A DNA stretch of 64,000 bases from Skermania sp. ID1734 (lineage in GTDB: Bacteria; Actinomycetota; Actinomycetes; Mycobacteriales; Mycobacteriaceae): assembly GCF_007489285.1 (NCBI RefSeq), contig NZ_VLIY01000002.1, positions 124,001 to 188,000 on the forward strand, given 5' to 3'. The notes below the pieces were generated by a model, which saw only the letters and a program-made list of their open reading frames with translations, had not been told where the DNA came from and ran no database searches. This document shows, piece after piece, positions 1 through 64,000 of this stretch (within the stretch, counting starts at the first letter, position 1; each line of letters begins with the position of its first letter). Position numbers and translations under genes: made by a program.

Positions 1-392
1 GCGTGGATGTCTACTTCGAAAACGTTGGTGGCCCTGTCGCCGAGGCAGTCGGGCGTCGCTTCAACACCTACGCCCGGATGCCGGTGTGCGGGCTGGTGGC
101 CAATTACAACGACACGGAGGCCCCGAGCGGCCCGGATCGCCTGCCCGGCTTCATGCGCCGAGTCCTGACGCTGAGCCTGACCATCCGCGGTTTCATTCAG
201 TCGGAGTTCGTTGAAACACACCAGGATGCGTTCCTGCGCGACATGGCCGACTGGGTTCGCGACGGATCGGTCAAGTACCGAGAGGACATCGTCGACGGAC
301 TCGACGCCGCACCGGACGCATTTCGCGGATTGCTCCGCGGGGCCAATCTGGGCAAGCTGCTGGTCAAAGTGGGCGACGAGCCGTCGGGATAA
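1..392 (+). CDS. NADP-dependent MDR oxidoreductase, C-terminal part
   Basis: The reading frame is open at the left edge, so only about the last 130 residues are present and the true start lies outside the window. The visible DVYFENVGG segment is typical of the zinc-independent medium-chain dehydrogenase/reductases of the leukotriene B4 dehydrogenase/CurA type, where it follows the nucleotide-binding fold. These enzymes reduce alkenals or enones with NADPH. The following residues (VCGLVANYN, then a helical tail ending GKLLVKVGDE) fit the C-terminal end of that family. The substrate cannot be told from this fragment. Confidence 0.8.
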   Translation, partial: VDVYFENVGGPVAEAVGRRFNTYARMPVCGLVANYNDTEAPSGPDRLPGFMRRVLTLSLTIRGFIQSEFVETHQDAFLRDMADWVRDGSVKYREDIVDGLDAAPDAFRGLLRGANLGKLLVKVGDEPSG

Positions 393-398
393 CGACAG

Positions 399-791
399 TC
401 ATTGCAGCGTCGGATCCGTGACCCGGCCGCTGCTTCCGTTGGCGACCAGCAGGTCCGAAAGATCGAGTAGTGGATTTGCCGGTAGCACATCGACGTATCC
501 CCGATAGATGACGCCGCCGTTGGGACACCACACCAGAACATGAGAGCGACCGGGTTCGATGTTGTGCGCCACCACGCTTCCCGACGGGCCGACAGCGACG
601 CTCTGCGTGTGCCGCTCGGAGTCCGGATCGACGAGGCACTGACCGGGATCGGGATATCCGCTGACGGTCACCTTGATTCGCTGCCGCCCGGCGACGACGG
701 TGGCGGTCGGGTCTGCGCCCGCGAATCCTGGTGTCGCCAGTGCGATTGCGGCGAGGCTAACCAGAACTGTGCACGCACGTAGGAAAGTCAT
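399..791 (-). CDS. small secreted protein with signal peptide
   Basis: This 130-residue protein begins with a clear Sec signal peptide: a hydrophobic stretch at about residues 5-20, then a cleavage motif near GFAGADP at about residue 25. The mature part is about 100 residues, predicted extracytoplasmic, with two cysteines (QCLVD and LVWCPN) that could form a disulfide. I recognise no enzymatic motif; it resembles the many short secreted proteins of mycobacteria. It converges with the oxidoreductase to its left, with only 6 bases between the stops, and is divergent from the Gre-family gene to its right. Confidence 0.7.
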   Translation of the reverse strand: MTFLRACTVLVSLAAIALATPGFAGADPTATVVAGRQRIKVTVSGYPDPGQCLVDPDSERHTQSVAVGPSGSVVAHNIEPGRSHVLVWCPNGGVIYRGYVDVLPANPLLDLSDLLVANGSSGRVTDPTLQ

Positions 792-883
792 TACCCGATC
801 GTATGACTTTGCGGGCGATTAGCGGGACGATCGGCGTATGGTTTGACATCATCGGATGCCGCGAGAGAAACGGTCACAGATAT

Positions 884-1369
884 ATGAACGGGCACAACCA
901 GACTGACGAATCCGGCTCGGTTTCAAAAGCACGGGAACGAGTGGCCGCCGAGTTGGCCGAGCTCCGGCAACGGCGCGAGCGCATGGCCAACGACCTGTCC
1001 CGACTCGACAACGTCGGCGATCGGGGCGACGACGCCGACGAACTTGGGCAGGCAGACGCCTTGGCAGCACTGGACAATCGAATCACCGAGTTGAGCACCT
1101 GGCTCGCCGGCGGCGACGCGATGAACGCTGACGGCACGCTGCCCGACGGCACCACTGCCACCCTGCGGTTCGGCGATTCGGATCCGGAGCGAATCCGGAT
1201 CGTCGCCATCGCCGACGAAGTATCCGACGACGACGCCACCACGGTCACCGCACACAGCCCCTTGGGGCGGGCGCTCGTGGGTCGGCAATCGGGCGATGTG
1301 GTTACCTTCGAGACGCCGCAAGGACCGCGACAGGCCGAAATCCTCGCGCTGAATCTGCCCGAGGACTGA
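884..1369 (+). CDS. GreA/GreB-family protein (Rv3788-like)
   Basis: The 161-residue product has an N-terminal basic and acidic helical region (about residues 12-50, rich in Arg and Glu) suited to a Gre-type coiled coil. Its C-terminal domain contains SPLGRALVGRQSGDVV, the signature of the Gre C-terminal FKBP-like domain. Gre factors bind the RNA polymerase secondary channel; actinobacterial relatives of this length (Rv3788 of M. tuberculosis, also about 161 residues) may inhibit rather than rescue polymerase. I chose the ATG at 884 because translation from the earlier ATG at 803 would add 27 residues unlike the family. A purine-rich GAGAGAAACGG lies upstream. Confidence 0.8.
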   Translation: MNGHNQTDESGSVSKARERVAAELAELRQRRERMANDLSRLDNVGDRGDDADELGQADALAALDNRITELSTWLAGGDAMNADGTLPDGTTATLRFGDSDPERIRIVAIADEVSDDDATTVTAHSPLGRALVGRQSGDVVTFETPQGPRQAEILALNLPED

Positions 1370-1382
1370 TAGTTCGCGACTT

Positions 1383-3257
1383 GTGGGTATGAGTGCGGGT
1401 GTGGAGAACCTCGATGACAGTCAGCTACTGAACCTCGGCATCCAACGCGCGTACGAGGACAACGCCGAACAGCCCGCCCGACTCTCGGATGAGACCGTGC
1501 TGGCGCTTCGGGAAGCACTGGGGCAGCCTGATCCGCAGCTCGAGAGCAGCGCACCCATCGTCGTGCATCCCGGTGACGTCTGCGACTGGGATGTCGACGG
1601 CGTGGAATTGGAAGACGGCACGAGTACCGAGTTGCGGCGCGGTGCGGTCATCGACCTGCCCCTCGGCTACCACTACGCCATCGCCAAGGATCGACGCCGC
1701 CGCCTGATTGTCTCGCCGGGCCGCTGTGTGCTGCCAACGACGCGGCAGTGGGGCTGGACGGCCCAGTTGTACGCGACGCGCTCGAAAAAGAGTTGGGGGA
1801 TAGGCGATTTCGCTGATCTCGGCGAGCTTGCGGACCTCGCGCGGGCGCAGGGTGCGGGCTTCGTCCTGGTCAACCCGTTGCACGCGGGCGGGTCGTCGCG
1901 GCGTCAGGAACCGAGCCCGTACTTTCCGACGAGCAGGCAGTTCCTCAATCCGGTCTATCTGGCGGTGCACGAGGTTGCGGGCGCGGCGCAGCTTGGTTCA
2001 CGGTTGGCGGAATTGGAGTCGATGGGCCGGGCGCTGAACGAATCCGTGCACATCGACAGGGACAGCGTGTGGCGGTGCAAGCGCGAAGCGCTGCGAGCGA
2101 TCTTCGATCACACCCGCGCGGGGGAGTCCCCGGAGTTCCTCGAGTGGCGGCGGCGACGAGGCGCGGTTATCGAACAGTTCGCGTGCTGGACACTGCTGAG
2201 CGAACGCTATCCAGGCGGCTGGCCGACGTGGCCGGGGGAGTTCCGCCGCCCCGACTCGCCCGCCGTACGTTCGTTTGCGCAGCGTTGCGCTGACGATGTG
2301 GCGTTCATCGTGTGGCTGCAATGGCAGGCCGAGCAGCAGTTGCGGTCGGCCGGCAGCGGGTCCCAAATTCTGCAAGACCTACCGGTCGGCGTCGATCCAG
2401 AGGGCGCCGATGCGTGGGCGTACCAAGACCTGCTCGCGCTCGGCACCGGGATCGGGGCGCCCCCGGATCCGTTCAACGCGGCCGGCCAGAACTGGCAGCT
2501 GCCGCCGTTCGTCCCGTGGCGCTTGCGTGCGGCTGACTACCAGCCGTTCATCGACGCCATTCACGCCACTATCGCGCTCGGCGGTGGGCTGCGGATCGAC
2601 CATGTCATGGGACTGTTCCGGCTTTGGTGGATACCCGGCGGAATGTCGCCGGACCGCGGCGGATACGTCCGGTACCCGGCGTCAGATATCCTCGACATCG
2701 TTGCGCTGGAAAGCGTTCGCGCCAACGCGCCGGTGGTCGGCGAGGATCTGGGCACCGTCGAAGCGGGCGTTCGGGAGGAGCTAGCGCGCCGCAACATTCT
2801 GTCGTACCGGCTTTTGTGGTTCGAGGAGAATCCGCCGCGGCAGTGGCCGCGACAGGCGCTGGCCGCGGTGACCACTCACGACCTGCCGACGGTCGCGGGC
2901 GTCTGGTCGGGCCGCGACCTCACCGACCAGCGCGAGGCGGGCATCGACGCCGATGCCGAGGCGACCGCGCGGCTTCGGCAACTGTTGGTTACCAAAGCCG
3001 GTGTCGGTGCCGGTGCCAGTGCCGCCGAGGCCGTCGACGCTGCCTACGATCTGGTCTCACATGCGCCGTGCTTGATGGTATCGGCGACCCTGGACGACGC
3101 TTGTACCCAAGAACATCGACCAAACCTGCCCGGCACCCAGGTGGCCAGCAATTGGAGTCGCGCGCTGCCGTTGACGCTCGCGGAAATTGCCGAAGACCCG
3201 CGGGTCGACGGGCTCGCTCGCCACCTCACCGCTGCCGTCGGCGAAACTACAGAATGA
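1383..3257 (+). CDS. malQ: 4-alpha-glucanotransferase (amylomaltase)
   Basis: This 624-residue GH77 enzyme transfers glucan segments between maltodextrins in cytosolic glycogen and maltose metabolism. The GH77 catalytic elements are in order: GLRIDHVMGLFRLWW with the nucleophile Asp at about residue 406, VVGEDLGTVE with the acid/base Glu at about 455, and TTHDLPTVAG with the third carboxylate at about 500. WGIGDFADLGELADLA near residue 140 is also typical. It is shorter than the roughly 700-residue forms that carry an extra N-terminal domain. The GTG at 1383 and the ATG at 1389 are both possible starts. It follows the Gre-family gene by 13 bases. Confidence 0.93.
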   Translation: MGMSAGVENLDDSQLLNLGIQRAYEDNAEQPARLSDETVLALREALGQPDPQLESSAPIVVHPGDVCDWDVDGVELEDGTSTELRRGAVIDLPLGYHYAIAKDRRRRLIVSPGRCVLPTTRQWGWTAQLYATRSKKSWGIGDFADLGELADLARAQGAGFVLVNPLHAGGSSRRQEPSPYFPTSRQFLNPVYLAVHEVAGAAQLGSRLAELESMGRALNESVHIDRDSVWRCKREALRAIFDHTRAGESPEFLEWRRRRGAVIEQFACWTLLSERYPGGWPTWPGEFRRPDSPAVRSFAQRCADDVAFIVWLQWQAEQQLRSAGSGSQILQDLPVGVDPEGADAWAYQDLLALGTGIGAPPDPFNAAGQNWQLPPFVPWRLRAADYQPFIDAIHATIALGGGLRIDHVMGLFRLWWIPGGMSPDRGGYVRYPASDILDIVALESVRANAPVVGEDLGTVEAGVREELARRNILSYRLLWFEENPPRQWPRQALAAVTTHDLPTVAGVWSGRDLTDQREAGIDADAEATARLRQLLVTKAGVGAGASAAEAVDAAYDLVSHAPCLMVSATLDDACTQEHRPNLPGTQVASNWSRALPLTLAEIAEDPRVDGLARHLTAAVGETTE

Positions 3258-3658
3258 CACCCGGCTGCTCTGGCGGGTGGATGTTCTCCGGGTCTACCCT
3301 CGACTTGTGGGGTTCGGTCTGGCGCAGACCGTTGGCCTCGGCGAATTTGGCGCTCACGACCACACTGCGAGAAGTCCTCCGTGCACGTGCATGGTTTCCT
3401 GCGAAACCATCCGCACCAGCAGTCCGCCTGTGCTCCCGATGATTTCGCTCGATCGAGGATGCGCGGCGTGAGCGTTGGAAGGGGGTGTATGAGGCGATGT
3501 TTTCCGCAGTCTGCGGCAGCTTAGGGAGTCTAGGGAGCCTGTGGCTCTGGGGTAGCCTCGGCAGCTGCATATGTTGACAGACAAATCCGGGCGCGGAAGC
3601 CGCGCTGAACGACGCGTCGTCAGCCGCTTTCCGCGCCCGGTATCAGTCCCGTCAGCGG
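3258..3658. other. intergenic region between malQ and the ThDP enzyme
   Basis: This stretch of about 400 bases separates two convergent genes. I find no reading frame with a ribosome binding site or a recognisable product. The only structure I can support is the inverted repeat at 3587-3640, annotated separately. A short A/G-rich repeat (GGGAGTCTAGGGAGCC) lies near 3525. Confidence 0.5.
3587..3640. terminator. inverted repeat, likely bidirectional terminator
   Basis: CCGGGCGCGGAA at 3587-3598 is perfectly complementary to TTCCGCGCCCGG at 3629-3640, with a 30-base loop. It sits between the convergent ends of malQ and the pyruvate oxidase-like gene, whose stop is at 3659. No T-run follows, as is common for mycobacterial terminators. 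Confidence 0.5.
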
Positions 3659-5512
3659 TCACTCTTTGTCGAGCCGATGCACGATCCGGCCTGCCACCTT
3701 CCGGGCTGCCCGGCCGACCGGTTCGGGAACGACGTGGCCCGGGCTGGCGTCGAAGCTGGACTCGTCAAGCATGTCCTTGACCATCTGCATGGCGATGCGG
3801 CTGCGGTTTGGCGTGCCGGACTTCATTGCCGAGTACAACTTCTTGACCTGATCCTTTTTGACCTTGGCCGGCATGGGTGGCTCGTGCTGGTCGACAACGC
3901 ACTCGATGATCACCGGTCCGTCCCAGGACATGGCTTCCCGCAGCTGATCTGGGCAACGGGCCGGGTCCTCGATGCACATTCCACGGGCACCGCAGGCCTC
4001 GGCGAACTTTACGAAGTCCAGCGGCGCCATGTCGACGCCGTACTCCGGGTTACCGAGAAAGACCATCTGCTCCCACTTGATCAAGCCCAGCGAATTATTG
4101 GCTAGCACCACGACTTTCACCGGAAGTCGGTGTTGCACGCAGGTGAGGAAGTCGCCGAGTTGCATGGTCAGTGAACCGTCGCCGGTGAACACCACCACTT
4201 GCCGCCCGGGGTAGGCGGCTTGGGCGCCGATCGCATAGGGCAGTCCGGCCGCCATCGAGCAGTTGGTGCCGCTGAAGCTGAAGCGTTGCTGCGCACGCAG
4301 TTTGATCTGCCGGGCTACCCAGGTGGTGACGGTTCCGGAGTCGCCGCAGACGATGGCGTCGTCGGCGAGCACATCGTTGAGGTACCAGGCCGGGACCTGC
4401 GGTTTCATCGGCTTGTCGGTACGAGTGCCGCGCTCACGCATCAAATCCCACCAGTCGCGCATCCCCTGTTGTGCCTGCTCGAGGAAGGAGCGGTCGGAGT
4501 TGCGCGGCAGAAATGCGAGCAGTTCGGCCAACGTCGCCTTGGCGTCGCCACACAGGCCGATGTCCACGGGGTGGCGAAGTCCGATTCGCTCGGGCTTGTC
4601 ATCGATTTGGACGCATACCACTTGGCCGGGGCTCGGGTAGTACTCGGTGTAGGGCATGCTGCTGCCGACTATCAACAGCGCGTCCGCCTGTTCGAGCGCC
4701 TCCTCGCTGGGCCGGCTGCCGACCAGCGCGATAGGCCCGGTGGTGTACGGGCTGTCGTCGGGCACGCAGTCCTTACCCAACTGTGCCTTGATGATCGGGG
4801 CGCCCAGCTTGTCGGCGACCTGTTCGAGTTCGGGACCGGCGCCGCGAGCGCCCGCGCCGGCCAGAATCGCGATCCGTTGCTTGCCCTCGAACAACTCGGC
4901 GGCCCGCCTGAGCAGGTCACGCTGCGGCACCCGGATCGGTGGCTGATACGACGTCGAGGTGTGTCCAGGGACGTTGCGCTGGAAGCGGTTTCCGCTGTCC
5001 GCGGGTGCCGCCTGATAGTCGATCGGGAAGCTGATATGCGCGGGACCACGTTCGGAAAGTGCGGTGCGGCAAGCGAAGTCGACGACATTGTGGACGTGCT
5101 GCGGTCCCATGATGCGCTGGTTGTAGAGCGCGACATCGTTCATCCAATAATCGGTGTTGATGTCTTGGAGGTAGGCGGTGCCGATGAGGTCGTGGTAGGT
5201 CATGCCGGTGATTGCGAGGATCGGCGCTTGTTCGACCTTAGCGTCGAGCATGCCGTTCATCAGGTGGACCGCCCCGGGTCCGGACGTCGAGAAGCACACG
5301 CCGAGCTTTCCGGTGAACTTCGCGTACCCGACCGCGGCCATGGCCGCCACTTCTTCGTGGCGGACATGGATGTACTGCAACTCGTCGTGCCGCTTTCGCA
5401 GCGCATCCATCAGGCCGTTGATTCCGTCGCCGGGAAGGCCGAAGATCGTGTCGACGCCCCATTCGATGAGTCGGTCCACCAGCACATCGGCGGCAGTCTG
5501 TTGGTCACTCAC
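3659..5512 (-). CDS. ThDP-dependent pyruvate:quinone oxidase-like enzyme
   Basis: This 617-residue three-domain thiamine diphosphate enzyme has the N-terminal pyrimidine-binding domain with the activating Glu in RHEE (about residue 53), the STSGPGAVHLMNG segment, a central domain, and the C-terminal pyrophosphate domain with GDGSLTMQLGD ending in ANN. The central part (SMPYTEYYPSPGQ) resembles PoxB-type pyruvate oxidases, which bind FAD and pass electrons from pyruvate decarboxylation to quinone, giving acetate and CO2. A C-terminal tail rich in Lys and Arg could contact the membrane, as in PoxB. It lies 23 bases downstream of the YdiJ-like dehydrogenase on the same strand. Acetolactate synthase-like activity is less likely but not excluded. 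Confidence 0.82.
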   Translation of the reverse strand: MSDQQTAADVLVDRLIEWGVDTIFGLPGDGINGLMDALRKRHDELQYIHVRHEEVAAMAAVGYAKFTGKLGVCFSTSGPGAVHLMNGMLDAKVEQAPILAITGMTYHDLIGTAYLQDINTDYWMNDVALYNQRIMGPQHVHNVVDFACRTALSERGPAHISFPIDYQAAPADSGNRFQRNVPGHTSTSYQPPIRVPQRDLLRRAAELFEGKQRIAILAGAGARGAGPELEQVADKLGAPIIKAQLGKDCVPDDSPYTTGPIALVGSRPSEEALEQADALLIVGSSMPYTEYYPSPGQVVCVQIDDKPERIGLRHPVDIGLCGDAKATLAELLAFLPRNSDRSFLEQAQQGMRDWWDLMRERGTRTDKPMKPQVPAWYLNDVLADDAIVCGDSGTVTTWVARQIKLRAQQRFSFSGTNCSMAAGLPYAIGAQAAYPGRQVVVFTGDGSLTMQLGDFLTCVQHRLPVKVVVLANNSLGLIKWEQMVFLGNPEYGVDMAPLDFVKFAEACGARGMCIEDPARCPDQLREAMSWDGPVIIECVVDQHEPPMPAKVKKDQVKKLYSAMKSGTPNRSRIAMQMVKDMLDESSFDASPGHVVPEPVGRAARKVAGRIVHRLDKE

Positions 5513-5535
5513 GGTGCACTCCTTGCTGTTTGTCC

Positions 5536-8451
5536 TCAGATGTCCAGACAGGACCGTTCCGGCAGATCGCCGGGCGGCCCGTCGCGGCCGAACCGTTGCG
5601 CGAGTTCGAGTAGTTGGGCCAGGTGAATCGCACCGCGATCGGTGAGTTGACCGATTTGCTCACGGCAGCTGAACCCGTTGGCCACCACCAGCGTTCGCGG
5701 GTCGGCCGAGCGCACGGCCGGCAGGATGACGCGCTCGCCAACCGCGACGGACACCGCATGACGCTCGCCCGCCTCATAACCGAAGCTGCCCGCCATGCCG
5801 CAGCACCCTGAGTCGGGATGGTCGATGTCCAGGCCCATCTGCTCGAAAAGTGCTATGTCGCACTCGGGTCTGAGCACCGCATGGTCGTGGCAATGAGTTT
5901 GCAGGAGAATCCGACGGTGCAGCGGTGGGGGTTGATACTCGCGGCCGCTCAGGTATTCACCGAGACTGACCGTTGCCTTGCTAAGTCGCTGGGCGTCCAT
6001 GTCGTCGGGAAAGAGGTTGGTCAGCTCGTCCCGGAAGACCGCCGCGCAACTGGGTTCCAGCACCACGACGGGAAGTCCGTGCGAAACAGCTTCGGCGAGT
6101 TCAGCGACGGTTCGGCGCAGCCAGCGCTTGGCGGTGCGCAGCATGCCGTAGTCGTACAGTGGTCGGCCGCAACACAACGGCTTGGTCGGAATGCGCACGG
6201 CGGCGCCGGACGATTCGAGTACCGCGACCGCGGCGACGGCCACTTCCGGCTCGAAGAAGTTGGTGAAGGTGTCCGTCCACAGCAGCACCGGATCGCCGTG
6301 CGTCGTGGGATGGGCGCTGAACCATTCCCGAAAAGTGGTGTGCGCAAAGCGCGGTGGCGTTCGCTGCGGTGCGATACCGGCGGCGCTCTTCAGCGCGCCC
6401 GCAATGCCCGGGGTACGCAGGCCGGCGTTGGCCAGTCGCGGCGCATGCGCGGCCATGCGTGCCCACGTCGGGATCAGACCGAGCGCGTACGCGCTGCGCG
6501 GCCGCAGCCGTCGGCGGTAGTAGTGCGAGAGAAATTCGGCCTTGTAGGTGGCCATGTCCACGCCGACCGGGCAATCGGATTTGCAGCCCTTGCACGACAG
6601 GCAAAGGTCCAGCGCCTCTTTCACGTGCGGGTCGCGCCAGCCGGGCCCGTCGGCCAGGTGGCCGCCCATCATTTCGAACAACAGTCGCGCGCGACCGCGA
6701 GTCGAATGCCGTTCCTCGCGCGTCACCATGAAGCTGGGACACATGACGCCGCCGGAGGTGTGTCGGCATTTGCCGATCCCGAAGCAGCGGTTTGTCGCGT
6801 CGGCGAAACCCTTTTCGTCGTCGGGAAAGGCGAAGTGGGTCTGCAGCCGCCGCGGCCGGTAGTCCGGTCCGGTCGCCAGATTCTGGTCCGGGCGGTAGGG
6901 CCGCACAACTTTGCCAGGGTTCATCAGCGATTGCGGATCCCAGATCCGTTTGAATTCGTCGAACGCGGTGACCAGCTCCGGGCCGAACATTTTGACCAAC
7001 TGGTTGGCGCGCAGTTGACCATCCCCGTGCTCGCCGGACAGTGACCCGCCGTATTTGACCACCAGGTCACCGGCGTCGTCGAGGAAGCGGCGGAAATTGG
7101 CGACACCGCGGGCGGTCTGCAGATCCAGGTCGAGCCGATTGTGCATGCAGCCTTGGCCGAAGTGACCGAACATCACGCAGTGGTAGCCGTACCGGGAAAT
7201 CAGGCTGCAGTAGTCACGGATGTAGTCGCCGAGTTGTTCGGGCGCGACGGCGGCGTCCTCCCAGCCGGCCAGTCCAGCGTGTTCGCCCGGGATCCGGGTG
7301 AATTCGATGGTGCTGCGCCGCACCTCCCACACCTGCTCCTGCTGCTCGGCGTCGCTGAAAACCTTGCTGTGCCCGGGCCCGGTGATCCGACCTGCGGCCG
7401 CGCGTGCCACCTCGTCCACCGTGCGCTGGTCGTCGGCGCCGTATTCTGCGAGCAGCCATGCCTGCCCGTCAGGGAGTTGATCCATACCGGGGATGTGCAG
7501 GTTGTGTTTGCCCAGGTTGTCGAGCACGCCGGCGTCGAAACATTCCAGCGCGGTCAGCGACGAATCGTGCAGCGGCGACATGTGATCGGCCGCGGTGGCT
7601 GCGTCGGGGTAACCGATGACCAGCAACGTTCGGTGCTTGGGCTCCGGCAGCAGTCGCAGCGTCGCCTCCAGCACGAAGACGCAGGTGGATTCGGAACCGA
7701 CCAGCGCCTTTGCCAGGTCGAAGCCATTCTCGGGCAACAGCGAATCGAGGTTGTAGCCGGAAACGCGACGTGGAATCTGCGGGTAGCGGGCGCGGATGTC
7801 GTCGGCATAGCGTCGAGCCAGATCGGCGAGCTGCCGGTATATTTCGCCGCGGCGTCCGGGTTCGGAGCACAACGCGGTCAGCGCGTCTGGGGGAGTGCGA
7901 CCAACGGTCATCCGGTGCCCGTCGACCGTGACGACGTCCATCGAGACCACGTTGTCCACCGTCTTGCCGCCGAACACCGAATGCGTTCCGCAGGAGTTGT
8001 TTCCGATCATGCCGCCGAGCGTGCAGCGGTCATGGGTTGCCGGGTCCGGCGCGAACGTCAAACCGAAAGGTTTTGCCGCATCGCGCAGTTCGTCACAAAT
8101 GACACCAGGCTGGACGCGGGCGATGCGCCGGTGCGGGTCGATTTCGAGGATGCGATTGAAGTGCTTGGAGAAATCGAAAACTACGGCGGAATTGACGGTT
8201 TGGCCTGCCAACCCGGTACCGCAACCGCGGGCAAAGACCGCCGCGCCATGTTCATGACAGATGCGCAGCGCGTCCAGCACGTCCTCAGCGGTCGACGGAA
8301 GTACCACGCCCGTGGGCACCTGCCGGTAGATCGAGGCGTCGTTGGCATAGAGCGCCCGGGCGCCGTCATCGAAGCGGACTTCGCCCGAGACGGCATGCGC
8401 GAGTTCGACGGCCAACTTGCCTCGGTCCAGCACCGCCCGCGTGCGCGCCAT
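5536..8451 (-). CDS. FAD-linked 2-hydroxyacid dehydrogenase fused to Fe-S/CCG domains (YdiJ-like)
   Basis: This 971-residue protein joins two modules. The N-terminal half is a PCMH-type FAD domain (ARGCGTGLAG near residue 75, then GGMIGNNSCGTHS) followed by the C-terminal FAD-linked oxidase domain (SGEHGDGQLR). The C-terminal half has two 4Fe-4S motifs (CFGIGKC with CPSF, and CLSCKGCKSDCP) and GlpC/HdrD-type cysteine-rich repeats ending HPDSGCCGMAGSFG. This architecture matches the YdiJ family and related D-lactate or D-2-hydroxyglutarate dehydrogenases that feed the quinone pool. The substrate is inferred only. It is the first gene of a two-gene unit with the pyruvate oxidase-like enzyme. 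Confidence 0.88.
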   Translation of the reverse strand: MARTRAVLDRGKLAVELAHAVSGEVRFDDGARALYANDASIYRQVPTGVVLPSTAEDVLDALRICHEHGAAVFARGCGTGLAGQTVNSAVVFDFSKHFNRILEIDPHRRIARVQPGVICDELRDAAKPFGLTFAPDPATHDRCTLGGMIGNNSCGTHSVFGGKTVDNVVSMDVVTVDGHRMTVGRTPPDALTALCSEPGRRGEIYRQLADLARRYADDIRARYPQIPRRVSGYNLDSLLPENGFDLAKALVGSESTCVFVLEATLRLLPEPKHRTLLVIGYPDAATAADHMSPLHDSSLTALECFDAGVLDNLGKHNLHIPGMDQLPDGQAWLLAEYGADDQRTVDEVARAAAGRITGPGHSKVFSDAEQQEQVWEVRRSTIEFTRIPGEHAGLAGWEDAAVAPEQLGDYIRDYCSLISRYGYHCVMFGHFGQGCMHNRLDLDLQTARGVANFRRFLDDAGDLVVKYGGSLSGEHGDGQLRANQLVKMFGPELVTAFDEFKRIWDPQSLMNPGKVVRPYRPDQNLATGPDYRPRRLQTHFAFPDDEKGFADATNRCFGIGKCRHTSGGVMCPSFMVTREERHSTRGRARLLFEMMGGHLADGPGWRDPHVKEALDLCLSCKGCKSDCPVGVDMATYKAEFLSHYYRRRLRPRSAYALGLIPTWARMAAHAPRLANAGLRTPGIAGALKSAAGIAPQRTPPRFAHTTFREWFSAHPTTHGDPVLLWTDTFTNFFEPEVAVAAVAVLESSGAAVRIPTKPLCCGRPLYDYGMLRTAKRWLRRTVAELAEAVSHGLPVVVLEPSCAAVFRDELTNLFPDDMDAQRLSKATVSLGEYLSGREYQPPPLHRRILLQTHCHDHAVLRPECDIALFEQMGLDIDHPDSGCCGMAGSFGYEAGERHAVSVAVGERVILPAVRSADPRTLVVANGFSCREQIGQLTDRGAIHLAQLLELAQRFGRDGPPGDLPERSCLDI

Positions 8452-8555
8452 GTCCGCCCCTTTTATGTCCCCTTTATCCGAAACTGCCGGAAAGTTTTGC
8501 CGGTGCCGATAAGAAAGCCGTACCCGGCGCTTTGCCCGTCAAACGTCCGGGGAAC

Positions 8556-9485
8556 CTATGCCGGTTCTGGATGCGGACTGGCTTCATCCTCCGTCGAAGC
8601 CGGCTCCGGCTCCGCGTACAGCAACTGGGTTATCGGCGCGTGGGCGAGGCCGGTGATGCCGAGGATGATCAGTAGGCCAGCCCCCGCAATCGCGGCAAGC
8701 GAGCCGGGGCTGGTGGGCGCTGGGGCGTTGAAAGCCAGTAGGCCCACGGCATAGCTCATGATCGGGTTCGTGACGCTGATCGAGGCGACCGCAGGCGGCA
8801 GCGCTCCGCTCGCAAACGCCAACTGGCCCAGCAGTAGCCCGCTCAGGGTCGAAACCGCTAGCGCGTAGCCGGGCCAGTCGGTAGCCGTAGCGCCGATGCC
8901 GTGATTGACCAGCTCTTCCGTCGTCAGCTTCATGAATACTGCAGTCATGGCGTGGCAGATGCCAGCCGAGATCCCGACCAGCATGCTGGCGATCCAGACC
9001 AAGGTGTGGCGACTGAGAAAGAGGAACGTCGCGACCAGTGCCACCGCGCACGCGGTGGCCAACAATATTCGCCCTATCCGCGGCGAACCGTTCAACGGCG
9101 CGGCGCCCTCCGTGATGACGAACAGGACGAGCCCTCCGCACACGGCGAACGCCGAAGCCCAGTCTCGCGGTCGCGGCCAGTGGCGGCGTTCGATCGAAGC
9201 GAAGGTAACCACGAACAGCAGTTGCGCGGACATCAGTGGTTGCACGGCCGCGACCGATCCCAGCTTGAGCGCGGCTCCGTGCGTCATGAACCCGCACATG
9301 TTGGTGAACCAGCCGGTGAGCCACGTCTTGCTGCGCGGCAGCTTCTTGATCAGCTCCTTGATGCCCGACGATTCCAGCACCGACGAGTCCGGGCGGCCAA
9401 CGGCCTTGCGGGCAGCCCGTTTCTCGAGGTACGCCGAAAGCGCGAAGAGAAACGCGGCCAGGAGCCCCAGCGCGGTAGCGATCAT
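8556..9485 (-). CDS. DMT/EamA-family membrane transporter
   Basis: The 309-residue product has about nine or ten hydrophobic segments, starting at the N-terminus (TALGLLAAFLFALSAYLEK). A second-half repeat contains LSGLLLGQLAFASGALPPAVASISVTNPIMSYAVG, the kind of paired five-helix layout seen in drug/metabolite transporters. The loop after helix 1 is basic (KRAARKAVGR). The substrate is unknown. The acidic C-terminal tail is likely cytoplasmic. It is divergent from the TetR gene at 9689, which may control it. Confidence 0.75.
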   Translation of the reverse strand: MIATALGLLAAFLFALSAYLEKRAARKAVGRPDSSVLESSGIKELIKKLPRSKTWLTGWFTNMCGFMTHGAALKLGSVAAVQPLMSAQLLFVVTFASIERRHWPRPRDWASAFAVCGGLVLFVITEGAAPLNGSPRIGRILLATACAVALVATFLFLSRHTLVWIASMLVGISAGICHAMTAVFMKLTTEELVNHGIGATATDWPGYALAVSTLSGLLLGQLAFASGALPPAVASISVTNPIMSYAVGLLAFNAPAPTSPGSLAAIAGAGLLIILGITGLAHAPITQLLYAEPEPASTEDEASPHPEPA

Positions 9486-9688
9486 CGACGCCTCTGTGTC
9501 GTCGTCCCATTTTCAGCATCGTCTCCGGTAATCAACCGCGCACCCACCTCCATAGCCTCGCGGTTCTCCGGTTACCCCATCTGTCGGCCTTTTAGTTGGC
9601 GCCGCCACGGTTCGTGCAGGTCGTCACAGCACTAGAGTTCACGAATATAGTGGTGGTTATCTCTGCGGCACACGAAAGGAGCGGACCT

Positions 9689-10252
9689 GTGCGCCTGTTG
9701 GTCACCCGCGACGACTACTTCGCCGCAGCCATGAAGCTTTTGGGCAAGCAGGGCGCCGGCGCGCTCAAGATCGCACCGCTGTGCAAGGCGCTGAAGGTGA
9801 CCACCGGTTCCTTCTACGGCTACTTCGGCAGCTTCGACGGCTTCGTCGCCGAGTTCCTCGACTATTGGGAGGAGGCGCAGACCAAACGGATCGTGGAACT
9901 GTCCAATGCGCCGTCGGATCCCGCCGAGCGGATACATCTCATGAAGGAACTCACGGCCGGGCTTCCGCATGAGGCCGAAGCCGCGATCCGATCGTGGGCT
10001 CATACGAATCGCCAAGTGGCAGAAGCGCAAAGGCGCGTGGATGCGCGGCGGCAAGATGCACTGACCGAGATTCTGGTGCCGGTAGTCGGCTCTGTTCGGC
10101 TCGCGCAAACCCTGGCCATGATGGGTCTGACGTTGCTAGTTGGGTTGCAGCAGTTGCGCTCTCCGGTGACCAGGCGCGAGTTCGATCCGCTTTTCAACGA
10201 ATACGAGCAGGTGATCTTCGCGCATGCAGAAGGTCGAGCTGCAGCGTCGTAA
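9689..10252 (+). CDS. TetR-family transcriptional regulator
   Basis: This 187-residue protein has a TetR-type N-terminal DNA-binding domain: LGKQGAGALKIAPLCKALKVTTGSFYGYFGSFDG, in which the TTGSFYGYF recognition helix is diagnostic. The rest is a helical ligand domain without an identifiable ligand. I set the start at GTG 9689 because GAAAGGAG lies 7 bases upstream and the fold begins at once. Its promoter region is shared with the divergent DMT transporter gene, which is the likely target. It converges with the cyclase gene with 6 bases between the stops. Confidence 0.85.
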   Translation: MRLLVTRDDYFAAAMKLLGKQGAGALKIAPLCKALKVTTGSFYGYFGSFDGFVAEFLDYWEEAQTKRIVELSNAPSDPAERIHLMKELTAGLPHEAEAAIRSWAHTNRQVAEAQRRVDARRQDALTEILVPVVGSVRLAQTLAMMGLTLLVGLQQLRSPVTRREFDPLFNEYEQVIFAHAEGRAAAS

Positions 10253-10258
10253 GTCCAA

Positions 10259-11395
10259 TCAGCCCTCTCGCAATCGGTACAACGGTCTAGCGCCGTCATA
10301 ACCCTTCAACGCGAATTGCCCGGCGGGTTCACACGAGAAGGACTTCGGGTCGAGATGGGCGTACATGGCCTCGTCGAGGTAAATAGTGTCCCGTTTCGCA
10401 GTTGCCGCAATTCGGCTCGCGAGATTGACCGTTCGCCCGATCCAGTCGCCGGCCCGCGGCAGCGCCGGACCCCACGCAATGCCGGCATGCAAAGGTGGCA
10501 AACCGTCGGCACGCGCGGCACCGAAAATCCTTGAGATTGTGCGCGCTAGCGCATTCGGGTCGGAGGAGATCAGCATGACGGCGTCTCCAACGGTCTTGAC
10601 GAACCGGACCGGGGGTTCGATCGACTCAGTTGTCAGTCTGTCCAGCTGCTCGGCCAGTTCCGCAAGCTCAGTGGGCTCGGCAACCTCCCCGAGCGAGGTG
10701 AAACCGACGAGATCCGCGAAGCCGACCGCCAGATCTCTGCTCGGCACCCCCTCGTCGGTGAGCGTTGACGATGCCAGGCGTGTCGCGACGAGATGGGCCA
10801 GAATGTCCGCCTGGAACTGGGCGAGGCGGGTGACCTCAGAGGCGAGTCGAACCGCAACCTCGGAGTCGTCGCCTGCCGCGCTCAGCCGCAAATTGGTCAG
10901 TGATTCGACGGCGTCAGCCATCGCCCACAGGTTCCTGCCGAGGATGCGCGCCGCTGCGAACAATCCCGTTTCGTCGAGCCCGATTTGCCGGTACTCGATG
11001 AGGACCTGCGCCAACCGCAGATCGGCATCTCCATAGTCGGGTTCGGTCCGGCTCGCGACGCCGCGGCCCATCGCCCGAAACCAGCGTTCGACATCGTCGA
11101 GCGGTAGCCCGGCGAGTGACGCTATCTCCTCGAGGGTGTACTTCGGCCCGCGCGGTGTGAGCGCTTCTCGCATGACGAGATGTGCCAGCCGACCCTCTGC
11201 GGAGGCCTTGACCAGGCGCGGTGTCGAAACCCCCGCATCCGCAAGCCGAGAAAGCATTGCAAAGCGCTCTTGCCTTGCTGAAAAGTTGAGCCCGCGCAGT
11301 AGGCCTGCTTCGGAAAATTCTTGGAAGCGCGCGGTACGGCGCGTCCTCGACAAAAACCAGGACTGTGCTCGGCCGAGCGCCTCGTCGACACGCAT
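10259..11395 (-). CDS. class III adenylate cyclase with N-terminal regulatory domain
   Basis: This soluble 378-residue protein has an N-terminal helical domain of about 210 residues and a C-terminal class III cyclase domain. All catalytic residues are visible: metal-binding Asp228 (GFADLVGF) and Asp271 (VGDAV), adenine-selecting Lys267 and Asp317, and transition-state residues Asn324 and Arg328 in DWIGRTVNLASR. It should make cAMP from ATP. The layout and length match mycobacterial Rv2212 and Rv1264, whose N-terminal domain is autoinhibitory and responds to pH or fatty acids. A similar control here is inference. It is transcribed away from the uncharacterised gene at 11461-12468. Confidence 0.88.
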   Translation of the reverse strand: MRVDEALGRAQSWFLSRTRRTARFQEFSEAGLLRGLNFSARQERFAMLSRLADAGVSTPRLVKASAEGRLAHLVMREALTPRGPKYTLEEIASLAGLPLDDVERWFRAMGRGVASRTEPDYGDADLRLAQVLIEYRQIGLDETGLFAAARILGRNLWAMADAVESLTNLRLSAAGDDSEVAVRLASEVTRLAQFQADILAHLVATRLASSTLTDEGVPSRDLAVGFADLVGFTSLGEVAEPTELAELAEQLDRLTTESIEPPVRFVKTVGDAVMLISSDPNALARTISRIFGAARADGLPPLHAGIAWGPALPRAGDWIGRTVNLASRIAATAKRDTIYLDEAMYAHLDPKSFSCEPAGQFALKGYDGARPLYRLREG

Positions 11396-11460
11396 GCAGC
11401 TAGTTTCACATTCGGGTCATTACCCACGGACCGATTCCCGCCGAAGCGAGTCTCGCCGAA

Positions 11461-12468
11461 TCAGCGAAACGACGCCAATTGTGCGATCATTCCGAACTCC
11501 GGGTCCGCAGTTCCCCAAAAAGAATGCTGCGCCTTGCGGCCACCGGTCCGATACGCGGTTTCCAATAATGGCGGCAGCGGATCCCATGAGCCGATATCAC
11601 AGGCGAAGGCGCCTTCGCTGTTCTCATAGACCAGCACCCGGCTGATACCGCGACCCATGAAGTGACCTCGGTGCGTGGTCAACTCGATGTAGGCGATCGG
11701 TTTCGATCCGGCGAAGAACGCGCCGACCCGACGGGGCATCGCTGCGAGGTCGCGCTCGATCTCCGACTCGTCGAGGTGCACAGCCGTGCACGTGACGTAG
11801 CCGCGGGTCGGGAGCAGCAGCTGGGTCACCGGATGCATGGCGAGATGGATCTCGAATGTCTGCCCAAGCAGCCCGCCGCGCCGCAGCGGGGTGAAACGTC
11901 CTGCGGCACAGGAGAAATCCGGCCAGGCCGCGGGGTCCAGCAACAGCCGCAGCGCGGTGTCCGGGTTCGGGAGCGGAACGGGCGGATAGGTGGACCAGAC
12001 CTGGTCGGCGCCGGCGTTGCGGGGCGCGGCCAGCGGGCCGAGTCGGCCGTTGTGCAACCGGGCGGCGGGGTCGTAGGCGTCGCGTTCCACCCGGGTCGGA
12101 AAGGCAATGCCGTACGCCCGGCATTCGGGATCGGCCCACGCCCGGGGGAACCAGTCACCGACCAGTGCGGCCGCACCGGCGAGCAGTGCTTGCTCGTCCA
12201 GCGCTGGTCCGGATTTGCGGTGGCTGAGCGCATCGCCTCCGAACGCATCGCGAAATGCCGCGTGATCCTGTACGGAGATGCGTCGGCCGGTGCGGGCCCA
12301 GTACGTCGCGAGAACACCGTGCGCGAGCCGCAGATCGGCGACCGAACGCTGCTCCGGAGGGCGTCGGTAGAAGGACGAAATGAGGAATCCGGTGACCCAC
12401 CATCCCGCGGTGGGCGCAACAATCGATGACCCCGCGAGCATCGGAGCGCCACTGATCAAGCTGCGCAT
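11461..12468 (-). CDS. conserved protein of unknown function
   Basis: I do not recognise a family for this 335-residue protein. It has no transmembrane segment except a possible weak hydrophobic patch near residues 10-30 (GSSIVAPTAGWWVTGFLISS). The second half looks globular and beta-rich, with paired aromatic segments such as GRFTPLRRGGLLGQTFEIH and GHFMGRGISRVLVYEN. Three cysteines are scattered. It lies downstream of icd2 on the same strand but behind a strong hairpin, so it is probably separately transcribed. Codon use matches its neighbours, so I treat it as a real gene. Confidence 0.65.
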   Translation of the reverse strand: MRSLISGAPMLAGSSIVAPTAGWWVTGFLISSFYRRPPEQRSVADLRLAHGVLATYWARTGRRISVQDHAAFRDAFGGDALSHRKSGPALDEQALLAGAAALVGDWFPRAWADPECRAYGIAFPTRVERDAYDPAARLHNGRLGPLAAPRNAGADQVWSTYPPVPLPNPDTALRLLLDPAAWPDFSCAAGRFTPLRRGGLLGQTFEIHLAMHPVTQLLLPTRGYVTCTAVHLDESEIERDLAAMPRRVGAFFAGSKPIAYIELTTHRGHFMGRGISRVLVYENSEGAFACDIGSWDPLPPLLETAYRTGGRKAQHSFWGTADPEFGMIAQLASFR

Positions 12469-12489
12469 ACGGTCCCCCTCACGTCGGTG

Positions 12490-12542
12490 CGCGGGACACC
12501 AAGTGTCATTTTCGGCGCTCGACTGGCACCTGGTGTCCCGCG
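12490..12542 (-). terminator. hairpin downstream of icd2
   Basis: CGCGGGACACCA at 12490-12501 pairs perfectly with TGGTGTCCCGCG at 12531-12542. After one mismatch the stem continues inward (GTG with CAC, then a wobble and a further pair). It starts 8 bases past the icd2 stop codon and looks like its terminator. Confidence 0.6.
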
Positions 12543-12549
12543 GCGGCCG

Positions 12550-14787
12550 TCAGTCGTTAGCCCCCGCCAACGCGGAATTGAACGTCTTGCTCGGCCGCAT
12601 GACGTCCGCGGTCTTGTCCTTGTCCGCCGCGTAGTAGCCGCCGATGTCCACCCGCTGGCCTTGGACTTCGTTGAGCTCGCGGACGATGGTCTCTTCGTTC
12701 TCGCGCAATGTCTTGGCAAGTTGGGCGAACTGCTGCTGCAACTCCGGATCTTCGTCCTGCTCGGCAAGCTCCTCTGCCCAATACAGGGCGAGGTAGAACT
12801 GGCTGCCGCGATTGTCGAGCTCGCCGACCTTGCGTGACGGGCCCTTGTTGTTGTCCAGCAGCTTGCCGGTGGCCGCGTCGAGCGTCTTGGCCAGGATGGC
12901 TGCCTTTTTGTTGTCGGTCTTGCGGCCCAGGTCTTCGAGGCTCACGGCCAAGGCGAGGAATTCACCGAGCGAGTCCCAGCGCAGATGGTTCTCCTCCACC
13001 AGCTGCTTGACGTGCTTGGGCGCCGAACCGCCCGCACCCGTTTCATACAGGCCGCCACCGGCCATCAGCGGCACGATCGAGAGCATCTTCGCGCTCGTAC
13101 CCAATTCCAGGATCGGGAACAGGTCGGTCAGGTAGTCGCGCAGGATGTTGCCGGTCGCGGCGATGGTGTCCAGGCCACGCATGGCGCGTTCCAATGTGTA
13201 GCGCATGGAACGCACCTGGGACATGATCTGAATGTCGAGGCCTTCGGTGTCGTGATCCTTCAGGTAGGTCTTGACCTTCTTGATCAGCTCGTTTTCGTGC
13301 GGGCGGTACGGGTCCAGCCAGAACAGCACCGGCATGCCCGAGTTGCGGGCCCGGGTGACGGCCAGCTTGACCCAGTCGCGGATGGGTGCGTCCTTGACCG
13401 TGCACATGCGCCAGATGTCGCCGGCCTCCACATGCTGGGTCAGCAGTATCTCGCCGGTCTCGATGTCGACGATGTTCGCGTCACCGTCCTCGGGAATTTC
13501 GAACGTCTTGTCGTGGGAGCCGTACTCTTCGGCCTTCTGTGCCATGAGCCCGACGTTGGGCACGGTGCCCATCGTGCGAGGGTCGAAGGCGCCGTTGGTC
13601 TTACAGAAGTTGATGATCTCCTGGTAGATCCGGGCGAAGGTGGATTCGGGCATGACGGCTTTGGTGTCCTTCGGCCGGCCGTCGGCGCCGTACATCTTGC
13701 CGCCGGCGCGGATCATCGCGGGCATCGAGGCGTCCACGATCACGTCGCTGGGCGAATGGAAGTTCGAGATGCCGTTGGCCGAATCGACCATGGCGAGTTC
13801 GGGGCGGTGTTCGTGACAGGCGTGCAGATCCTGAATGATCTCGTCGCGCTGCGAGCTGGGCAGCGTCTCGATTTTGTCGTACAGGTCGACCAGACCGTTG
13901 TTGACGTTGACGCCCAATTCGTCGAACAGCTTCTGATGCTTTTCGAAGGCGTCTTTGTAGAAGATCCGCACCGCGTGACCGAACACGATGGGGTGCGACA
14001 CCTTCATCATCGTGGCTTTGACGTGCAGCGAGAACATCACGCCGGTCTTGCGGGCATCCTCCATCTGCTCCTCGTAGAACTCCAGCAAGGCCTTCTTGCT
14101 CATGAACATGCTGTCGATGATGTCGCCCTCGCCCATCTTGACCTCGGGCTTGAGCACAATGGTTTCGCCGCTCTTGGTCACCAGTTCCATCTTCAGGTCG
14201 CGTGCGCGGTCCAGCGTCATCGACTTCTCGCCGTGATAGAAGTCGCCGTGCTTCATGTGCGCCACATGCGAGCGCGAGGCCATCGACCACTCGCCCATGC
14301 TGTGCGGGTGCTTTCGGGCGTACTCCTTCACGGCCTTGGGTGCGCGACGGTCGGAGTTGCCTTCGCGCAGCACCGGGTTCACGGCGCTGCCCAGGCACTT
14401 GGCGTAGCGATTACGAATCTCGGTTTCTTCCTCGGTCTTCGGATCCTGCGGGAAGTCCGGCAGGTCGTAGCCCTTTGACTGCAGTTCTTTGATCGCCGAC
14501 ACCAACTGCGGCACGGACGCGCTGATGTTGGGCAGCTTGATGATGTTGGTGTCCGGCTCCTGAGTCAGGCGTCCGAGTTCGCCAAGGTTGTCGGGTACCC
14601 GCTGCTCTTCGGTGAGGCGGTCGGGAAACTCGGCCAGGATGCGGGCAGCCAGGGAGATGTCGCTGGTCTCGATGTTGATGCCGGCCGGCTCGGTAAACGC
14701 GCGCACGATCGGCAGAAAGGCGGCAGTCGCCAAAAACGGCGCCTCGTCGGTCAGCGTGTAGATGATGGTCGGCTGCTGGGCATTCAT
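12550..14787 (-). CDS. icd2: monomeric NADP-dependent isocitrate dehydrogenase
   Basis: The 745-residue product is the monomeric type of isocitrate dehydrogenase, oxidatively decarboxylating isocitrate to 2-oxoglutarate with NADP in the TCA cycle. Family segments are clear: the N-terminus [20 protein letters not shown], the isocitrate-binding region [34 protein letters not shown], and the [13 protein letters not shown]-like segment near residue 590 (here [15 protein letters not shown]). The length equals Icd2 of M. tuberculosis (745). It is unrelated to the short dimeric Icd1 type. It is divergent from the enoyl-CoA hydratase gene across about 127 bases. Confidence 0.96.
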
Positions 14788-14914
14788 TGTGTGTGCTCCC
14801 GGCGTGGAGTGTTCTGGTCAGATTCAGGTCAATCTTTCCAGTTCCCTCCTGCGCGTGCCGATGGAAGGCGGGCAGGATGACCAAGAAATTGATTCTCGAC
14901 GTAAGGACGCGCCG

Positions 14915-15691
14915 ATGGACAGCCCGCTCGATATCGCCACACAAGGACCGACGCAGGTCTGGACGATCAATTTGCCGCGCGTGGGAAACGCCATCACGGA
15001 CAGGTCGTTCATCACCGCTTTCGAGGCTGCGATCGACGCAGCCAACGCCGACACCGACGTTCGGGCGGTGATACTCACCGGTGCCGGCAAGATTTTCTCC
15101 GCCGGTGGCAACGTCAAGGAAATGGCCGACCGCCGGGGCATGTTCGGCCTCGATGAACGCGCCCAGCGGTACGCCTATGTCGATGGGATTCAACGGATTC
15201 CGCGGGCCCTTGCGCGTTTCGAGGTGCCGTTGATCGGTGCGATCAACGGAGCTGCCGTGGGTGCCGGATGCGATCTGGCGATGATGTGCGATCTGCGAAT
15301 AGCCTCCGAGCGCGCGTCGTTTGCGGAGAGTTTCGTGCAGGTCGGTTTGATTCCGGGGGATGGTGGCACCTGGTTTCTGCCGCGGGCGGTCGGTTGGGAA
15401 CGAGCCGCGGAAATGACATTCACCGGCGACCGGGTCGACGCCGCGACGGCGCGGGATTGGGGGATGGTCGGTCGCGTGGTGCCGCACGAGGAACTGTTAC
15501 CGGCCGCGCACGAATTGGCTGACCGCATCACGAAGAACCCCGCCCACGCCTTACGCATGGCCAAACGACTGCTGCACGAATCCCGCACCGGTGTGCTCGA
15601 ATCGGTGCTCGGTATGGCCGCGGCCATGCAGCCACTCATGCACGCCGACCCCGAACATGCCCAGCGCGTGGCGAAGTGGCGGACAAGCTGA
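14915..15691 (+). CDS. enoyl-CoA hydratase/isomerase family protein
   Basis: This 258-residue crotonase-fold protein has the two oxyanion-hole segments: AGKIFSAGGNVKEM at about residue 65 and INGAAVGAGCDLAMMCDLRIAS at about 110. It also has FAESFVQVGLIPGDGGTWFLPR, where the glutamate-bearing loop of true hydratases normally lies. It probably acts on short or medium acyl-CoA in fatty acid or amino acid breakdown. I placed the start at ATG 14915, preceded by AAGGA, since the longer frame would run back into the promoter region of icd2. Confidence 0.88.
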   Translation: MDSPLDIATQGPTQVWTINLPRVGNAITDRSFITAFEAAIDAANADTDVRAVILTGAGKIFSAGGNVKEMADRRGMFGLDERAQRYAYVDGIQRIPRALARFEVPLIGAINGAAVGAGCDLAMMCDLRIASERASFAESFVQVGLIPGDGGTWFLPRAVGWERAAEMTFTGDRVDAATARDWGMVGRVVPHEELLPAAHELADRITKNPAHALRMAKRLLHESRTGVLESVLGMAAAMQPLMHADPEHAQRVAKWRTS

Positions 15692-15926
15692 CTCTTGTGC
15701 GCAGCGCACGAGGCGGTGGCCGGATTTCGGGTTGTCCGACCGTTGTTTCACCCCCGTCGGCTGACTAGCGTTTTCGGTATTCCGCCAGCGCCGAATGGGA
15801 AGCTCGACGAAGCGTCGGATGGTGTAATGCTGAGGGCGTCAAGCACTTTCACGAACATCGTAGTTATTCGGAGCTGACACCTCACGCTTCCCGACGGCGC
15901 CATCCGCGATCAGACAGGGGACGCCC
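15692..15926. other. promoter region upstream of gabD2
   Basis: No gene is supported in these 235 bases. TTCACGAACATCGTAG at about 15848-15863 resembles TTCACGAATATAGTGG upstream of the TetR gene at 9689, matching at 13 of 16 positions. It may be a promoter or operator, but the match is weak. Confidence 0.35.
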
Positions 15927-17504
15927 ATGGCTTCGACCACCGTTATCAATTCGGCGCTGCCGCCCTCGCTTACGGCAGACCGCCTGCAGGTGCTTGCGGG
16001 ACATGTCACGGCGTCCGGCGAGGAGACCGTAACCGCCTATGCTCCCTACACCGGCGCACAGATCACGAAACTGCCGGTCTCGAGCCAGTCGGACGTCGCG
16101 ACGGCGTTCATGGACGCGCGTATCGCCCAACAAGCGTGGGCGGACACACCGATTCGCGAGCGCGCCGCGATCATGTTGCGCTTTCACGACCTCGTTTTGC
16201 GTCGCCAGGCCGAGGTTCTCGACCTGATTCAGCTCGAGAACGGCAAGACCCGCCGGGATGCGTTTCTCGAAGTGCTCGACATCGGGCTCACCGCCCGGTA
16301 CTACGCCCGCACCGCCGCGAAGCTGCTCTCTTCGAAGCGGCGACGCGGGGCATTTCCGGTGCTCACCCGTACCGCGGAGCTGCGTCATCCGAAGGGCGTC
16401 GTGGCTATCGTTTCGCCGTGGAACTACCCGCTGAGCCTCGCCGCCGGCGACACCATTCCGGCGCTGCTCGCGGGCAACGCCGTGGTCCAGAAGCCCGATA
16501 CTCAGACGGCGCTCACGGCGCTGTGGGCCCATGACCTGATGCGCACGGCGGGGCTTCCAGAGGGCTTGTGGCAGATTGTCATCGGGTCGGGCAGCAAGAT
16601 CGGCGGAACGCTGATGAACAACGCCGATTACGTTATGTTCACTGGCTCCACAAGTTCCGGGCGCCGGATAGCGAGCGAGGCCGGCAAACGCCTGATCGGC
16701 TCGTCACTGGAGTTGGGCGGCAAGAACGCCATGCTCGTGCTGGCCGACGCGGACATCGATCGTGCCGCCGGCGGTGCGGTCGACGCGTGCTTTCCGTCCT
16801 CGGGCCAGTTGTGCGTCTCAGTGGAAAGGCTCTACGTCCACGAGGACGTTTACGGTCAGTTTGTCGCCAAGTTCACCGAGAAGACAGGCCGTCTGCGGAT
16901 TGGCGCCGGTTACGACTTCAACTATGACGTCGGTTCGCTGACCAACCCCGCCCAACTCGAGACCGTTTCCGCGCACGTGCAGGACGCAGTCGAAAAGGGA
17001 GCGGTCGTGCTGGCGGGCGGGCGGGCAAGGCCTGACCTGGGGCCGCTGTTCTTCGAGCCGACCGCGCTCACCGGCGTCACGCCCGATATGAAGCTGCACA
17101 GGGAAGAGACGTTCGGACCGGTGGTGTCGATCTATCCGGTCTCCTCCGATGACGAGGCGGTGGCCCTGGCCAACGACACGTCGTATGGTCTGAACGCCAG
17201 CGTGTGGAGCCGCAGTGCCTCTCATTCGCAAGCGATCGCCGCCCGGCTGCACGCCGGAACCGTGAACATCAACGAAGCGTTCGCCGCCGCCTGGGGCAGC
17301 GTCGATGCTCCGATGGGTGGGATGGGCGATTCGGGTCTCGGCCGCCGCCACGGCTCGGAAGGTTTGCTCAAGTACACCGAGCCGCAAACCATCGCTCGGC
17401 AACGGCTCATTGGTTTCACGCCACCGCGCGGCGTCCCGTACCCGGTGTGGGCGAAGACGATGACCACGGCGCTGAAGGTGATGAAGGGCGCCCGGGTCAA
17501 GTAG
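15927..17504 (+). CDS. gabD2: succinate-semialdehyde dehydrogenase, GabD2 type
   Basis: The 525-residue aldehyde dehydrogenase oxidises an aldehyde, probably succinic semialdehyde, to the acid with NAD(P). Catalytic residues are present: Asn166 in SPWNYP, Glu262 in LELGGKN, and the nucleophile Cys296 in SSGQLCVS. EETFGPVVSIYPV and the closing MGGMGDSGLGRRHG follow the family. Length and sequence style match GabD2 (Rv1731, 518 residues), which together with a 2-oxoglutarate decarboxylase was proposed to bypass part of the TCA cycle. The nearby icd2 supplies 2-oxoglutarate, but the two are not co-transcribed. Confidence 0.88.
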   Translation: MASTTVINSALPPSLTADRLQVLAGHVTASGEETVTAYAPYTGAQITKLPVSSQSDVATAFMDARIAQQAWADTPIRERAAIMLRFHDLVLRRQAEVLDLIQLENGKTRRDAFLEVLDIGLTARYYARTAAKLLSSKRRRGAFPVLTRTAELRHPKGVVAIVSPWNYPLSLAAGDTIPALLAGNAVVQKPDTQTALTALWAHDLMRTAGLPEGLWQIVIGSGSKIGGTLMNNADYVMFTGSTSSGRRIASEAGKRLIGSSLELGGKNAMLVLADADIDRAAGGAVDACFPSSGQLCVSVERLYVHEDVYGQFVAKFTEKTGRLRIGAGYDFNYDVGSLTNPAQLETVSAHVQDAVEKGAVVLAGGRARPDLGPLFFEPTALTGVTPDMKLHREETFGPVVSIYPVSSDDEAVALANDTSYGLNASVWSRSASHSQAIAARLHAGTVNINEAFAAAWGSVDAPMGGMGDSGLGRRHGSEGLLKYTEPQTIARQRLIGFTPPRGVPYPVWAKTMTTALKVMKGARVK

Positions 17505-17513
17505 CGCCCTTCA
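17482..17513 (+). terminator. hairpin overlapping the gabD2 stop codon
   Basis: TGAAGGGCGC at 17482-17491 and GCGCCCTTCA at 17504-17513 are perfectly complementary across a 12-base loop. The stem spans the end of gabD2 and lies between two convergent genes, so it may serve both. Confidence 0.6.
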
Positions 17514-17532
17514 CGTCATCGCGGTCTTTGCC

Positions 17533-17817
17533 TCACCTCAGTCGCGCGGCACCCGCCCGGCGCCCGGTGACACCGAGGTATATGGCGATCAGAATTGCGG
17601 CGACGACGATTCCTATCAGGAACGGGATCCATTCGAAGCCGCCGTTTTCGTTGTGGTAGCCGAGCTTGTAGGAAATCCATGACCCCGCCAGGGATCCGAC
17701 GAACCCCAGGACGATCGTCATGATGATGCCGATGTTCTGCTTGCCCGGCATGACCAGCCGAGCGAGCGCTCCGATGATCAAACCGACCACGATTGCGCTG
17801 ATAATCGTTCCAATCAC
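17533..17817 (-). CDS. GlsB/YeaQ/YmgE-family membrane protein
   Basis: This 94-residue protein has three hydrophobic helices: GTIISAIVVGLIIGALARLV, IGIIMTIVLGFVGSLAGSWI and IPFLIGIVVAAILIAIYLGV. The glycine-rich ALARLVMPGKQ and GFVGSLAG segments are the signature of the GlsB/YeaQ/YmgE (transglycosylase-associated) family, stress-induced inner membrane proteins without a known biochemical role. It ends in a short basic tail. The start ATG at 17817 follows GGAGAAG. It converges with gabD2. Confidence 0.85.
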   Translation of the reverse strand: MIGTIISAIVVGLIIGALARLVMPGKQNIGIIMTIVLGFVGSLAGSWISYKLGYHNENGGFEWIPFLIGIVVAAILIAIYLGVTGRRAGAARLR

Positions 17818-17964
17818 GGCTTCTCCTTACACCTCGGCCCAACACCAGTTGTTGGGGCAGCGACAGAAGTAAGGTTCCCAACTTTGGTGAATATCTAACG
17901 CTTTCCGCGATGTATACCGAGACTGTGATGTTTCTTTGGTTGGCCGGCTCGAGGTAATCCGCTG

Positions 17965-19035
17965 TCAGCCCACCGGTCCGGCGACGAGTTGGATGGTCGA
18001 CGAATGCGGCTGGCCCTGGGGATCGGTCCAGTCCACCGACACGCGGTCACCCGGGTGATGCTGGTCCATCGCCGCGGTCAGGGCGGTCGCCGACGTGACC
18101 GGCGCGGCGTCGAGTTTGGTGATAACCGCGCCGGTGACCAGTCCCGCTTGCTCGGCGGGCGCGCCCGCGACGACGGCGTGCACCAGCGCCCCAGAACCGT
18201 TGGCGTCGCTCACGGAGACGCCGAGCATCGCGGTCGCACCGATGTGCACGGCGGTCGACGCGGCGCCAGCTTCGATCTGCCGGGCAACCGGTAACACGTC
18301 GTCGATCGGGATCGCGAACCCCTCGCCACCGCGTGAGCCGAGCCGGTAGCGGGCTGTGGCGGCGGTGTCGACTCCGATCACCTGGCCGTTGGCGGACACG
18401 AGCGGACCACCGGAATCGCCGGGTTCGATGTCGGCGGCGACCTGGATCAGACCGCGCAATTGCTCCGCGCCACCGGTCACATCATCGTTGGCGGTGATGG
18501 TTTGGTTGAGCCCGGTGATCCGGCCGGGCGCTACCGTCGGTGCGCCGCCGACGCCGCCGGCGTTGCCCACCCCCGCGACGTCGTCACCCACTCGAGCCGC
18601 GCCGGAGGCGCCGAGCGGAGCCGTCGTCAGCCCGCTCGCATTGGTGAGATGGAGGACGGCAATATCGGAGGCACGGTCGAAGCCGGTGACAACGGCGCCG
18701 TAGGTCCTGCCGTTGCCGATGTCGGTAACCGAGATGTCGGTGGCGCCCTCGACCACATGGTTGTTGGTTATGACGTCATCGGCGGGCGTCACCACGATGC
18801 CCGTGCCGGCGCCGACCGCACCTTCAAGTCCCAATTGAGTATTGACATCGACGAGTCCCGGAACGACGCGCGCGGCAACGGCTTGCCAATCCGGCGCAGC
18901 CGTCTGCGAAAGTCCCTGGGCCGCACCGACTGCAGTGCCCGCGGCGCCGAGAACGAATGCGGCACCGACGATTCCGGCAATCCGGACAGATACACCGATC
19001 GGGACAGCTGTGGAGCAACCAGGTCGAATGTGCAT
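17965..19035 (-). CDS. secreted trypsin-like serine protease with PDZ domain (PepA-like)
   Basis: The 356-residue product has a signal sequence (VRIAGIVGAAFVLGAAG, about residues 17-33), a chymotrypsin-fold S1C protease domain, and a C-terminal PDZ domain (about residues 265-350). The triad is complete: His93 in TNNHVVEG, Asp124 in RASDIAVL and Ser208 in EPGDSGGPL. It is like HtrA/PepA (Rv0125, 355 residues) and should act in the cell envelope or outside. I start it at ATG 19035 because GGAGGAGG lies directly upstream; an ATG five codons earlier overlaps that site. It is divergent from the APC permease gene. Confidence 0.9.
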   Translation of the reverse strand: MHIRPGCSTAVPIGVSVRIAGIVGAAFVLGAAGTAVGAAQGLSQTAAPDWQAVAARVVPGLVDVNTQLGLEGAVGAGTGIVVTPADDVITNNHVVEGATDISVTDIGNGRTYGAVVTGFDRASDIAVLHLTNASGLTTAPLGASGAARVGDDVAGVGNAGGVGGAPTVAPGRITGLNQTITANDDVTGGAEQLRGLIQVAADIEPGDSGGPLVSANGQVIGVDTAATARYRLGSRGGEGFAIPIDDVLPVARQIEAGAASTAVHIGATAMLGVSVSDANGSGALVHAVVAGAPAEQAGLVTGAVITKLDAAPVTSATALTAAMDQHHPGDRVSVDWTDPQGQPHSSTIQLVAGPVG

Positions 19036-19217
19036 GGTTACCTCCTCCAATGCCGCAGACTCTCAATGAATCTAGGCGCTTGTTGTGATGCCCGGGTTGG
19101 CCTGGTGGCAAACCGTATTGTGAGTCACGCTAAGGTGCGACGCGCCCGCGCGCGGGTTATTGACGCCGGCATTCGGCGCGGCGACGATTCTCAATCATTG
19201 CTCCGACAGGACGGCGG

Positions 19218-20888
19218 GTGGGCACGATGGTCGACACTGTGACTGTGGCGACGAAACCTGCCCGGTCGAGCGGAGAACTGCACCGCTCGGTGGGCTACTG
19301 GGGGCTGATGTTCATTGCCCTCGGCTCGATCATCGGATCGGGTTGGCTACTCGGCGCGCTCGGGGCCGCACAGACCGCCGGCCCGGCATCGGTGATCTCG
19401 TGGGTCCTTGCTGCGGTGATGCTGATGATCTTGGCGCTCATCCATGCCGAGTTGGGCGCGACCTATCCGGTGGCGGGAGGCAGCGCGCGATTCCCGTATT
19501 TCGCCTTCGGCACGCTGGCCGGTTTCACGGCGGGCTGGGCCGCATACCTACAGGCGGTCACGATCGCGCCGATCGAGGTCATGGCCAGCATTTCCTACCT
19601 GGCCAGTACCGAATGGTCCAAGCAGCACCTGCATGTGTTGCAGCCCAACGGCACGCTGTCGGGAACCGGACTGCTGGTGGCTTCGGCGGCAATGCTGGTG
19701 TTCACGATCGTCAACCTCTTCGGTGCCAAGCTGATGTCGTCGAGCAACAACGTCCTCGTTGTCTGGAAGTTGGCGGTTCCGATTCTGGCGATCGTGGTGA
19801 TCGGCGTGCTGAGCTTTCATGCGTCGAACTTCCACGCCGGTGGGGGATTCATGCCATTCGGTGTGCACGGGATCTTTGCGGCGCTACCTGCGGGCGTGGT
19901 GTTCTCGATGCAGGGTTTCGAGCAGGCGGCCCAGATGGGCGGTGAGGCGCGAAACCCGCGCCGGGACCTGTCCCGGGCCATCATCTCGGCGATGTTCATC
20001 GGTGCGGCCGTGTACATCCTGCTGGAGGTCGTGTTCATCGGGGGACTGGCGCCGAAGGATCTCCTGCATGGTTGGGCAAACCCGATCGGCCCAAGCGATT
20101 TCGGCCCGTACTACACGCTCGCGATCGCTGCCGGGGCCGGCTGGCTGGCGACGATTCTGCTCATCGACGCGGTGGTTTCGCCGTGCGACACCGGCCTGAT
20201 CTACGTGGCCACCTCCGCCCGACTCTCGTACGCGCTCGGCGAGGACGAGGTGCTGCCCAACAAGCTGACCGAAACCAACAAGCGCGGCGTCCCGGTGTAC
20301 TCGATCTTGCTGGCCTTCATCATCGGCGAGATCGTCTTTCTGCCGTTTCCGAGCTGGAACTCACTGGTCGGTCTGGTGACCGGCGCGACCGCGATCATGT
20401 ACGCCTTCGCGCCGGTGTCGCTGGCCGCGCTGCAGGCCCGTGATCCGGATCGCTCGCGGCCCTACCGGATTCCGTTCCCGAAAGTGCTCAACCCGCTCGG
20501 CTTCATCGCGGCAAATTTGATCATCTACTGGGGTGGTTTCGAGGCGACCTGGAAGTTGTTGACTGCCTTGTTCATCGGGCGGTTACTCTTCGAAATCGCG
20601 TTGCGCCGTCAGAAGGACGTGCGGCGGTCCGACATCGATTGGCGCGCTGCCTCGTGGATCTGGCCGTGGCTGATCGGGATGACGATCATCGGGCTGATGG
20701 GCCGGTATGGAAAAGGCTCCCACAACACGCTGCCGAACTGGGTCGACCTCCTGGTCGTGATCGCGTTCAGCCTGGTGATGTTCTACTACGCCGTGAGTCT
20801 GGCGATGGAATCGGACAAGATCTCCAAGGCCCTGGAAAGCGAAGATCGCCAGCTGGCCCACGCCGCCGAATTGAACCTGCCGGGGTAG
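19218..20888 (+). CDS. APC-family amino acid permease
   Basis: This 556-residue membrane protein has about twelve hydrophobic segments. The first, MFIALGSIIGSGWLLGALGAA, carries the glycine-rich unwound motif (GSIIGSG) that binds the alpha-amino-carboxylate group in APC transporters, and FSMQGFEQAAQMGGEARNPRRDL is the conserved helix 6 to loop segment. The substrate is unknown. The C-terminal tail after the last helix (MESDKISKALESEDRQ) is polar and helical. The GTG at 19218 and the ATG at 19227 are both possible starts. A nested inverted repeat lies 20 bases downstream. Confidence 0.87.
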   Translation: MGTMVDTVTVATKPARSSGELHRSVGYWGLMFIALGSIIGSGWLLGALGAAQTAGPASVISWVLAAVMLMILALIHAELGATYPVAGGSARFPYFAFGTLAGFTAGWAAYLQAVTIAPIEVMASISYLASTEWSKQHLHVLQPNGTLSGTGLLVASAAMLVFTIVNLFGAKLMSSSNNVLVVWKLAVPILAIVVIGVLSFHASNFHAGGGFMPFGVHGIFAALPAGVVFSMQGFEQAAQMGGEARNPRRDLSRAIISAMFIGAAVYILLEVVFIGGLAPKDLLHGWANPIGPSDFGPYYTLAIAAGAGWLATILLIDAVVSPCDTGLIYVATSARLSYALGEDEVLPNKLTETNKRGVPVYSILLAFIIGEIVFLPFPSWNSLVGLVTGATAIMYAFAPVSLAALQARDPDRSRPYRIPFPKVLNPLGFIAANLIIYWGGFEATWKLLTALFIGRLLFEIALRRQKDVRRSDIDWRAASWIWPWLIGMTIIGLMGRYGKGSHNTLPNWVDLLVVIAFSLVMFYYAVSLAMESDKISKALESEDRQLAHAAELNLPG

Positions 20889-20907
20889 GTCGAGGCCGAC
20901 CGTCGAA

Positions 20908-20955
20908 TTAGGTGTTTTCGACAAAAAATCGCCTTCAGGCGGGCAAAACACCTAA
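20908..20955. repeat. nested inverted repeat after the permease gene
   Basis: TTAGGTGTTTT (20908-20918) and AAAACACCTAA (20945-20955) are perfect complements. Between them is a second small hairpin, CGCCTTCAGGCG (20930-20941). It could be the terminator of the permease gene or a site acting on the metal-sensor operon that begins about 70 bases later. Confidence 0.5.
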
Positions 20956-21017
20956 CTCAAGTTCGCCGAGAGCCGTGGGATCGTCGGGCATGTTTCGCCG
21001 CGGTGACCGTCATCTAT

Positions 21018-21039
21018 TATTTGCATATGAATGCAGATA
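21018..21039. promoter_or_regulatory. ArsR-type operator overlapping the kmtR start
   Basis: TATTTGCAT at 21018-21026 and ATGCAGATA at 21031-21039 form an imperfect inverted repeat (8 of 9) around the bases ATGA, which include the start codon at 21027. The size and A/T-rich arms suit an ArsR/SmtB dimer site. Binding here would block expression of kmtR and the CDF gene. Confidence 0.55.
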
Positions 21040-21434
21040 GACAGCGCTGTCAGCGGGTGCTCGCCGACGACCAAGTTCTCCTGGTGGTCGAGGTGTTCCG
21101 GATGCTGGCCGACCCCACTCGTGTGCAGGTGCTGTGGGCGCTGGGCGACCGCGAGATGTCGGTCAACGAGTTGGCTGACCACGTCGGTAAGCCGGCCGCA
21201 TCGGTATCGCAGCACCTGGCGAAGCTGCGGATGGCACGGCTGGTCCGAACTCGCCGCGACGGGACGACGATCTACTACAGCCACGAGAACGATCACGTTC
21301 GCCAACTCGTCACCGATGCCGTCTACAACGCCGAGCACGCTGGTCCCGGCATTCCGGCGCACCACCGCAGCGCCGGCGAACTCGCCGAGTTGCACCATCG
21401 GGAACCCGCGCGCCGAGAGGCCGGGAACTCTTGA
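21027..21434 (+). CDS. kmtR: ArsR/SmtB-family Ni/Co-sensing repressor (KmtR-like)
   Basis: This 135-residue winged-helix repressor has the ArsR fold (FRMLADPTRVQVLWAL, then recognition helix AASVSQHLAKLRMARLV, about residues 57-73). His90, Glu103, His104, His112 and His113 match the spacing of the five metal ligands reported for M. tuberculosis KmtR (His88, Glu101, His102, His110, His111), a Ni(II)/Co(II) sensor. Metal binding should release DNA and de-repress efflux. I chose ATG 21027; a GTG at 21003 is possible. The stop overlaps the TTG start of the CDF exporter, so the two are co-translated. In M. tuberculosis the CDF target of KmtR is unlinked. Confidence 0.9.
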   Translation: MNADRQRCQRVLADDQVLLVVEVFRMLADPTRVQVLWALGDREMSVNELADHVGKPAASVSQHLAKLRMARLVRTRRDGTTIYYSHENDHVRQLVTDAVYNAEHAGPGIPAHHRSAGELAELHHREPARREAGNS

Positions 21435-22480
21435 CTCGCAACCATACCCACGCAGGTTCCGTCGTCGGGCACGGCCATGGCCACGGGCACGGGCACGGCC
21501 ATGCACCGGGTGTCGCTGGGGCGATCAAGGAGATCTTCGCCCCGCACAGCCACGACGCCGCCGACAGTGTCGACGACGCTCTGGAATCGAGCGCGGTCGG
21601 CATTCGGGCCGTCAAGATAAGCCTTGTCGGCCTTGCGGTCGCGGCTCTGCTGCAACTTGCCATCGTGGTGCTTTCGGGGTCGATAGCGTTGGCCGCGGAC
21701 ACTATCCACAACTTCTCCGACGCGTTGACCGCGATCCCGCTGTGGATTGCCTTTGTGCTGGGCCGCCGGCCGGCCACCCGTCGGTACACATACGGTTACG
21801 GCCGCGCGGAAGACCTCGCCGGGCTGTTCGTGTTGATGATGATGTCGTTGTCATCGGTCATCGCTGGATACGAGTCGATACGACGGCTGATCCACCCGGT
21901 CGTGATCGGCAACCTCGGGTGGGTCGCGGGCGCGGGAGTTGTCGGCTTCCTCGGTAACGAGATCGTCGCCCTCTACCGGATCCGCGTCGGCCGCCGAATA
22001 GGTTCGGCGGCACTCATGGCCGACGGTTTACACGCTCGAACCGATGGATTCACCTCGCTGGCAGTAGTTTTGGGCGCCGGGGGAGTGGCGCTCGGATTTC
22101 CGATCGCGGACCCGATCGTCGGTCTGCTCATCACCGTCGCGATCCTCATGGTCTTACGCACCGCCGCCCGAGACGTCTTTCGGCGCCTGATGGACGGGGT
22201 CGAACCTGAATTCGTCGATCTGGCCGAGCAGGTGCTTGCTGCGCAACCCGATGTCGTCGGTGTGCGCAGTATCCGGATGCGCTGGATCGGTCACCGTCTG
22301 CACGCGGAGGCTGAACTGGACATCGATTCGCGAGTGAGCATCGCCCGAGGGCACCAGATCGCCCACGATGCCGAACACGCCCTCATCGCCGCGGTGCCTA
22401 AACTCGACTCCGTGCTGGTGCATGCCTATCCGGCGCAGTCCGACACGCACGGCGTTGCGGTCGGTGAGCGGGGCTTGTAG
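21431..22480 (+). CDS. cation diffusion facilitator metal exporter
   Basis: The 349-residue product is a CDF antiporter expected to export Ni, Co or Zn. The N-terminus is rich in histidine (HGHGHGHGHGH, about residues 14-24, and later PHSHD), typical of metal-binding tails. Six transmembrane helices follow; the metal-site motifs are ADTIHNFSDALT in helix 2 and ADGLHARTDGFTSL in helix 5 (HxxxD/HxxxD type). A cytoplasmic ferredoxin-like domain closes the protein. TTG 21431 is the start, overlapping the kmtR stop. Operon position makes it the probable KmtR target. Confidence 0.92.
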   Translation: MTRNHTHAGSVVGHGHGHGHGHGHAPGVAGAIKEIFAPHSHDAADSVDDALESSAVGIRAVKISLVGLAVAALLQLAIVVLSGSIALAADTIHNFSDALTAIPLWIAFVLGRRPATRRYTYGYGRAEDLAGLFVLMMMSLSSVIAGYESIRRLIHPVVIGNLGWVAGAGVVGFLGNEIVALYRIRVGRRIGSAALMADGLHARTDGFTSLAVVLGAGGVALGFPIADPIVGLLITVAILMVLRTAARDVFRRLMDGVEPEFVDLAEQVLAAQPDVVGVRSIRMRWIGHRLHAEAELDIDSRVSIARGHQIAHDAEHALIAAVPKLDSVLVHAYPAQSDTHGVAVGERGL

Positions 22481-22501
22481 TTCAGGTGTGGGAGGTGGGA
22501 C

Positions 22502-23875
22502 GTGCGGGCATTGACCGAGCGTCCCCGCCCGAGTGCGATCCGCGACCATCCTGCGGCGGGTTGGTTCGCTGTCGGGTCGGTCTGCTTCGGTGCGTTCATG
22601 GGCCAGCTCGACGCGAGCATCGTGACCCTGATCTTCCCGGCGCTGCAGCGCGAGTTCGCCCAACCGCTCGCGGCGGTGCAGTGGGTGTCGTTGGCGTATC
22701 TGCTGGCCTTGATCGGGTCGCTGGCTGCGGTCGGGCGGTTCGCGGATTCGTATGGACGAAAGCTGCTCTACGTTTACGGGTTCGCGGTTTTCACGGCGGC
22801 CTCGGCAGCTTGCGGCGTGGCGCCGACACTATGGGTACTGATTGTTTTCCGAGTGTTGCAGGCCATCGGAGCCGCGATGCTGCAGGCCAACAGCGTCGCG
22901 CTAGTGGTCACCAGCGTCGGCAAGTCTCATGCGCGGGCCGCACTGGGGGTCCAGGCTGCCGCGCAGGCACTAGGTCTGGCCGCGGGCCCGGCCGTTGGTG
23001 GGTTGCTGGTCGACAGCCTCGGGTGGCGGTATGTGTTCCTGGTCAATGTGCCGGTCGGAATCCTCGGCCTGATTGCCGGCCAATTTCTCTTGCCTCGCAC
23101 CCGCGACAGTGCGCGGCCGGGGCGCTTCGATTGGCTCGGTGCGATCCTTCTGGCGACGGCGAGTACGACGCTGTTACTGGCGGTTTCGGTCTTTTCCGGC
23201 CTGGCCCTACCGCTTTGGTCAATTCCGACGATGGTTGTCGCGGGCATCGCGTGTGCCGCCGCGCTCATTCGCCGTGAACGGCGAATCGACCACCCGGTCA
23301 TCGACCCGACGGTCCTGCGCCCGGCCGCGGTGTCGATGGGATTGGTCGGCGCGTTATGTGGATATCTGGTGTTGTTCGGGCCGCTGACGCTGCTGCCTCA
23401 ACTGCACGGCGGGCATGGCGGAGTGGGCCTCGTTTTGAGCTGTCTGCCAGCAGGATTCGCTCTTGCCGCGGTCTGTGGCGAACGGATCCTGCCGGCGAGC
23501 GTGGGAACCCGGGTTCGTGCGGTCGGCGGGGCGGCCGTCGCCACGTTCGGGTGCCTGGCGCTGCTGCTCAGTCACCGACCTGACGTCGCCACGGCCGCGG
23601 CTTTGTTCGGCACCGGAGTCGGGCTGGGAATGTTCATCCCGGCCAACAACGCCGCGATCATGCGGGCGGTTCCGACGCGGATGTCGGCGACCGGCGGCGG
23701 CATGGTGAACATGGCCCGCGGCCTTGGCACGGCACTCGGCGTGACGCTCGTCGCGCTGTGCCTGCATACAGGCGGGAGCGCCGGTGCTCAGGTGGCGCTG
23801 GGCGTTCTGGCCGGCGCCGGCGTCATCGCTGGCATATCCGCAATTCGTTCTCCTGCCGTGATCGTCACGCCGTAG
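22502..23875 (+). CDS. MFS drug-efflux transporter (DHA2-like)
   Basis: This 457-residue major facilitator has motif A after helix 2 (GRFADSYGRKLLY) and a motif C-like segment in helix 5 (LGLAAGPAVGGLLVDSLGWRYVF). GAFMGQLDASIVTLIFPALQ in helix 1 is the DHA2 pattern (LDxTIVNVALP type). It is shorter than typical 14-helix pumps. GTG 22502 is preceded by GGGAGGTGGGA. It lies 21 bases after the CDF gene, so it may share the KmtR-controlled transcript. Its last 11 bases overlap the convergent mscL gene. Confidence 0.85.
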   Translation: MRALTERPRPSAIRDHPAAGWFAVGSVCFGAFMGQLDASIVTLIFPALQREFAQPLAAVQWVSLAYLLALIGSLAAVGRFADSYGRKLLYVYGFAVFTAASAACGVAPTLWVLIVFRVLQAIGAAMLQANSVALVVTSVGKSHARAALGVQAAAQALGLAAGPAVGGLLVDSLGWRYVFLVNVPVGILGLIAGQFLLPRTRDSARPGRFDWLGAILLATASTTLLLAVSVFSGLALPLWSIPTMVVAGIACAAALIRRERRIDHPVIDPTVLRPAAVSMGLVGALCGYLVLFGPLTLLPQLHGGHGGVGLVLSCLPAGFALAAVCGERILPASVGTRVRAVGGAAVATFGCLALLLSHRPDVATAAALFGTGVGLGMFIPANNAAIMRAVPTRMSATGGGMVNMARGLGTALGVTLVALCLHTGGSAGAQVALGVLAGAGVIAGISAIRSPAVIVTP

Positions 23876-24299
23876 CAGCAGGAGCTTGATCGGTGCCGCA
23901 GTAGCGGCACTTCGATGCGCCTTCGGGCAGGTCGTCGGACAAGCATGCCGGGCACGTCTTGGTCGGTGCCGGGTCGCCGAACACGGTCTTGCCCAGGCGA
24001 GCCTGAATATGCTTGTACGGCAAGACGATCAGGAAGTAGACCACCGCCATGAAGATGATGAAGTAAATGATGGCGGACACGAACGAACCGACGTCGACGT
24101 AGGTGGCCTTGTTGCCTTTCGCGCCGAGTTGCCAGCCGAGCCCGAGGGTATGGCCACCCTGAACCGAGGCAATCAGCGGGTTGATGATCGTGTCGGTGAA
24201 CGCCTTGACCAGGGTAGAAAACGCCAAGGCGACAACCAATCCGACGGCGACCGTGATGACGTCACCGCGCATCAAAAAGTTTTTGAAGCCCTTGAGCAT
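23865..24299 (-). CDS. mscL: large-conductance mechanosensitive channel with C-terminal zinc ribbon
   Basis: The 144-residue protein is an MscL channel that releases solutes under hypo-osmotic shock. The N-terminal MLKGFKNFLMRGDVITVAVGLVVA-like start (amphipathic helix plus pore-lining helix 1) and helix 2 (about residues 71-93) are clear. Unlike the usual charged cytoplasmic helix bundle, the C-terminus holds two CxxC knuckles: Cys116/119 (CPAC) and Cys131/134 (CRYC), a zinc-ribbon arrangement. I start at ATG 24299, after AAGGAAACGG. The role of the ribbon is unknown; metal or redox control of gating is inference. Confidence 0.9.
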   Translation of the reverse strand: MLKGFKNFLMRGDVITVAVGLVVALAFSTLVKAFTDTIINPLIASVQGGHTLGLGWQLGAKGNKATYVDVGSFVSAIIYFIIFMAVVYFLIVLPYKHIQARLGKTVFGDPAPTKTCPACLSDDLPEGASKCRYCGTDQAPAATA

Positions 24300-24453
24300 C
24301 GATCCGTTTCCTTCCGTGTGCACCGGATTGCGTGGCTGACTGTGGCCCCGCCCCGGAAATTACCCGCAAGGCCGCGGGGTCGGGCCGAATCGGGCCACCG
24401 AATTGCGCACCGGGCGACTAGCCTCGCAATCGCGGCTACAGACGGGAGTGCGG

Positions 24454-25491
24454 GTGCGACATCAGTCGGGGACCGAAGGAGATCTGGCCATCCTCGTGGA
24501 GGGCGTCACCAAGTCCTTCGGCCAGGTGCACGCGCTGCGCGGGATCGATTTGGCGGTGCCACGCGGCACCGTGCTGGGGATCCTGGGCCCCAACGGTGCT
24601 GGCAAGACGACCCTGGTCCGGGTATTGACGACGCTGCTGCGCCCGGGCGGCGGTCGAGCCCTCGTCGAGGGCCATGACGTGGTGCGCGAGGCCGCGGCCG
24701 TGCGGCGCCGGATCGGGTTGGCCGGACAATCTGCGGCGATCCAGGAGGAACTCACCGGTCGGGAGAATCTGCAGATTGTCGGTCGCCTGTATCACTTGGG
24801 GCGGGCGAAGTCCCGACAGCGGGCAGCGGAGTTACTCGATCAATTCGACCTGACCGACGCCGCGGACCGGCCGGCCAAGACGTATTCCGGCGGCATGCAA
24901 CGCCGCCTCGATCTGGCCGCGAGTTTGGTCGCATCCCCGTCGGTGCTGTTTCTCGACGAGCCGACCACCGGGCTCGATCCGCGCAGCCGTCTGGGGATGT
25001 GGCAGGTGATTCGTGAACTTGTCGCTGCCGGCACGACCTTGCTGCTCACCACCCAATACCTCGATGAGGCCGATGAACTGGCGAACGAAATCGTGGTCAT
25101 CGACCGGGGCCGCGTCATCGCGGCCGGCACCGCAGAGCAACTCAAGGACCGCGTCGGCGGAGATGTGCTCGAATTCGTCGTTCCGGATCCGGCGCGCCTG
25201 TCCGCGGCGGTCGCCGCCGTGGCCGAACTTGGACACAGTGCGGTTCAGTCCGACGAAGAGACCGGCAAAGTGTCGGTGCCCGTCGGCGATCGAGGCTCGC
25301 AGTCGTTGGTGGAGGCGGTGCGTCGCTTGGACGCGGCCGGGGTGAACACCGACCAAATGGCACTTCGGCGCCCGTCGCTCGACGACGTGTTTCTCAGCCT
25401 CACCGGCCACATTGCCGAAGACGAACAACCGGCGCAGCGATCCGGCGTGGGCCGCGGCCGCGGCACCCGCTCGAAGCGAGGAACCCGATGA
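24454..25491 (+). CDS. ABC transporter ATP-binding protein (DrrA-like)
   Basis: This ATPase of about 345 residues powers an export permease encoded next to it. It shows Walker A (GPNGAGKTT), the signature YSGGMQRR, Walker B (VLFLDEPTTGLD) and the H-loop region replaced by LTTQYLDEADEL, which is typical of the DrrA daunorubicin-resistance type. The C-terminal 100 residues hold the DrrA dimer/regulatory segment (RRPSLDDVFLSLTGH). The exact start is uncertain: GTG 24454 has GGGAG suitably placed, with GTG 24448 and an upstream start at 24403 as alternatives. Stop and next start overlap as ATGA. Confidence 0.9.
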   Translation: MRHQSGTEGDLAILVEGVTKSFGQVHALRGIDLAVPRGTVLGILGPNGAGKTTLVRVLTTLLRPGGGRALVEGHDVVREAAAVRRRIGLAGQSAAIQEELTGRENLQIVGRLYHLGRAKSRQRAAELLDQFDLTDAADRPAKTYSGGMQRRLDLAASLVASPSVLFLDEPTTGLDPRSRLGMWQVIRELVAAGTTLLLTTQYLDEADELANEIVVIDRGRVIAAGTAEQLKDRVGGDVLEFVVPDPARLSAAVAAVAELGHSAVQSDEETGKVSVPVGDRGSQSLVEAVRRLDAAGVNTDQMALRRPSLDDVFLSLTGHIAEDEQPAQRSGVGRGRGTRSKRGTR

Positions 25492-26303
25492 TCACCATGG
25501 CACCACGCCCGCAGAGTCCGCCGCCACTGACGGTGGCGACCAAAGCCCGCGACGCGGTCTCGGACACCGCCACGATTACCTACCGAAACCTCTTGGTGTG
25601 GATGAGGGTTCCGGCCTTTCTGGTGTTCACTCTCGTGCAGCCGGTGATGTTCGTGCTGATGTTCCGCTACGTCTTCGGCGGCGCGATCCACGTCGGCAAC
25701 GCCGGGGGGTACGTGGACTACCTGATTCCCGGAATCATCGCGCAGACCGCCGGTTTCGCCTCGGTGGGCACCGCGATCGCGTTGTCGATGGAATTACAGA
25801 AGGGTGTCATCGACCGGTTCCGCTCCATGCCGATGGCCCGCTCGGCGGTGCTCGGTGGCCGGTTGGTTGCGGACGTCGTCCGGATGCTGATCACGATCCT
25901 GGTGATGATCGGCGTGGGCTACGCAGTCGGGTTCCGCTTCCACAACGGCGTCGGCGCGGCCGTGCTGATGGTGGTTGTGGCCACCGCGTTCGGTTTCACG
26001 GTGTGCTGCGTGTCGGCGTTCATCGGCCTGGCCATCAAGGACCAGGAATCGGTGCAAGCGTTCGGCATGATCTGGTTGTTTCCCTTGACGTTCGTCAGTT
26101 CGGCGTTCGTGCCGGTGCAGTCGATGCCCGGCTGGCTGCAAGGATTTTCGCGCAATCAGCCGGTCAGCCAGGTGGTGGACACGATGCGTTCACTTGCGCT
26201 GGGCGGGCCCGTTGCTACGCACTTGTGGCCGGCGATCGCGTGGATGGCCGCCACCCTGATTATCTTTGCGCCACTGGCGGTTCGGGCGTACCGGCGGGCA
26301 TAA
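25488..26303 (+). CDS. ABC-2 type transporter permease (DrrB-like)
   Basis: The 271-residue permease has six hydrophobic segments and the ABC-2 hallmark loop ERFRSMPMARSAVLGGR-like (here VIDRFRSMPMARSAVLGGRL). TFVSSAFVPVQSMPGWLQGFSRNQP is the conserved extracytoplasmic segment before the last helix. It should pair with the upstream ATPase as a half-transporter exporter of a hydrophobic compound, possibly a lipid or drug. Its last 44 bases overlap the end of the convergent acyl-CoA ligase gene. Confidence 0.9.
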   Translation: MITMAPRPQSPPPLTVATKARDAVSDTATITYRNLLVWMRVPAFLVFTLVQPVMFVLMFRYVFGGAIHVGNAGGYVDYLIPGIIAQTAGFASVGTAIALSMELQKGVIDRFRSMPMARSAVLGGRLVADVVRMLITILVMIGVGYAVGFRFHNGVGAAVLMVVVATAFGFTVCCVSAFIGLAIKDQESVQAFGMIWLFPLTFVSSAFVPVQSMPGWLQGFSRNQPVSQVVDTMRSLALGGPVATHLWPAIAWMAATLIIFAPLAVRAYRRA

Positions 26304-27984
26304 CGGACGGGCTCGGTTCGTGAACGTCCGGAGTCGGGTCCGCGGCGTACAAGCGATCGATCTGGCCCGCGTACTTGTCGCGGACCAGATTTCGCTTGAG
26401 CTTTCCGGTAGGCGTAACGAGGTCGCTGCCGGGCTCCCAGCGGTCGGGGAGGAGGACGAACCGTTTGATCTGTTCGATCCGGGACAGGTGCGAATTGCCT
26501 TCGGCAACGGCGTTGCGCACCATGTCGATGATCCGCGAATCCTGCACCAGCGCATTAGGGTCGCGGTCGAGGTTCCATTCCTGCGACAGCGACCCCGCGA
26601 CCTCCCAATCGAGGGTAATCAGTGCGACGTTGTAGGGCCGACCGTCGCCGTGCGCGAAGGTCGGGCCGACAATCGGTGACGCGCCGCTGATGGCATGTTC
26701 GATATTGCTCGGCGACATGTTCTTTCCGCCGGAGTTGATGATCAGCTCTTTCTTCTTGTCGATGATCGTCAGATAGCCGTCGTCGTCTCTGACGAAAATG
26801 TCGCCGGTGTGCAGCCAGCCGTCGCGGTCGATAATTTCGGCCGTCTTGGCCGGATCGTTGCGGTATCCGCGCATCATGAATGGCGCACGAATCAGCAACT
26901 CGCCATCCTCTTCGAGCCGAACCTCGTACCCGGGCAATGGCGTTCCGACCGTGCCCGCCTTAGCCTGTGCCGGGGACGCCGCAGTGGCGACGCCGATCTC
27001 TGACATGCCCCGGATGTCGGTTACCGGAATCCCGAGCTTGACCAGGAAGGCGAACACTTCCGGCGGGATGCCCGCCGAGCCGGACAGTGCCCACTTCACC
27101 CGGTCGAGTCCAAGTTTCGCGCGGACTGCGTCGACGACCTCGGGGACACCTGCGTCGAAGTCGGCCCGTAGCGTTGGGTTCGCGGCAAGTTGCAACTCGA
27201 TGCCGGTCTTCAACTTTTCCCACACGCGCGGCACCGCGGCGAAGGTCGTCGGGTGGACTTCGGCCAACGCGGCCGGAAGCTGCTTGATGTCGGCGACAGT
27301 GGTGATCTGCGCGCCGTTGACGGTGTGGAAGTAGTAGAGAACGCCGCGGTCGGCCAGGTGCGCGGCGGGCAGGTAGGAGACGGCTGTGTCGGTGCTGTCG
27401 ATCGGAAACCGTCGGGTGTGAGCGTGCGCCATGCCCAGGAATCCGGCGTGGGTGTGTTCGACGCCCTTCGGTGGCCCGGTGGTGCCGGAGGTGTAGATCA
27501 GGCAGAGAACGTCGTCGGGCTGCACGGCCCGCCACGCTGCCTCGAAATCGAAATCGGCTGCCGGCGTGAGGCTATCGAGATCGCCTTCTTCGACAATGAG
27601 TACGTGGGGGATCGCTGCGCCTGATTCCTGGACCGCGTCGATGAACTGTCGTTCGGTTACCAGCACTTTGGCGTCCGAGTGCTCGAGCAGGTAGCGGATC
27701 TGTTCGGGAGAGCTGGTGTTGTATATCGAGAACGTCGTGGCGCCGAGGTGGTTCGCGGCCATTTCGGTCAGGTTGAATTCGGGGCGATTGGCCAGCATTG
27801 CTGCGAACGTGTCTCCGCGTCGCAGCCCCAGCTTGGCGAATCCGCCTGCGAGGCGGCGTACTTCGTCGCCGTACTGGCGCCAGGTGAGACTGACCCCGCC
27901 GCCCACAGTGCGGAGCGCGACGTTGTCAGGCTGGGCGCGGACCTGGTGCTGAAATGCTTCCGGCAAGGTTGTGGGAATAGTCAT
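26260..27984 (-). CDS. fatty-acid--CoA ligase (FadD-like)
   Basis: The 574-residue adenylate-forming enzyme activates a carboxylic acid to acyl-CoA. The phosphate-binding loop YTSGTTGPPKGVEH lies near residue 165, the adenine-binding DIRGMSEIG near 310, DGWLHTGDI near 385, and the catalytic-lysine segment LTPTGKLKRN-like (VTPTGKLKRN) near 525. It resembles the long-chain ACSL type used by mycobacterial FadD proteins. Its ATG overlaps the accA stop as ATGA, making it the third gene of the carboxylase operon. The 3' end overlaps the drrB-like gene tail-to-tail. Confidence 0.9.
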   Translation of the reverse strand: MTIPTTLPEAFQHQVRAQPDNVALRTVGGGVSLTWRQYGDEVRRLAGGFAKLGLRRGDTFAAMLANRPEFNLTEMAANHLGATTFSIYNTSSPEQIRYLLEHSDAKVLVTERQFIDAVQESGAAIPHVLIVEEGDLDSLTPAADFDFEAAWRAVQPDDVLCLIYTSGTTGPPKGVEHTHAGFLGMAHAHTRRFPIDSTDTAVSYLPAAHLADRGVLYYFHTVNGAQITTVADIKQLPAALAEVHPTTFAAVPRVWEKLKTGIELQLAANPTLRADFDAGVPEVVDAVRAKLGLDRVKWALSGSAGIPPEVFAFLVKLGIPVTDIRGMSEIGVATAASPAQAKAGTVGTPLPGYEVRLEEDGELLIRAPFMMRGYRNDPAKTAEIIDRDGWLHTGDIFVRDDDGYLTIIDKKKELIINSGGKNMSPSNIEHAISGASPIVGPTFAHGDGRPYNVALITLDWEVAGSLSQEWNLDRDPNALVQDSRIIDMVRNAVAEGNSHLSRIEQIKRFVLLPDRWEPGSDLVTPTGKLKRNLVRDKYAGQIDRLYAADPTPDVHEPSPSVMPAGTPEPPVAQR

Positions 27985-29957
27985 GATTGGTCTCCCTCGG
28001 GGGCGACGGCGATAACTGCGAGGACTTGGTTGGTTTCGACTTGTTGGCCGGCAGTGACTTTCATCGCCGTGGCAATGCCGGCGGTTGGTGCGGTGATGGT
28101 GTGCTGCATCTTCATCGCCTCGAGCACGACGACGGGCTGCCCGGCGGCGACGGCGTCGCCCTCATCGACGTGCACTGCGACAACCACTGCCGGCATCGGC
28201 GCAAGCAAGGATCCCGCCGCGGTGCCCACGGCGGGATCGCAGAACCGGGGGATCGGGCGCAGGGTGACCGCGCCAAGCAGCGAGTCGACATCGATCCGGC
28301 CGTCGTACATTGCGATGGCGAACCGGTGTCGGGCGCCCGCGACATCCAGAACGACTTCGTCGGCGGTGTTGGCGATGACTCGCACATCGTCGAATCCGTC
28401 GGCCATCAGCCCCGCTCGGGTGCGCCGATACTCGATCTCGATTTCGCGGGAACCCGCCGAGTAGGCAGCCCGTTGCGGGCCCGACGTTACGTTGCGCCAC
28501 CCGCTGGGGAGGTCGGAAAGGATGCGGGCAGAGGCGTGGTTTGCGGCGGATTCGGCGAGGGCCGCGGCGAGCGCACTCAGTCTGACCGCGACCTCGTCGG
28601 CAAGCGGAGCGGCAAGTTCGCCAAAGTCATCCCGCTCGAAGAAGGCGGTATCGATACGTCCGGCGATGAACTCGGGATGGCGCAGTACGCGCACGAGCAG
28701 ATCGCGATTGGTGACGGGTCCATGCAAGTGGCTGGCGGCCAATGCACCGGCGAGCCTGCGGGCCGCCTGTGCCCGGCTCGGCGCCCACGCGATGACCTTC
28801 GCCAGCATGCCGTCGTAGTGCACGCCGATAGTGTCGCCCGCGCCGAATCCACCGTCGAGACGTAGGCCGAATCCGTTCGGTATAGCGAACTCCGAATCGA
28901 CGCCGTGAATGGCGAACTGGTGAATCGGTCCGCTGGTCGGCATCCACGAGTTGCCGGGATCCTCGGCGTAAAGGCGGGCCTCGATCGCGTGCCCGCGCAA
29001 TACCGGCAGGTCGGTGGTGGGCAGTGGTTCGCCCTCGGCGACGCGCAACTGCCATGCCACCAGATCGATACCCGAGACGCATTCGGTGACGGGGTGCTCG
29101 ACCTGCAACCTGGTGTTCATCTCGAGAAAGAAGAACCGGCCGTCGTTGTCGGCCAGGAACTCCACGGTGCCGGCGCCCACGTAGTCGACGGCTTTGGCGG
29201 CGGCTGTGGCCGCCGCACACAGTCGCTCGCGCAATTCGGCATCGACCAGCGGCGACGGCGCTTCCTCGAGCACTTTCTGATGGCGGCGCTGAATCGAGCA
29301 CTCGCGCTCACCCAGCGCCCACACCTGACCGTGCCTGTCGGCCAATATCTGGACCTCGATATGACGGCCGGCTTGCAGGTACGGCTCGCAAAAGACGGTC
29401 GGATCGCCGAACGCCGAGGCCGCCTCTTTTCGAGCGGCATCGACCGCGCCGGCGAGTTCGTCGATGCTGCGCACAACGCGCATGCCGCGGCCGCCACCGC
29501 CCGCCGATGCTTTCACCAACACGGGCAGATCGGCGTCGGTGATCGTTTCGGGTTCGAGTTCACCGAGGACGGGAACGCCTGCCGCAGCCATCAGCCGTTT
29601 CGATTCGATCTTCGAGCCCATCGCCTCGATGGCCTTCGGGTCTGGGCCGATCCAGGTCAGGTCCGCTTCGATGACCGCGCGAGCGAAATCCGCGTTCTCC
29701 GAGAGGAATCCATACCCGGGATGGACGGCGTCGGCGCCCGACTTCTGCGCCGCCGCGATGATCAGGTCGCTGCGTAGATAGGTTTCTGCCGGCGTTGTCC
29801 CAGGCAGCGCCACCACGATGTCGGCCTCTCGTGCGTGTGGTGCAGACAGGTCGGCGTCGGAGGCGACAGCGACGGTGGCGATGCCGCTGTCACGACAGGT
29901 ACGAAAGATGCGGCGGGCGATCTCGCCGCGGTTGGCTACCAGTACTCGGTTGATCAT
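27981..29957 (-). CDS. acyl-CoA carboxylase alpha subunit (biotin carboxylase + BCCP)
   Basis: This 658-residue subunit carboxylates its own biotin with ATP and bicarbonate. The N-terminus INRVLVANRGEIARRI is the biotin-carboxylase signature. KASAGGGGRGMR (about residue 155) is the ATP-grasp loop and EMNTRLQVEHPVTE (about 285) the catalytic segment. The last 75 residues form the biotinyl domain with the EAMKMQH attachment lysine. The middle BT-type domain matches AccA1/AccA2-like subunits. The true start is ATG 29957, 5 bases after the accD stop; the open frame continues upstream inside accD but is not coding there. The acyl substrate is unknown. Confidence 0.92.
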   Translation of the reverse strand: MINRVLVANRGEIARRIFRTCRDSGIATVAVASDADLSAPHAREADIVVALPGTTPAETYLRSDLIIAAAQKSGADAVHPGYGFLSENADFARAVIEADLTWIGPDPKAIEAMGSKIESKRLMAAAGVPVLGELEPETITDADLPVLVKASAGGGGRGMRVVRSIDELAGAVDAARKEAASAFGDPTVFCEPYLQAGRHIEVQILADRHGQVWALGERECSIQRRHQKVLEEAPSPLVDAELRERLCAAATAAAKAVDYVGAGTVEFLADNDGRFFFLEMNTRLQVEHPVTECVSGIDLVAWQLRVAEGEPLPTTDLPVLRGHAIEARLYAEDPGNSWMPTSGPIHQFAIHGVDSEFAIPNGFGLRLDGGFGAGDTIGVHYDGMLAKVIAWAPSRAQAARRLAGALAASHLHGPVTNRDLLVRVLRHPEFIAGRIDTAFFERDDFGELAAPLADEVAVRLSALAAALAESAANHASARILSDLPSGWRNVTSGPQRAAYSAGSREIEIEYRRTRAGLMADGFDDVRVIANTADEVVLDVAGARHRFAIAMYDGRIDVDSLLGAVTLRPIPRFCDPAVGTAAGSLLAPMPAVVVAVHVDEGDAVAAGQPVVVLEAMKMQHTITAPTAGIATAMKVTAGQQVETNQVLAVIAVAPEGDQS

Positions 29958-29962
29958 GGTGG

Positions 29963-31564
29963 TCACATCCTGAAGACGCCGAAGGCGCTCTTGGCGCCTT
30001 CGATCGGGGCATTGTGGATGACGGACAGGCAGAAGCCGAGGACGGTGCGGGTGTCTCGCGGGTCGATGATGCCGTCGTCGTAGACCTTGCCCGACATGAA
30101 GGTCGCGAGGGATTCCCGTTCGATCTGGTCCTCGACGGCTGCCCGCAGGTCGGCGTCGGCCTGCTCGTCGAACGGACGCCCGCGGGCCGCGGCGGACGAG
30201 CGCGCGACTATCGACATGACGCCGGCCAGCTGCGCGCCGCCCATCACTGCGGTCTTGGAGTTGGGCCAGGAGAACAGGAATCGCGGCCCGTAGGCGCGAC
30301 CGCACATGCCGTAGTTGCCGGCGCCGTAGGAGGCGCCCATGTTTACGGTCAGATGCGGAACCTTGGAGTTCGACACCGCATTGATCATCATGGCGCCGTG
30401 CTTGATGATGCCGTTCTGCTCGTATTCCTTGCCGACCATATAGCCGGTGACGTTTTGCAGGAACAGCAACGGAGTGTCGATCTGGTTGGCCAACTGGATG
30501 AACTGGGTGGCCTTCTGTGACTCCTCGCTGAAGAGCACGCCGCGCGCGTTGGCGAGTATCCCGATCGGGTAGCCGTGCAAGGAAGCCCACCCGGTGACGA
30601 GGCTCGTGCCGAACAGCGGCTTGAATTCGTCGAACCGGGATCCGTCGACGATGCGGCCGATCACCTCACGCGGGTCGAAGGGTTGCTTGAGGTCGGTGGG
30701 GATGATGCCGAGCAGATCCTCGGGATCGTGCACCGGCGCATCCGCGGGCAGGGTGGGGCCGGGGCCACGTTTGCGCCAGTTGAGCCGCGCGACGATCTGC
30801 CGGCCAATCCGGATCGCATCCATCTCGTCGACCGCCAGATAGTCCGCGAGACCGGATGTGCGCGCGTGCATTTCGGCACCGCCAAGCGATTCGTCGTCGG
30901 TATCCTCCCCGGTGGCCATCTTCACCAGCGGCGGGCCGGCCAGAAAGACTTTGGCGCCTTCCTTGACCATCACCACGTAGTCCGACATTCCTGGAACGTA
31001 GGCCCCGCCCGCGGTGGAATTGCCGAAAACCAGCGAAATCACCGGGCGGCCGGCCGCCGAGGCGTTGGTCAGATCGCGGAACTGCCGCCCGCCCGGCACG
31101 AAAATCTCACTCTGGGTGGGCAGGTCGGCTCCGCCGGATTCGACCAGGCTGATGATCGGCAGGTTGTTTTGTGCGGCGATTTCGAAGAGCCGCAAGAACT
31201 TCTTGACCGTGTATGGGTTTCCGGTGCCGCCCTTGACGGTCGGTTCATGGGCGAAGATCGCGCACTCGACGCCCTCGACGGCGCCGATCCCGGTCACCAG
31301 GCTGGCGCCGACGTGGAACTGGGTGCCCCACGCGGCCAGCGGGGAGAGTTCCACGAATGGCGAGTCGCGATCTATGAGCATCTCGATCCGCTCTCGAGCC
31401 AGCATCTTGCCCCGTCGACGGTGCCGCTCAACATATTTGGCGCCGCCCGCAGCCACGGCGGCGGCGTGCTCGGCGTCGACGGCAGCGATGCGGTCGAGCA
31501 GATCCGCGCGCTTGGCCTGATGGGCCCCGTCGGTTGGGTCGACGGTCGTGGTGAGGACCGGCAT
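29963..31564 (-). CDS. acyl-CoA carboxylase beta subunit (carboxyltransferase)
   Basis: This 533-residue carboxyltransferase moves CO2 from biotin to an acyl-CoA. The N-domain has GGTGNPYTVKKFLR and the C-domain has MGASYGAGNYGMCGRAY and the glycine-rich GGAQLAGVMSIVAR. These segments resemble methylcrotonyl- and geranyl-CoA carboxylase beta chains and mycobacterial AccD1/AccD2 more than the propionyl-CoA AccD5 type. A branched-chain or terpenoid substrate is therefore plausible but unproven. It is the first gene of accD-accA-fadD and is divergent from a TetR gene across a palindromic operator. Confidence 0.92.
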   Translation of the reverse strand: MPVLTTTVDPTDGAHQAKRADLLDRIAAVDAEHAAAVAAGGAKYVERHRRRGKMLARERIEMLIDRDSPFVELSPLAAWGTQFHVGASLVTGIGAVEGVECAIFAHEPTVKGGTGNPYTVKKFLRLFEIAAQNNLPIISLVESGGADLPTQSEIFVPGGRQFRDLTNASAAGRPVISLVFGNSTAGGAYVPGMSDYVVMVKEGAKVFLAGPPLVKMATGEDTDDESLGGAEMHARTSGLADYLAVDEMDAIRIGRQIVARLNWRKRGPGPTLPADAPVHDPEDLLGIIPTDLKQPFDPREVIGRIVDGSRFDEFKPLFGTSLVTGWASLHGYPIGILANARGVLFSEESQKATQFIQLANQIDTPLLFLQNVTGYMVGKEYEQNGIIKHGAMMINAVSNSKVPHLTVNMGASYGAGNYGMCGRAYGPRFLFSWPNSKTAVMGGAQLAGVMSIVARSSAAARGRPFDEQADADLRAAVEDQIERESLATFMSGKVYDDGIIDPRDTRTVLGFCLSVIHNAPIEGAKSAFGVFRM

Positions 31565-31594
31565 GGCATCTTGCCCTTCGCGCTCAGAAAATAA

Positions 31595-31610
31595 ATTAGT
31601 AGTAACTAAT
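31595..31610. promoter_or_regulatory. palindromic operator between accD and the TetR gene
   Basis: ATTAGT-AGTA-ACTAAT is a perfect 6-base inverted repeat in the 93-base divergent promoter, in a locally A/T-rich stretch. Its position 31 bases before accD and 48 before the TetR gene suits repression of both by the TetR protein. Confidence 0.6.
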
Positions 31611-31657
31611 ATACGAGTGGCCTATCGTTTAAGCAACGGGTAGAGACGAGGAGAAGC

Positions 31658-32302
31658 ATGCGGAAGCTCGCTGAATCCACCGACCGCAGGGCCCGGCCGC
31701 CCGGCCGGCCGCGAGCCGACGAAGGCCGAGACACGCGCGGCGACCTGCTACGCGTCGCGCGAGAACTGTTCGCTGCCAAAGGGTATGCGGGGGCGTCGGT
31801 GGCCGAAATCGGTGCTCGTGCCGACGTTACAGTGCCCGTGATTTACCAGCGCTTCGGCAGCAAAGCAGGGTTGTTCGTCGCCGTGGCCGACGATGTCTAC
31901 GCCTACGGCGCCACCCGATTGCGCGCCGGGTTGGCCGCGGCTGACTCCTTCGATGCCGCGCTGGCCGCCGCGCTGCGTGACTTCGCGGGCTTATACGACG
32001 AAGACCCGACTCTGGCCGCCATGGTCGTCACCGTGCTCGTCGAGGCTGAGCGCGACGACAAGCTTGGACGGGCCCTCAAGCCGTCCCTGCGAAAGCTGCG
32101 CGAGTACTGCGATGATCTCGCCCGCTTCGCGCCTGCGGACCTCGCCGCGAACGACGCCGAGCGGCTGGACCTTTCGCGCGCGCTCGTGTCCGTGCTCAGC
32201 GGGCTGATGGTCTCCTCGGTCTTGCTGAACAGGGCGGCCGACTACGAGCGCATGGTCGGGGCGGTGGGCAAGCTGCTGCGTGTCCGCGAGCGGGCTCGGT
32301 AG
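31658..32302 (+). CDS. TetR-family regulator of the acyl-CoA carboxylase operon
   Basis: The 214-residue protein starts with a basic arm (PPGRPRADEGR) followed by the TetR helix-turn-helix: ARELFAAKGYAGASVAEIGARADVTVPVIYQRFGSKAGLF. The ligand domain is helical and likely binds the acyl-CoA or acid handled by the neighbouring enzymes, as is common in this family. ATG 31658 has GAGGAGAAGC upstream. It is divergent from accD, with a shared palindrome between them, and converges with the STAS gene. Confidence 0.88.
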   Translation: MRKLAESTDRRARPPGRPRADEGRDTRGDLLRVARELFAAKGYAGASVAEIGARADVTVPVIYQRFGSKAGLFVAVADDVYAYGATRLRAGLAAADSFDAALAAALRDFAGLYDEDPTLAAMVVTVLVEAERDDKLGRALKPSLRKLREYCDDLARFAPADLAANDAERLDLSRALVSVLSGLMVSSVLLNRAADYERMVGAVGKLLRVRERAR

Positions 32303-32316
32303 CCGCAGCCGGCATG

Positions 32317-32889
32317 TCACTGCGTGTGGTCGATGCGGCCCTCGCCGCGGTGCGCCGCGGTGTCAGCCCTGAGCTTGGCGACGGCCTCCGCGACGCTTGC
32401 ACAGACGGACACAGCCGAATCGAAATTGGCTAGCCGCAGAACTTTTGCGACCACCTGAGCGGACACGCTGATCACCACCGACTTGGCCATATCCGCAGCC
32501 CAGATGCCGGCATCGATCAAGTGCGCTACTCCGGCCGAGGACAGGAAGTGCACCTGATCGAGGTCGACGACAATCCCGGGTCCCCACGTTTTCAGCAACT
32601 CCGCCCGCAGCGGCGGATCGAGCTCCGGTGCGGTGGCAAGATCGATCTCGCCGGCGAATGCGATCACCGGCACGCCATCGACTCGTCGTACCTGAACGGA
32701 CAGATGCTGAATCGGCGGCATGGGCCGGCGCGTGGATAGGTGTGTTGACGCGACCCGGTCGGCAAGTTCGTCCTGGATCAGAATCAAGCGGACGCGTTCC
32801 GCGTAGGTTCGGCTGCGCAGTGCGCGCAACGCCTGTTGCTCGCCGCGAAGTTCTGCGACCGACATTTCCCAGGGTTCTTTGTCGTTCAT
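32317..32889 (-). CDS. STAS-domain protein (anti-sigma factor antagonist-like)
   Basis: The 190-residue protein has an N-terminal helical part (about residues 1-50, rich in Arg and Gln) and a C-terminal STAS domain (about 70-170). VVDLDQVHFLSSAGVAHLIDA holds the serine pair of the phosphorylation site seen in SpoIIAA/RsbV-type anti-anti-sigma factors. It probably acts in the cytoplasm by partner switching with an anti-sigma kinase; no such kinase is in the window. I use ATG 32889; the longer frame adds four residues. The upstream region of about 140 bases is unusually A/T-rich for this window and probably holds its promoter. Confidence 0.8.
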   Translation of the reverse strand: MNDKEPWEMSVAELRGEQQALRALRSRTYAERVRLILIQDELADRVASTHLSTRRPMPPIQHLSVQVRRVDGVPVIAFAGEIDLATAPELDPPLRAELLKTWGPGIVVDLDQVHFLSSAGVAHLIDAGIWAADMAKSVVISVSAQVVAKVLRLANFDSAVSVCASVAEAVAKLRADTAAHRGEGRIDHTQ

Positions 32890-33027
32890 TCTCAATTTCA
32901 ATCAAGTTCGCTTATCAAAAGTAGAGATGACATCCTTTGTGGGGCACCGAATATTGAATTTTAGAATAGGTTTCTCCACCCGCGGGCCGATGTGGCGTTT
33001 TGATTTCCCGACGGACGTACTTCAGGT

Positions 33028-34572
33028 CTACACCATGGGATTGAGACGTGGGAAGGGCTTCATTCTCTTTGACGGGTGACCAGTTTCTCCCGCAGCGCGA
33101 TCACGAACGCGGATCAGTAGCGCGAGAAATGCCGCAATAATGCAAAGGACCGCCACGATCGCGAAGATCTCGTCGTATTCGGTCATCTGGGCAGCGTCCA
33201 CCGACGCGCGGTAGGTCGCGAGCGCGCGCTCGAAGTCCTCGTTGGATTGGTACTGCATCGGTAGGGGCGGGTTGAGACTGCTCGTGAGGCTGTGGAATCG
33301 GTGCAAACCGAACGTGGACAGCGCCGCGATGCCGACCAGCATTCCCGTCATCCGCGCCACCACCACCGCGGCGGCAGCAGTGCCGTACCGAGTGGCCGGC
33401 ACCGTCCGCAATGCGACCGCCGATATCGGCGCGATGATCAACCCGAGACCTGCGCCGGCAATGATCAGGTCGATCACCATGCGCGGAAGGCCCAGCGGGT
33501 AGCTGCTCGAGGCAATCGCGAGTGACCAGCCCGAAACCAGCCAGTACCCGCCCGCGGCGACCAGCATGCCGGCCACCGTGATCGGCCGGTCGCCGAACCG
33601 GGTAGCCAGAACGCCGCCGAGCACCGCGGCAATCGGCAGCGCAGCGAGAAACGGCAACAGCGTCAGCGCCGCGCTGGTGCGGTCGCGCCCGAGTACCGCC
33701 TGGGCGATCAACTCGATATCCACCAGCGTCGCCATCAATGCCGCTCCCGCCAGCAGGCTGACGCCGAGCGCCGCAGCCAACGGTCGCAGCGCCACCCCGG
33801 CGGGGTCGAGTAGTTTCCGACTCGACCACCGTTCCCACGCAACGAGTGCCACCAGGCACACTGCAGCGGCCGACAGCACGGGAATCGCCCACGGCGCGAA
33901 TGCGCTTGCATTCGGGTCTGGATTCTGCAGCCCGGCGACGAGGAGCCCGAGCGTTGCCGCGAGCAGTGCACCGCCGACGAGGTCGATAGTTGTTTTCTCG
34001 CGCGGTTGGCGCGGCACGATCACCTGTACCGCCACGATCGCGACCGCGGTGAGCGGTAGGTTCACCCAGAACACGCCCCGCCAGCCGGTGAGTGCGGCCA
34101 GACCGATTCCGTAGAAGGGCCCGAATACGCTGCCCAGTTCTTGCGCGGCGCCGACGACGCCGAGCACCTCGGCGCGCCGCTGCTGTGACCACAGATCGGC
34201 GACGAGTGCCATTGTTACCGGCAGCAGCGCGCCGCCGGCGATCCCTTGCACGGTGCGACCGGCGACGAGCCAGGTCACCGTCGCACCCACCGCGGTCACC
34301 GCGGACCCGACGGCAAAGAGCACTAAACACAACTGCAACAACGGTTTCCGGCCCAAACGGTCCGAGGCTTGACCGAGCAACGGCATGGCAGCTACGTAAC
34401 CGAGCAGGTAACCGGTCACGATCGGGGTCGCTCGTTCCAGCCGGTTCACCGGGATCCCGATGTCGCGGACGATGTCGCCGAGGAGGCTGACCACTACATA
34501 GGTGTCGAGCGCGCCCAGCAGTACACAGAGCCCGGCGGACGCGACAACCCAGCGCCGTGCGCTGGTGGTCAC
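33028..34572 (-). CDS. MFS efflux/lipid export protein P55
   Basis: This 514-residue 14-helix MFS transporter (DHA2) matches P55 (Rv1410c, 518 residues), which with LprG carries triacylglycerides to the outer membrane and contributes to drug tolerance. Helix 1 has LLGALDTYVVVSLLGDI, motif A is GQASDRLGRKPLL, and motif C-like AAQELGSVFGPFYGIGLAAL lies in helix 5. A long helical hairpin near the C-terminus (after SLNPPLPMQYQSNEDF) also fits P55. Its ATG overlaps the lprG stop as ATGA, preserving the mycobacterial lprG-P55 operon. Confidence 0.92.
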   Translation of the reverse strand: MTTSARRWVVASAGLCVLLGALDTYVVVSLLGDIVRDIGIPVNRLERATPIVTGYLLGYVAAMPLLGQASDRLGRKPLLQLCLVLFAVGSAVTAVGATVTWLVAGRTVQGIAGGALLPVTMALVADLWSQQRRAEVLGVVGAAQELGSVFGPFYGIGLAALTGWRGVFWVNLPLTAVAIVAVQVIVPRQPREKTTIDLVGGALLAATLGLLVAGLQNPDPNASAFAPWAIPVLSAAAVCLVALVAWERWSSRKLLDPAGVALRPLAAALGVSLLAGAALMATLVDIELIAQAVLGRDRTSAALTLLPFLAALPIAAVLGGVLATRFGDRPITVAGMLVAAGGYWLVSGWSLAIASSSYPLGLPRMVIDLIIAGAGLGLIIAPISAVALRTVPATRYGTAAAAVVVARMTGMLVGIAALSTFGLHRFHSLTSSLNPPLPMQYQSNEDFERALATYRASVDAAQMTEYDEIFAIVAVLCIIAAFLALLIRVRDRAAGETGHPSKRMKPFPRLNPMV

Positions 34573-35258
34573 GACGGCGGTGTGACCGTGAAGGGCTTGT
34601 TGAAGTTGCTCAGCGTTGCCTGGACCGTCGGGTTCGCGCTGCTGTTCGGCAGTTGCAGCCAGAGTTGAAGGAGATCGCGCTCACCGTCCGCCCGCAGCCA
34701 GTACGTGACGTCTACGTCGTTGCTCACCCCCGGAACGATCGGCGCGATCACCGCCTTGGTGACCTTGCCGGACACCTTGTACGCGCGGACGTCACCGACG
34801 TTGTCGACGGCGTCCGTCTTCGCCGCTGTGGTGTGGGCGAGCACGTTGGCGATGCCGCGCTGGGGGTCGAGCAATGCCGAGGAATCGTAGATGCTCGCGG
34901 TGCGCTCGGCCGACAGAGTCTGGAAACCACCGGTCGGGCCCTTGAAGTACGCGGTCTTGCCGACAACAACGAACTCACCCTCGATGAGTGCGCCGGAAAG
35001 GTTGAAACGCAGCGTCCCGCGGGCATTTCCGCCCGTCGCGACATCACCGTCGACGCCGCGCAGCGCCATTCCCGGCGGATCGTCGTTGACCGTGAGGGTG
35101 ATGTGCACACTGTGCAGGTTGCGCGCCGCGGCGGCCGCCTCGCGCAAGGTCGTGGCCGCGTCGGGCAGCTTTTCATTCGAGGACGAGGAGCATCCCGTCA
35201 TCGCGAGCAGCGCAGCGACCAGGGCCGTGATGAACAGTGCAACCTTCGAACCCGCCAC
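34569..35258 (-). CDS. lprG: lipoprotein LprG
   Basis: The 229-residue lipoprotein has a signal peptide with lipobox LLAMTGC (lipidated Cys23). The mature LppX/LprG fold binds triacylated lipids such as LAM and triacylglycerol in a large hydrophobic cavity and works with P55. Segments such as DVDGDVATGGNARGTLRF-like (here GVDGDVATGGNARGTL) and APIVPGVSNDVDVTYWL agree with M. tuberculosis LprG (236 residues). The start is GTG 35258. It is divergent from a small sigma-region-4-like frame only 17 bases away. Confidence 0.93.
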   Translation of the reverse strand: MAGSKVALFITALVAALLAMTGCSSSSNEKLPDAATTLREAAAAARNLHSVHITLTVNDDPPGMALRGVDGDVATGGNARGTLRFNLSGALIEGEFVVVGKTAYFKGPTGGFQTLSAERTASIYDSSALLDPQRGIANVLAHTTAAKTDAVDNVGDVRAYKVSGKVTKAVIAPIVPGVSNDVDVTYWLRADGERDLLQLWLQLPNSSANPTVQATLSNFNKPFTVTPPS

Positions 35259-35275
35259 GAGTAAACGATAGAACG

Positions 35276-35680
35276 ATGACAGCGCTCACGGTCCCGCTTC
35301 CACGGCGAGTCCGATGGCTGTCCGCCGACAGTCGCCCCCTTCGCGACGGGGTGGGGATTTGCGCACCCAAGGGTGCCTATCCGCGACCGGATCGCCGATT
35401 CACGCTTGCGGTGTACCTATTCCCGATAGCAGGGGCGGTGGGTCTGGTGAGCAACCGGGGAAGCCTACAGTCATCTCCTCCGGCCGAGGAGATGCCCGAC
35501 GCGCTGTTTCGTATCCCGGAACTCGACAGGCGCGTATTGATCCTTGCCTACTACCGCCGGATGCCGCTGACGGACGTCGCTGCCCTCGTCGGCGGAGACG
35601 TTCCCGCAGTGCTCGACTGCCTCCATCGCGCCGCGCACGCCATCGTCAGCGCCGAGCGACCTCGCGTAGACGCGCCGTAA
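35276..35680 (+). CDS. small protein with sigma region 4-like helix-turn-helix
   Basis: The C-terminal half of this 134-residue frame (FRIPELDRRVLILAYYRRMPLTDVAALVGGDVPAVLDCLHRAAHAI) looks like sigma-70 region 4, ending like the LHRA segment of ECF factors. Region 2 is absent, so it cannot be a complete sigma factor. The N-terminal half is arginine- and proline-rich and may not be coding; internal starts at GTG 35449 or ATG 35492 would give only the domain. It could be a sigma remnant or a DNA-binding accessory protein. It lies just upstream of the sigma-Rieske cluster. Confidence 0.5.
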   Translation: MTALTVPLPRRVRWLSADSRPLRDGVGICAPKGAYPRPDRRFTLAVYLFPIAGAVGLVSNRGSLQSSPPAEEMPDALFRIPELDRRVLILAYYRRMPLTDVAALVGGDVPAVLDCLHRAAHAIVSAERPRVDAP

Positions 35681-35728
35681 CCGCTCCCATATCCCTCAGT
35701 ACACAGCAAATCCCAACACCAGGGAGCA

Positions 35729-35902
35729 ATGATGTTCCAGCGTGCCGTGCGGAGTCTAGTGCTGGTACTGGCCGCGGTTGCAGCGATCGCGATTGGCGCG
35801 CAAGCGGCGGCCATCGCGTGTCCGGCGAGCAATCCGGCGCCAAATCCGCCACCGTGCTACGAGGTTTACGACATCTACAACGACGTTTTCCACTGCGAAT
35901 AG
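35729..35902 (+). CDS. 57-residue secreted peptide
   Basis: ATG 35729 (or the adjacent ATG 35732) is preceded by CAGGGAGC, a good ribosome binding site. The frame encodes 57 residues: a signal peptide (RSLVLVLAAVAAIAIGAQAAA) with a cleavage site near AAAIA, then about 28 mature residues rich in proline with three cysteines (ACPAS, PPCYE, FHCE) and several acidic and tyrosine residues. The function is unknown. It precedes the sigma factor gene by about 95 bases and may belong to that cluster. Confidence 0.6.
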   Translation: MMFQRAVRSLVLVLAAVAAIAIGAQAAAIACPASNPAPNPPPCYEVYDIYNDVFHCE

Positions 35903-35996
35903 GCGCGGTGGCAGCGACGGCGTGTAACTTGCCGTGCTATCTCCTTGCGAACGTCGGCCTGCTGGGGCCGGGGTATGACTTCGACGGAGGTGGCGG

Positions 35997-36572
35997 ATGG
36001 GGCTGCGGCCACAGCGACCTCGTCATCCGGCGCCGAGCGGCGTCCCTGATGCCGGGCGGGGACTGCGGGTGATTCGCGCCGACGCCTATCCGGACTGGCA
36101 GGCGATCTACGAAGACAACGCCGTGTGGGTGTATCGGCTGATGTTCGGCAAGGTCGGCAACAAAGCTGACGCGGAGGACCTGACTGCCGAAGTCTTTGTT
36201 GCGGCATTGGGGCCGTTGCGGGTGTCCGCCAGTGTCGCGGAGGTGCGAACGTATCTGCGGGCAACTGCGCGAACCGTGCTCGCGGCGTATTGGCGGCAGC
36301 GAATGGGTCGACCGATCACCACGATCGATGACGACGTGCGCGAGGCCGAATCGGCGGAAGCCGGACCCTCGGACGCACCGGCGCGGGTCGATGCGGTCCT
36401 GGACCGGCTGCCGGATCGGTACCGTCGAATCCTGGAATTACGGTTTCTGCAGGGCCACTCGGTACGGGAAGCCGCCGCGGCGCTCGGTGTGAGCGTCGCC
36501 AACGCGAAGGTCATCCAGCATCGGGCTTTGCAGATGGCCGCGCAGTTGGGCGAGGAGGTGGGTGACCGATGA
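35997..36572 (+). CDS. ECF-like RNA polymerase sigma factor
   Basis: The 191-residue protein has region 2 (IYEDNAVWVYRLMFGKVGNKADAEDLTAEVFVAAL) and region 4 (LDRLPDRYRRILELRFLQGHSVREAAAALGVSVANAKVIQHRAL), the two domains of extracytoplasmic-function sigma factors. It directs polymerase to a small regulon. ATG 35997 has GGAGG six bases upstream; GTG 36069, which begins right at region 2, is the alternative. Its stop overlaps the start of the membrane Rieske gene as ATGA, the usual arrangement for a sigma factor and its anti-sigma factor. Confidence 0.85.
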   Translation: MGLRPQRPRHPAPSGVPDAGRGLRVIRADAYPDWQAIYEDNAVWVYRLMFGKVGNKADAEDLTAEVFVAALGPLRVSASVAEVRTYLRATARTVLAAYWRQRMGRPITTIDDDVREAESAEAGPSDAPARVDAVLDRLPDRYRRILELRFLQGHSVREAAAALGVSVANAKVIQHRALQMAAQLGEEVGDR

Positions 36573-37258
36573 GCGATCGACAGCTCCGGCGGTTCGTTGA
36601 CCAACTGCTTCGCGGACGCCGCCCGACGGCATTTCGGCCCGATGACGCCGAGGCACAGCAGATGCGGATGGCGATCGAACTGCGCGCCGCGCGATCCGGC
36701 GCCGACCTGCCGAGCGAAGAGTTTCTGACCGGCCTGCACCGCCGCCTCGCCGAACTTGCCGACGACGACGCGGGTGCGAAGCCGCCCAAGCTGTCGAGCA
36801 CCCGCAGGCAGGTGATCGGCGGGGTCTCTATCGCGGCAGCCGCGGCAGCGGTGGCGACGGTGGTAGACCGCAGCATCTTCGAGAACTCGCCCGCGCAGAC
36901 GACCGAAACCGCGCAAACACTTTCGCCTGTCGATGGGGAGTGGCGTCCGGTCGCGGCGGTCGCCGACGTTCCGGAGGGCGCCGTGCGCGCCTTCAATTTC
37001 GGCGCCGTCAACGGATTCGTCCATCGCAAGGACGGGCAGCTGGCGGCCGTGTCGGGGGTGTGCACCCACCAAGGCTGCAAGCTGTGGTTCGACGCGTCGG
37101 CTGAAAATTTGCGCTGCCCCTGCCACACAACGTCGTTCGCGGTGACTGGGGAACTGCTCAACCACCAACTGCCCATCGCGCCCCGGCCGCTGCCGCGCAT
37201 CGAGGTACGTCAAAATGCCGGGATGATCGAAGTTTTCGTGCCCGCGAAGCCGGCCTGA
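36569..37258 (+). CDS. Tat-anchored Rieske [2Fe-2S] protein, candidate anti-sigma factor
   Basis: The 229-residue protein has a cytoplasmic N-terminal domain of about 76 residues, a twin-arginine motif with one hydrophobic segment (STRRQVIGG, about residues 77-100), and an exported Rieske domain. Cluster ligands are Cys155, His157, Cys173 and His176; Cys160 and Cys175 can form the disulfide of high-potential Rieske proteins. The usual HGSxF after the last ligand is HTTSF. The long cytoplasmic arm and 4-base overlap with the sigma gene suggest an anti-sigma role with redox input from outside the membrane. That role is inference; an electron-transfer role is equally possible. Confidence 0.85.
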   Translation: MSDRQLRRFVDQLLRGRRPTAFRPDDAEAQQMRMAIELRAARSGADLPSEEFLTGLHRRLAELADDDAGAKPPKLSSTRRQVIGGVSIAAAAAAVATVVDRSIFENSPAQTTETAQTLSPVDGEWRPVAAVADVPEGAVRAFNFGAVNGFVHRKDGQLAAVSGVCTHQGCKLWFDASAENLRCPCHTTSFAVTGELLNHQLPIAPRPLPRIEVRQNAGMIEVFVPAKPA

Positions 37259-37344
37259 TCGCCTCGCGTAACCGGGGCCCTATCTAGCTGGTGAACACTC
37301 GCTCCGGTCCAGGAGCAGTGTCACGATCTTCGAAGGGCTCGCTC

Positions 37345-37821
37345 ATGATCGCTGTCGCACAAGGCTATCCGCGTATTGTCGGCACCGCGGTGGCCGCCGT
37401 TGCTGTTGTCGCTCTGCTCGCCGGCTGCGACGACTCCGCGCCGCAATCGGTTTCGCCAACGGTGGACTTCGGGTCCCGCACCGGCCCGACGCCCGGTATG
37501 CCCGGACACGGAGCGGCCGCGCACAACACGCCCACGATGCCCGCGACGACCGCTTCGGCTGGGACTGCCGCGGGTATGAAGGTGCAGATCGACAACTTCA
37601 TGTTTTCCCCTGCGACACTGACGGTTCCGGTCGGCACCACAGTCACGTGGACCAATCACGACGAGGAACCGCACACGGTGGTGGCCACCGACGGGTCATT
37701 CCGATCCACCGCCCTTGGGTCGGGGGCGACGTTTGCGTTCACCTTCACAACGACCGGCAACTTCGACTACGTCTGCTCGATCCACCCGTTCATGCACGGC
37801 ACCGTGGTGGTTGTGAAATGA
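37345..37821 (+). CDS. amicyanin/plastocyanin-like blue-copper lipoprotein
   Basis: This 158-residue lipoprotein has signal and lipobox VALLAGC (lipidated Cys28), a Pro/Thr/His-rich linker (about residues 31-76) and a cupredoxin domain. Type 1 copper ligands are visible: His110 (EEPH), Cys144, His147 and Met150 in CSIHPFMHG, the amicyanin spacing. It should carry single electrons at the outer face of the membrane. I place the start at ATG 37345; GTG 37291 is possible. Its stop overlaps the phosphoesterase start as ATGA. The neighbouring Rieske protein is a plausible electron partner. Confidence 0.9.
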   Translation: MIAVAQGYPRIVGTAVAAVAVVALLAGCDDSAPQSVSPTVDFGSRTGPTPGMPGHGAAAHNTPTMPATTASAGTAAGMKVQIDNFMFSPATLTVPVGTTVTWTNHDEEPHTVVATDGSFRSTALGSGATFAFTFTTTGNFDYVCSIHPFMHGTVVVVK

Positions 37822-38753
37822 ACGACCCACAGTCGATGACGCGGCGGCAGTTGCTACGCCACGGCGCCTGGTTCGGCGCAGCCGTCGGGCTCGCAGTGGT
37901 CGGCGGCGAAGTCATCTCGCACACAGCGGCATCCCCGACACCCGAGGCTGCGGCATCCGACCGCCCGACGTTGCGGTTCGCGCAAATCAGCGACAGCCAC
38001 ATCGGTTTCCACGGCGCAGCCAATACGAACGTGACCGACACCTTCACCGAAGCGATTCGACAGGTGAACAGCCTCGGCTACACGCCGGATTTCGTCATCC
38101 ACAGCGGCGACCTGACGCACCTGTCCACCCCGGACCAGTTCGACCAAGTCAAACAGATGCTGAGCGACCTCGACACCCCACACGTCTTTGTCGTTCCGGG
38201 AGAACACGATTCCATCGACGACGCGGGCCAGAAGTACCGCGCCGCGTTCGGCGCGGGCACCCGCGGCGACGGCTGGTACAGCTTCGACATCGCGGGCGTA
38301 CACGTTGTGGCGCTGGTCAACACGCTGAACCTGAACCGGCTAGGCCACCTCGGGCGGGACCAGCTCGACTTTTTGCGCACCGACGTCACCGGACTGTCCA
38401 ACGACACGCCGATCATCGTGTTCAGCCACATTCCGTTGTTCGCGATGTATCCAACGTGGGGGTGGGGCACCGACGACGCGGCCGAGGCCCTCAGCTACCT
38501 GCGCCGATTCGCGTCGGTTACCTGCCTCAACGGCCATGTGCACCAGCTGTTCACCAAGACCGAGGGGAACATCACCTTTCACAGCGCCACCACTACCGCC
38601 TACCCACTGCCGCAGCCCGGCGTCGGTACCGGACCGGTGCCGGTAACCTTGCCCGCCGGAAAGTTGCATGCCGCGTTGGGCATTCGTGAGGTCAGCTACC
38701 TGCGCGGCCAGCAACCGCTCGCCGTCAAGGAGCAGATGCTGGCCGAGGCCTAA
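37818..38753 (+). CDS. Tat-exported calcineurin-like metallophosphoesterase
   Basis: The 311-residue protein begins with a twin-arginine signal (MTRRQLLRHG, then GAAVGLAVVGGEVI). The metallophosphoesterase metal-site blocks follow in order: ISDSHIGFH, HSGDLTH, VPGEHD (in place of the usual GNHD), FSHIPLF and NGHVHQ. It should hydrolyse a phosphate ester outside the cytoplasm with a dimetal centre. The substrate is unknown. It is co-translated with the cupredoxin through an ATGA overlap and ends 4 bases into the convergent small gene. Confidence 0.88.
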   Translation: MNDPQSMTRRQLLRHGAWFGAAVGLAVVGGEVISHTAASPTPEAAASDRPTLRFAQISDSHIGFHGAANTNVTDTFTEAIRQVNSLGYTPDFVIHSGDLTHLSTPDQFDQVKQMLSDLDTPHVFVVPGEHDSIDDAGQKYRAAFGAGTRGDGWYSFDIAGVHVVALVNTLNLNRLGHLGRDQLDFLRTDVTGLSNDTPIIVFSHIPLFAMYPTWGWGTDDAAEALSYLRRFASVTCLNGHVHQLFTKTEGNITFHSATTTAYPLPQPGVGTGPVPVTLPAGKLHAALGIREVSYLRGQQPLAVKEQMLAEA

Positions 38754-39103
38754 TCGGCGTGCTTGCCGTCGTGACGGTCACCTCGATGGCGGAACCGATC
38801 AACGACGAACCCGCCGGCCGCCAACGTGGCCGCAACCGGCCATTCGATGGTGCCGGCGAGCGCCAGGGCGCCGAGGCCGCCGTAGTAGAGGTAACCGGTG
38901 GGCAGGGTCATCGCGACCGGGCCGACCTTGACCGCTGCACCCGGGCCCGGCACCGTGATCGAGGCGCTGACGAATGGGACTTGGATTGTGGCGCTTTGTT
39001 TCTCTTCCGACGGTGCGTCTGGCTTGGCGGCGGCTTTGGTGGCCTTGGCCGCCGCGCGTTTGCGGGGCGTCGAGGTACCGGCCGTCCGGTTGTTGGTTGC
39101 CAT
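38750..39103 (-). CDS. small Lys/Ala-rich membrane-associated protein
   Basis: This 117-residue protein has a basic N-terminus (PRKRAAAKATKAAAK), then a beta-like middle and a hydrophobic segment (TGYLYYGGLGALALAGTIEWPVAATLAAGGFVV), ending in a His/Arg/Asp-rich tail. I do not recognise a named family, though such proteins occur in mycobacteria. GAAAGGACC precedes the ATG. It lies 30 bases upstream of the ctpI stop's end on the same strand side, so it follows ctpI in the same direction and may be its last operon member. Confidence 0.65.
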   Translation of the reverse strand: MATNNRTAGTSTPRKRAAAKATKAAAKPDAPSEEKQSATIQVPFVSASITVPGPGAAVKVGPVAMTLPTGYLYYGGLGALALAGTIEWPVAATLAAGGFVVDRFRHRGDRHDGKHAD

Positions 39104-39133
39104 GTCGAGGTCCTTTCTCGAGGGTGGATTCGA

Positions 39134-42100
39134 TCAGTGCGTCTGTGCCTCGTGGCGCTGCGTCGTCGCCCGCGCAGTGCCGGTATTCGCCATCTTCACC
39201 AACAGATCGGGCGCGAAAACCGACAGTGCGGTGGCCGTCCCCGTCGCGGCGACTACGCCGGTCCAGGCGACCGGTCCCAGTGGTGTGCATCCGAAAAAGT
39301 GACTGACGACCGGTGTTTGGACAATGGCCGCGAGGGCGAGCGCACTGCCGACGGCCGTGGCCATGACGAGCGGACTGTGCCGCCGGGTGAGCAACGTCTG
39401 CGCCAGCTGGGTGCTTACCAATGCCGTCAATCCCATTGTCTGGGTGCGTCGCTGGGAACCTGGAGTCCAGTTGCCGATGGCCCAGGCGGCGGTTGCGCCG
39501 GCAGCCGTCACCACGCCGCGATTGATGATCTGACGCGTCAATGGCGCGTCGAGCGATGGCGCTGGTTGGGCCAGCAGGGTGTTTCGATGCTCGCGGCGGG
39601 CGGCTTCGAGTTCGTCGCCGGACAATTCGGCCGACTCCTCCGGATCCGGATCGCGCGGAGTCAGCGCGACGGCGAGCGCAGGAAACATGTCGGTGAGCAT
39701 GTTCACCAACAACACTTGACGGGTGCCTACCGGCGCCCGCCCTGAACCGAGCGCGGTGCCGATGAGGGTGAACAGAACTTCACCGGCGTTGCCGCCGACG
39801 AGGATCGCCAGGGCATCGCGGACGCTGCCCCACATGTTGCGACCCTCGACGAGTGCGTCGAGCAAAATGGTCAGATCGTCTCGGGTGAGAACGATGTCCG
39901 CGGCACCGCGGGCGGCCGACGAGCCGCGACCACTGACTCCGATGCCGACATCGGCAAGGCGGATCGCCGCGGCGTCGTTGGCGCCGTCGCCGACCATCGC
40001 GGTCACCCGATGGCAGTGCTGCAGTGCGGCCACGACCTGAACCTTTTGCTCGGGGCTCACCCGGGCGAAAACATTCACGTCGACGGCGAGTTTGGCGCGC
40101 GCGTCCTCGTCGAGCGCACCGAACTCGGCGCCGGTGACCACCCGGACATCCTCGGGCATACCGAGCTGGTGCGCGATCGCGCGCGCGGTGACCGGATGAT
40201 CGCCGGTGATCAGCACGACCTGACGGCCCGCCTGTTCCAGCGCCTCCACCAGCGGTCGCGCCGAGGCTCGGGCCACGTCCGCCAGCCCGACAAAGCCAAC
40301 CAATTCCAACTCGGTTGCGTTCGAGTCGATCACATCGGCATCCGAATCTGCTAATTCGCCCTTCCATTTGCGTTGCGCCACAGCGAGAACCCGCAAACCC
40401 CGCGCGGCCAGAGTTTCGCTCAGTTCGTCGGCGCGGTGGCGGTCGGTGTCCGGGTCGGCGAATCGGCAACGCGGCAGAATCTCCTCGGGCGCACCCTTCA
40501 GCACTAGCATCGGTTCGCGGCTGGAAGGTTCGGAACCGACCGCCGCCGCGTATCCGCGGCTCGACTCGAAGGGAACTTCGGCGCTGGCAGTCCACTGCGC
40601 CACCTGCTCACCGCACAGCTCCTCGGCCGCGTTCACGACCGCCTCGTCGGTGGCGTGGGCATGGCCGTGGCCGTTCTGCGGTTGCGGGCAGGCGTGGGCC
40701 GCCACGCGCAGTACCTTGACGGCGCGCTTGTCTTTGAGGCCGGGGAGCCGGCGGTGCGGATTCGTCCCGCCGGGGACCGCGGCGACGACGTGCAGACGGT
40801 TTTCGGTCAACGTGCCGGTCTTGTCGAAACACACTGTGTGCACCCGGCCGAGCGCCTCGATCGCCCGTGGGGTGCGCACCAGCACGCCGTGCCGGGACAG
40901 TCGCCGGGCGGCGGCGAGTTGGGAAATCGTGGCCACCAGGGGCAGACCTTCCGGAACTGCCGCCACGGCGATGGCCACGCCGTCGGCGACGGCTTGGCGC
41001 AGCGAAGCGCGATGCAGCAGCGCCAACCCCGTGACCGTCGCGCCGCCGGCGAACGTCAGCGGCAGCACCTTGCTCGTCAACTCACGCAGTCGCGCCTGAA
41101 TCCCCGGTGCGGGTCCCACGTCGGCCACCGCCGATATCGCGCGACTGGCGGCAGTGGCGCTGCCGGTCGCCACGACGATTGCGCGCGCCTGCCCGGCTAC
41201 GACGGTGCTGCCCTCGAAAAGCATGCTGGCGCGGTCGGATTCGTCGGCGGAGACGGATTCGACTTGCTTGGCCACGGGCACCGACTCGCCGGTGAGGAAC
41301 GACTCGTCAACCTCGAGATCGTCCGCGGTGAGTATCCGCGCGTCGGCGGGTACGACGTCGGGGGCAGCAAGATCGATGACGTCACCGGGTCGCAGTGAGT
41401 GCGCCGCGACCTTCACTGTCCGCTGGCCGTGCCGCGCCGTCTCGAGACGGCGCCGGGTCGTGGCAACGACGGGTACGACCACGCGCCGGGCGAGCAGTTC
41501 CTGTTCCGCGAACAGAGCGGCGGCAGCACGTTCGGCCCGAAGCCGTTGAATACCACCGACAATCGCATTGACCGTCATGACGCCGGCCACCAGGACAGCG
41601 TCGACGTTACTGCCGAGAATCGCCGACGCCGCCGCGCCGACAGCCAACACCGGGGTCAACGGGTCGCTCAGTTCGGTCCTCGTTGCGGCCCCCAATCGTG
41701 CCGCCGCCTTTGCCGTTCCGCGCAGCGGCGCCAGCACGGGCGTGTCGGTGATCTCGGCGATTCGGCGCCGCCACGGCGACAGGCTCGGCGCAGTGACGAG
41801 CGCGGCCCCGTTACCGGCGAGTCGTGAATACACGATCTCGGGATCCAGCGCATGCCATGCGGTCAGCGGTTGTGGCGTCGGTTCGGGCATCCGCAGCACT
41901 CCGCGGGCGGCGAGGGTGCCCGCCACGAGCGCTGTGCCGGCGGCCGCGTGCACCGGACTCACCCAGCGCCGCAAACTGATTCGGCTGGCGGTGCCGGACT
42001 CCCCGGTCACCAGCAGCAGGCCGGCCAGCGTGCTGCCCGCCTTTGCGAACCGCACTGCGGATTCGGTGGCTCGGCGGGCGGCCGGTAACGCTGCAAGCAG

Positions 42101-43918
42101 CCGTACCGCCGCGGCCAGATCGGGCCCGGTGATGATGTCGGCGGTCCAGGGCGTCGCCGCCTTCGGATCATCCAGTGCCACAGCGACATCGGCGATGGCT
42201 AGCGCCGCCAGCGTGTCGGTCGACGCGAAGTCGGGATGCAGACCGGTTATGAGCATGACCGGCCCGCGGTCGGCCCGAAGCTCGCGCACCAGTTCCAGCA
42301 GTGGCGTTCCCGCCGGGCGTACTTCGGCGACGCTGCCAGCCAAATCGTCGGTGCCGGCGACATGGCGCAGCACCACCCGGACGTCCGCGTGGTGTGCCGT
42401 CTGGAGCAGGGGAGCGGCGAATGGATCTACCTCCCACCCGACCTCGACACTGCCGACGCGCTCGCCGTCGACCATCAGATCGGCGTGCTCACGGCCTTCT
42501 GCGGGCGTCGCCGACGCATGCTGGCGAATCCAGCGCAGTCGGGCCCGTGCCGCGGGCGGCTCATCGGGATCCGGCTCGGGCGCCCGCTCGCCGTGGAGCA
42601 GAGCGTCGGCCACCTCGTAGACCCGGTCGTCATCCCAACCCGGAGCCAGGGGGTGTGCCCGCAGCACGGCACGCGCGTCACCGCGTAGCGCCGCGCCGTC
42701 GACCACCACAACCCGCACCCGATCCAATCTGCGTAGCGCGCCGGGATCGAGAACGAGTTGTCCGGCGTCGGCCAATCCCCGTCCGAGCACCGCGGCGAAC
42801 GCCTCCCGGCCCAGATGCGCGGCTTTCGGAACGCCCGCCAAAACGGCGTCGGCAACCTGTTCCGATCCGCCACCGGCGAGCAGTGCGCCCGCGGCTGCGA
42901 GCAACGACCCATTGGCGGCCTGGTCCGCGTAGTCCTCGATGGCGCCACCTGCCGCGCCCTTGGCGGAATCGACGGCGACGTCGATGGCGCCATCCACCAC
43001 CACATGCGAGACCTCGCCGGCCGCGGTGACCGCCCAGCCGTGGCGCGGTTGCTCAGCGCCGGCCGACGAGATCACCGGAACCACGGCCGCTTGCGGGCGA
43101 TCGGAGGACGCGAGGTCTGGTTCTCGCTGTCGCCAGGTGCGCCGCTGGGCAGCCGCCTCGGCGATCTGCAACCCACGCTGGGCCAGATCGAGGGCGGGAC
43201 CGCCCACGGACTGGCTCAACCCGTGCGTCACCGCCATCGATGCGCTCAGCAGGATGTCCGTGCCCACCCGTCCCAGGTGTGATTCGAGCAATGACACCAC
43301 CCGCGGTTGGTGGTTGAGCACCGCTGCAGCCGCTCGTGCGGTGCGCGGCACGGCCGGCAGTCGGCCCACCCAGCCGGTAACTGCCGCACCGATGGCCACC
43401 ACGTCCATTGCGGCAGCAGTGACCGGCAGTAGCAGGGCTAGTGGGTCGCCAGGGTCGGCGAAAGGTGCTGTTCGAGAAGGTGGTTCGCCGCCAGGCTCCG
43501 ACTTCAGCGGCTCGAGCACCGCACAGACCGCCCCCCAGATCCGCTCGGCGTCGGCCTGCTCCCGGTGCTCGACCACCAACCGTCCGAGCGCACGTTCGAC
43601 GTGCGCGGACGTGACTCCGGGCAGCTTGCGCACCGCCTCTTCGACCGCTTCCGCGTATTCGGACCAATGCGCGAACGGCAGCAACGGTTCCAGATCCAGG
43701 TGCACACGCCGACCGGTGTGCCACGCGACCGACGGCGGAACCCGCGGCGGCTCATGGTCATTGCCGACGACCGCGAGCAGTCGGCCGGTGGTTCGCTCGA
43801 CCGAGGTCACCATCGGATTGGTCAAGGCCTGTACCGCGCTCGCCGTGCCGATCGCGCCGACCGCCCCCGCGCGCAGCACGCGGAGCCCCGCGCCGCCCAC
43901 ACTGCCAACAACCGTCAT
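39134..43918 (-). CDS. ctpI: giant cation-translocating P-type ATPase (CtpI)
   Basis: The product (about 1594 residues) matches the size and layout of mycobacterial CtpI (1632). The last 900 residues are a full P-type ATPase: TGESVPVAKQ (actuator, about 876), VAAVPEGLPLVATI (ion-binding helix 4, PEGLP as in P2-type pumps), phosphorylation site FDKTGTLT (Asp near 1030) and GDGANDAAAIRLADVGIG (about 1311). The first 650 residues hold two HMA-like or degenerate domains. Transported ion is unknown. I start at ATG 43918 because GAGGTGG lies 6-8 bases upstream; ATG-type starts reach back to 44050. It is divergent from the RodA-like gene. Confidence 0.9.
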   Translation of the reverse strand: MTVVGSVGGAGLRVLRAGAVGAIGTASAVQALTNPMVTSVERTTGRLLAVVGNDHEPPRVPPSVAWHTGRRVHLDLEPLLPFAHWSEYAEAVEEAVRKLPGVTSAHVERALGRLVVEHREQADAERIWGAVCAVLEPLKSEPGGEPPSRTAPFADPGDPLALLLPVTAAAMDVVAIGAAVTGWVGRLPAVPRTARAAAAVLNHQPRVVSLLESHLGRVGTDILLSASMAVTHGLSQSVGGPALDLAQRGLQIAEAAAQRRTWRQREPDLASSDRPQAAVVPVISSAGAEQPRHGWAVTAAGEVSHVVVDGAIDVAVDSAKGAAGGAIEDYADQAANGSLLAAAGALLAGGGSEQVADAVLAGVPKAAHLGREAFAAVLGRGLADAGQLVLDPGALRRLDRVRVVVVDGAALRGDARAVLRAHPLAPGWDDDRVYEVADALLHGERAPEPDPDEPPAARARLRWIRQHASATPAEGREHADLMVDGERVGSVEVGWEVDPFAAPLLQTAHHADVRVVLRHVAGTDDLAGSVAEVRPAGTPLLELVRELRADRGPVMLITGLHPDFASTDTLAALAIADVAVALDDPKAATPWTADIITGPDLAAAVRLLAALPAARRATESAVRFAKAGSTLAGLLLVTGESGTASRISLRRWVSPVHAAAGTALVAGTLAARGVLRMPEPTPQPLTAWHALDPEIVYSRLAGNGAALVTAPSLSPWRRRIAEITDTPVLAPLRGTAKAAARLGAATRTELSDPLTPVLAVGAAASAILGSNVDAVLVAGVMTVNAIVGGIQRLRAERAAAALFAEQELLARRVVVPVVATTRRRLETARHGQRTVKVAAHSLRPGDVIDLAAPDVVPADARILTADDLEVDESFLTGESVPVAKQVESVSADESDRASMLFEGSTVVAGQARAIVVATGSATAASRAISAVADVGPAPGIQARLRELTSKVLPLTFAGGATVTGLALLHRASLRQAVADGVAIAVAAVPEGLPLVATISQLAAARRLSRHGVLVRTPRAIEALGRVHTVCFDKTGTLTENRLHVVAAVPGGTNPHRRLPGLKDKRAVKVLRVAAHACPQPQNGHGHAHATDEAVVNAAEELCGEQVAQWTASAEVPFESSRGYAAAVGSEPSSREPMLVLKGAPEEILPRCRFADPDTDRHRADELSETLAARGLRVLAVAQRKWKGELADSDADVIDSNATELELVGFVGLADVARASARPLVEALEQAGRQVVLITGDHPVTARAIAHQLGMPEDVRVVTGAEFGALDEDARAKLAVDVNVFARVSPEQKVQVVAALQHCHRVTAMVGDGANDAAAIRLADVGIGVSGRGSSAARGAADIVLTRDDLTILLDALVEGRNMWGSVRDALAILVGGNAGEVLFTLIGTALGSGRAPVGTRQVLLVNMLTDMFPALAVALTPRDPDPEESAELSGDELEAARREHRNTLLAQPAPSLDAPLTRQIINRGVVTAAGATAAWAIGNWTPGSQRRTQTMGLTALVSTQLAQTLLTRRHSPLVMATAVGSALALAAIVQTPVVSHFFGCTPLGPVAWTGVVAATGTATALSVFAPDLLVKMANTGTARATTQRHEAQTH

Positions 43919-44124
43919 GGGTGCCACCTCTATCCCAGTTGAACCGAAGCAACGGGTACCCGTTTCGCCGCGGATCGCACCACCGCGGCCCAGGACATGG
44001 CCGTATTGTCCGATGTCGGGCGAAACGTCGTTATTTTCCTGTCCCGACACGAGATTGACGTTTCGTGCGCAACGCCGTTGCTGGTCGTAAGCCAGTACGC
44101 TTTGGCCGTGAGGAAGGCTTCACG

Positions 44125-45564
44125 TTGACGGTTGCCGTGTCGGTCAACCCACGCCGCGCCGCGGCACTGATGGGCCTGGCGGCGCTGCCGGTTATCGCTT
44201 CGGGTCTGTTGGTCCAACAAACCCTTGCCCAGCGCGTCACGGTCGCGGAGGCCGCATGGTGGATCGGGGGAGTGGCGGCCTTCATGCTGACGCTCTTCGG
44301 GGTCGGGCGTTGGCTGGTGCCGCACGCCGATCCGGTGCTGCTGCCGTGTGTGGCCATGCTCAACGGTGTCGGGTTGGTGCTGATCTACCGCCTCGATCTG
44401 GCCGGCCTGCCGATCGGGCACCGCTCGGTAGGACCGAGTCTGGAGTCGGATTCCGCGCACCAAGTGCTGTGGACGCTGATCGGTCTCTGCGTGTTCGTCG
44501 CGGTGCTGTGGTTCGTGGACGATCATCGAGTCCTGGGCCGCTACGGCTATACCTGCGGGCTGGCCGGGCTCGTGTTGCTTGTCGTTCCGGCGGTGCTGCC
44601 GGGCAGCATCAGCGAGGTCAACGGCGGCAAGAACTGGATCCGGGTGCACGGCTTCTCGATTCAGCCGGCCGAGTTCTCCAAGATTCTGCTGGTCGTCTTC
44701 GTCGCCGCATTCCTGGTCCATAACCGAGACCTGTTCAGCCAGGCGGGCCGTCGGGTCGCCGGAATGACCCTGCCGCGCGCCCGCGACCTCGGTCCGTTGA
44801 TCGTGGTGTGGGCCATCTCGACGCTGGTGCTCATGTTCGAGAAGGGCCTCGGCGTTTCGCTGCTGATTTTCGGCACGCTGCTGGTCATGCTCTATGTGGG
44901 CACCGGCCGGGCCAGTTGGTTGTTGATCGGGTTGGTGTTGTTCGCCGTCGGCGCCACCGCCTCGTACTACCTTTTCGCGCACGTACGGGTTCGGGTGGAG
45001 ATCTGGAACGATCCCTTCGCGACCTACGCGACCACTGGCTACCAGATATCCCAAGCACTGTTCGGAATGGCCACCGGCGGAATACTGGGCGCCGGCCTGG
45101 GCCAGGGCAGTCCAGACGATGTGCCGTTCGCGAAAACCGACTTCATCGCGTCCACCATCGGTGAAGAACTTGGGTTGGTGGGCCTGACCGCGGTGTTGCT
45201 GATCTACCTGGTAATCGTGATCCGGGGAATGCGTGCCGCACTCGCGGTCCGCGACGGATTCGGCAAGCTGCTGGCCGGAGGCCTCGCCTTCTCGATTGGT
45301 TGGCAGGTGTTCGTCGTGGTCGGGGGAGTCACCGGTCTCATCCCGCTGACCGGGTTGACGGCGCCGTTTCTGTCCTATGGCGGGTCCTCGGTGGTGGCCA
45401 ACTACGCGCTCATCGCGTTGCTGCTGCGGGTCTCCGATGCGGCGGCGGAACCTGCTGTACCGGCCCGACCGGCCGCAGCGACGCCGCTCGATGCTGCGCA
45501 GACCCAGCAGATCTCACGACGCTCGACCCCGCGAATCGCGTTCCGGCGGCCCGCCCGGCCATAG
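44125..45564 (+). CDS. SEDS-family peptidoglycan glycosyltransferase (RodA/FtsW paralogue)
   Basis: This 479-residue membrane protein of about ten or more helices belongs to the SEDS family that polymerises lipid II. It has the conserved NGGKNWIRVHGFSIQPAEFSK block and PLTGLTAPFLSYGGSS near the C-terminus, and KTDFIASTIGEELG with the catalytic Asp. The usual actinobacterial EKDLGTSLL block is EKGLGVSLL here. I favour TTG 44125, after GAGGAAGG; GTG 44065 is possible. No penicillin-binding protein partner is adjacent, which suggests an accessory copy rather than the main RodA. Confidence 0.88.
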   Translation: MTVAVSVNPRRAAALMGLAALPVIASGLLVQQTLAQRVTVAEAAWWIGGVAAFMLTLFGVGRWLVPHADPVLLPCVAMLNGVGLVLIYRLDLAGLPIGHRSVGPSLESDSAHQVLWTLIGLCVFVAVLWFVDDHRVLGRYGYTCGLAGLVLLVVPAVLPGSISEVNGGKNWIRVHGFSIQPAEFSKILLVVFVAAFLVHNRDLFSQAGRRVAGMTLPRARDLGPLIVVWAISTLVLMFEKGLGVSLLIFGTLLVMLYVGTGRASWLLIGLVLFAVGATASYYLFAHVRVRVEIWNDPFATYATTGYQISQALFGMATGGILGAGLGQGSPDDVPFAKTDFIASTIGEELGLVGLTAVLLIYLVIVIRGMRAALAVRDGFGKLLAGGLAFSIGWQVFVVVGGVTGLIPLTGLTAPFLSYGGSSVVANYALIALLLRVSDAAAEPAVPARPAAATPLDAAQTQQISRRSTPRIAFRRPARP

Positions 45565-45631
45565 GATTCCGGAGGTTGTTGATGGGATGCGCGACAACGG
45601 TGTTCGGCGCTGATGGGCCAGGAGGTCATCG

Positions 45632-47962
45632 ATGACTTTGCAGAGCGAGAGTTCGCGGTTGCCGGCTTTTGCCCCGGAGTCATTGGGCTACGCGGTCAAA
45701 CGACTGGTCCTGGGCAAGCCGTTGATCACCGAGCAACTGCGATCCGAGCGGTTGTCGAATCCGGTTGCGCTGGGCGTGTTGTCACCGGACGCTATCTCCT
45801 CCTCGGCGTACGGCACCGAGGAGATATTGCTGGAGCTGCTGCCGTATGCGGGGTTGGCGGCGTTCACGCTGCTCTTGCCGATCACCGGAGTGATCCTGGT
45901 GATCCTGGTGCTGGTAGCGGCGTCGTATCGACAGGTCGTCATGGCCTACACGCGTGCCGGTGGCTCGTACGTGGTGGCCCGGGAGAACTTCGGGCCGCGG
46001 GTGGCGCAAATAGCCGCCGCGGCACTGCTGATCGATTACGTGGTGACGGTGGCGGTGCAGTCGGCGGCGGGCACGGTGGCGGTGGTCTCGGCCGTTCCGG
46101 TGCTCGGCCCGTACAGCCTCGAGATCACCGTCGCGGTAGTGCTGCTCATGTGCTACGCGAACCTGCGCGGGCTGCGGGAAGCGGGGCGCCCGTTCGCGAT
46201 TCCGACCTATTTCTTTTCGATCATGGTCATTTTGATGATCGTCGTCGGCGTGGTGCGCGAGATGTGGGGCGGGTTGCCCGTCTACGATTCGGCGCATCTG
46301 TCCGGTGCGGTGGCTGTGCATCAGGGCAGCGGGTTGGTGATGGGCGCGACCATCTTGGTGTTGTTGCGTGCCTTCGCCAATGGTGGTTCGTCGCTGACCG
46401 GGGTGGAGGCGATTTCCAACACCGTCAGCACATTTCGGAAGCCGGAGGGCCCCAACGCGCGCAAGGTGCTGACGGTGATGGCCACCACCCTCGGTTTCTT
46501 GGTAGGCGGGGTGTCCTATCTGGCCTACGTCACTCACGCGACGCCGTACACGGCGGGCTACCCGTCGGTGCTGTCCCAGATCGCGCGCGCTGTTTTCGGC
46601 ACCGGCATCATCGGTCACGTCCTTTATGCCTTGGTGCAGATCGCCTCGGCCGCAATCTTGTTCACCGGAGCCAACACCAGCTTCAACGGGTTTCCGGCCC
46701 TGGCCAATTTCGTTGCCGAGGACCGGTTTCTGCCGCGGCAGTTGACCAAGCGCGGGCATCGCCTGGTGTTTTCCAACGGCATTCTGGTGCTGACCGTGTT
46801 GTCGGTGGCCCTGCTCATCGCCACCGGCGGCACCGTCAACGCGCTGGTGCCCTTCTATGCGATCGGCGTGTTCACCGGTTTCTCGATGGCCGGGTACGGA
46901 ATGACCAAACACCATCTGTCCCACCGCGAAACGGGGTGGCGGTACAAGCTGGCGATCAACCTGTCGGCGGCGGTTCTGTCGACCGTCGTGGTGGCGATTT
47001 TCGCGGTCGCGAAGTTCACCGAGGGCGCATGGCTGGTCGTGGTGGTGTTTCCGCTGCTGGTGTGGATCCTAATGAGACTCAACCGCGAATATCGCGCTGA
47101 GGCGGCGATTTTGGAGGAGTTCCGGACCAACCGTCCAGACATCGTCAACTACGCGCGCCATTACGTGGTCGTCCTGGTCAACACGGTCGACCTCGCCGTC
47201 CTCGAGGCCCTGCGCTACGGCCGCGGTCTGGGCGCGGACAAGGTCACTGCGGTGCATTTGATGATCGACGCCGCCCATGCCGAGCGGTTGCGAAATCGAT
47301 GGGACCACTTCGACATGGTGACGCCGTTGCGGGTAGTGGACTGCCCGGATCGACGGATCACGCGCGCGACACAGGAACTCGTAATGCAGGCGCTGTCGCA
47401 ATATCCCAACACCCACGTCACGGTGTTGCTGCCGCGCCGCAGCTACGCCCCGCTGCTGGGCCGGCTGTTGCATGACCGCACCGCCGACCGGGTGGCGCGG
47501 GCGGTCAGTCGCATCCCGCACGCAGCGGCCACCATCGTGCCCTACGACGTGCAGTCGCGGATTCGGCAAGCCTTCCCCGACCTCGCCGAGGAACGCATCA
47601 CCCGCCGGGTCGAGCGCCTGCAGGCGCGGATCACCAGCGCGGACGAGCGCCAAGTGGAGACTTACGAGCACCCACATCAGGCATCGGCCACGATCGGAAT
47701 CGGCGGTTTGATCAGCGGCCACCGGGGCACGGTCGAAGGCCGGATCAGTGAGCTCGACACAGACGCAAACGGTCGATGCGTCGCTCAGATCGGCGACGAC
47801 ACCGGCAGTCTCACCGTGGTCTTTCGGCATGGTCACGGCAAGGACCTTGTGCCTGGGCAACTGATCCGGGTAAGCGGCAAGGCACGCCAGAACGGCCACA
47901 ATCCGGTGCACATGGTCGACCCGAGCTACAAGATGCTCGATGAACCGGACAGTTCGCCCTAG
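45632..47962 (+). CDS. KimA-like APC permease fused to a C-terminal OB-fold
   Basis: The 776-residue protein has about 500 residues of APC transporter (ALGVLSPDAISSSAYGTEEILLELL at the start resembles KimA/KUP-type K+ importers and M. tuberculosis Rv2690c). A cytoplasmic USP-like region follows (VVLVNTVDLAVLEALRYGRG onward). The last 80 residues (HRGTVEGRISEL to VSGKARQNG) form an OB-fold, like Rv2694c, which in M. tuberculosis is a separate gene near Rv2690c and the Trk genes. K+ uptake is the likely role. ATG 45632 has CAGGAGG upstream. Confidence 0.85.
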   Translation: MTLQSESSRLPAFAPESLGYAVKRLVLGKPLITEQLRSERLSNPVALGVLSPDAISSSAYGTEEILLELLPYAGLAAFTLLLPITGVILVILVLVAASYRQVVMAYTRAGGSYVVARENFGPRVAQIAAAALLIDYVVTVAVQSAAGTVAVVSAVPVLGPYSLEITVAVVLLMCYANLRGLREAGRPFAIPTYFFSIMVILMIVVGVVREMWGGLPVYDSAHLSGAVAVHQGSGLVMGATILVLLRAFANGGSSLTGVEAISNTVSTFRKPEGPNARKVLTVMATTLGFLVGGVSYLAYVTHATPYTAGYPSVLSQIARAVFGTGIIGHVLYALVQIASAAILFTGANTSFNGFPALANFVAEDRFLPRQLTKRGHRLVFSNGILVLTVLSVALLIATGGTVNALVPFYAIGVFTGFSMAGYGMTKHHLSHRETGWRYKLAINLSAAVLSTVVVAIFAVAKFTEGAWLVVVVFPLLVWILMRLNREYRAEAAILEEFRTNRPDIVNYARHYVVVLVNTVDLAVLEALRYGRGLGADKVTAVHLMIDAAHAERLRNRWDHFDMVTPLRVVDCPDRRITRATQELVMQALSQYPNTHVTVLLPRRSYAPLLGRLLHDRTADRVARAVSRIPHAAATIVPYDVQSRIRQAFPDLAEERITRRVERLQARITSADERQVETYEHPHQASATIGIGGLISGHRGTVEGRISELDTDANGRCVAQIGDDTGSLTVVFRHGHGKDLVPGQLIRVSGKARQNGHNPVHMVDPSYKMLDEPDSSP

Positions 47963-47985
47963 TTGGCGTGTGGCCGACATTCGAG

Positions 47986-48014
47986 TTGACCGCGAGCCGT
48001 TTTGGGTTCATCAT
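47986..48014 (+). promoter_or_regulatory. sigma-A-like promoter of the Mg2+ operon
   Basis: TTGACC (47986-47991) and CATCAT (48009-48014) are spaced by exactly 17 bases. They predict a transcript start near 48021, four bases before the first paired base of the M-box, which supports both calls. Confidence 0.6.
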
Positions 48015-48020
48015 TGACGG

Positions 48021-48195
48021 CGGTCAGCACCTCGGTAGGTGAGGTTCCTGCGCGAACACAGGCCACTGATCTGACGACGTCGAGAGACGCCCAAGGTCAG
48101 GACAGGTCTTCCCGGATTAAGGGATGACCCAAAGTGGCTACCCGGACAACGGGTTACGTCGCGCAGTGCCAAAGCTCTGACGAGAGGGTGCGCTG
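48021..48195 (+). ncRNA. M-box (ykoK) Mg2+ riboswitch aptamer
   Basis: Conserved M-box elements appear in order: GGTAGGTGAGGTTCCT (48034-48049), CGAGAGACGCC (about 48080-48090), GGATTAAGGGATGACCCAAAG (about 48114-48134) and CAGTGCCAAAGCTCTGACGAG (48164-48184). The closing helix pairs CAGC-ACCTC (48025-48033) with GAGGGTGCGCTG (48184-48195, with small bulges). M-boxes fold around several Mg2+ ions and switch off Mg2+ uptake genes when Mg2+ is plentiful. The genes downstream fit that role. Confidence 0.85.
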
Positions 48196-48276
48196 CTGCG
48201 AGGATTCGTAGCAGGATTCCCTCTCGCCCGTGCTGATATGCAGACGGCGCCCGCGTGCGCCCCGGCGGCGAGGAGG
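48181..48276 (+). promoter_or_regulatory. riboswitch expression platform with alternative pairings
   Basis: CGAGAGGG (48181-48188), which is also the 3' strand of the aptamer's closing helix, can instead pair perfectly with CCCTCTCG (48219-48226), with an inner CTGCT/AGCAG stem. The freed strand CCTCTCGCC (48220-48228) can otherwise pair with GGCGAGGAGG (48267-48276) through nine pairs and one bulged G, covering a Shine-Dalgarno sequence. These options exclude one another, giving an ON/OFF switch. Confidence 0.65.
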
Positions 48277-48284
48277 TGAGAAGT

Positions 48285-48359
48285 GTGAAACCCGGTGATA
48301 GTCCGTATCCGAGTTGCAACACTTGTCCTTTCGGCCGCGACAAACGCGTCTGTGCCTGA
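48285..48359 (+). CDS. 24-residue cysteine-rich leader peptide
   Basis: GTG 48285 lies 8 bases after AGGAGG (48271-48276) and opens a 24-codon frame: MKPGDSPYPSCNTCPFGRDKRVCA. It has a CxxC pair and a third cysteine. An in-frame GTG at 48276 is a less likely start. The ribosome site is the one predicted to be hidden by the riboswitch, so translation of this mini-ORF may be the step that Mg2+ controls. It could also be a functional metal- or redox-binding peptide. Confidence 0.55.
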   Translation: MKPGDSPYPSCNTCPFGRDKRVCA

Positions 48360-48449
48360 GATCATTCGCCCCGTCGATCGGTGTGCGTCTTAGATCGCAC
48401 TGCGGCGCAAGCGTTCACGCGCGGTCGGTGACCTCGTCGGGAGCCGATC

Positions 48450-48599
48450 ATGACAACTTTCGAATCGTTCGTTCGCCGTGTCTGGGCGCGGCGCCGGTTG
48501 TCCGCTCAGGAGCGGGCCAATCTGTATGCCTCGTGGACGCCGCCGGCGGTAGTGACCGCCTCGCTTGGCGGGCATCCGCGGCGCGGAATGTGGGGGTGA
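48450..48599 (+). CDS. 49-residue basic peptide of the Mg2+ operon
   Basis: ATG 48450 follows GTCGGGAGCC, a good ribosome site. The 49 residues start [20 protein letters not shown], an arginine-rich amphipathic helix, followed by [19 protein letters not shown] and a short tail. There is no signal peptide or membrane span. It ends four bases before the next small gene. Function unknown; in M. tuberculosis an M-box also precedes a small gene (Rv1535), and a comparison of the two would be useful. Confidence 0.6.
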
Positions 48600-48603
48600 A
48601 GGT

Positions 48604-48780
48604 ATGTCCGCGAACGATATTCGCTTCCTGGATGAGTCCGACCGGTCAGCGCCAAGTCTGCGGGTACGTACCGCATACGCAATGTTGCGCAAGGGAAAGG
48701 CGCCCGCGGTGGTCGCGAGGGTCACCGGTGTCCCGCTCGAGCTGATCGAAAAGCTATGCGCTAAGCGCGATTTCACGTAA
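48604..48780 (+). CDS. 58-residue small protein with helix-turn-helix-like segment
   Basis: ATG 48604 is preceded by GGGGGTGAAGG. The 58-residue product has an acidic start (DIRFLDESDRSAP) and a helical second half (AYAMLRKGKAPAVVARVTGVPLELIEKL) that looks like a short helix-turn-helix. It is too short for a normal repressor. It sits between the 49-residue gene and the MgtE-N/CBS gene in the same direction and probably belongs to that transcript. I do not know its function. Confidence 0.6.
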   Translation: MSANDIRFLDESDRSAPSLRVRTAYAMLRKGKAPAVVARVTGVPLELIEKLCAKRDFT

Positions 48781-48882
48781 CCGGTGCGCCACAGCACCGG
48801 CTAGCCACCGAGCATCAACTGCCTGTTTCGGCCCGCCCCGTTCCGGGGAAGGGCCATCGAGGCATGAGCCAAGGAGACCGAA

Positions 48883-50187
48883 ATGACCGCGTCAGTACCA
48901 GACAACGCCGCGACGCGGCGGCCTGTACTGCACCTTTCCGAGCTGACCAAAGCGGCAGTGGTGGCTCGCTCCGGCGAGACCATCGGGCGCGTCGGCGATG
49001 TGATCGTTCGACTGCGCGGCGCAGGCACCTATCCGCTCGTAACGGGACTCGTCGTGGTAGTCGGCGGCCGACGGGTGTTCGTGCCGGCGACCGACGTCCG
49101 CATGCTCTCCGCCGAGCGGGTCGAGCTCACCAGGAACAAGGTCGACCTTCGGCGGTTCGAACGCCGCGACGGCGAGTACCTGCTCGAGGCCGACGTGCTC
49201 GGGCACCGATTCATCGACGTCCCCAATGCCGAACTCGTACACGCCTACGACCTGGAGTTGGAAGACACCGGTTCCGGCTGGGTGCTGGCGCGGTTGGACA
49301 CCCGCCGGCCCGCGCGACTGTTCGGTCTCATCAAATCCAGCGGCGGCCATCCGAGCCGGGACTGGAGCGCGTTCGAGCCGATGATCGGGCACAACCGCTC
49401 GATCCTGGTGCGTCGCGTGGGCGGCCGGGTGCACACCCTCAAGCCGGCGCAGATCGCCGACCTACTCGAGGAAGCCACCAAGGCCGAGGGTGGGGAGATC
49501 CTCGACCGGGTGCACGGCGATCCCGAGTTGGAGGCCGACGTCTTCGAAGAACTCGACCCGGACAAGGCGAGCCAGCTGTTCGCCGACATGGCCGATGCCG
49601 ATGTCGCCGCCGTGCTGGCGCGGATGCGCGCGGACGATGCCGCCGATGCGGTGTTCGACCTGCGCCAGTCACGCCGCCGCGCCATGCTCGAGCTCATGCC
49701 CGCCGGACAACGAACCAAGGTGATCACCCTGATGGGCTTCAACCCTGGTTCGGCAGGCGGCTTGATGAACACCGACATCGTCACCTGCAAACCAGACGAT
49801 ACTGCTACCCAAGCTCTTTCGGTTATCGCCGCAGCGCGTTCGATGCAGCCCGAAGCATTGCTCAAGATGCACGTGGTTTCCGACCGTGGTGACCTGCTGG
49901 GCGTGGTCTCGGTGATCCGGCTCTTGCAGGCCGCAGACGATGCGCCGGTCCGCGAACTCATGGACACCCATCCGGTGCGCGTGTCGCCCGACGCGGATCT
50001 GACCGACATCGCGCTGCTGATGGCCGACTACAACCTGGCCACGATCCCGGTCGTCGACGAGTCCGACCACGTACTCGGCGTGGTCACCTACGACGACATT
50101 CTCGAGGCCCTCATTCCCGACGATTGGCGTCGCCGCGAGCCCGGCGCACGGCCCACCGGGAGCGGACCGGACGGAGGTCAGCGATGA
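48883..50187 (+). CDS. soluble PRC-barrel / MgtE-N / CBS-pair protein
   Basis: This 434-residue protein lacks membrane helices. Residues 15-100 resemble a PRC-barrel; about 185-285 (LKPAQIADLLEEATKAEGGEIL, then FEELDPDKASQLFADM) form an MgtE N-terminal superhelical domain; about 295-415 are two CBS motifs (SVIRLLQAADDAPVRELMD and GVVTYDDILEALI). In MgtE channels the N and CBS domains bind Mg2+ and close the pore; here they are detached. Its stop overlaps the Nramp-like start as ATGA, so it probably gates or stabilises that transporter. This partnership is inference. Confidence 0.85.
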   Translation: MTASVPDNAATRRPVLHLSELTKAAVVARSGETIGRVGDVIVRLRGAGTYPLVTGLVVVVGGRRVFVPATDVRMLSAERVELTRNKVDLRRFERRDGEYLLEADVLGHRFIDVPNAELVHAYDLELEDTGSGWVLARLDTRRPARLFGLIKSSGGHPSRDWSAFEPMIGHNRSILVRRVGGRVHTLKPAQIADLLEEATKAEGGEILDRVHGDPELEADVFEELDPDKASQLFADMADADVAAVLARMRADDAADAVFDLRQSRRRAMLELMPAGQRTKVITLMGFNPGSAGGLMNTDIVTCKPDDTATQALSVIAAARSMQPEALLKMHVVSDRGDLLGVVSVIRLLQAADDAPVRELMDTHPVRVSPDADLTDIALLMADYNLATIPVVDESDHVLGVVTYDDILEALIPDDWRRREPGARPTGSGPDGGQR

Positions 50188-51812
50188 CGGACTTCGACCA
50201 GCACGCACGCGCCACCGCCGTACTCGATTCCGCACATCTGGGTGACATCGAGGGGGCGTTCGGGCGGATCAGTGTGTCCGGGAGCGAGAGCGCTGTCACG
50301 CTGAAAACGAAGTTGGCGACGTTGGCCGCGATCGTCGGTCCCGGCATCATCGTCATGGTCGGCGACAACGACGCAGGTGGGGTGTCTACGTACGCGCAGG
50401 CGGGCCAAAACTACGGCTATAGCTTGTTGTGGACGCTGCTGCTGTTGATTCCGGTGCTGATCGTGAACCAGGAGATGGTGGTGCGCCTCGGTGCGGTCAC
50501 GGGTGTGGGGCACGCGCGATTGATCAATGAACGCTTCGGACGCGGCTGGGGCTGGTTCTCGGTGGGTGATCTGTTCCTGCTGAACTTCCTGACCATCGTC
50601 ACCGAGTTCATCGGTATTGCGTTGGCCGCCAACTACATCGGGATCTCGAAGTACATCGTGGTGCCGACCGCCGCGGTGGCGCTGGTGGCGATCATGGCCA
50701 CCGGTAGCTTCCGCCGCTGGGAGCGCGCCATGTTCGTGTTCATTGCAATCAGCGCGCTGCAGCTGCCCATGCTATTGCTGGCACATCCGCAATGGGATAG
50801 TGCAGCAAGGCATTTCGTCGTGCCCTCGATCAGCGGCGGAGTGTCCTCGGATGCGGTGTTGCTGATTATCGCGATCGTCGGCACCACGGTGGCGCCGTGG
50901 CAGTTGTTCTTTCAGCAGTCCAACATCGTCGACAAGCGGATCACTCCGCGGTTCATCGGTTACGAGCGGGCGGATACGGTCATCGGCGCGTTCGTGGTGG
51001 TGATCGGTGCGGCCGCGATCGTGATGACCGGCGACTGGGCCGCTCGCTCGACCGGTCAACGCGGAAACTTCATCGACGCCGGCGATATCGCCATGCTGTT
51101 GGGTGCGCACAGTCACCTGCTCGGGTCGATCTTCGCGATCGTGTTGCTGGACGCGTCGATCGTCGGCGCGGCGGCGGTGACGCTGTCGACCAGTTACGCC
51201 TTCGGTGATGTGTTCGGGCTCAAGCATTCGCTGCACCGCGGCTTCAGCGACGCCAAGCAGTTCTACCTGTCCTATTGCGCCATGGTGGCCCTCGCCGCGG
51301 CGATCGTGCTCATCCCCGGTGCCCCCTTGGGGTTGATCACCACCGCGGTGCAGGCGTTGGCCGGGCTGTTGCTGCCGAGTGCGAGTGTGTTCCTGTTGTT
51401 GCTGTGCAATGACCGTGAAGTGTTGGGCCCGTGGGTGAACCGGCCCTGGCTGAACGTCGTCGCCGGGAGCATCGTCGCAGTGCTGTTGCTGTTGTCGGGG
51501 ATTCTGATGGCGACGACGCTGTTTCCCGACATCGACGTGGTCGCGCTGAGCGGGTATCTGGCTGTTGCGCTGGCCGTTGTTGCCGGTGGGGCGTGGGGTG
51601 CGCTGCGCTGGCGTGGTCGCTCTCGCCCGACCGCGCCGGTCGCAGGTTTTACCCACGGCGAGCGCAGCACCTGGCGCATGCCGCCGCTGACGCTGCTGGC
51701 GCCGGTCACCTGGAATCCCGCCACCCGCCTCGGCATGATCGCGTTGCGCAGCTACCTCGTCCTCGGGGCGGTACTGCTGATCGTGAAGGCGGTCCAACTC
51801 AGTCACGGATAG
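50184..51812 (+). CDS. Nramp-family transporter, probable NRMT-type Mg2+ importer
   Basis: The 542-residue membrane protein has an Nramp core of 11 or so helices. The helix 1 metal motif DPGN is D63-A-G-G66, and the helix 6 MPHN is A237-P-W-Q240. So the metal-binding Asp stays while Asn becomes Gly and the soft Met, which selects transition metals, becomes Ala. The same changes are reported for NRMT proteins, which carry Mg2+ and Mn2+. The M-box upstream supports Mg2+. I start at ATG 50184, after GGACGGAGG. A polar N-terminal tail of about 40 residues precedes helix 1. Confidence 0.87.
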   Translation: MTDFDQHARATAVLDSAHLGDIEGAFGRISVSGSESAVTLKTKLATLAAIVGPGIIVMVGDNDAGGVSTYAQAGQNYGYSLLWTLLLLIPVLIVNQEMVVRLGAVTGVGHARLINERFGRGWGWFSVGDLFLLNFLTIVTEFIGIALAANYIGISKYIVVPTAAVALVAIMATGSFRRWERAMFVFIAISALQLPMLLLAHPQWDSAARHFVVPSISGGVSSDAVLLIIAIVGTTVAPWQLFFQQSNIVDKRITPRFIGYERADTVIGAFVVVIGAAAIVMTGDWAARSTGQRGNFIDAGDIAMLLGAHSHLLGSIFAIVLLDASIVGAAAVTLSTSYAFGDVFGLKHSLHRGFSDAKQFYLSYCAMVALAAAIVLIPGAPLGLITTAVQALAGLLLPSASVFLLLLCNDREVLGPWVNRPWLNVVAGSIVAVLLLLSGILMATTLFPDIDVVALSGYLAVALAVVAGGAWGALRWRGRSRPTAPVAGFTHGERSTWRMPPLTLLAPVTWNPATRLGMIALRSYLVLGAVLLIVKAVQLSHG

Positions 51813-51900
51813 TCGCGCCGGTGATCGATTGGCACTGTTGCCTACCGCGGTGTCGGGCCGCCGTGCGCGGACGCTGACCCGCGGCGACGACCCGGTGGCC

Positions 51901-52227
51901 TCAGCTGTGCTCGGCCGTCGGCAGGGGCGGTGCGTCCTCTGGTGCGCTTCGTTGCACGTCCTTCTTGGTGATCGCGAGGTAGGCGACCATTACGACGATC
52001 AGCACGCCGAGGACGACGACGACCGTGCTATCGCCGACGCCCAAGCCGCTCACCGATCTCGGTTTGCCCAACCAGTCGGCGATCGACGCCCCGAGCGGTC
52101 GGGTAATGACGTAGGCGAGCCAGAAGCACGCCACCGGGTTCCAGCCGAGCCACCGGTAACCCACGGCGGGAATCGCAATGAGAACGGCGAAAAGCAATGC
52201 GGAGGAGGCGTATCCGAGGCCGGGTCA
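51901..52227 (-). pseudogene. truncated COG4705-family copy
   Basis: The frame runs from directly after the stop codon of the upstream full-length COG4705 gene (TGA at 52225-52227) and encodes only the C-terminal half of the same family: LGYASSALLFAVLIAI aligns with LGYGTSALIVGTVIAA of the neighbour, and FWLAYVITRPLGASIADWLG with FWLAYILTRPLGASLGDLL. The N-terminal half is missing. TTG 52197 could start a 98-residue product with about two membrane helices, so residual expression is possible. It looks like a tandem duplicate cut by recombination. Confidence 0.6.
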
Positions 52228-53037
52228 CTCTGCGCGCGCCAGCAGCGCGTGCGCGTCGGTGCCCTCGGGCGCGCCGATGACATCGCGCCGGGAAACGGTC
52301 AAGTAGGCGACGAGTGCGACGATCGCGGTCAGAAACACCGCGGTGGTCCAAGTGGTGCCGAAGCCGAGTCCCCCGCTGTCGCTGGGTTGGGCGAGCAGAT
52401 CGCCGAGCGACGCGCCGAGCGGCCGGGTGAGGATGTAGGCCAGCCAAAACGCAAGGACCGCATTGAGACCCAGGACTTTGTGGGCGGTGAAGATCGCGGC
52501 GATGACGGTACCGACGATCAGCGCGGACGTTCCGTAGCCGAGGTGGAGTTGTTCGCCCATGAGGTCGCCCGCGGCGGTGCCGAGCGCGAAGGTGACCAGA
52601 ATCGCGAGCCAGTAGAACGCTTCGCGGCGGGTGGTGACGATGGAGTGAATCGACAGCGTGCGTTCGCTGGCATACCACGCGGCGAACACGATGACGAGCG
52701 CGACAGTGAATGCCGCAGTGGAGGTTTGCAGCGGCACTCCGAGGTTGTCGGTGAGATTGTCGGTGATGAGGGTGCCGACAACGCTGATCAAAGTGACGGT
52801 CAGCCAGTACACCCACGGTACGTAGCCGCGGCGACAGAATTGCCAGGCCAGCACCGCGGTGAACAACCCAGCCATGATCAACGTGGTGTCGGCGAGCCCG
52901 AGACCCAGATGCATGTTCAGGTAGTCCGCAGCCGTTTCTCCGACGGTGGTGGCAAGGATCTTGATGATCCAGAAGTAGACCGTGACCTCGGGAACCTTGT
53001 TGAGCATCTGCCGGGCGGTAGGTGTCTGTATCGTCAC
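52225..53037 (-). CDS. COG4705-family membrane protein
   Basis: The 270-residue protein has about eight hydrophobic helices arranged as internal repeats. VYFWIIKILATTVGETAADYLNMHL and FYWLAILVTFALGTAAGDLMGEQL carry the family's repeated GETxxD and GTxxGD motifs; acidic residues in helices suggest cation handling. The family has no firmly assigned role that I know. It is the third gene of a minus-strand unit after a secreted protein and a sensor kinase, and has a paralogue at 55983-56843 beside the response regulator. Regulation by this two-component system is likely. Confidence 0.75.
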   Translation of the reverse strand: MTIQTPTARQMLNKVPEVTVYFWIIKILATTVGETAADYLNMHLGLGLADTTLIMAGLFTAVLAWQFCRRGYVPWVYWLTVTLISVVGTLITDNLTDNLGVPLQTSTAAFTVALVIVFAAWYASERTLSIHSIVTTRREAFYWLAILVTFALGTAAGDLMGEQLHLGYGTSALIVGTVIAAIFTAHKVLGLNAVLAFWLAYILTRPLGASLGDLLAQPSDSGGLGFGTTWTTAVFLTAIVALVAYLTVSRRDVIGAPEGTDAHALLARAE

Positions 53038-53085
53038 AACCGCAGTGTGGCGGTTGGTTGCTGTGATATCGCTGAGTCCGAATTG

Positions 53086-54477
53086 TCAGATCTCGGCGTC
53101 GGCGGGCAGGTCGACGACGAACCTTGCGCCGCTCAGTTCCGGTGCCGAAGTCACGGTGATTTCGCCGTGATGAGCGGTGACGATCTCTGCCACGATGGCC
53201 AGGCCGAGGCCGGAACCGCCGGCGCTGCGGGCTCGATCCGGATCGAGGCGGACGAACCGGTCGAAGACGCGGCCGCGGTCGACCTCGGCGATGCCGGTAC
53301 CGTCGTCGTCGACCGTGATGCGGGCTCCGGATATGGTCCGCTCGGTGGTCACCGCGACCGTGGTGGCGGCATGCGCTTCCGCATTGTCGGTGAGATTAGT
53401 GATCGCCCGCGCGAGCTTCTCCGCGTCGCCGCGCACCCGCACCGGCTGGAGATTGGTCCGCACTGCAACGTTGTTGCGCAGTCGCAGTCCGCTGGTTACG
53501 CCGGCGGCGAGGTCATCGATGTCGACATCGGTGATGTGCAGGGCGAGACGGTGTTCGTCGGCTGCGGCGAGGGTCAGCAGGTCGGTGACGAGCCGCCGCA
53601 TCCTGTCGGTTTCCGGAATCATGGTCTCGTTGATCAGCTGCAGGTCGATCAGCTCGGGATGGTCGCGGGCCAACTCCACGGCGGCGGTGATCGTGGCCAG
53701 CGGGCTGCGCAGTTCATGCGAGGCGTCGGAGATGAACCGTCGCTGCGCGGTGTGGCCGGCCTCGATGCGGGCCAGCATCGCGTTCATGGTTTCGGCCAAC
53801 CGGCCGATCTCGTCGCGCGCGGCGGGCACCGGAACGCGCGCGGACAGATTGGTGGTTTCGATGTGTTCGACTCGTGCGCGGATGGCGTCCACCGACGCCA
53901 AGGACCGGCGCACCAACCAGTAGTTGGCCGCGGCGCCGACGATGACAAGCAACGGTATGCCGATCGCGAGCAGAGTTGCGACATCTGCGACGGTCGATTC
54001 CACCGATTCGGTACTCGCGGCAACGAGCACCGTCTCCGGTCCCGCAGCATCGGTGGCGCGACGCGCCACCACGCGCAGGTCCGAATCCGCGCCGAGCGGT
54101 TGCTGCGCGCTGTGGGCAGCGGCGGAGGTGCCGGCCGGATCGAGCAGTGGGTCCGGCCACTCCGGACTGGAGGTGCGCTGCACGCGTCCGTTGTGGTCGA
54201 GGATCTGCACCGCGGAAATCCGGCTGTCCGTGGCGAACAGGGCGGGGTCGAGTTCGCTGGGGCCGTCGTGGGCCAGTTGCAAGACGATGTCGTGGGCGCG
54301 TGCGGCCGCGGCCGCGTCTGCGGCGCCTATCAGTGACCGATGGAGCAAGAACAGCAGCACAATGGCCCCGACGATCCCGGCCGCGGCGATTACCAATCCC
54401 GCCGCCGCGGCCGAGCGCGTCCGGACACCCCATTGCGCGGGCCGTGCGACCCCCGTCGGCGACCAGCGCCTCGCCAT
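53086..54477 (-). CDS. sensor histidine kinase
   Basis: The 463-residue kinase has two transmembrane helices (about residues 24-50 and 166-190) around an extracytoplasmic domain of about 115 residues, then HAMP (about 190-240), a DHp domain with the phospho-acceptor DASHELRSP (His near 254), and a catalytic domain with N box LTDNAEAHA, G1 DDDGTGI and G2 GGSGLGLAI. The signal is unknown. Its likely partner is the response regulator at 55195-55872 on the opposite strand. A small secreted protein gene lies directly upstream and may be part of signal detection. Confidence 0.92.
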   Translation of the reverse strand: MARRWSPTGVARPAQWGVRTRSAAAAGLVIAAAGIVGAIVLLFLLHRSLIGAADAAAAARAHDIVLQLAHDGPSELDPALFATDSRISAVQILDHNGRVQRTSSPEWPDPLLDPAGTSAAAHSAQQPLGADSDLRVVARRATDAAGPETVLVAASTESVESTVADVATLLAIGIPLLVIVGAAANYWLVRRSLASVDAIRARVEHIETTNLSARVPVPAARDEIGRLAETMNAMLARIEAGHTAQRRFISDASHELRSPLATITAAVELARDHPELIDLQLINETMIPETDRMRRLVTDLLTLAAADEHRLALHITDVDIDDLAAGVTSGLRLRNNVAVRTNLQPVRVRGDAEKLARAITNLTDNAEAHAATTVAVTTERTISGARITVDDDGTGIAEVDRGRVFDRFVRLDPDRARSAGGSGLGLAIVAEIVTAHHGEITVTSAPELSGARFVVDLPADAEI

Positions 54478-54527
54478 GGTGTGTGCTCCTCTACGGTTCA
54501 GCCGCCGACGCGGCTGACTCCATTGTG

Positions 54528-54857
54528 TTATCCACCGGCGCCGTCGGGGGTGTCGCCCGGTTCGGGAGTGTCGGGCTTACCGGGCTGATCGGCGTGATTG
54601 CCGGGGCCTGTCTGCATACCTGGGCCGTCGTAATCGGCGGTGCCCGGCGTGTCGGGGGTGTCGCCGGGCTCGGCTCGGTCGGGGACGCCTGGTTGATCCG
54701 GCGCGTTGCTTGGCTGCGCCGGCGCCGAGACAGCCGGCGAATCGTGCGCTCCGGAAAGCGTGGCAGCGGTGGCGATTCCGGCGCTTACCCCGCCGAGCGC
54801 GATGACGGCGGCGGCGGCACCTAGCATCCGTCGTGTCGTAGACAGTCGAGACTTCAT
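54528..54857 (-). CDS. small secreted Pro/Asp/Gly-rich protein
   Basis: This 109-residue protein has a signal peptide (RRMLGAAAAVIALGGVSAGIATAA, cleavage near ATAA). The mature part is low-complexity and acidic with repeated PGDTPD, DQPG and PDTP-type units at about residues 50-105 and no cysteine. AAGGGAAGC lies before the ATG. It leads the unit secreted protein, kinase, COG4705. It could bind cations weakly through its aspartates or be a surface spacer. Function unknown. Confidence 0.7.
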   Translation of the reverse strand: MKSRLSTTRRMLGAAAAVIALGGVSAGIATAATLSGAHDSPAVSAPAQPSNAPDQPGVPDRAEPGDTPDTPGTADYDGPGMQTGPGNHADQPGKPDTPEPGDTPDGAGG

Positions 54858-55194
54858 AATTGCTTCCCTTCGTGATAGCCGTCCGGCGCGGACGTGCCCC
54901 GGACGCGTCGTCCACAGTTGCGACCCGCAGCTGAAAAACCGCTGTGACTCCTACGCGCTTCAGCGTTTTCACAGCGGAACCGAGTCAGGGTGGCGCTGTT
55001 GGTCTTGACGATGAGTAGGGGAATGCAATGAAGCTAGGAGTGGTCGGTTCGGGTTCGGTCGGCTCGGCGTGTGGATTGGCGCGCTCGCATCCATGCCGCC
55101 GTCGCCGCCGCCAACCGTCATCGTCGGCTCGCAGCATCGAGTACGTGACGGACATTCGCATCCCGGCACGTCGACGGTGGAGGAGAGTGAAGCG
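54858..55194. promoter_or_regulatory. divergent control region of the two-component locus
   Basis: These 337 bases separate the two oppositely transcribed halves of the locus. CCGCTGTGA (54939-54947) and TCACAGCGG (54969-54977) are a perfect inverted repeat with a 21-base spacer, a possible regulator site. No gene is supported. The rest up to the GTG at 55195 shows nothing else I can name. Confidence 0.5.
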
Positions 55195-55872
55195 GTGCGC
55201 GTGTTGATCGTCGACGACGAGGTGCGCCTGGCAGAAACAGTGCGCCGGGGGCTGGTCGCGGAGGGCTTTGTCGTCGACGTCGTCAACGATGGGGTCAACG
55301 GACTCGACGCGGCGCTGGCGGGGGAATTCGACGCGATAGTGCTCGACATCATGTTGCCGGGCATGCACGGCTACGAGATTGTTCGGCGGCTGCGCGCTGC
55401 ACGCGTGTGGACGCCTGTTCTGATGCTCTCGGCCAAGGACGGTGAATACGACCAGGTGGATGCGTTCGACCTGGGCGCCGACGACTATCTGACAAAGCCC
55501 TTTTCGATGATGGTGCTGATCGCGCACCTGCGGGCGTTGCTGCGACGCGGCGCCCCGGAACGACCGACGGTACTGTCGGCCGGCTCGCTTCAATTGGATC
55601 CAGCGCGACGTCGGGTGGCTCGCGACGGCAACGAAATCGCCTTGACGCCAAGGGAATTCGCATTACTGGAATTTCTGCTGCGGCACAAAGGGCGGGTCGT
55701 CAGCAAAACCGACATCCTGCGCGGTGTCTGGGACAGCCATTACGAGGGCGATGACAACGTCGTCGAGGTGTACATCGGCTATTTGCGGCGCAAGATCGAC
55801 GCACCGTTCGGCGAAGACAGCATCGAGACCGTTCGGGGGGTGGGCTACCGCTACCGCGACGAAAGCGGGTGA
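55195..55872 (+). CDS. OmpR-family response regulator
   Basis: The 225-residue regulator has a receiver domain with acidic Asp7/Asp8, phospho-acceptor Asp51 (VLDIMLPG), Ser79 and Lys101 (YLTKPF), followed by a winged-helix DNA-binding domain (LTPREFALLEFLLRHKGRVVSKTDILRGVW to GVGYRYR). It should be phosphorylated by the kinase at 53086-54477. GTG 55195 is chosen because GGAGGAGAG lies upstream and the receiver fold starts at once. A COG4705 gene follows by 110 bases. Confidence 0.92.
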   Translation: MRVLIVDDEVRLAETVRRGLVAEGFVVDVVNDGVNGLDAALAGEFDAIVLDIMLPGMHGYEIVRRLRAARVWTPVLMLSAKDGEYDQVDAFDLGADDYLTKPFSMMVLIAHLRALLRRGAPERPTVLSAGSLQLDPARRRVARDGNEIALTPREFALLEFLLRHKGRVVSKTDILRGVWDSHYEGDDNVVEVYIGYLRRKIDAPFGEDSIETVRGVGYRYRDESG

Positions 55873-55982
55873 CCGCTTACCAACCGCGGTGAACTCGCCG
55901 CCGGCGGAGCTCTCAGCGGGCTCTCAGCGCGGTCGGGGCAGACTGTTTCGAGTACCCGGTACACGACGAGACTGGAGGACTG

Positions 55983-56843
55983 GTGTCTTTCGACAGCACC
56001 TCGATGCAGCAAACCGGACAGCAGCGGTATGTCATGCGCAAGTTGCCGCACATTACGGCCGTGTTCTGGATCCTGAAGATCGTCGCGACCACGCTCGGTG
56101 AGACCGGGGGCGACCTCCTCGCCCAGACCCTGCAGGTGGGGTACCTGGTCAGCACGATCATCTTTTTCGCCTTGTTCGCAGTGGCGGTCGTTTTCCAGCT
56201 TCGCGCCCGGCAGTTCCATCCGGCGATCTTCTGGACCGTCATTGTGCTGACCAGCACCGCCGGCACCACCCTGTCTGATCTGATGAACCGCACCGGCGAT
56301 ATCGGCTACACCGGCGGGGCGATCGTGCTCACGAGCTGCCTGGCGGTCGTTTTCCTGTTGTGGTGGCGTAGCGGGCAGACGTTGGATGTGGAGAACGTGG
56401 CCACGTTCAAGGGCGAACTGCTGTATTGGGTCGCCATCTTGTTCTCCAACAGTCTGGGAACCTCAAGCGGGGACTTCATGTCCGACAGCCTCGGTATCGG
56501 TTTCCGCGACAGTGCGCTGATCGTGTCGTTGGTGATGTTGGCTCTGCTCGCGGCGCACTACAGCACCCCCATCAACAGCATGTTGCTGTTCTGGCCGGCG
56601 TTCGTGCTGACCAGGCCCCTTGGCGCGACCGCCGGCGACGCGTTGAGCAAGCCGCGCGATCACGGCGGACTCGCGTGGGGTACGGAGTGGACCACAGCCG
56701 CGCTGGTGGCCGTTCTCGTCGGTCTGGTCGTCTACCAAACCATCCAGGTCCGTCGGCACCCGCTGGATCCCGTGCCGGCGCTGGTCAATCGGCGCACGGG
56801 CGAGCCAGAACAACCTAACGGCGCGCTGGTCAGCGTCAGCTGA
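55983..56843 (+). CDS. COG4705-family membrane protein, second full copy
   Basis: The 286-residue protein is a paralogue of the one at 52225-53037: VFWILKIVATTLGETGGDLLAQTL matches its first motif, and LLYWVAILFSNSLGTSSGDFMSDSLG and LTRPLGATAGDALS match the later ones. About eight helices are predicted, with a hydrophilic C-terminal tail of 35 residues. GTG 55983 follows CTGGAGGA. It lies downstream of the response regulator in the same direction. The placement of paralogues on both arms of the locus points to a shared role in the stimulus response. Confidence 0.75.
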   Translation: MSFDSTSMQQTGQQRYVMRKLPHITAVFWILKIVATTLGETGGDLLAQTLQVGYLVSTIIFFALFAVAVVFQLRARQFHPAIFWTVIVLTSTAGTTLSDLMNRTGDIGYTGGAIVLTSCLAVVFLLWWRSGQTLDVENVATFKGELLYWVAILFSNSLGTSSGDFMSDSLGIGFRDSALIVSLVMLALLAAHYSTPINSMLLFWPAFVLTRPLGATAGDALSKPRDHGGLAWGTEWTTAALVAVLVGLVVYQTIQVRRHPLDPVPALVNRRTGEPEQPNGALVSVS

Positions 56844-56864
56844 GGTCCGCTGGTTATCGCGCGA

Positions 56865-57440
56865 CTATCGATAGCCGCGCTTCAACAGGTATCGCGCACC
56901 GGATTCCATCGCCGCGGGACTGGCGACGTCGAAGTTGAACGCATCGGCGAGCCGGTCGGTGGTGTTGAAGACCAGGCACACGGCCAGGGCGTCCTCGAGT
57001 TGCGCTTTCGAAACGCCGGCCGCCATCACGTCCCGGACATCGTCCGCATCGATGTGATGCTCCCGCGTGAGCTTGCCGAGCAGGCGAAGCGTCGCGCGGA
57101 GCGGCTCGTCGATCGGCGCGGTCTCGATGTCGCTGAGCGTGGCGGCTACCTTTGCGCGATCGCCGTACCAGAGGCCCGAGGTGGCCGAGTGTGCGGCGAT
57201 GCAGAACTCGGTCTGATTGACCTTGGAAACGAAGGCGGCCATCAACTCGCGATCGCCGACCGACCACGCCGACGGCCCGCGCATTGCTTCATGAGTGAGA
57301 TCACCGCCGCCGTAAAACTCCGGGCGGTACAGCGCGAGCTTGACAGCATCCACCACCGGTTGGCGCGAGACCAGCCGAATCACCGCAAACAATGCCTTAG
57401 TCCGGAGCCCGTGGCCGTGGTCGAGGATCGATAGCCGCAT
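56865..57440 (-). CDS. carboxymuconolactone decarboxylase/AhpD-like protein
   Basis: The 191-residue helical protein belongs to the AhpD/CMD superfamily, whose members reduce peroxides or decarboxylate lactones. VNQTEFCIAAHSATSG keeps one Cys and the His of the ExxxCxxCxxxH redox motif but lacks the first Cys, so classic disulfide peroxidase chemistry is unlikely. It is the last gene of an ArsR-SRPBCC-CMD-CMD operon, 3 bases after the small AhpD-like gene. Confidence 0.75.
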   Translation of the reverse strand: MRLSILDHGHGLRTKALFAVIRLVSRQPVVDAVKLALYRPEFYGGGDLTHEAMRGPSAWSVGDRELMAAFVSKVNQTEFCIAAHSATSGLWYGDRAKVAATLSDIETAPIDEPLRATLRLLGKLTREHHIDADDVRDVMAAGVSKAQLEDALAVCLVFNTTDRLADAFNFDVASPAAMESGARYLLKRGYR

Positions 57441-57443
57441 CGT

Positions 57444-57752
57444 TCAGCCCTGCCCGGTTGCGGCGGACACAGCAGACAGCGCGTTTTGGTAATCGCGACT
57501 GGCTTGTCCGACGGCCGCGCATACCACGATCTCGAAGATCTGATCTTCGCTCAGGCCGGCCGCCCGGACGGCGGCAACATCGGCATCGGTGACGCTGGTG
57601 GCGCGGTGGGCCACCTTCTCGATGAGCGTGCGCATCGGTTCGGCGAGCCCGGAGTTGTCGAACGCGGCGCGGCGCAGTTCGGGTGGTGCAGTCGCAGCAT
57701 CGTCGAGGATGCGTGCAACGAGCGCGCTGTGCAGCGCGGCGATGTCAGACAT
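57444..57752 (-). CDS. small CMD-like helical protein
   Basis: The 102-residue protein is helical, with a core HRATSVTDADVAAVRAAGLSEDQIFEIVVCAAVGQASRDYQNAL that resembles the C-terminal half of the carboxymuconolactone decarboxylase fold. There is one cysteine and no CxxC. It may form a complex with the longer AhpD-like protein encoded just downstream. Its start overlaps the end of the SRPBCC gene by 8 bases, so it is translated in the same operon. Exact function unknown. Confidence 0.65.
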   Translation of the reverse strand: MSDIAALHSALVARILDDAATAPPELRRAAFDNSGLAEPMRTLIEKVAHRATSVTDADVAAVRAAGLSEDQIFEIVVCAAVGQASRDYQNALSAVSAATGQG

Positions 57753-58242
57753 TGCCTGTCTCCCTAGTGATTTCGTGTAGAAGGGCGGCGAACCGGTTCA
57801 GGTAGAGCGGCCATCCTTCGCTGCCGCCGACACCATCGCGGACCGCTTGCCAACCTGGACCGTGCCGGTCGAGGTGGCTGTGCTCGACTTCAACGCGTGT
57901 GCTGCGTGATGAGGTGGCGCGGAAGCGCACCTCGACCTCGCTGGTGCGGTTTGGATCCGATTCGATTCGCCACTGGGGGCTGATGTTCCAGCTGAAGACG
58001 AGCCGCCGTGGCGGATCGTAGACGATGATTCGTGCCCACCGGCACTCCTCGCCGGTGGCCGCGCGATCCACGATATAGCCGCCCACCCACGGCTCGAGTT
58101 GGGTCGAAACGATGGGCGCGCCAAGCAGGTTGTGCTCCGGCGGTTTGAAGTCGCCGAGGCGCTCGGTGAAGACCGCAAAGGCCGTTTCGATCGGCACGGG
58201 AACGTCGATGCTCTTGTGCACCACGGCTTGTGAAGAAGTCAT
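57745..58242 (-). CDS. SRPBCC/AHSA1-family protein
   Basis: This 165-residue protein has the START-like helix-grip fold of AHSA1 homologues: SIDVPVPIETAFAVFTERLGDF at the start, then GGYIVDRAATGEECRWARIIVYDPPRRLVFSW and the C-terminal helix GWPLYLNRFAALLHE. Such proteins bind small hydrophobic ligands and are often co-encoded with ArsR repressors, as here; the ArsR stop overlaps this start. The ligand is unknown. Confidence 0.82.
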   Translation of the reverse strand: MTSSQAVVHKSIDVPVPIETAFAVFTERLGDFKPPEHNLLGAPIVSTQLEPWVGGYIVDRAATGEECRWARIIVYDPPRRLVFSWNISPQWRIESDPNRTSEVEVRFRATSSRSTRVEVEHSHLDRHGPGWQAVRDGVGGSEGWPLYLNRFAALLHEITRETGNV

Positions 58243-58571
58243 CGATCCTCCTCGGATTGGCTCTCCTCGCCAGAGACCAGATCTGCATATCCGGCCAACG
58301 TCCGCCTCCAGTAGGTGTCCAACTGGTCTCGCAGCGCCGCCAAGGCCACCGGGTTGACGTGATAGATACGCCGAGTACCCGAGGCTTGCTCGCTGACCAA
58401 ACCGGCGTCTTTGAGCACCTTCAGATGTTGTGAAACGGCAGACCTCGTGACCGGAAGCCCTTCAGCAAGTTCACCGACGGCACGCGGCCGCTCCGCGAGA
58501 CGGGCCACGATCGTGCGTCGGGTCCCGTCTGACATCGCGGCCCAACCGTCTGGTGCTTGGTCAGCATTCAC
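58239..58571 (-). CDS. ArsR-family repressor
   Basis: This 110-residue winged-helix protein has MSDGTRRTIVARLAERPRAVGELAEGLPVTRSAVSQHLKVLKDAGLV, the ArsR DNA-binding core. The metal-binding CxC motif is absent, so it senses something other than As or Cd, as do other repressors linked to SRPBCC genes. The start is GTG 58571, and a palindrome covers it, suggesting autorepression. It heads the four-gene operon. Confidence 0.87.
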   Translation of the reverse strand: MNADQAPDGWAAMSDGTRRTIVARLAERPRAVGELAEGLPVTRSAVSQHLKVLKDAGLVSEQASGTRRIYHVNPVALAALRDQLDTYWRRTLAGYADLVSGEESQSEEDR

Positions 58572-58582
58572 TAACCGTTAGT
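58570..58582. promoter_or_regulatory. operator over the ArsR start codon
   Basis: ACTAAC-C-GTTAGT is a 13-base palindrome with perfect 6-base arms. It overlaps the GTG start at 58571, where a bound repressor dimer would block its own operon. Confidence 0.6.
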
Positions 58583-58623
58583 AGACGCTCACACATGGCG
58601 CCGAGTCAAGAGCCGACGGCCTT

Positions 58624-58695
58624 CTCGCCGCGCGCGGTTTTGCTGTGCTGGCCTACACCCGCGCCCATGCAGCCTTGCAAAGCACGCGCGGCGAG
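58624..58695 (-). terminator. long hairpin downstream of the XRE gene
   Basis: CTCGCCGCGCG (58624-58634) is perfectly complementary to CGCGCGGCGAG (58685-58695), with a 50-base loop. It begins 6 bases past the XRE-family stop codon on the minus strand and may terminate it. Confidence 0.45.
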
Positions 58696-58700
58696 TGCGC

Positions 58701-59615
58701 TCACTCGGGGTGCTTGTCCAGGGCGCGATCGCCCCGAGCGCTGCCGAGGTTCGTCACGGTCCAGGTGGCGAGCAGGGTCATCGCGTCGTCCGACGGCGAA
58801 CCGGGTTCGGGGCTGTAGATCGTGAGCACGAGGCCGGGGTCGGCTGGCAGCGGCATGGTTTCGTAGCTCACTTCGATGTCACCTACGACGGGGTGGTGGA
58901 AACGCTTGGTGCCGGTGTAATGCAGGCGCACATTGTGTTTGGCCCAGCGGGTACGGAATTCTTCGCTGCGCGTGGACAATTCGCCGACCAGATCGGAGAT
59001 GCCGCGGTTATAGGGGTCGCGGCCAGCGTCGGTGCGCAGCAGGTTGACCGCGCTGTCGGCCATCTGATCCCACTCGGGATAGAACTCGTGCGCGCGCGGA
59101 TCGAGAAAGCAGAAGCGGACGAAGTTGACCGGCTGGCTCGGGTCGGGATGCAGCGGATCGGGATAGAGCGGGCTGTAGAAGGCGTAAGCAAGTTGGTTAC
59201 CGCACACGAAGTCATGGCGGGCGTTGCGGACGAAGGCAGGCACGGTCATCGCGTCGCACAGGCGCTGGACCATTGGCCGGATCGTCTTGGTGCGCCGCGG
59301 CCGAGACCGCTGCGGGCCGGTCGTGACCGCGCGGTGCAGGTCGAAAAGGTGTGAGCGCTCGGCTTCGTCGAGTTGCAGCGCGCGGGAGATCGCGTCCAGA
59401 ACGGATTCCGAGACGCCACGAACCTTGCCCCGCTCGATCTGGGTGTAGTAATCGACCGAGAGCCCGGCCAGCGTGGCAACTTCCTGGCGACGCAGTCCGG
59501 CCACCCGGCGCTTGGCCGCGTCGTACACCGGCAACCCGACCTGGTCAGGGGTGATTCGGGCGCGCCGCGACGCAAGGAACTCACCGATTTCCGCTGCACG
59601 TTGCTGGCTGTCCAT
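58701..59615 (-). CDS. XRE-family regulator with MmyB-like ligand domain
   Basis: The 304-residue protein has an N-terminal XRE helix-turn-helix (RRQEVATLAGLSVDYYTQIERGKVRGVSESVLDAISRAL, about residues 37-75) and a C-terminal MmyB-type ligand-binding domain (PAFVRNARHDFVCGNQLAYAF, NFVRFCFLDPRAHEFYPEW). Such regulators often control an adjacent oxidoreductase or efflux gene. I start at ATG 59615; the longer frame would cross the operator and promoter. It is divergent from an MFS gene across a strong palindrome. Confidence 0.87.
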   Translation of the reverse strand: MDSQQRAAEIGEFLASRRARITPDQVGLPVYDAAKRRVAGLRRQEVATLAGLSVDYYTQIERGKVRGVSESVLDAISRALQLDEAERSHLFDLHRAVTTGPQRSRPRRTKTIRPMVQRLCDAMTVPAFVRNARHDFVCGNQLAYAFYSPLYPDPLHPDPSQPVNFVRFCFLDPRAHEFYPEWDQMADSAVNLLRTDAGRDPYNRGISDLVGELSTRSEEFRTRWAKHNVRLHYTGTKRFHHPVVGDIEVSYETMPLPADPGLVLTIYSPEPGSPSDDAMTLLATWTVTNLGSARGDRALDKHPE

Positions 59616-59660
59616 ACCGGCGACATTACGACTGGGGCGACCGCCGCGACCAGGTGTTGT

Positions 59661-59687
59661 CAGAGGGGTGTTGGCAGCACCCCTCTG
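59661..59687. promoter_or_regulatory. operator between the XRE gene and the MFS gene
   Basis: CAGAGGGGTG (59661-59670) and CACCCCTCTG (59678-59687) form a perfect 10-base inverted repeat around TTGGCAG. GGTGTTGTCAG and GGTGTTGGCAG (59653 and 59667) also repeat directly. It lies in the 148-base divergent promoter and is the likely site of the XRE regulator. Confidence 0.65.
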
Positions 59688-59763
59688 GTCATCACCTCCC
59701 ACGTGCGCCGAATTCAGCGTTGCATGAGAGTCAGTAACCGATGGGGAACCAGGAAGAGAGCAC

Positions 59764-60999
59764 ATGTCACTGCGACACGACAACGCGCCGACCCGGCTGC
59801 CGGCTGTGGTCTATGTGATCGGTGCAGGCATCTTCCTCATGGGTACCACTGAGTTCATGATCGCCGGTCTGCTGCCTGAGGTCGCAATGGATCTGGGCGT
59901 CGACGTCGCTCGGGCGGGTTTGCTGGTCACCGCGTTCGCGGCCGGGATGATCATCGGGCCGCCGGTGATGGCCTTGGCCACCGTGCGACTTCCCGCCCGG
60001 GCGACCCTGGTGGGCGCGCTGGCCGTGTTCGCTGCCGGACACATCGTTGCGGCGGTGAGCGATTCGTTCGCCATCGTGACCGCTTCCCGAGTCATCACCG
60101 CACTGGCGACCGGAACCTTCTGGGCGGTGGGTGCAGTCGTGGCGACCGCCGTAGCAGGTCCAGGAGCGAGCGCACGAGCGCTGGCGGTGATGTCGGGCGG
60201 GCTGAGCCTGGCCGTGGTTGCCGGGGTGCCGTTGGGGACCTTCGCCGGTCAACTCACCGGATGGCGTGGGCCGTTCTGGATGCTGGCCGTCCTCGCGATC
60301 GTGGCGATCGGCGCGGTTGCGCGGTTCGCTCCCGCGGATGCGGGCGAGCCGGGCGATCGGTTGTCAGCCCGCGACGAGGTGTCCGCGGTACGGCCGTGGC
60401 GAATGTGGGTTGTGCTCGGCGCGATCATGCTCGCCCAAGCCGGGTTCCTCGGCGCCTACAGCTACATCAGCCCGTTGCTCACCGACCGCGCCGGGATTCC
60501 CGCCGGGCTGGTGCCGGTTGTGCTGGTCGGGTTCGGGATCGGTGCGCTGGTCGGCACGGCAATCGGCGGTCGCATCGGCGACCGCTACCCGCTGGCCACG
60601 GTCGCGGCCGCCGTTTCGCTCACCGCGACCGCGCTGCTGGTCCTGGCCGCCGCCGCGAGTCACTCGCCGATCGTCGTAATCCTGGTCGTGCTGCTCGGCG
60701 CCTGCGGGCTCGGCGCCAACCCGGTACTGATCGCCCAGACACTGCGTCAGGCCGGTGGCGGCTCGACGCTGGCGTCGTCGCTGGCAACGGCGGCTTTCAA
60801 TCTCGGCACCGCCGCCGGATCGGCGCTGGCCGGCGCCACGCTGACGACCTCACTGGGACTCGTCGGTCCAGCTGTGCTCGGTGCGGTGCTCACCGGATCC
60901 GCGCTTGCACCGATAGCGGTGCTGGCCGCAACAACGACACGACGGAGCCCGACGGGCCCACACGAAGACGGCAGGGCCGTGCCGGTCGCAATCGGCTGA
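59764..60999 (+). CDS. MFS transporter (DHA1, Cmx/AraJ-like)
   Basis: The 411-residue protein has twelve predicted helices. GIFLMGTTEFMIAGLLPEVAMDLGV in helix 1 is the signature of the AraJ/Cmx group of DHA1 drug:H+ antiporters, some of which export chloramphenicol. Motif A-like and helix 5 glycine-rich segments (GVPLGTFAGQLTGWRGPFW) follow. Export of a drug or toxic metabolite is likely; the substrate is unknown. ATG 59764 has GGAAGAGAG upstream. The zinc dehydrogenase starts 38 bases downstream, so the two are probably co-transcribed. Confidence 0.88.
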   Translation: MSLRHDNAPTRLPAVVYVIGAGIFLMGTTEFMIAGLLPEVAMDLGVDVARAGLLVTAFAAGMIIGPPVMALATVRLPARATLVGALAVFAAGHIVAAVSDSFAIVTASRVITALATGTFWAVGAVVATAVAGPGASARALAVMSGGLSLAVVAGVPLGTFAGQLTGWRGPFWMLAVLAIVAIGAVARFAPADAGEPGDRLSARDEVSAVRPWRMWVVLGAIMLAQAGFLGAYSYISPLLTDRAGIPAGLVPVVLVGFGIGALVGTAIGGRIGDRYPLATVAAAVSLTATALLVLAAAASHSPIVVILVVLLGACGLGANPVLIAQTLRQAGGGSTLASSLATAAFNLGTAAGSALAGATLTTSLGLVGPAVLGAVLTGSALAPIAVLAATTTRRSPTGPHEDGRAVPVAIG

Positions 61000-61037
61000 C
61001 ACGCCCCGAGCGCACATAGAAGAGAAAGGAGCCAACC

Positions 61038-62063
61038 ATGCGTGGAGTTGTGATGGACGCCCCCGGCCAGGTTCGGGTGGTCGAGCGAGAGGACCCGAAG
61101 ATCGAAGAGCCGACCGATGCGGTCATCCGCATCACCGCAACGTGCATCTGCGGGTCGGACCTCTGGCCCTACCGCGGTGTCGAGGCTGTCGACCACACCC
61201 TGATGGGCCACGAGTACGTAGGCGTCGTCGAAGAGATCGGCGACGCGGTAAAGACCTTGAAGGTGGGCGACTTTGTGGTCGGCTCGTTCTGCATCTCCGA
61301 CAACACCTGCGAGATTTGTCAGGCCGGGTATCAATCGCGTTGCGTGCATGGTGGATTCGTAGCCGGGACGATCGGAACCCAGGCCGAGCGCGCTCGCATT
61401 CCCCACGCGGACGGAACCCTCGTCGCCACCCCCGGTAAACCTGATGCGGAGCTGATCCCGTCGTTGTTGGCCGCTTCCGACGTGCTGGGCACGGGGTGGT
61501 TCGCGGCGGTGGCGGCCGACGTCGGGCCCGGCAAGACGGTCGCCGTGGTCGGCGACGGTGCCGTCGGACTGATGGGCGTGCTGGCAGCGAAGCAGCTTGG
61601 TGCGCAACGAATTATCGCAATGTCTCGCCACGCCGACCGGCAGCGTTTGGCTCGGGAGTTCGGGGCGACCGACATCGTCGAAGAGCGCGGCGAGGCGGGT
61701 GTGGCCGCGATCAAGGAACTCACGGATGGCCTTGGCGCACATTCGGTCATCGAGGCGGTGGGCACCCAAGAGTCGATGCTGCAGGCCATTCGGTCGACCC
61801 GACCCGGCGGTCACATCGGGTATGTCGGCGTCGCGCACGAGGGTGTCGCGCTGCCCGCCGACGAACTGTTTTTCTCGGAAGTGCACCTGCACGGCGGCCC
61901 CGCACCGGTGCGGCGGTTCTTGCCCGAACTGATTCAGCTCATCTGGGATCGAAAGATCAACCCGGGCAAGGTGTTCGACCTTACGCTACCGCTCGATGAA
62001 GCTGCGGAGGGCTACCGGGCGATGGATGAGCGTCGCGCGATCAAGACCTTGCTGACGGTCTGA
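61038..62063 (+). CDS. zinc-dependent alcohol dehydrogenase family protein
   Basis: The 341-residue medium-chain dehydrogenase has the catalytic zinc site (CICGSDLWPYRG, GHEYVGVVEEIG) and a GDGAVGLMG-type nucleotide loop (VVGDGAVGLMGV, about residue 175). The structural zinc knuckle is partial (CISDNTCEICQAGYQSRC keeps four cysteines). It probably oxidises an alcohol or reduces an aldehyde with NAD(P). AAAGGAG lies 8 bases before ATG 61038. It shares a transcript with the MFS pump and would come under the XRE regulator. Confidence 0.9.
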   Translation: MRGVVMDAPGQVRVVEREDPKIEEPTDAVIRITATCICGSDLWPYRGVEAVDHTLMGHEYVGVVEEIGDAVKTLKVGDFVVGSFCISDNTCEICQAGYQSRCVHGGFVAGTIGTQAERARIPHADGTLVATPGKPDAELIPSLLAASDVLGTGWFAAVAADVGPGKTVAVVGDGAVGLMGVLAAKQLGAQRIIAMSRHADRQRLAREFGATDIVEERGEAGVAAIKELTDGLGAHSVIEAVGTQESMLQAIRSTRPGGHIGYVGVAHEGVALPADELFFSEVHLHGGPAPVRRFLPELIQLIWDRKINPGKVFDLTLPLDEAAEGYRAMDERRAIKTLLTV

Positions 62064-62364
62064 GTGGACGGCGTGTCAGGGCTATTTGTACATGCCGTCG
62101 CGCAGGTTGATGCCGTACTCGATCCAGGCGTCATGCGTCTGGTTCGCGCACTGTTTAGGCGGTTCGGACCGGTTGTAACCGCACCGAACCGGTAGGACGG
62201 GGAGCGAAAGCATGGGAACTGCGCGAAACCGGTCGGAGTAGACACTGCCGCCGACACCGACACTTCGATCACGAATGAAGAAGCGTCACCGGCATCGTCC
62301 GGCCTAGCCTTCGTGACAAGGCCGGCAGCACGCCGAGCCAGTGACCCAAAAGGAGGCGCGACAG
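62064..62364. other. intergenic region with hairpin and possible gene remnant
   Basis: A stem lies at 62160-62191: CGGTTCGG, an AC/CA mismatch, CGGTT, a GT loop, and the complements. It may terminate the dehydrogenase transcript. On the minus strand a frame ending at 62082 reads EPPKQCANQTHDAWIEYGINLRDGMYK at its C-terminus; from ATG 62213 it would be 43 residues. It lacks a clear ribosome site, so it may be a gene remnant. Confidence 0.4.
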
Positions 62365-62814
62365 ATGCCAGCGAAGAGTTCCCCAACCGAATCCGGTGGC
62401 TTCACCGATGCCGAGCGCGCGGCGATGAAGCAGCGCGCCGCGGAGTTGCGTGCGGAAGGCAAGAAGGGTGCCAAGCAGGCCGACGGACTGCAGGCGCTGC
62501 TCGATGCAATCGAAAAGATGACGCCGGAAGATCGTGCGCTCGCCGAGCGCGTCCATGCGACGATCACGGCAACCGCGCCGGAGCTGTTGTCGAAGACGTG
62601 GTACGGGATGCCCGCCTACACGAATGCGGACGGCAAAACTATTGTGGCGTTCAAGAATTCGGGCAAGTTCAACACTCGCTACTCGACGCTGGAGTTCCAG
62701 GACGCGGCAAACCTCGATGACGGGGACGTGTGGCCGGTGTCGTACGCAATGCAGAAGTGGAGCCCCGCGGTCGAGAAAAAGCTCATCGAGCTGATCAAGG
62801 CCGCGGTCTCCTGA
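62365..62814 (+). CDS. DUF1801-family protein
   Basis: The 149-residue protein has a charged, Lys/Ala-rich helical N-terminus (about residues 1-45) and a C-terminal DUF1801 domain, recognised by PELLSKTWYGMPAYTNADGKTIVAFKNSGKFNTRY. The fold resembles YdhG/frataxin-like proteins, but the role is not established. AAAGGAGG lies 10 bases before ATG 62365, which fixes the start over the GTG at 62341. It converges with the methyltransferase gene. Confidence 0.82.
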   Translation: MPAKSSPTESGGFTDAERAAMKQRAAELRAEGKKGAKQADGLQALLDAIEKMTPEDRALAERVHATITATAPELLSKTWYGMPAYTNADGKTIVAFKNSGKFNTRYSTLEFQDAANLDDGDVWPVSYAMQKWSPAVEKKLIELIKAAVS

Positions 62815-62827
62815 CTCCCGAGGTCTG

Positions 62828-63613
62828 TCATGACCGGCGCCGCGGATGCGGCACCAGCATCGGCACCTGCCGGCGGTATTGGCGGTAGCGGTCACCGAAC
62901 GCGGTGACGAGGTCATGTTCCTCGAAACGGACGGCGACGAGAACGTAGCCGGTAACCACTGCGGCGAACAGCAATCGGCCGTCGGTCATCGTCGGAGCCG
63001 CCCAGAAGGCGATCAGAAAGCCGAGGTAGAGCGGGTGCCGCACCATCCGGTACAGCGTCGGGGTCCGGAAATCGATGGGACTGGGCGACTTTCCGGCGCG
63101 ATAGCGAAACACCTGCCGAAGTCCGAACAAATCGAGGTGATCGATGGCAAGGGTGGCGATCAGCGCGAGGGCCCAACCGGCCAGTGACAACGTGTAGATC
63201 GCAATCCGCGCAGGCGTCGCATCAACTTCCCAGACAATCCCGGTCAGGGGCCGCCACTGCCACATAACCAGCGCCAGTGCGGCAGTGGCGCACAGGACAT
63301 AGGTCGAACGCTCCATCGGTGGTGGGATGACGCGGGTCCACCGCCGCTTGAACGCCGGGCGTGCCATCACCGAATGCTGCACGGCGAACACCGACAGCAG
63401 CGCAAGGTCGATGACTATGGCGACAGCCGTCGAAGCCTCGTGACCCGAGTCGATGGTCCGCGGCACGACAAGTCCCTCCACCCAGCCGATGGAATACAGC
63501 AAAGTGGCCAGAAACAGCAGGTAGACGAGACTGCCGTAGACGGTCATCGCGCTCGCAGAGCGGCGGTGCGGCGCCGCGTCGACGGCGCGATACCTGGGTG
63601 CGGTTGTGGACAT
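62828..63613 (-). CDS. methanethiol S-methyltransferase-like membrane protein (MddA/NnrU family)
   Basis: This 261-residue protein has about five to six membrane helices and the conserved C-terminal core RYRAGKSPSPIDFRTPTLYRMVRHPLYLGFLIAFWAAP, then RFEEHDLVTAFGDRYRQYRRQVP, the isoprenylcysteine methyltransferase-like SAM-binding signature. MddA makes dimethyl sulfide from methanethiol with S-adenosylmethionine; length (about 260) and the QHSVMARPAFKRRW segment fit. Start ATG 63613 has CAGGAG upstream. The exact substrate is inferred from the family. Confidence 0.85.
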   Translation of the reverse strand: MSTTAPRYRAVDAAPHRRSASAMTVYGSLVYLLFLATLLYSIGWVEGLVVPRTIDSGHEASTAVAIVIDLALLSVFAVQHSVMARPAFKRRWTRVIPPPMERSTYVLCATAALALVMWQWRPLTGIVWEVDATPARIAIYTLSLAGWALALIATLAIDHLDLFGLRQVFRYRAGKSPSPIDFRTPTLYRMVRHPLYLGFLIAFWAAPTMTDGRLLFAAVVTGYVLVAVRFEEHDLVTAFGDRYRQYRRQVPMLVPHPRRRS

Positions 63614-63773
63614 GGCGTACTCCTGAGGTTTGCCGGTCGAAGCGGACGGTCGGGTGTTCACGAGCATGCGCGGGCGCGCAGGTACCCAGCCAGCGACCCA
63701 AGGGTGCGAAACCCTCCACCTCGATTCGGCCTGATGCGTGGCGACACAGCAGTGAGCGTGGGACAGTTCCCTC

Positions 63774-64000
63774 ATGACGGGGCGGCGAGTCGCTGTGATC
63801 GGATCCGGACCTGGTGGGCTCGTGGTAACGCGCTGGCTTGTGTCCCAGGGATTCGAGCCGACGATCTTCGAGCAAAGTCACACGCTCGGCGGCCAATGGG
63901 CGAGAGTTCCCGGCAGCAGCGGGATCTGGCCGGCGATGCACACCAACAGCAGTCGGGTCCTGACGGCGTTCAGCGACCTCGAACACGTCGACGGTGCTGT
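63774..64000 (+). CDS. flavin-dependent monooxygenase, N-terminal part
   Basis: The frame starts at ATG 63774 and runs off the right edge after about 75 residues. VAVIGSGPGGLVVTRWL is a GxGxxG FAD-binding loop, followed by FEQSHTLGGQWA, the second strand and Gly-Gly-x-Trp motif of FMO and Baeyer-Villiger type enzymes. MHTNSSRVLTAFSD also fits the FMO family. It probably oxygenates an organic sulfur, nitrogen or carbonyl compound. Confidence 0.85.
   Translation, partial: MTGRRVAVIGSGPGGLVVTRWLVSQGFEPTIFEQSHTLGGQWARVPGSSGIWPAMHTNSSRVLTAFSDLEHVDGA

Follow-up and report, generated by a model that had tools for sequence, protein, structure and literature searches.

A candidate sigma/anti-sigma pair with a predicted Tat-exported Rieske domain, encoded beside cupredoxin and phosphoesterase genes in Skermania sp. 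ID1734

FecR-type transmembrane regulators combine an N-in arm, a twin-arginine membrane segment and an outer sensor domain, and FecR is exported via Tat. In the BldN–RsbN pair of Streptomyces (PDB 6dxo) the class III anti-sigma protein RsbN has three helices ahead of its membrane segment and DUF5667 outside. The BldN promoter consensus, as given in the accessible part of PMC2375139, is CGTAACN16CGTTGA, with the TGA 19 nt past GTAAC. The anti-sigma proteins RsmA and RshA are reported to bind a [2Fe-2S] cluster through cysteines of the anti-sigma protein itself, RsmA belonging to the HATPase_c family (PMC3427169, accessible part). A Rieske protein associated with an ECF/anti-sigma system was not found described in the accessible parts of the literature searched, which include PMC5445863, PMC5015018, PMC3599157 and PMC9283954, the main ECF classification and the RsbN–BldN structure papers lying outside this search.

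Here we analyse a four-gene cluster on the forward strand of a 64,000-nucleotide stretch of Skermania sp. ID1734 DNA (the window). Its first gene (36069..36572) encodes a 167-residue ECF sigma factor, in which both sigma-70 regions 2 and 4 are recognized by Pfam (Sigma70_r2 34.0 bits, cut-off 24; Sigma70_r4_2 46.2 bits, cut-off 25.7). The frame is open from ATG 35997, the start of the longest ORF used initially; we dropped this start in favour of the in-frame GTG 36069, which is likelier because the homologues align from there. The second gene (ORF 36569-37258) encodes the Rieske protein. The third (37345..37821) encodes a cupredoxin lipoprotein with the lipobox LLAGC and the fourth (37818..38753) a calcineurin-like metallophosphoesterase with an N-terminal, Tat-type RR; both are predicted targets of the sigma factor. 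For the cupredoxin ATG 37345 is the likelier start, since GTG 37291 falls within the predicted promoter. The cupredoxin shows both the domain (Cupredoxin_1 47.4 bits, cut-off 27; Copper-bind 44.5 bits, cut-off 21.2) and the type I copper ligands, the H..C..H..M pattern being present in 71/72 homologues in its relaxed form and in 59/72 in its strict form. The phosphoesterase matches Metallophos PF00149 (47.4 bits, cut-off 21.5), and RR lies close to the N-terminus in 71/71 homologues checked.

The two overlaps that the initial annotation reported, between the sigma and Rieske genes (36569-36572) and between the cupredoxin and phosphoesterase genes (37818-37821), are both there, each as ATGA. 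Its label 'amicyanin-like' holds as worded: the amicyanin model TIGR02657 requires 110.2 bits and gives 52.8, and we rejected 'amicyanin' as the precise name of the family. In 70/73 loci the sigma and Rieske genes share exactly 4 bp, which exceeds chance; these 73 loci are pooled from two collections, in which the same species may occur twice, and the window copies L007 and L009 are left out of every count of 73. The cluster is arranged in tandem in 46 loci and divergently in 26, with the promoter-like motif described below before both units in each arrangement.

The Rieske protein starts with an arm of about 76–78 residues, a length that follows from the twin arginines sitting at residues 79–80 and that agrees with the 76 residues ahead of a Tat-type anchor noted before. 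The arm (residues 1–78, 36569..36802) is a predicted cytoplasmic anti-sigma domain, for which AlphaFold2 predicts three separate helices (3–14, 26–40 and 50–66). The twin-arginine, Ala-rich membrane anchor comes next (residues 79–100, 36803..36868). Its arginines are invariant in 89/89 proteins and are followed by a hydrophobic stretch, as in Tat substrates, and the NCBIfam model TAT_signal_seq matches from residue 78 (17.3 bits, cut-off 16.7); N-in topology and Tat export are predicted. Beyond the anchor lies the Rieske domain (residues 119–229 plus stop, 36923..37258). PF00355 matches residues 124–198 with 51.5 bits against a cut-off of 20.3, the only other Pfam row being DUF7739 with 12.6 of 27 bits, and the fold aligns with 8hn2_A at Z 14.5 across 106 residues. 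The two cysteine and two histidine ligands characteristic of Rieske proteins (C165, C183, H167 and H186) are invariant together with the C170/C185 pair in 89/89 proteins, a count that leaves out L235 and L238 (a single truncated locus of genome G930), and the outer domain is predicted to carry a [2Fe-2S] cluster. Mean pairwise identity is 0.59 in the arm (residues 1–66) and 0.66 in the Rieske domain, with 0.25 and 0.24 in the linkers; L146, with an in-frame stop in the arm, was left out of alignment A4.

The sigma gene and the arm-bearing Rieske gene are each found in 21 of 301 genomes of the family, and the two sets are identical. An arm-only profile search retrieved 17 genomes of other families with the sigma factor in 17/17; the Rieske domain is visible in 16 of them, and in one the contig ends too early. 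Nine arm-less Rieske loci (of 11 arm-less matches) were checked, and neither the arm nor a relative of the sigma factor is present there. In the distant genome G408 the arm (E 3.4e-6) precedes a FecR domain (29.9 bits, cut-off 24), directly downstream of another ECF sigma gene. The genome searches scored only the best first-look candidates per genome, therefore weak members may be missed. The Rieske gene is tied to the sigma gene across species, as an anti-sigma gene would be, by the shared 21/301 genomes and the 70/73 overlaps. Absence of the arm where the sigma gene is kept had been named initially as evidence against the anti-sigma layout; we examined this and found no such refuting case.

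The part of the initial annotation that proposed this layout is thus well supported by the shared genomes within and beyond the family, the conservation of the arm and the FecR swap, whereas a direct contact between arm and sigma factor, which we predict, gained no support from covariation, and a fold search with only the arm gave no match. Inter-protein pairs between sigma and arm are not enriched in strong couplings (0.41% with z>3 vs 1.05% for sigma–Rieske, at Neff about 29). The arm-only model has pLDDT 70.5 and its best fold match reaches Z 2.8, RsbN chains not being among the matches listed, which rules nothing out; against PDB sequences the arm profile gives a best E of 0.047, to an unrelated protein. 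Against the N-termini of 28 DUF5667 proteins, whose starts were picked by a rough rule and which were taken irrespective of a neighbouring sigma gene, with L169 and L193 left out, the probability is 20.9% and the score 21.3, which 0/100 column permutations reach, with a reversed control at 16.1; a sequence link between the arm and these proteins is only suggestive. PF18915 (DUF5667) has no matches in genome G000.

Promoter-like motifs on the forward strand precede both units. The one before the sigma gene (35923..35950) is composed of TGTAAC (35923-35928), CTATCT (35937-35942) and a -10-like TGCGA (35946-35950); the one before the cupredoxin gene (37266..37294) of GCGTAACC (37266-37273), CTATCT (37280-37285) and GGTGA (37290-37294). 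Their common form, GTGTAACC-N5..7-CCTATCT, is found upstream of the cupredoxin gene in 83/83 loci (72/72, and 11/11 in other families; ten shuffled motifs give 0-2 of 72) and upstream of the sigma gene in 64/89 (at <=3 mismatches 51/73, and 13/16 in other families; ten shuffled motifs give 0-1 of 73). It is absent before the sigma gene in 22/73 loci, mostly M. colombiense-like, therefore autoregulation is not universal. The copy at the sigma gene is the sole strict match in the whole of genome G000, and in 12 cluster-bearing genomes 17/21 strict matches are located at the cluster. Counted over whole genomes, the strict form is no commoner than its reversed control (21 vs 17 matches). The evidence of the motif is its position, not its genome-wide frequency. 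By raw counts TGA follows GTAAC at 19 nt in 26/73 sites and at 18 nt in 9/73, thus agreeing with the BldN spacing in 35/73, and no TGA stands at 18–19 nt in 38/73. CTATCT was also considered as the -10 element; its distance of 7–8 nt from GTAAC falls short of the usual ECF promoter spacing, and we assign it no role. We take both motifs as predicted promoters, putative targets of the sigma factor.

Hence, we suggest that the products of the sigma and Rieske genes form a sigma/anti-sigma pair, that the outer Rieske domain serves as an envelope sensor, and that the sigma factor drives its own and the cupredoxin–phosphoesterase operons, a reading to which we give a probability of roughly 0.7. As a sigma/anti-sigma candidate the locus is well supported by comparative sequence evidence. 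The co-occurrence, the FecR swap, the invariant residues and the common motif make the arm most likely an inhibitor of the sigma factor, which in turn most likely drives both operons. The three-helix arm would stay in the cytoplasm and hold the sigma factor, with the twin-arginine segment fixing the protein in the membrane. The Rieske [2Fe-2S] domain would fold inside, leave via Tat and sense in the envelope. A change in this domain, whether its cluster is reduced, oxidized or lost or the domain meets a redox partner, would then make the arm release the sigma factor. Freed sigma would use GTAAC-type promoters to transcribe its own operon and that of the cupredoxin and phosphoesterase, and feedback of the cupredoxin onto the Rieske domain is possible. 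Above all, it is the signal sensed by the outer domain that we infer here.

The nature of this signal could be extracytoplasmic electron flow or copper, as proposed initially; the grounds for it here are the invariant Rieske residues and the predicted cupredoxin target. We tentatively consider a sigma factor gated by electron flow, a version somewhat on the doubtful side, in which envelope carriers would set the redox state of the exported cluster, one membrane helix would relay it to the arm, and the induced cupredoxin could exchange electrons with the cluster. The Rieske protein could also be an anti-sigma factor whose checkpoint lies inside the cell: only the cluster-loaded domain would pass Tat quality control, and shortage of iron or clusters would stall export, alter the arm and free the sigma factor, so that cluster supply would be sensed rather than envelope electron flow. 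The Tat route carries folded, cofactor-loaded proteins, which counts for this explanation, as do the invariant RR and cluster ligands; yet the genes predicted to be switched on are not those of iron uptake but code for proteins of the envelope (the cupredoxin and the exported phosphoesterase), and we hold it to be unlikely.

Other explanations assign the arm a different role. The Rieske protein may be an electron-transfer partner of the cupredoxin whose gene shares a transcript with the sigma gene; its arm would then serve export or assembly, and the sigma factor would be regulated otherwise. Both proteins are electron carriers with genes close to each other in 72/73 loci, and the covariation null fits as well. 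However, the nine arm-less Rieske loci lack both arm and this sigma, the arm accompanies an ECF sigma gene even when FecR replaces Rieske, and sigma and Rieske remain paired in loci that show no cupredoxin gene in the vicinity (L016/L148; 5/16 loci of other families), which makes such a role quite improbable. Alternatively, the Rieske protein may act as a FecR-like co-activator whose arm the sigma factor requires for activity. The arm is also found ahead of a FecR domain, and E. coli FecR, according to the accessible part of PMC8315932, both holds and activates its sigma factor; we regard a co-activator here as quite improbable, too.

If the electron-flow version is true, sensor, switch and electron carrier would make one feedback loop, maintained from Mycobacteriaceae to another actinobacterial class. 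With the sigma/anti-sigma pair the cell may switch on copper-protein genes by envelope conditions. The protein is a candidate for a single-protein relay of the outside redox or copper state to transcription, and from the system follow predictions of the anti-sigma region, of the promoter sequence and of a few target genes close by. Finding either Rieske or FecR joined to one kind of arm would show turnover of anti-sigma sensors by domain swap.

Among the known systems, BldN–RsbN is alike in several respects: BldN is the closest solved sequence to the sigma factor (6dxo_A, E 3.8e-11) and its best NCBIfam model (TIGR02952), the arm has three predicted helices ahead of the membrane segment as RsbN does, and both the -35 GTAAC and its distance to TGA agree with the BldN consensus (PMC2375139, accessible part). 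Unlike in that pair, the sigma factor scores 70.2 bits vs the 206.45 required by TIGR02952 and was rejected as BldN family proper; the outer domain is a Rieske domain above cut-off with no DUF5667, so that RsbN proper was rejected too, and the link of the arm with five RsbN-type sequences is not significant (hhalign probability 0.5%). FecR-type regulators share the layout, N-in as predicted here, and the same arm is fused to a FecR domain in G408; however, the outer domain here has an iron–sulfur electron-carrier fold, and the cluster shows neither a FecR domain nor a gene for a TonB receptor or siderophore. Unlike in RsmA and RshA, the predicted cluster would sit in a Cys2His2 Rieske domain beyond the membrane segment. 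Membrane-anchored Rieske proteins (bc1/b6f, cyanobacterial PetC3 type) are alike in the Rieske fold with its CTHxGC and CPCH boxes and in the single N-terminal anchor, but here there is no cytochrome b gene within the four-gene cluster, an arm of about 78 residues precedes the anchor, and an ECF sigma factor is the constant partner.

The four genes of the cluster lie where the initial annotation had placed them, all on the forward strand: an ECF sigma factor gene (36069-36572), a Rieske gene (36569-37258), a cupredoxin gene (37345-37821) and a phosphoesterase gene (37818-38753). Regions 2 and 4 of the sigma factor both score above the cut-off. A Rieske domain occupies residues 124-198 of the second protein; the third has a lipobox followed by a cupredoxin domain, and the fourth a twin arginine followed by a calcineurin-like phosphoesterase domain. 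The host genome is of the Mycobacteriaceae type (5.12 Mb), with Mycobacterium, Mycolicibacterium and Mycobacteroides as named relatives.

In the surroundings, a 147-aa ORF 5' of the sigma gene (35237-35680, +), perhaps a remnant, matches sigma region 4 with 13.9 bits, below the cut-off of 24.1, and a possible ORF of 57 aa whose start is signal-like (35729-35902, +) lies immediately 5' of the predicted sigma promoter. On the reverse strand, an MFS transporter gene is overlapped by an LppX_LprAFG lipoprotein gene (33028-35258), a pair resembling mycobacterial LprG-P55. A 1638-aa P-type ATPase (39134-44050, -; E1-E2_ATPase 130.8 bits) faces the cluster; it has a weak HMA match (19.1 bits, below the cut-off of 24.8) and resembles mycobacterial CtpI.

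We suggest that the Rieske protein shows what a transmembrane anti-sigma factor shows, because the sigma and partner genes overlap, the predicted inner arm is conserved, a membrane anchor follows, the predicted outer domain is exchangeable and the putative targets are marked by a motif. Among 301 genomes of the home family, Mycobacteriaceae, Rieske protein matches occur in 32, 21 with the arm and 11 without it; the sigma gene occurs in 21/301, which are the same 21 genomes that have the arm. With the window, 20 of these loci and 52 more from a scan of named genomes, a set of 73 loci was compiled, in which the same species is perhaps counted twice in places. The sigma and Rieske genes overlap by 4 bp in 70/73 (the other three: -1, +8 and +457). 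The cupredoxin and phosphoesterase genes lie downstream in the same direction in 46 of the 73 loci and divergently upstream in 26. In one genome (G238, L016/L148) sigma and Rieske genes are present with no cupredoxin or phosphoesterase gene within the 9-kb region; thus, these neighbours are not needed for the pair to exist. Of the 11 Rieske loci that lack the arm, nine were checkable; they have neither an arm nor a relative of this sigma factor within ~1.5 kb.

Two kinds of unusual locus were also seen. In L030 (G064) a Rieske fragment of 56-58% identity with an in-frame TGA, with neither arm nor sigma gene nearby, appears to be what is left of a lost system. In L023 (1016-2849) and L024 (1001-2851), with L151 as the wider region, the Rieske gene is flanked by two sigma genes, of which the one overlapping it has 48% identity and the one between Rieske and cupredoxin genes 64-66%; the two may be duplicates that have divided their roles.

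A profile built from the arm, without any Rieske residues, matches in 8/396 genomes of the phylum, 20/296 of the class and 13/35 of another family, f91. Outside the home family, 17 of the genomes matched have a Rieske-type locus (13 from the class search, G484 and three added from f91); G408 comes in addition. In all 16 loci examined in full (16/16) sigma and Rieske genes are present on the same strand, with a cupredoxin gene in 11 and a phosphoesterase gene in 9; in the 17th genome, G930, the sigma gene is present and the contig ends short of the Rieske domain. G484 belongs to another class, in which the arm was found in 1/24 genomes; there two Rieske genes with arms lie downstream of a single sigma gene (L145, 3768-5821, -), and after them a motif copy precedes a membrane-protein ORF. 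G408 has this arm (E 3.4e-6) at the start of a 566-residue protein with an outer FecR domain (29.9 bits, cut-off 24), and its gene lies directly 3' of an ECF sigma gene. The arm was never apart from a sigma gene in the samples examined.

As predicted from sequence, the Rieske protein is a conserved anchor flanked by two conserved domains: column-wise mean pairwise identity reaches 0.59 for arm residues 1-66 and 0.66 for both the twin-arginine anchor and the Rieske domain, against 0.25 and 0.24 for the intervening linkers. In the AlphaFold2 model the arm forms three helices (pLDDT about 60-79); alone it has no fold match, and no Pfam family above cut-off. The Rieske domain is modelled confidently, and its fold agrees with that of Rieske proteins of known structure (best Z 14.5 across 106 residues). 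All 89 proteins compared carry the twin arginines, the four Rieske ligands and the two extra cysteines, together with F52 and L56 in the arm; P48 is kept in 87/89. Hence, the predicted sensor domain has been kept intact and is no relic.

Alignment of the divergent intergenic regions reveals two copies of one promoter-like motif facing outward, with the consensus GTGTAACC, 5-7 nt, CCTATCT, often followed by G-R-T-G-A; in the window it stands before the sigma (35923-35950) and cupredoxin (37266-37294) genes. With up to 3 mismatches allowed, the cupredoxin gene has it upstream in 72/72 loci (ten shuffled motifs, 0-2/72) and the sigma gene in 51/73 (shuffled, 0-1/73), which leaves 22/73 sigma genes without it. 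For the 16 loci from other families the counts are 11/11 and 13/16, respectively, over a slightly longer region and without a shuffled control. Across 12 whole genomes that carry the cluster, a strict pattern gave 21 matches in 10 genomes, and 17 of the 21 fall at the cluster. The reversed pattern gave 17 in all; the strict motif is therefore no commoner than chance genome-wide, only concentrated at the cluster. The sole strict match in the host genome is the site before the sigma gene. The CTATCT block within the promoter spacer (35937-35942 and 37280-37285) is as conserved as the -35 box and can shift by one base; it could be bound by a second factor or contacted by the sigma.

More motif sites precede small exported proteins, close to the cluster or elsewhere, so the predicted target set is small and envelope-directed. 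Copies stand before apparently exported ORFs of 73-111 aa (L068 4715, L070 4712, L075 4726, L088 4723, L063 3064) with common 'LSQC.VTGVHG...VYVDV.C'-like stretches; the two tested had no Pfam family above cut-off. Others stand before ORFs of about 160-180 aa (L151 2541, -; L154 2037, +; L015 833, -) sharing a signal-like start and a 'CLWA...GG' stretch; the L154 protein has no Pfam match, and its site in G270 is remote from the cluster. In G077 and G265 a 69-72-aa ORF (MNA.IE.SRLA.RRPG; L149 4370, -; L150 3039, +), likewise without a Pfam match, has its own copy and lies between Rieske and cupredoxin genes.

The class III anti-sigma factor RsbN of Streptomyces is the nearest model for the arm, and its partner BldN is the closest solved sigma factor to that of the cluster. 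According to PMC7406223 (where the two names are swapped) and PMC8103513, helices 1-2 of RsbN hold region 4 of BldN, and helix 3 holds its region 2. Comparison of the arm with five RsbN-type sequences gave a probability of 0.5%, and with 28 N-termini of DUF5667 proteins 20.9% (score 21.3; 100 permutations <=16.5, reversed 16.1); these values do not establish that arm and RsbN are related in sequence. Covariation of sigma with the arm is weaker than with the Rieske domain (0.41% vs 1.05% of pairs at z>3), at an effective number of about 29 that gives little power, and so lends the anti-sigma reading no support. The BldN consensus CGTAACN16CGTTGA, as given in PMC2375139, has TGA 19 nt 3' of GTAAC; here TGA follows at 19 nt in 26/73 distinct sites and at 18 in 9/73.

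Transmembrane anti-sigma proteins with outer sensors are already known. So are anti-sigma proteins with a [2Fe-2S] cluster, RsmA and RshA (PMC3427169). In the literature searched, which covers key papers incompletely, no description of a Rieske domain as an anti-sigma outer sensor was found. What we rate as new here is the Rieske domain as the predicted outer sensor of an otherwise known anti-sigma type.
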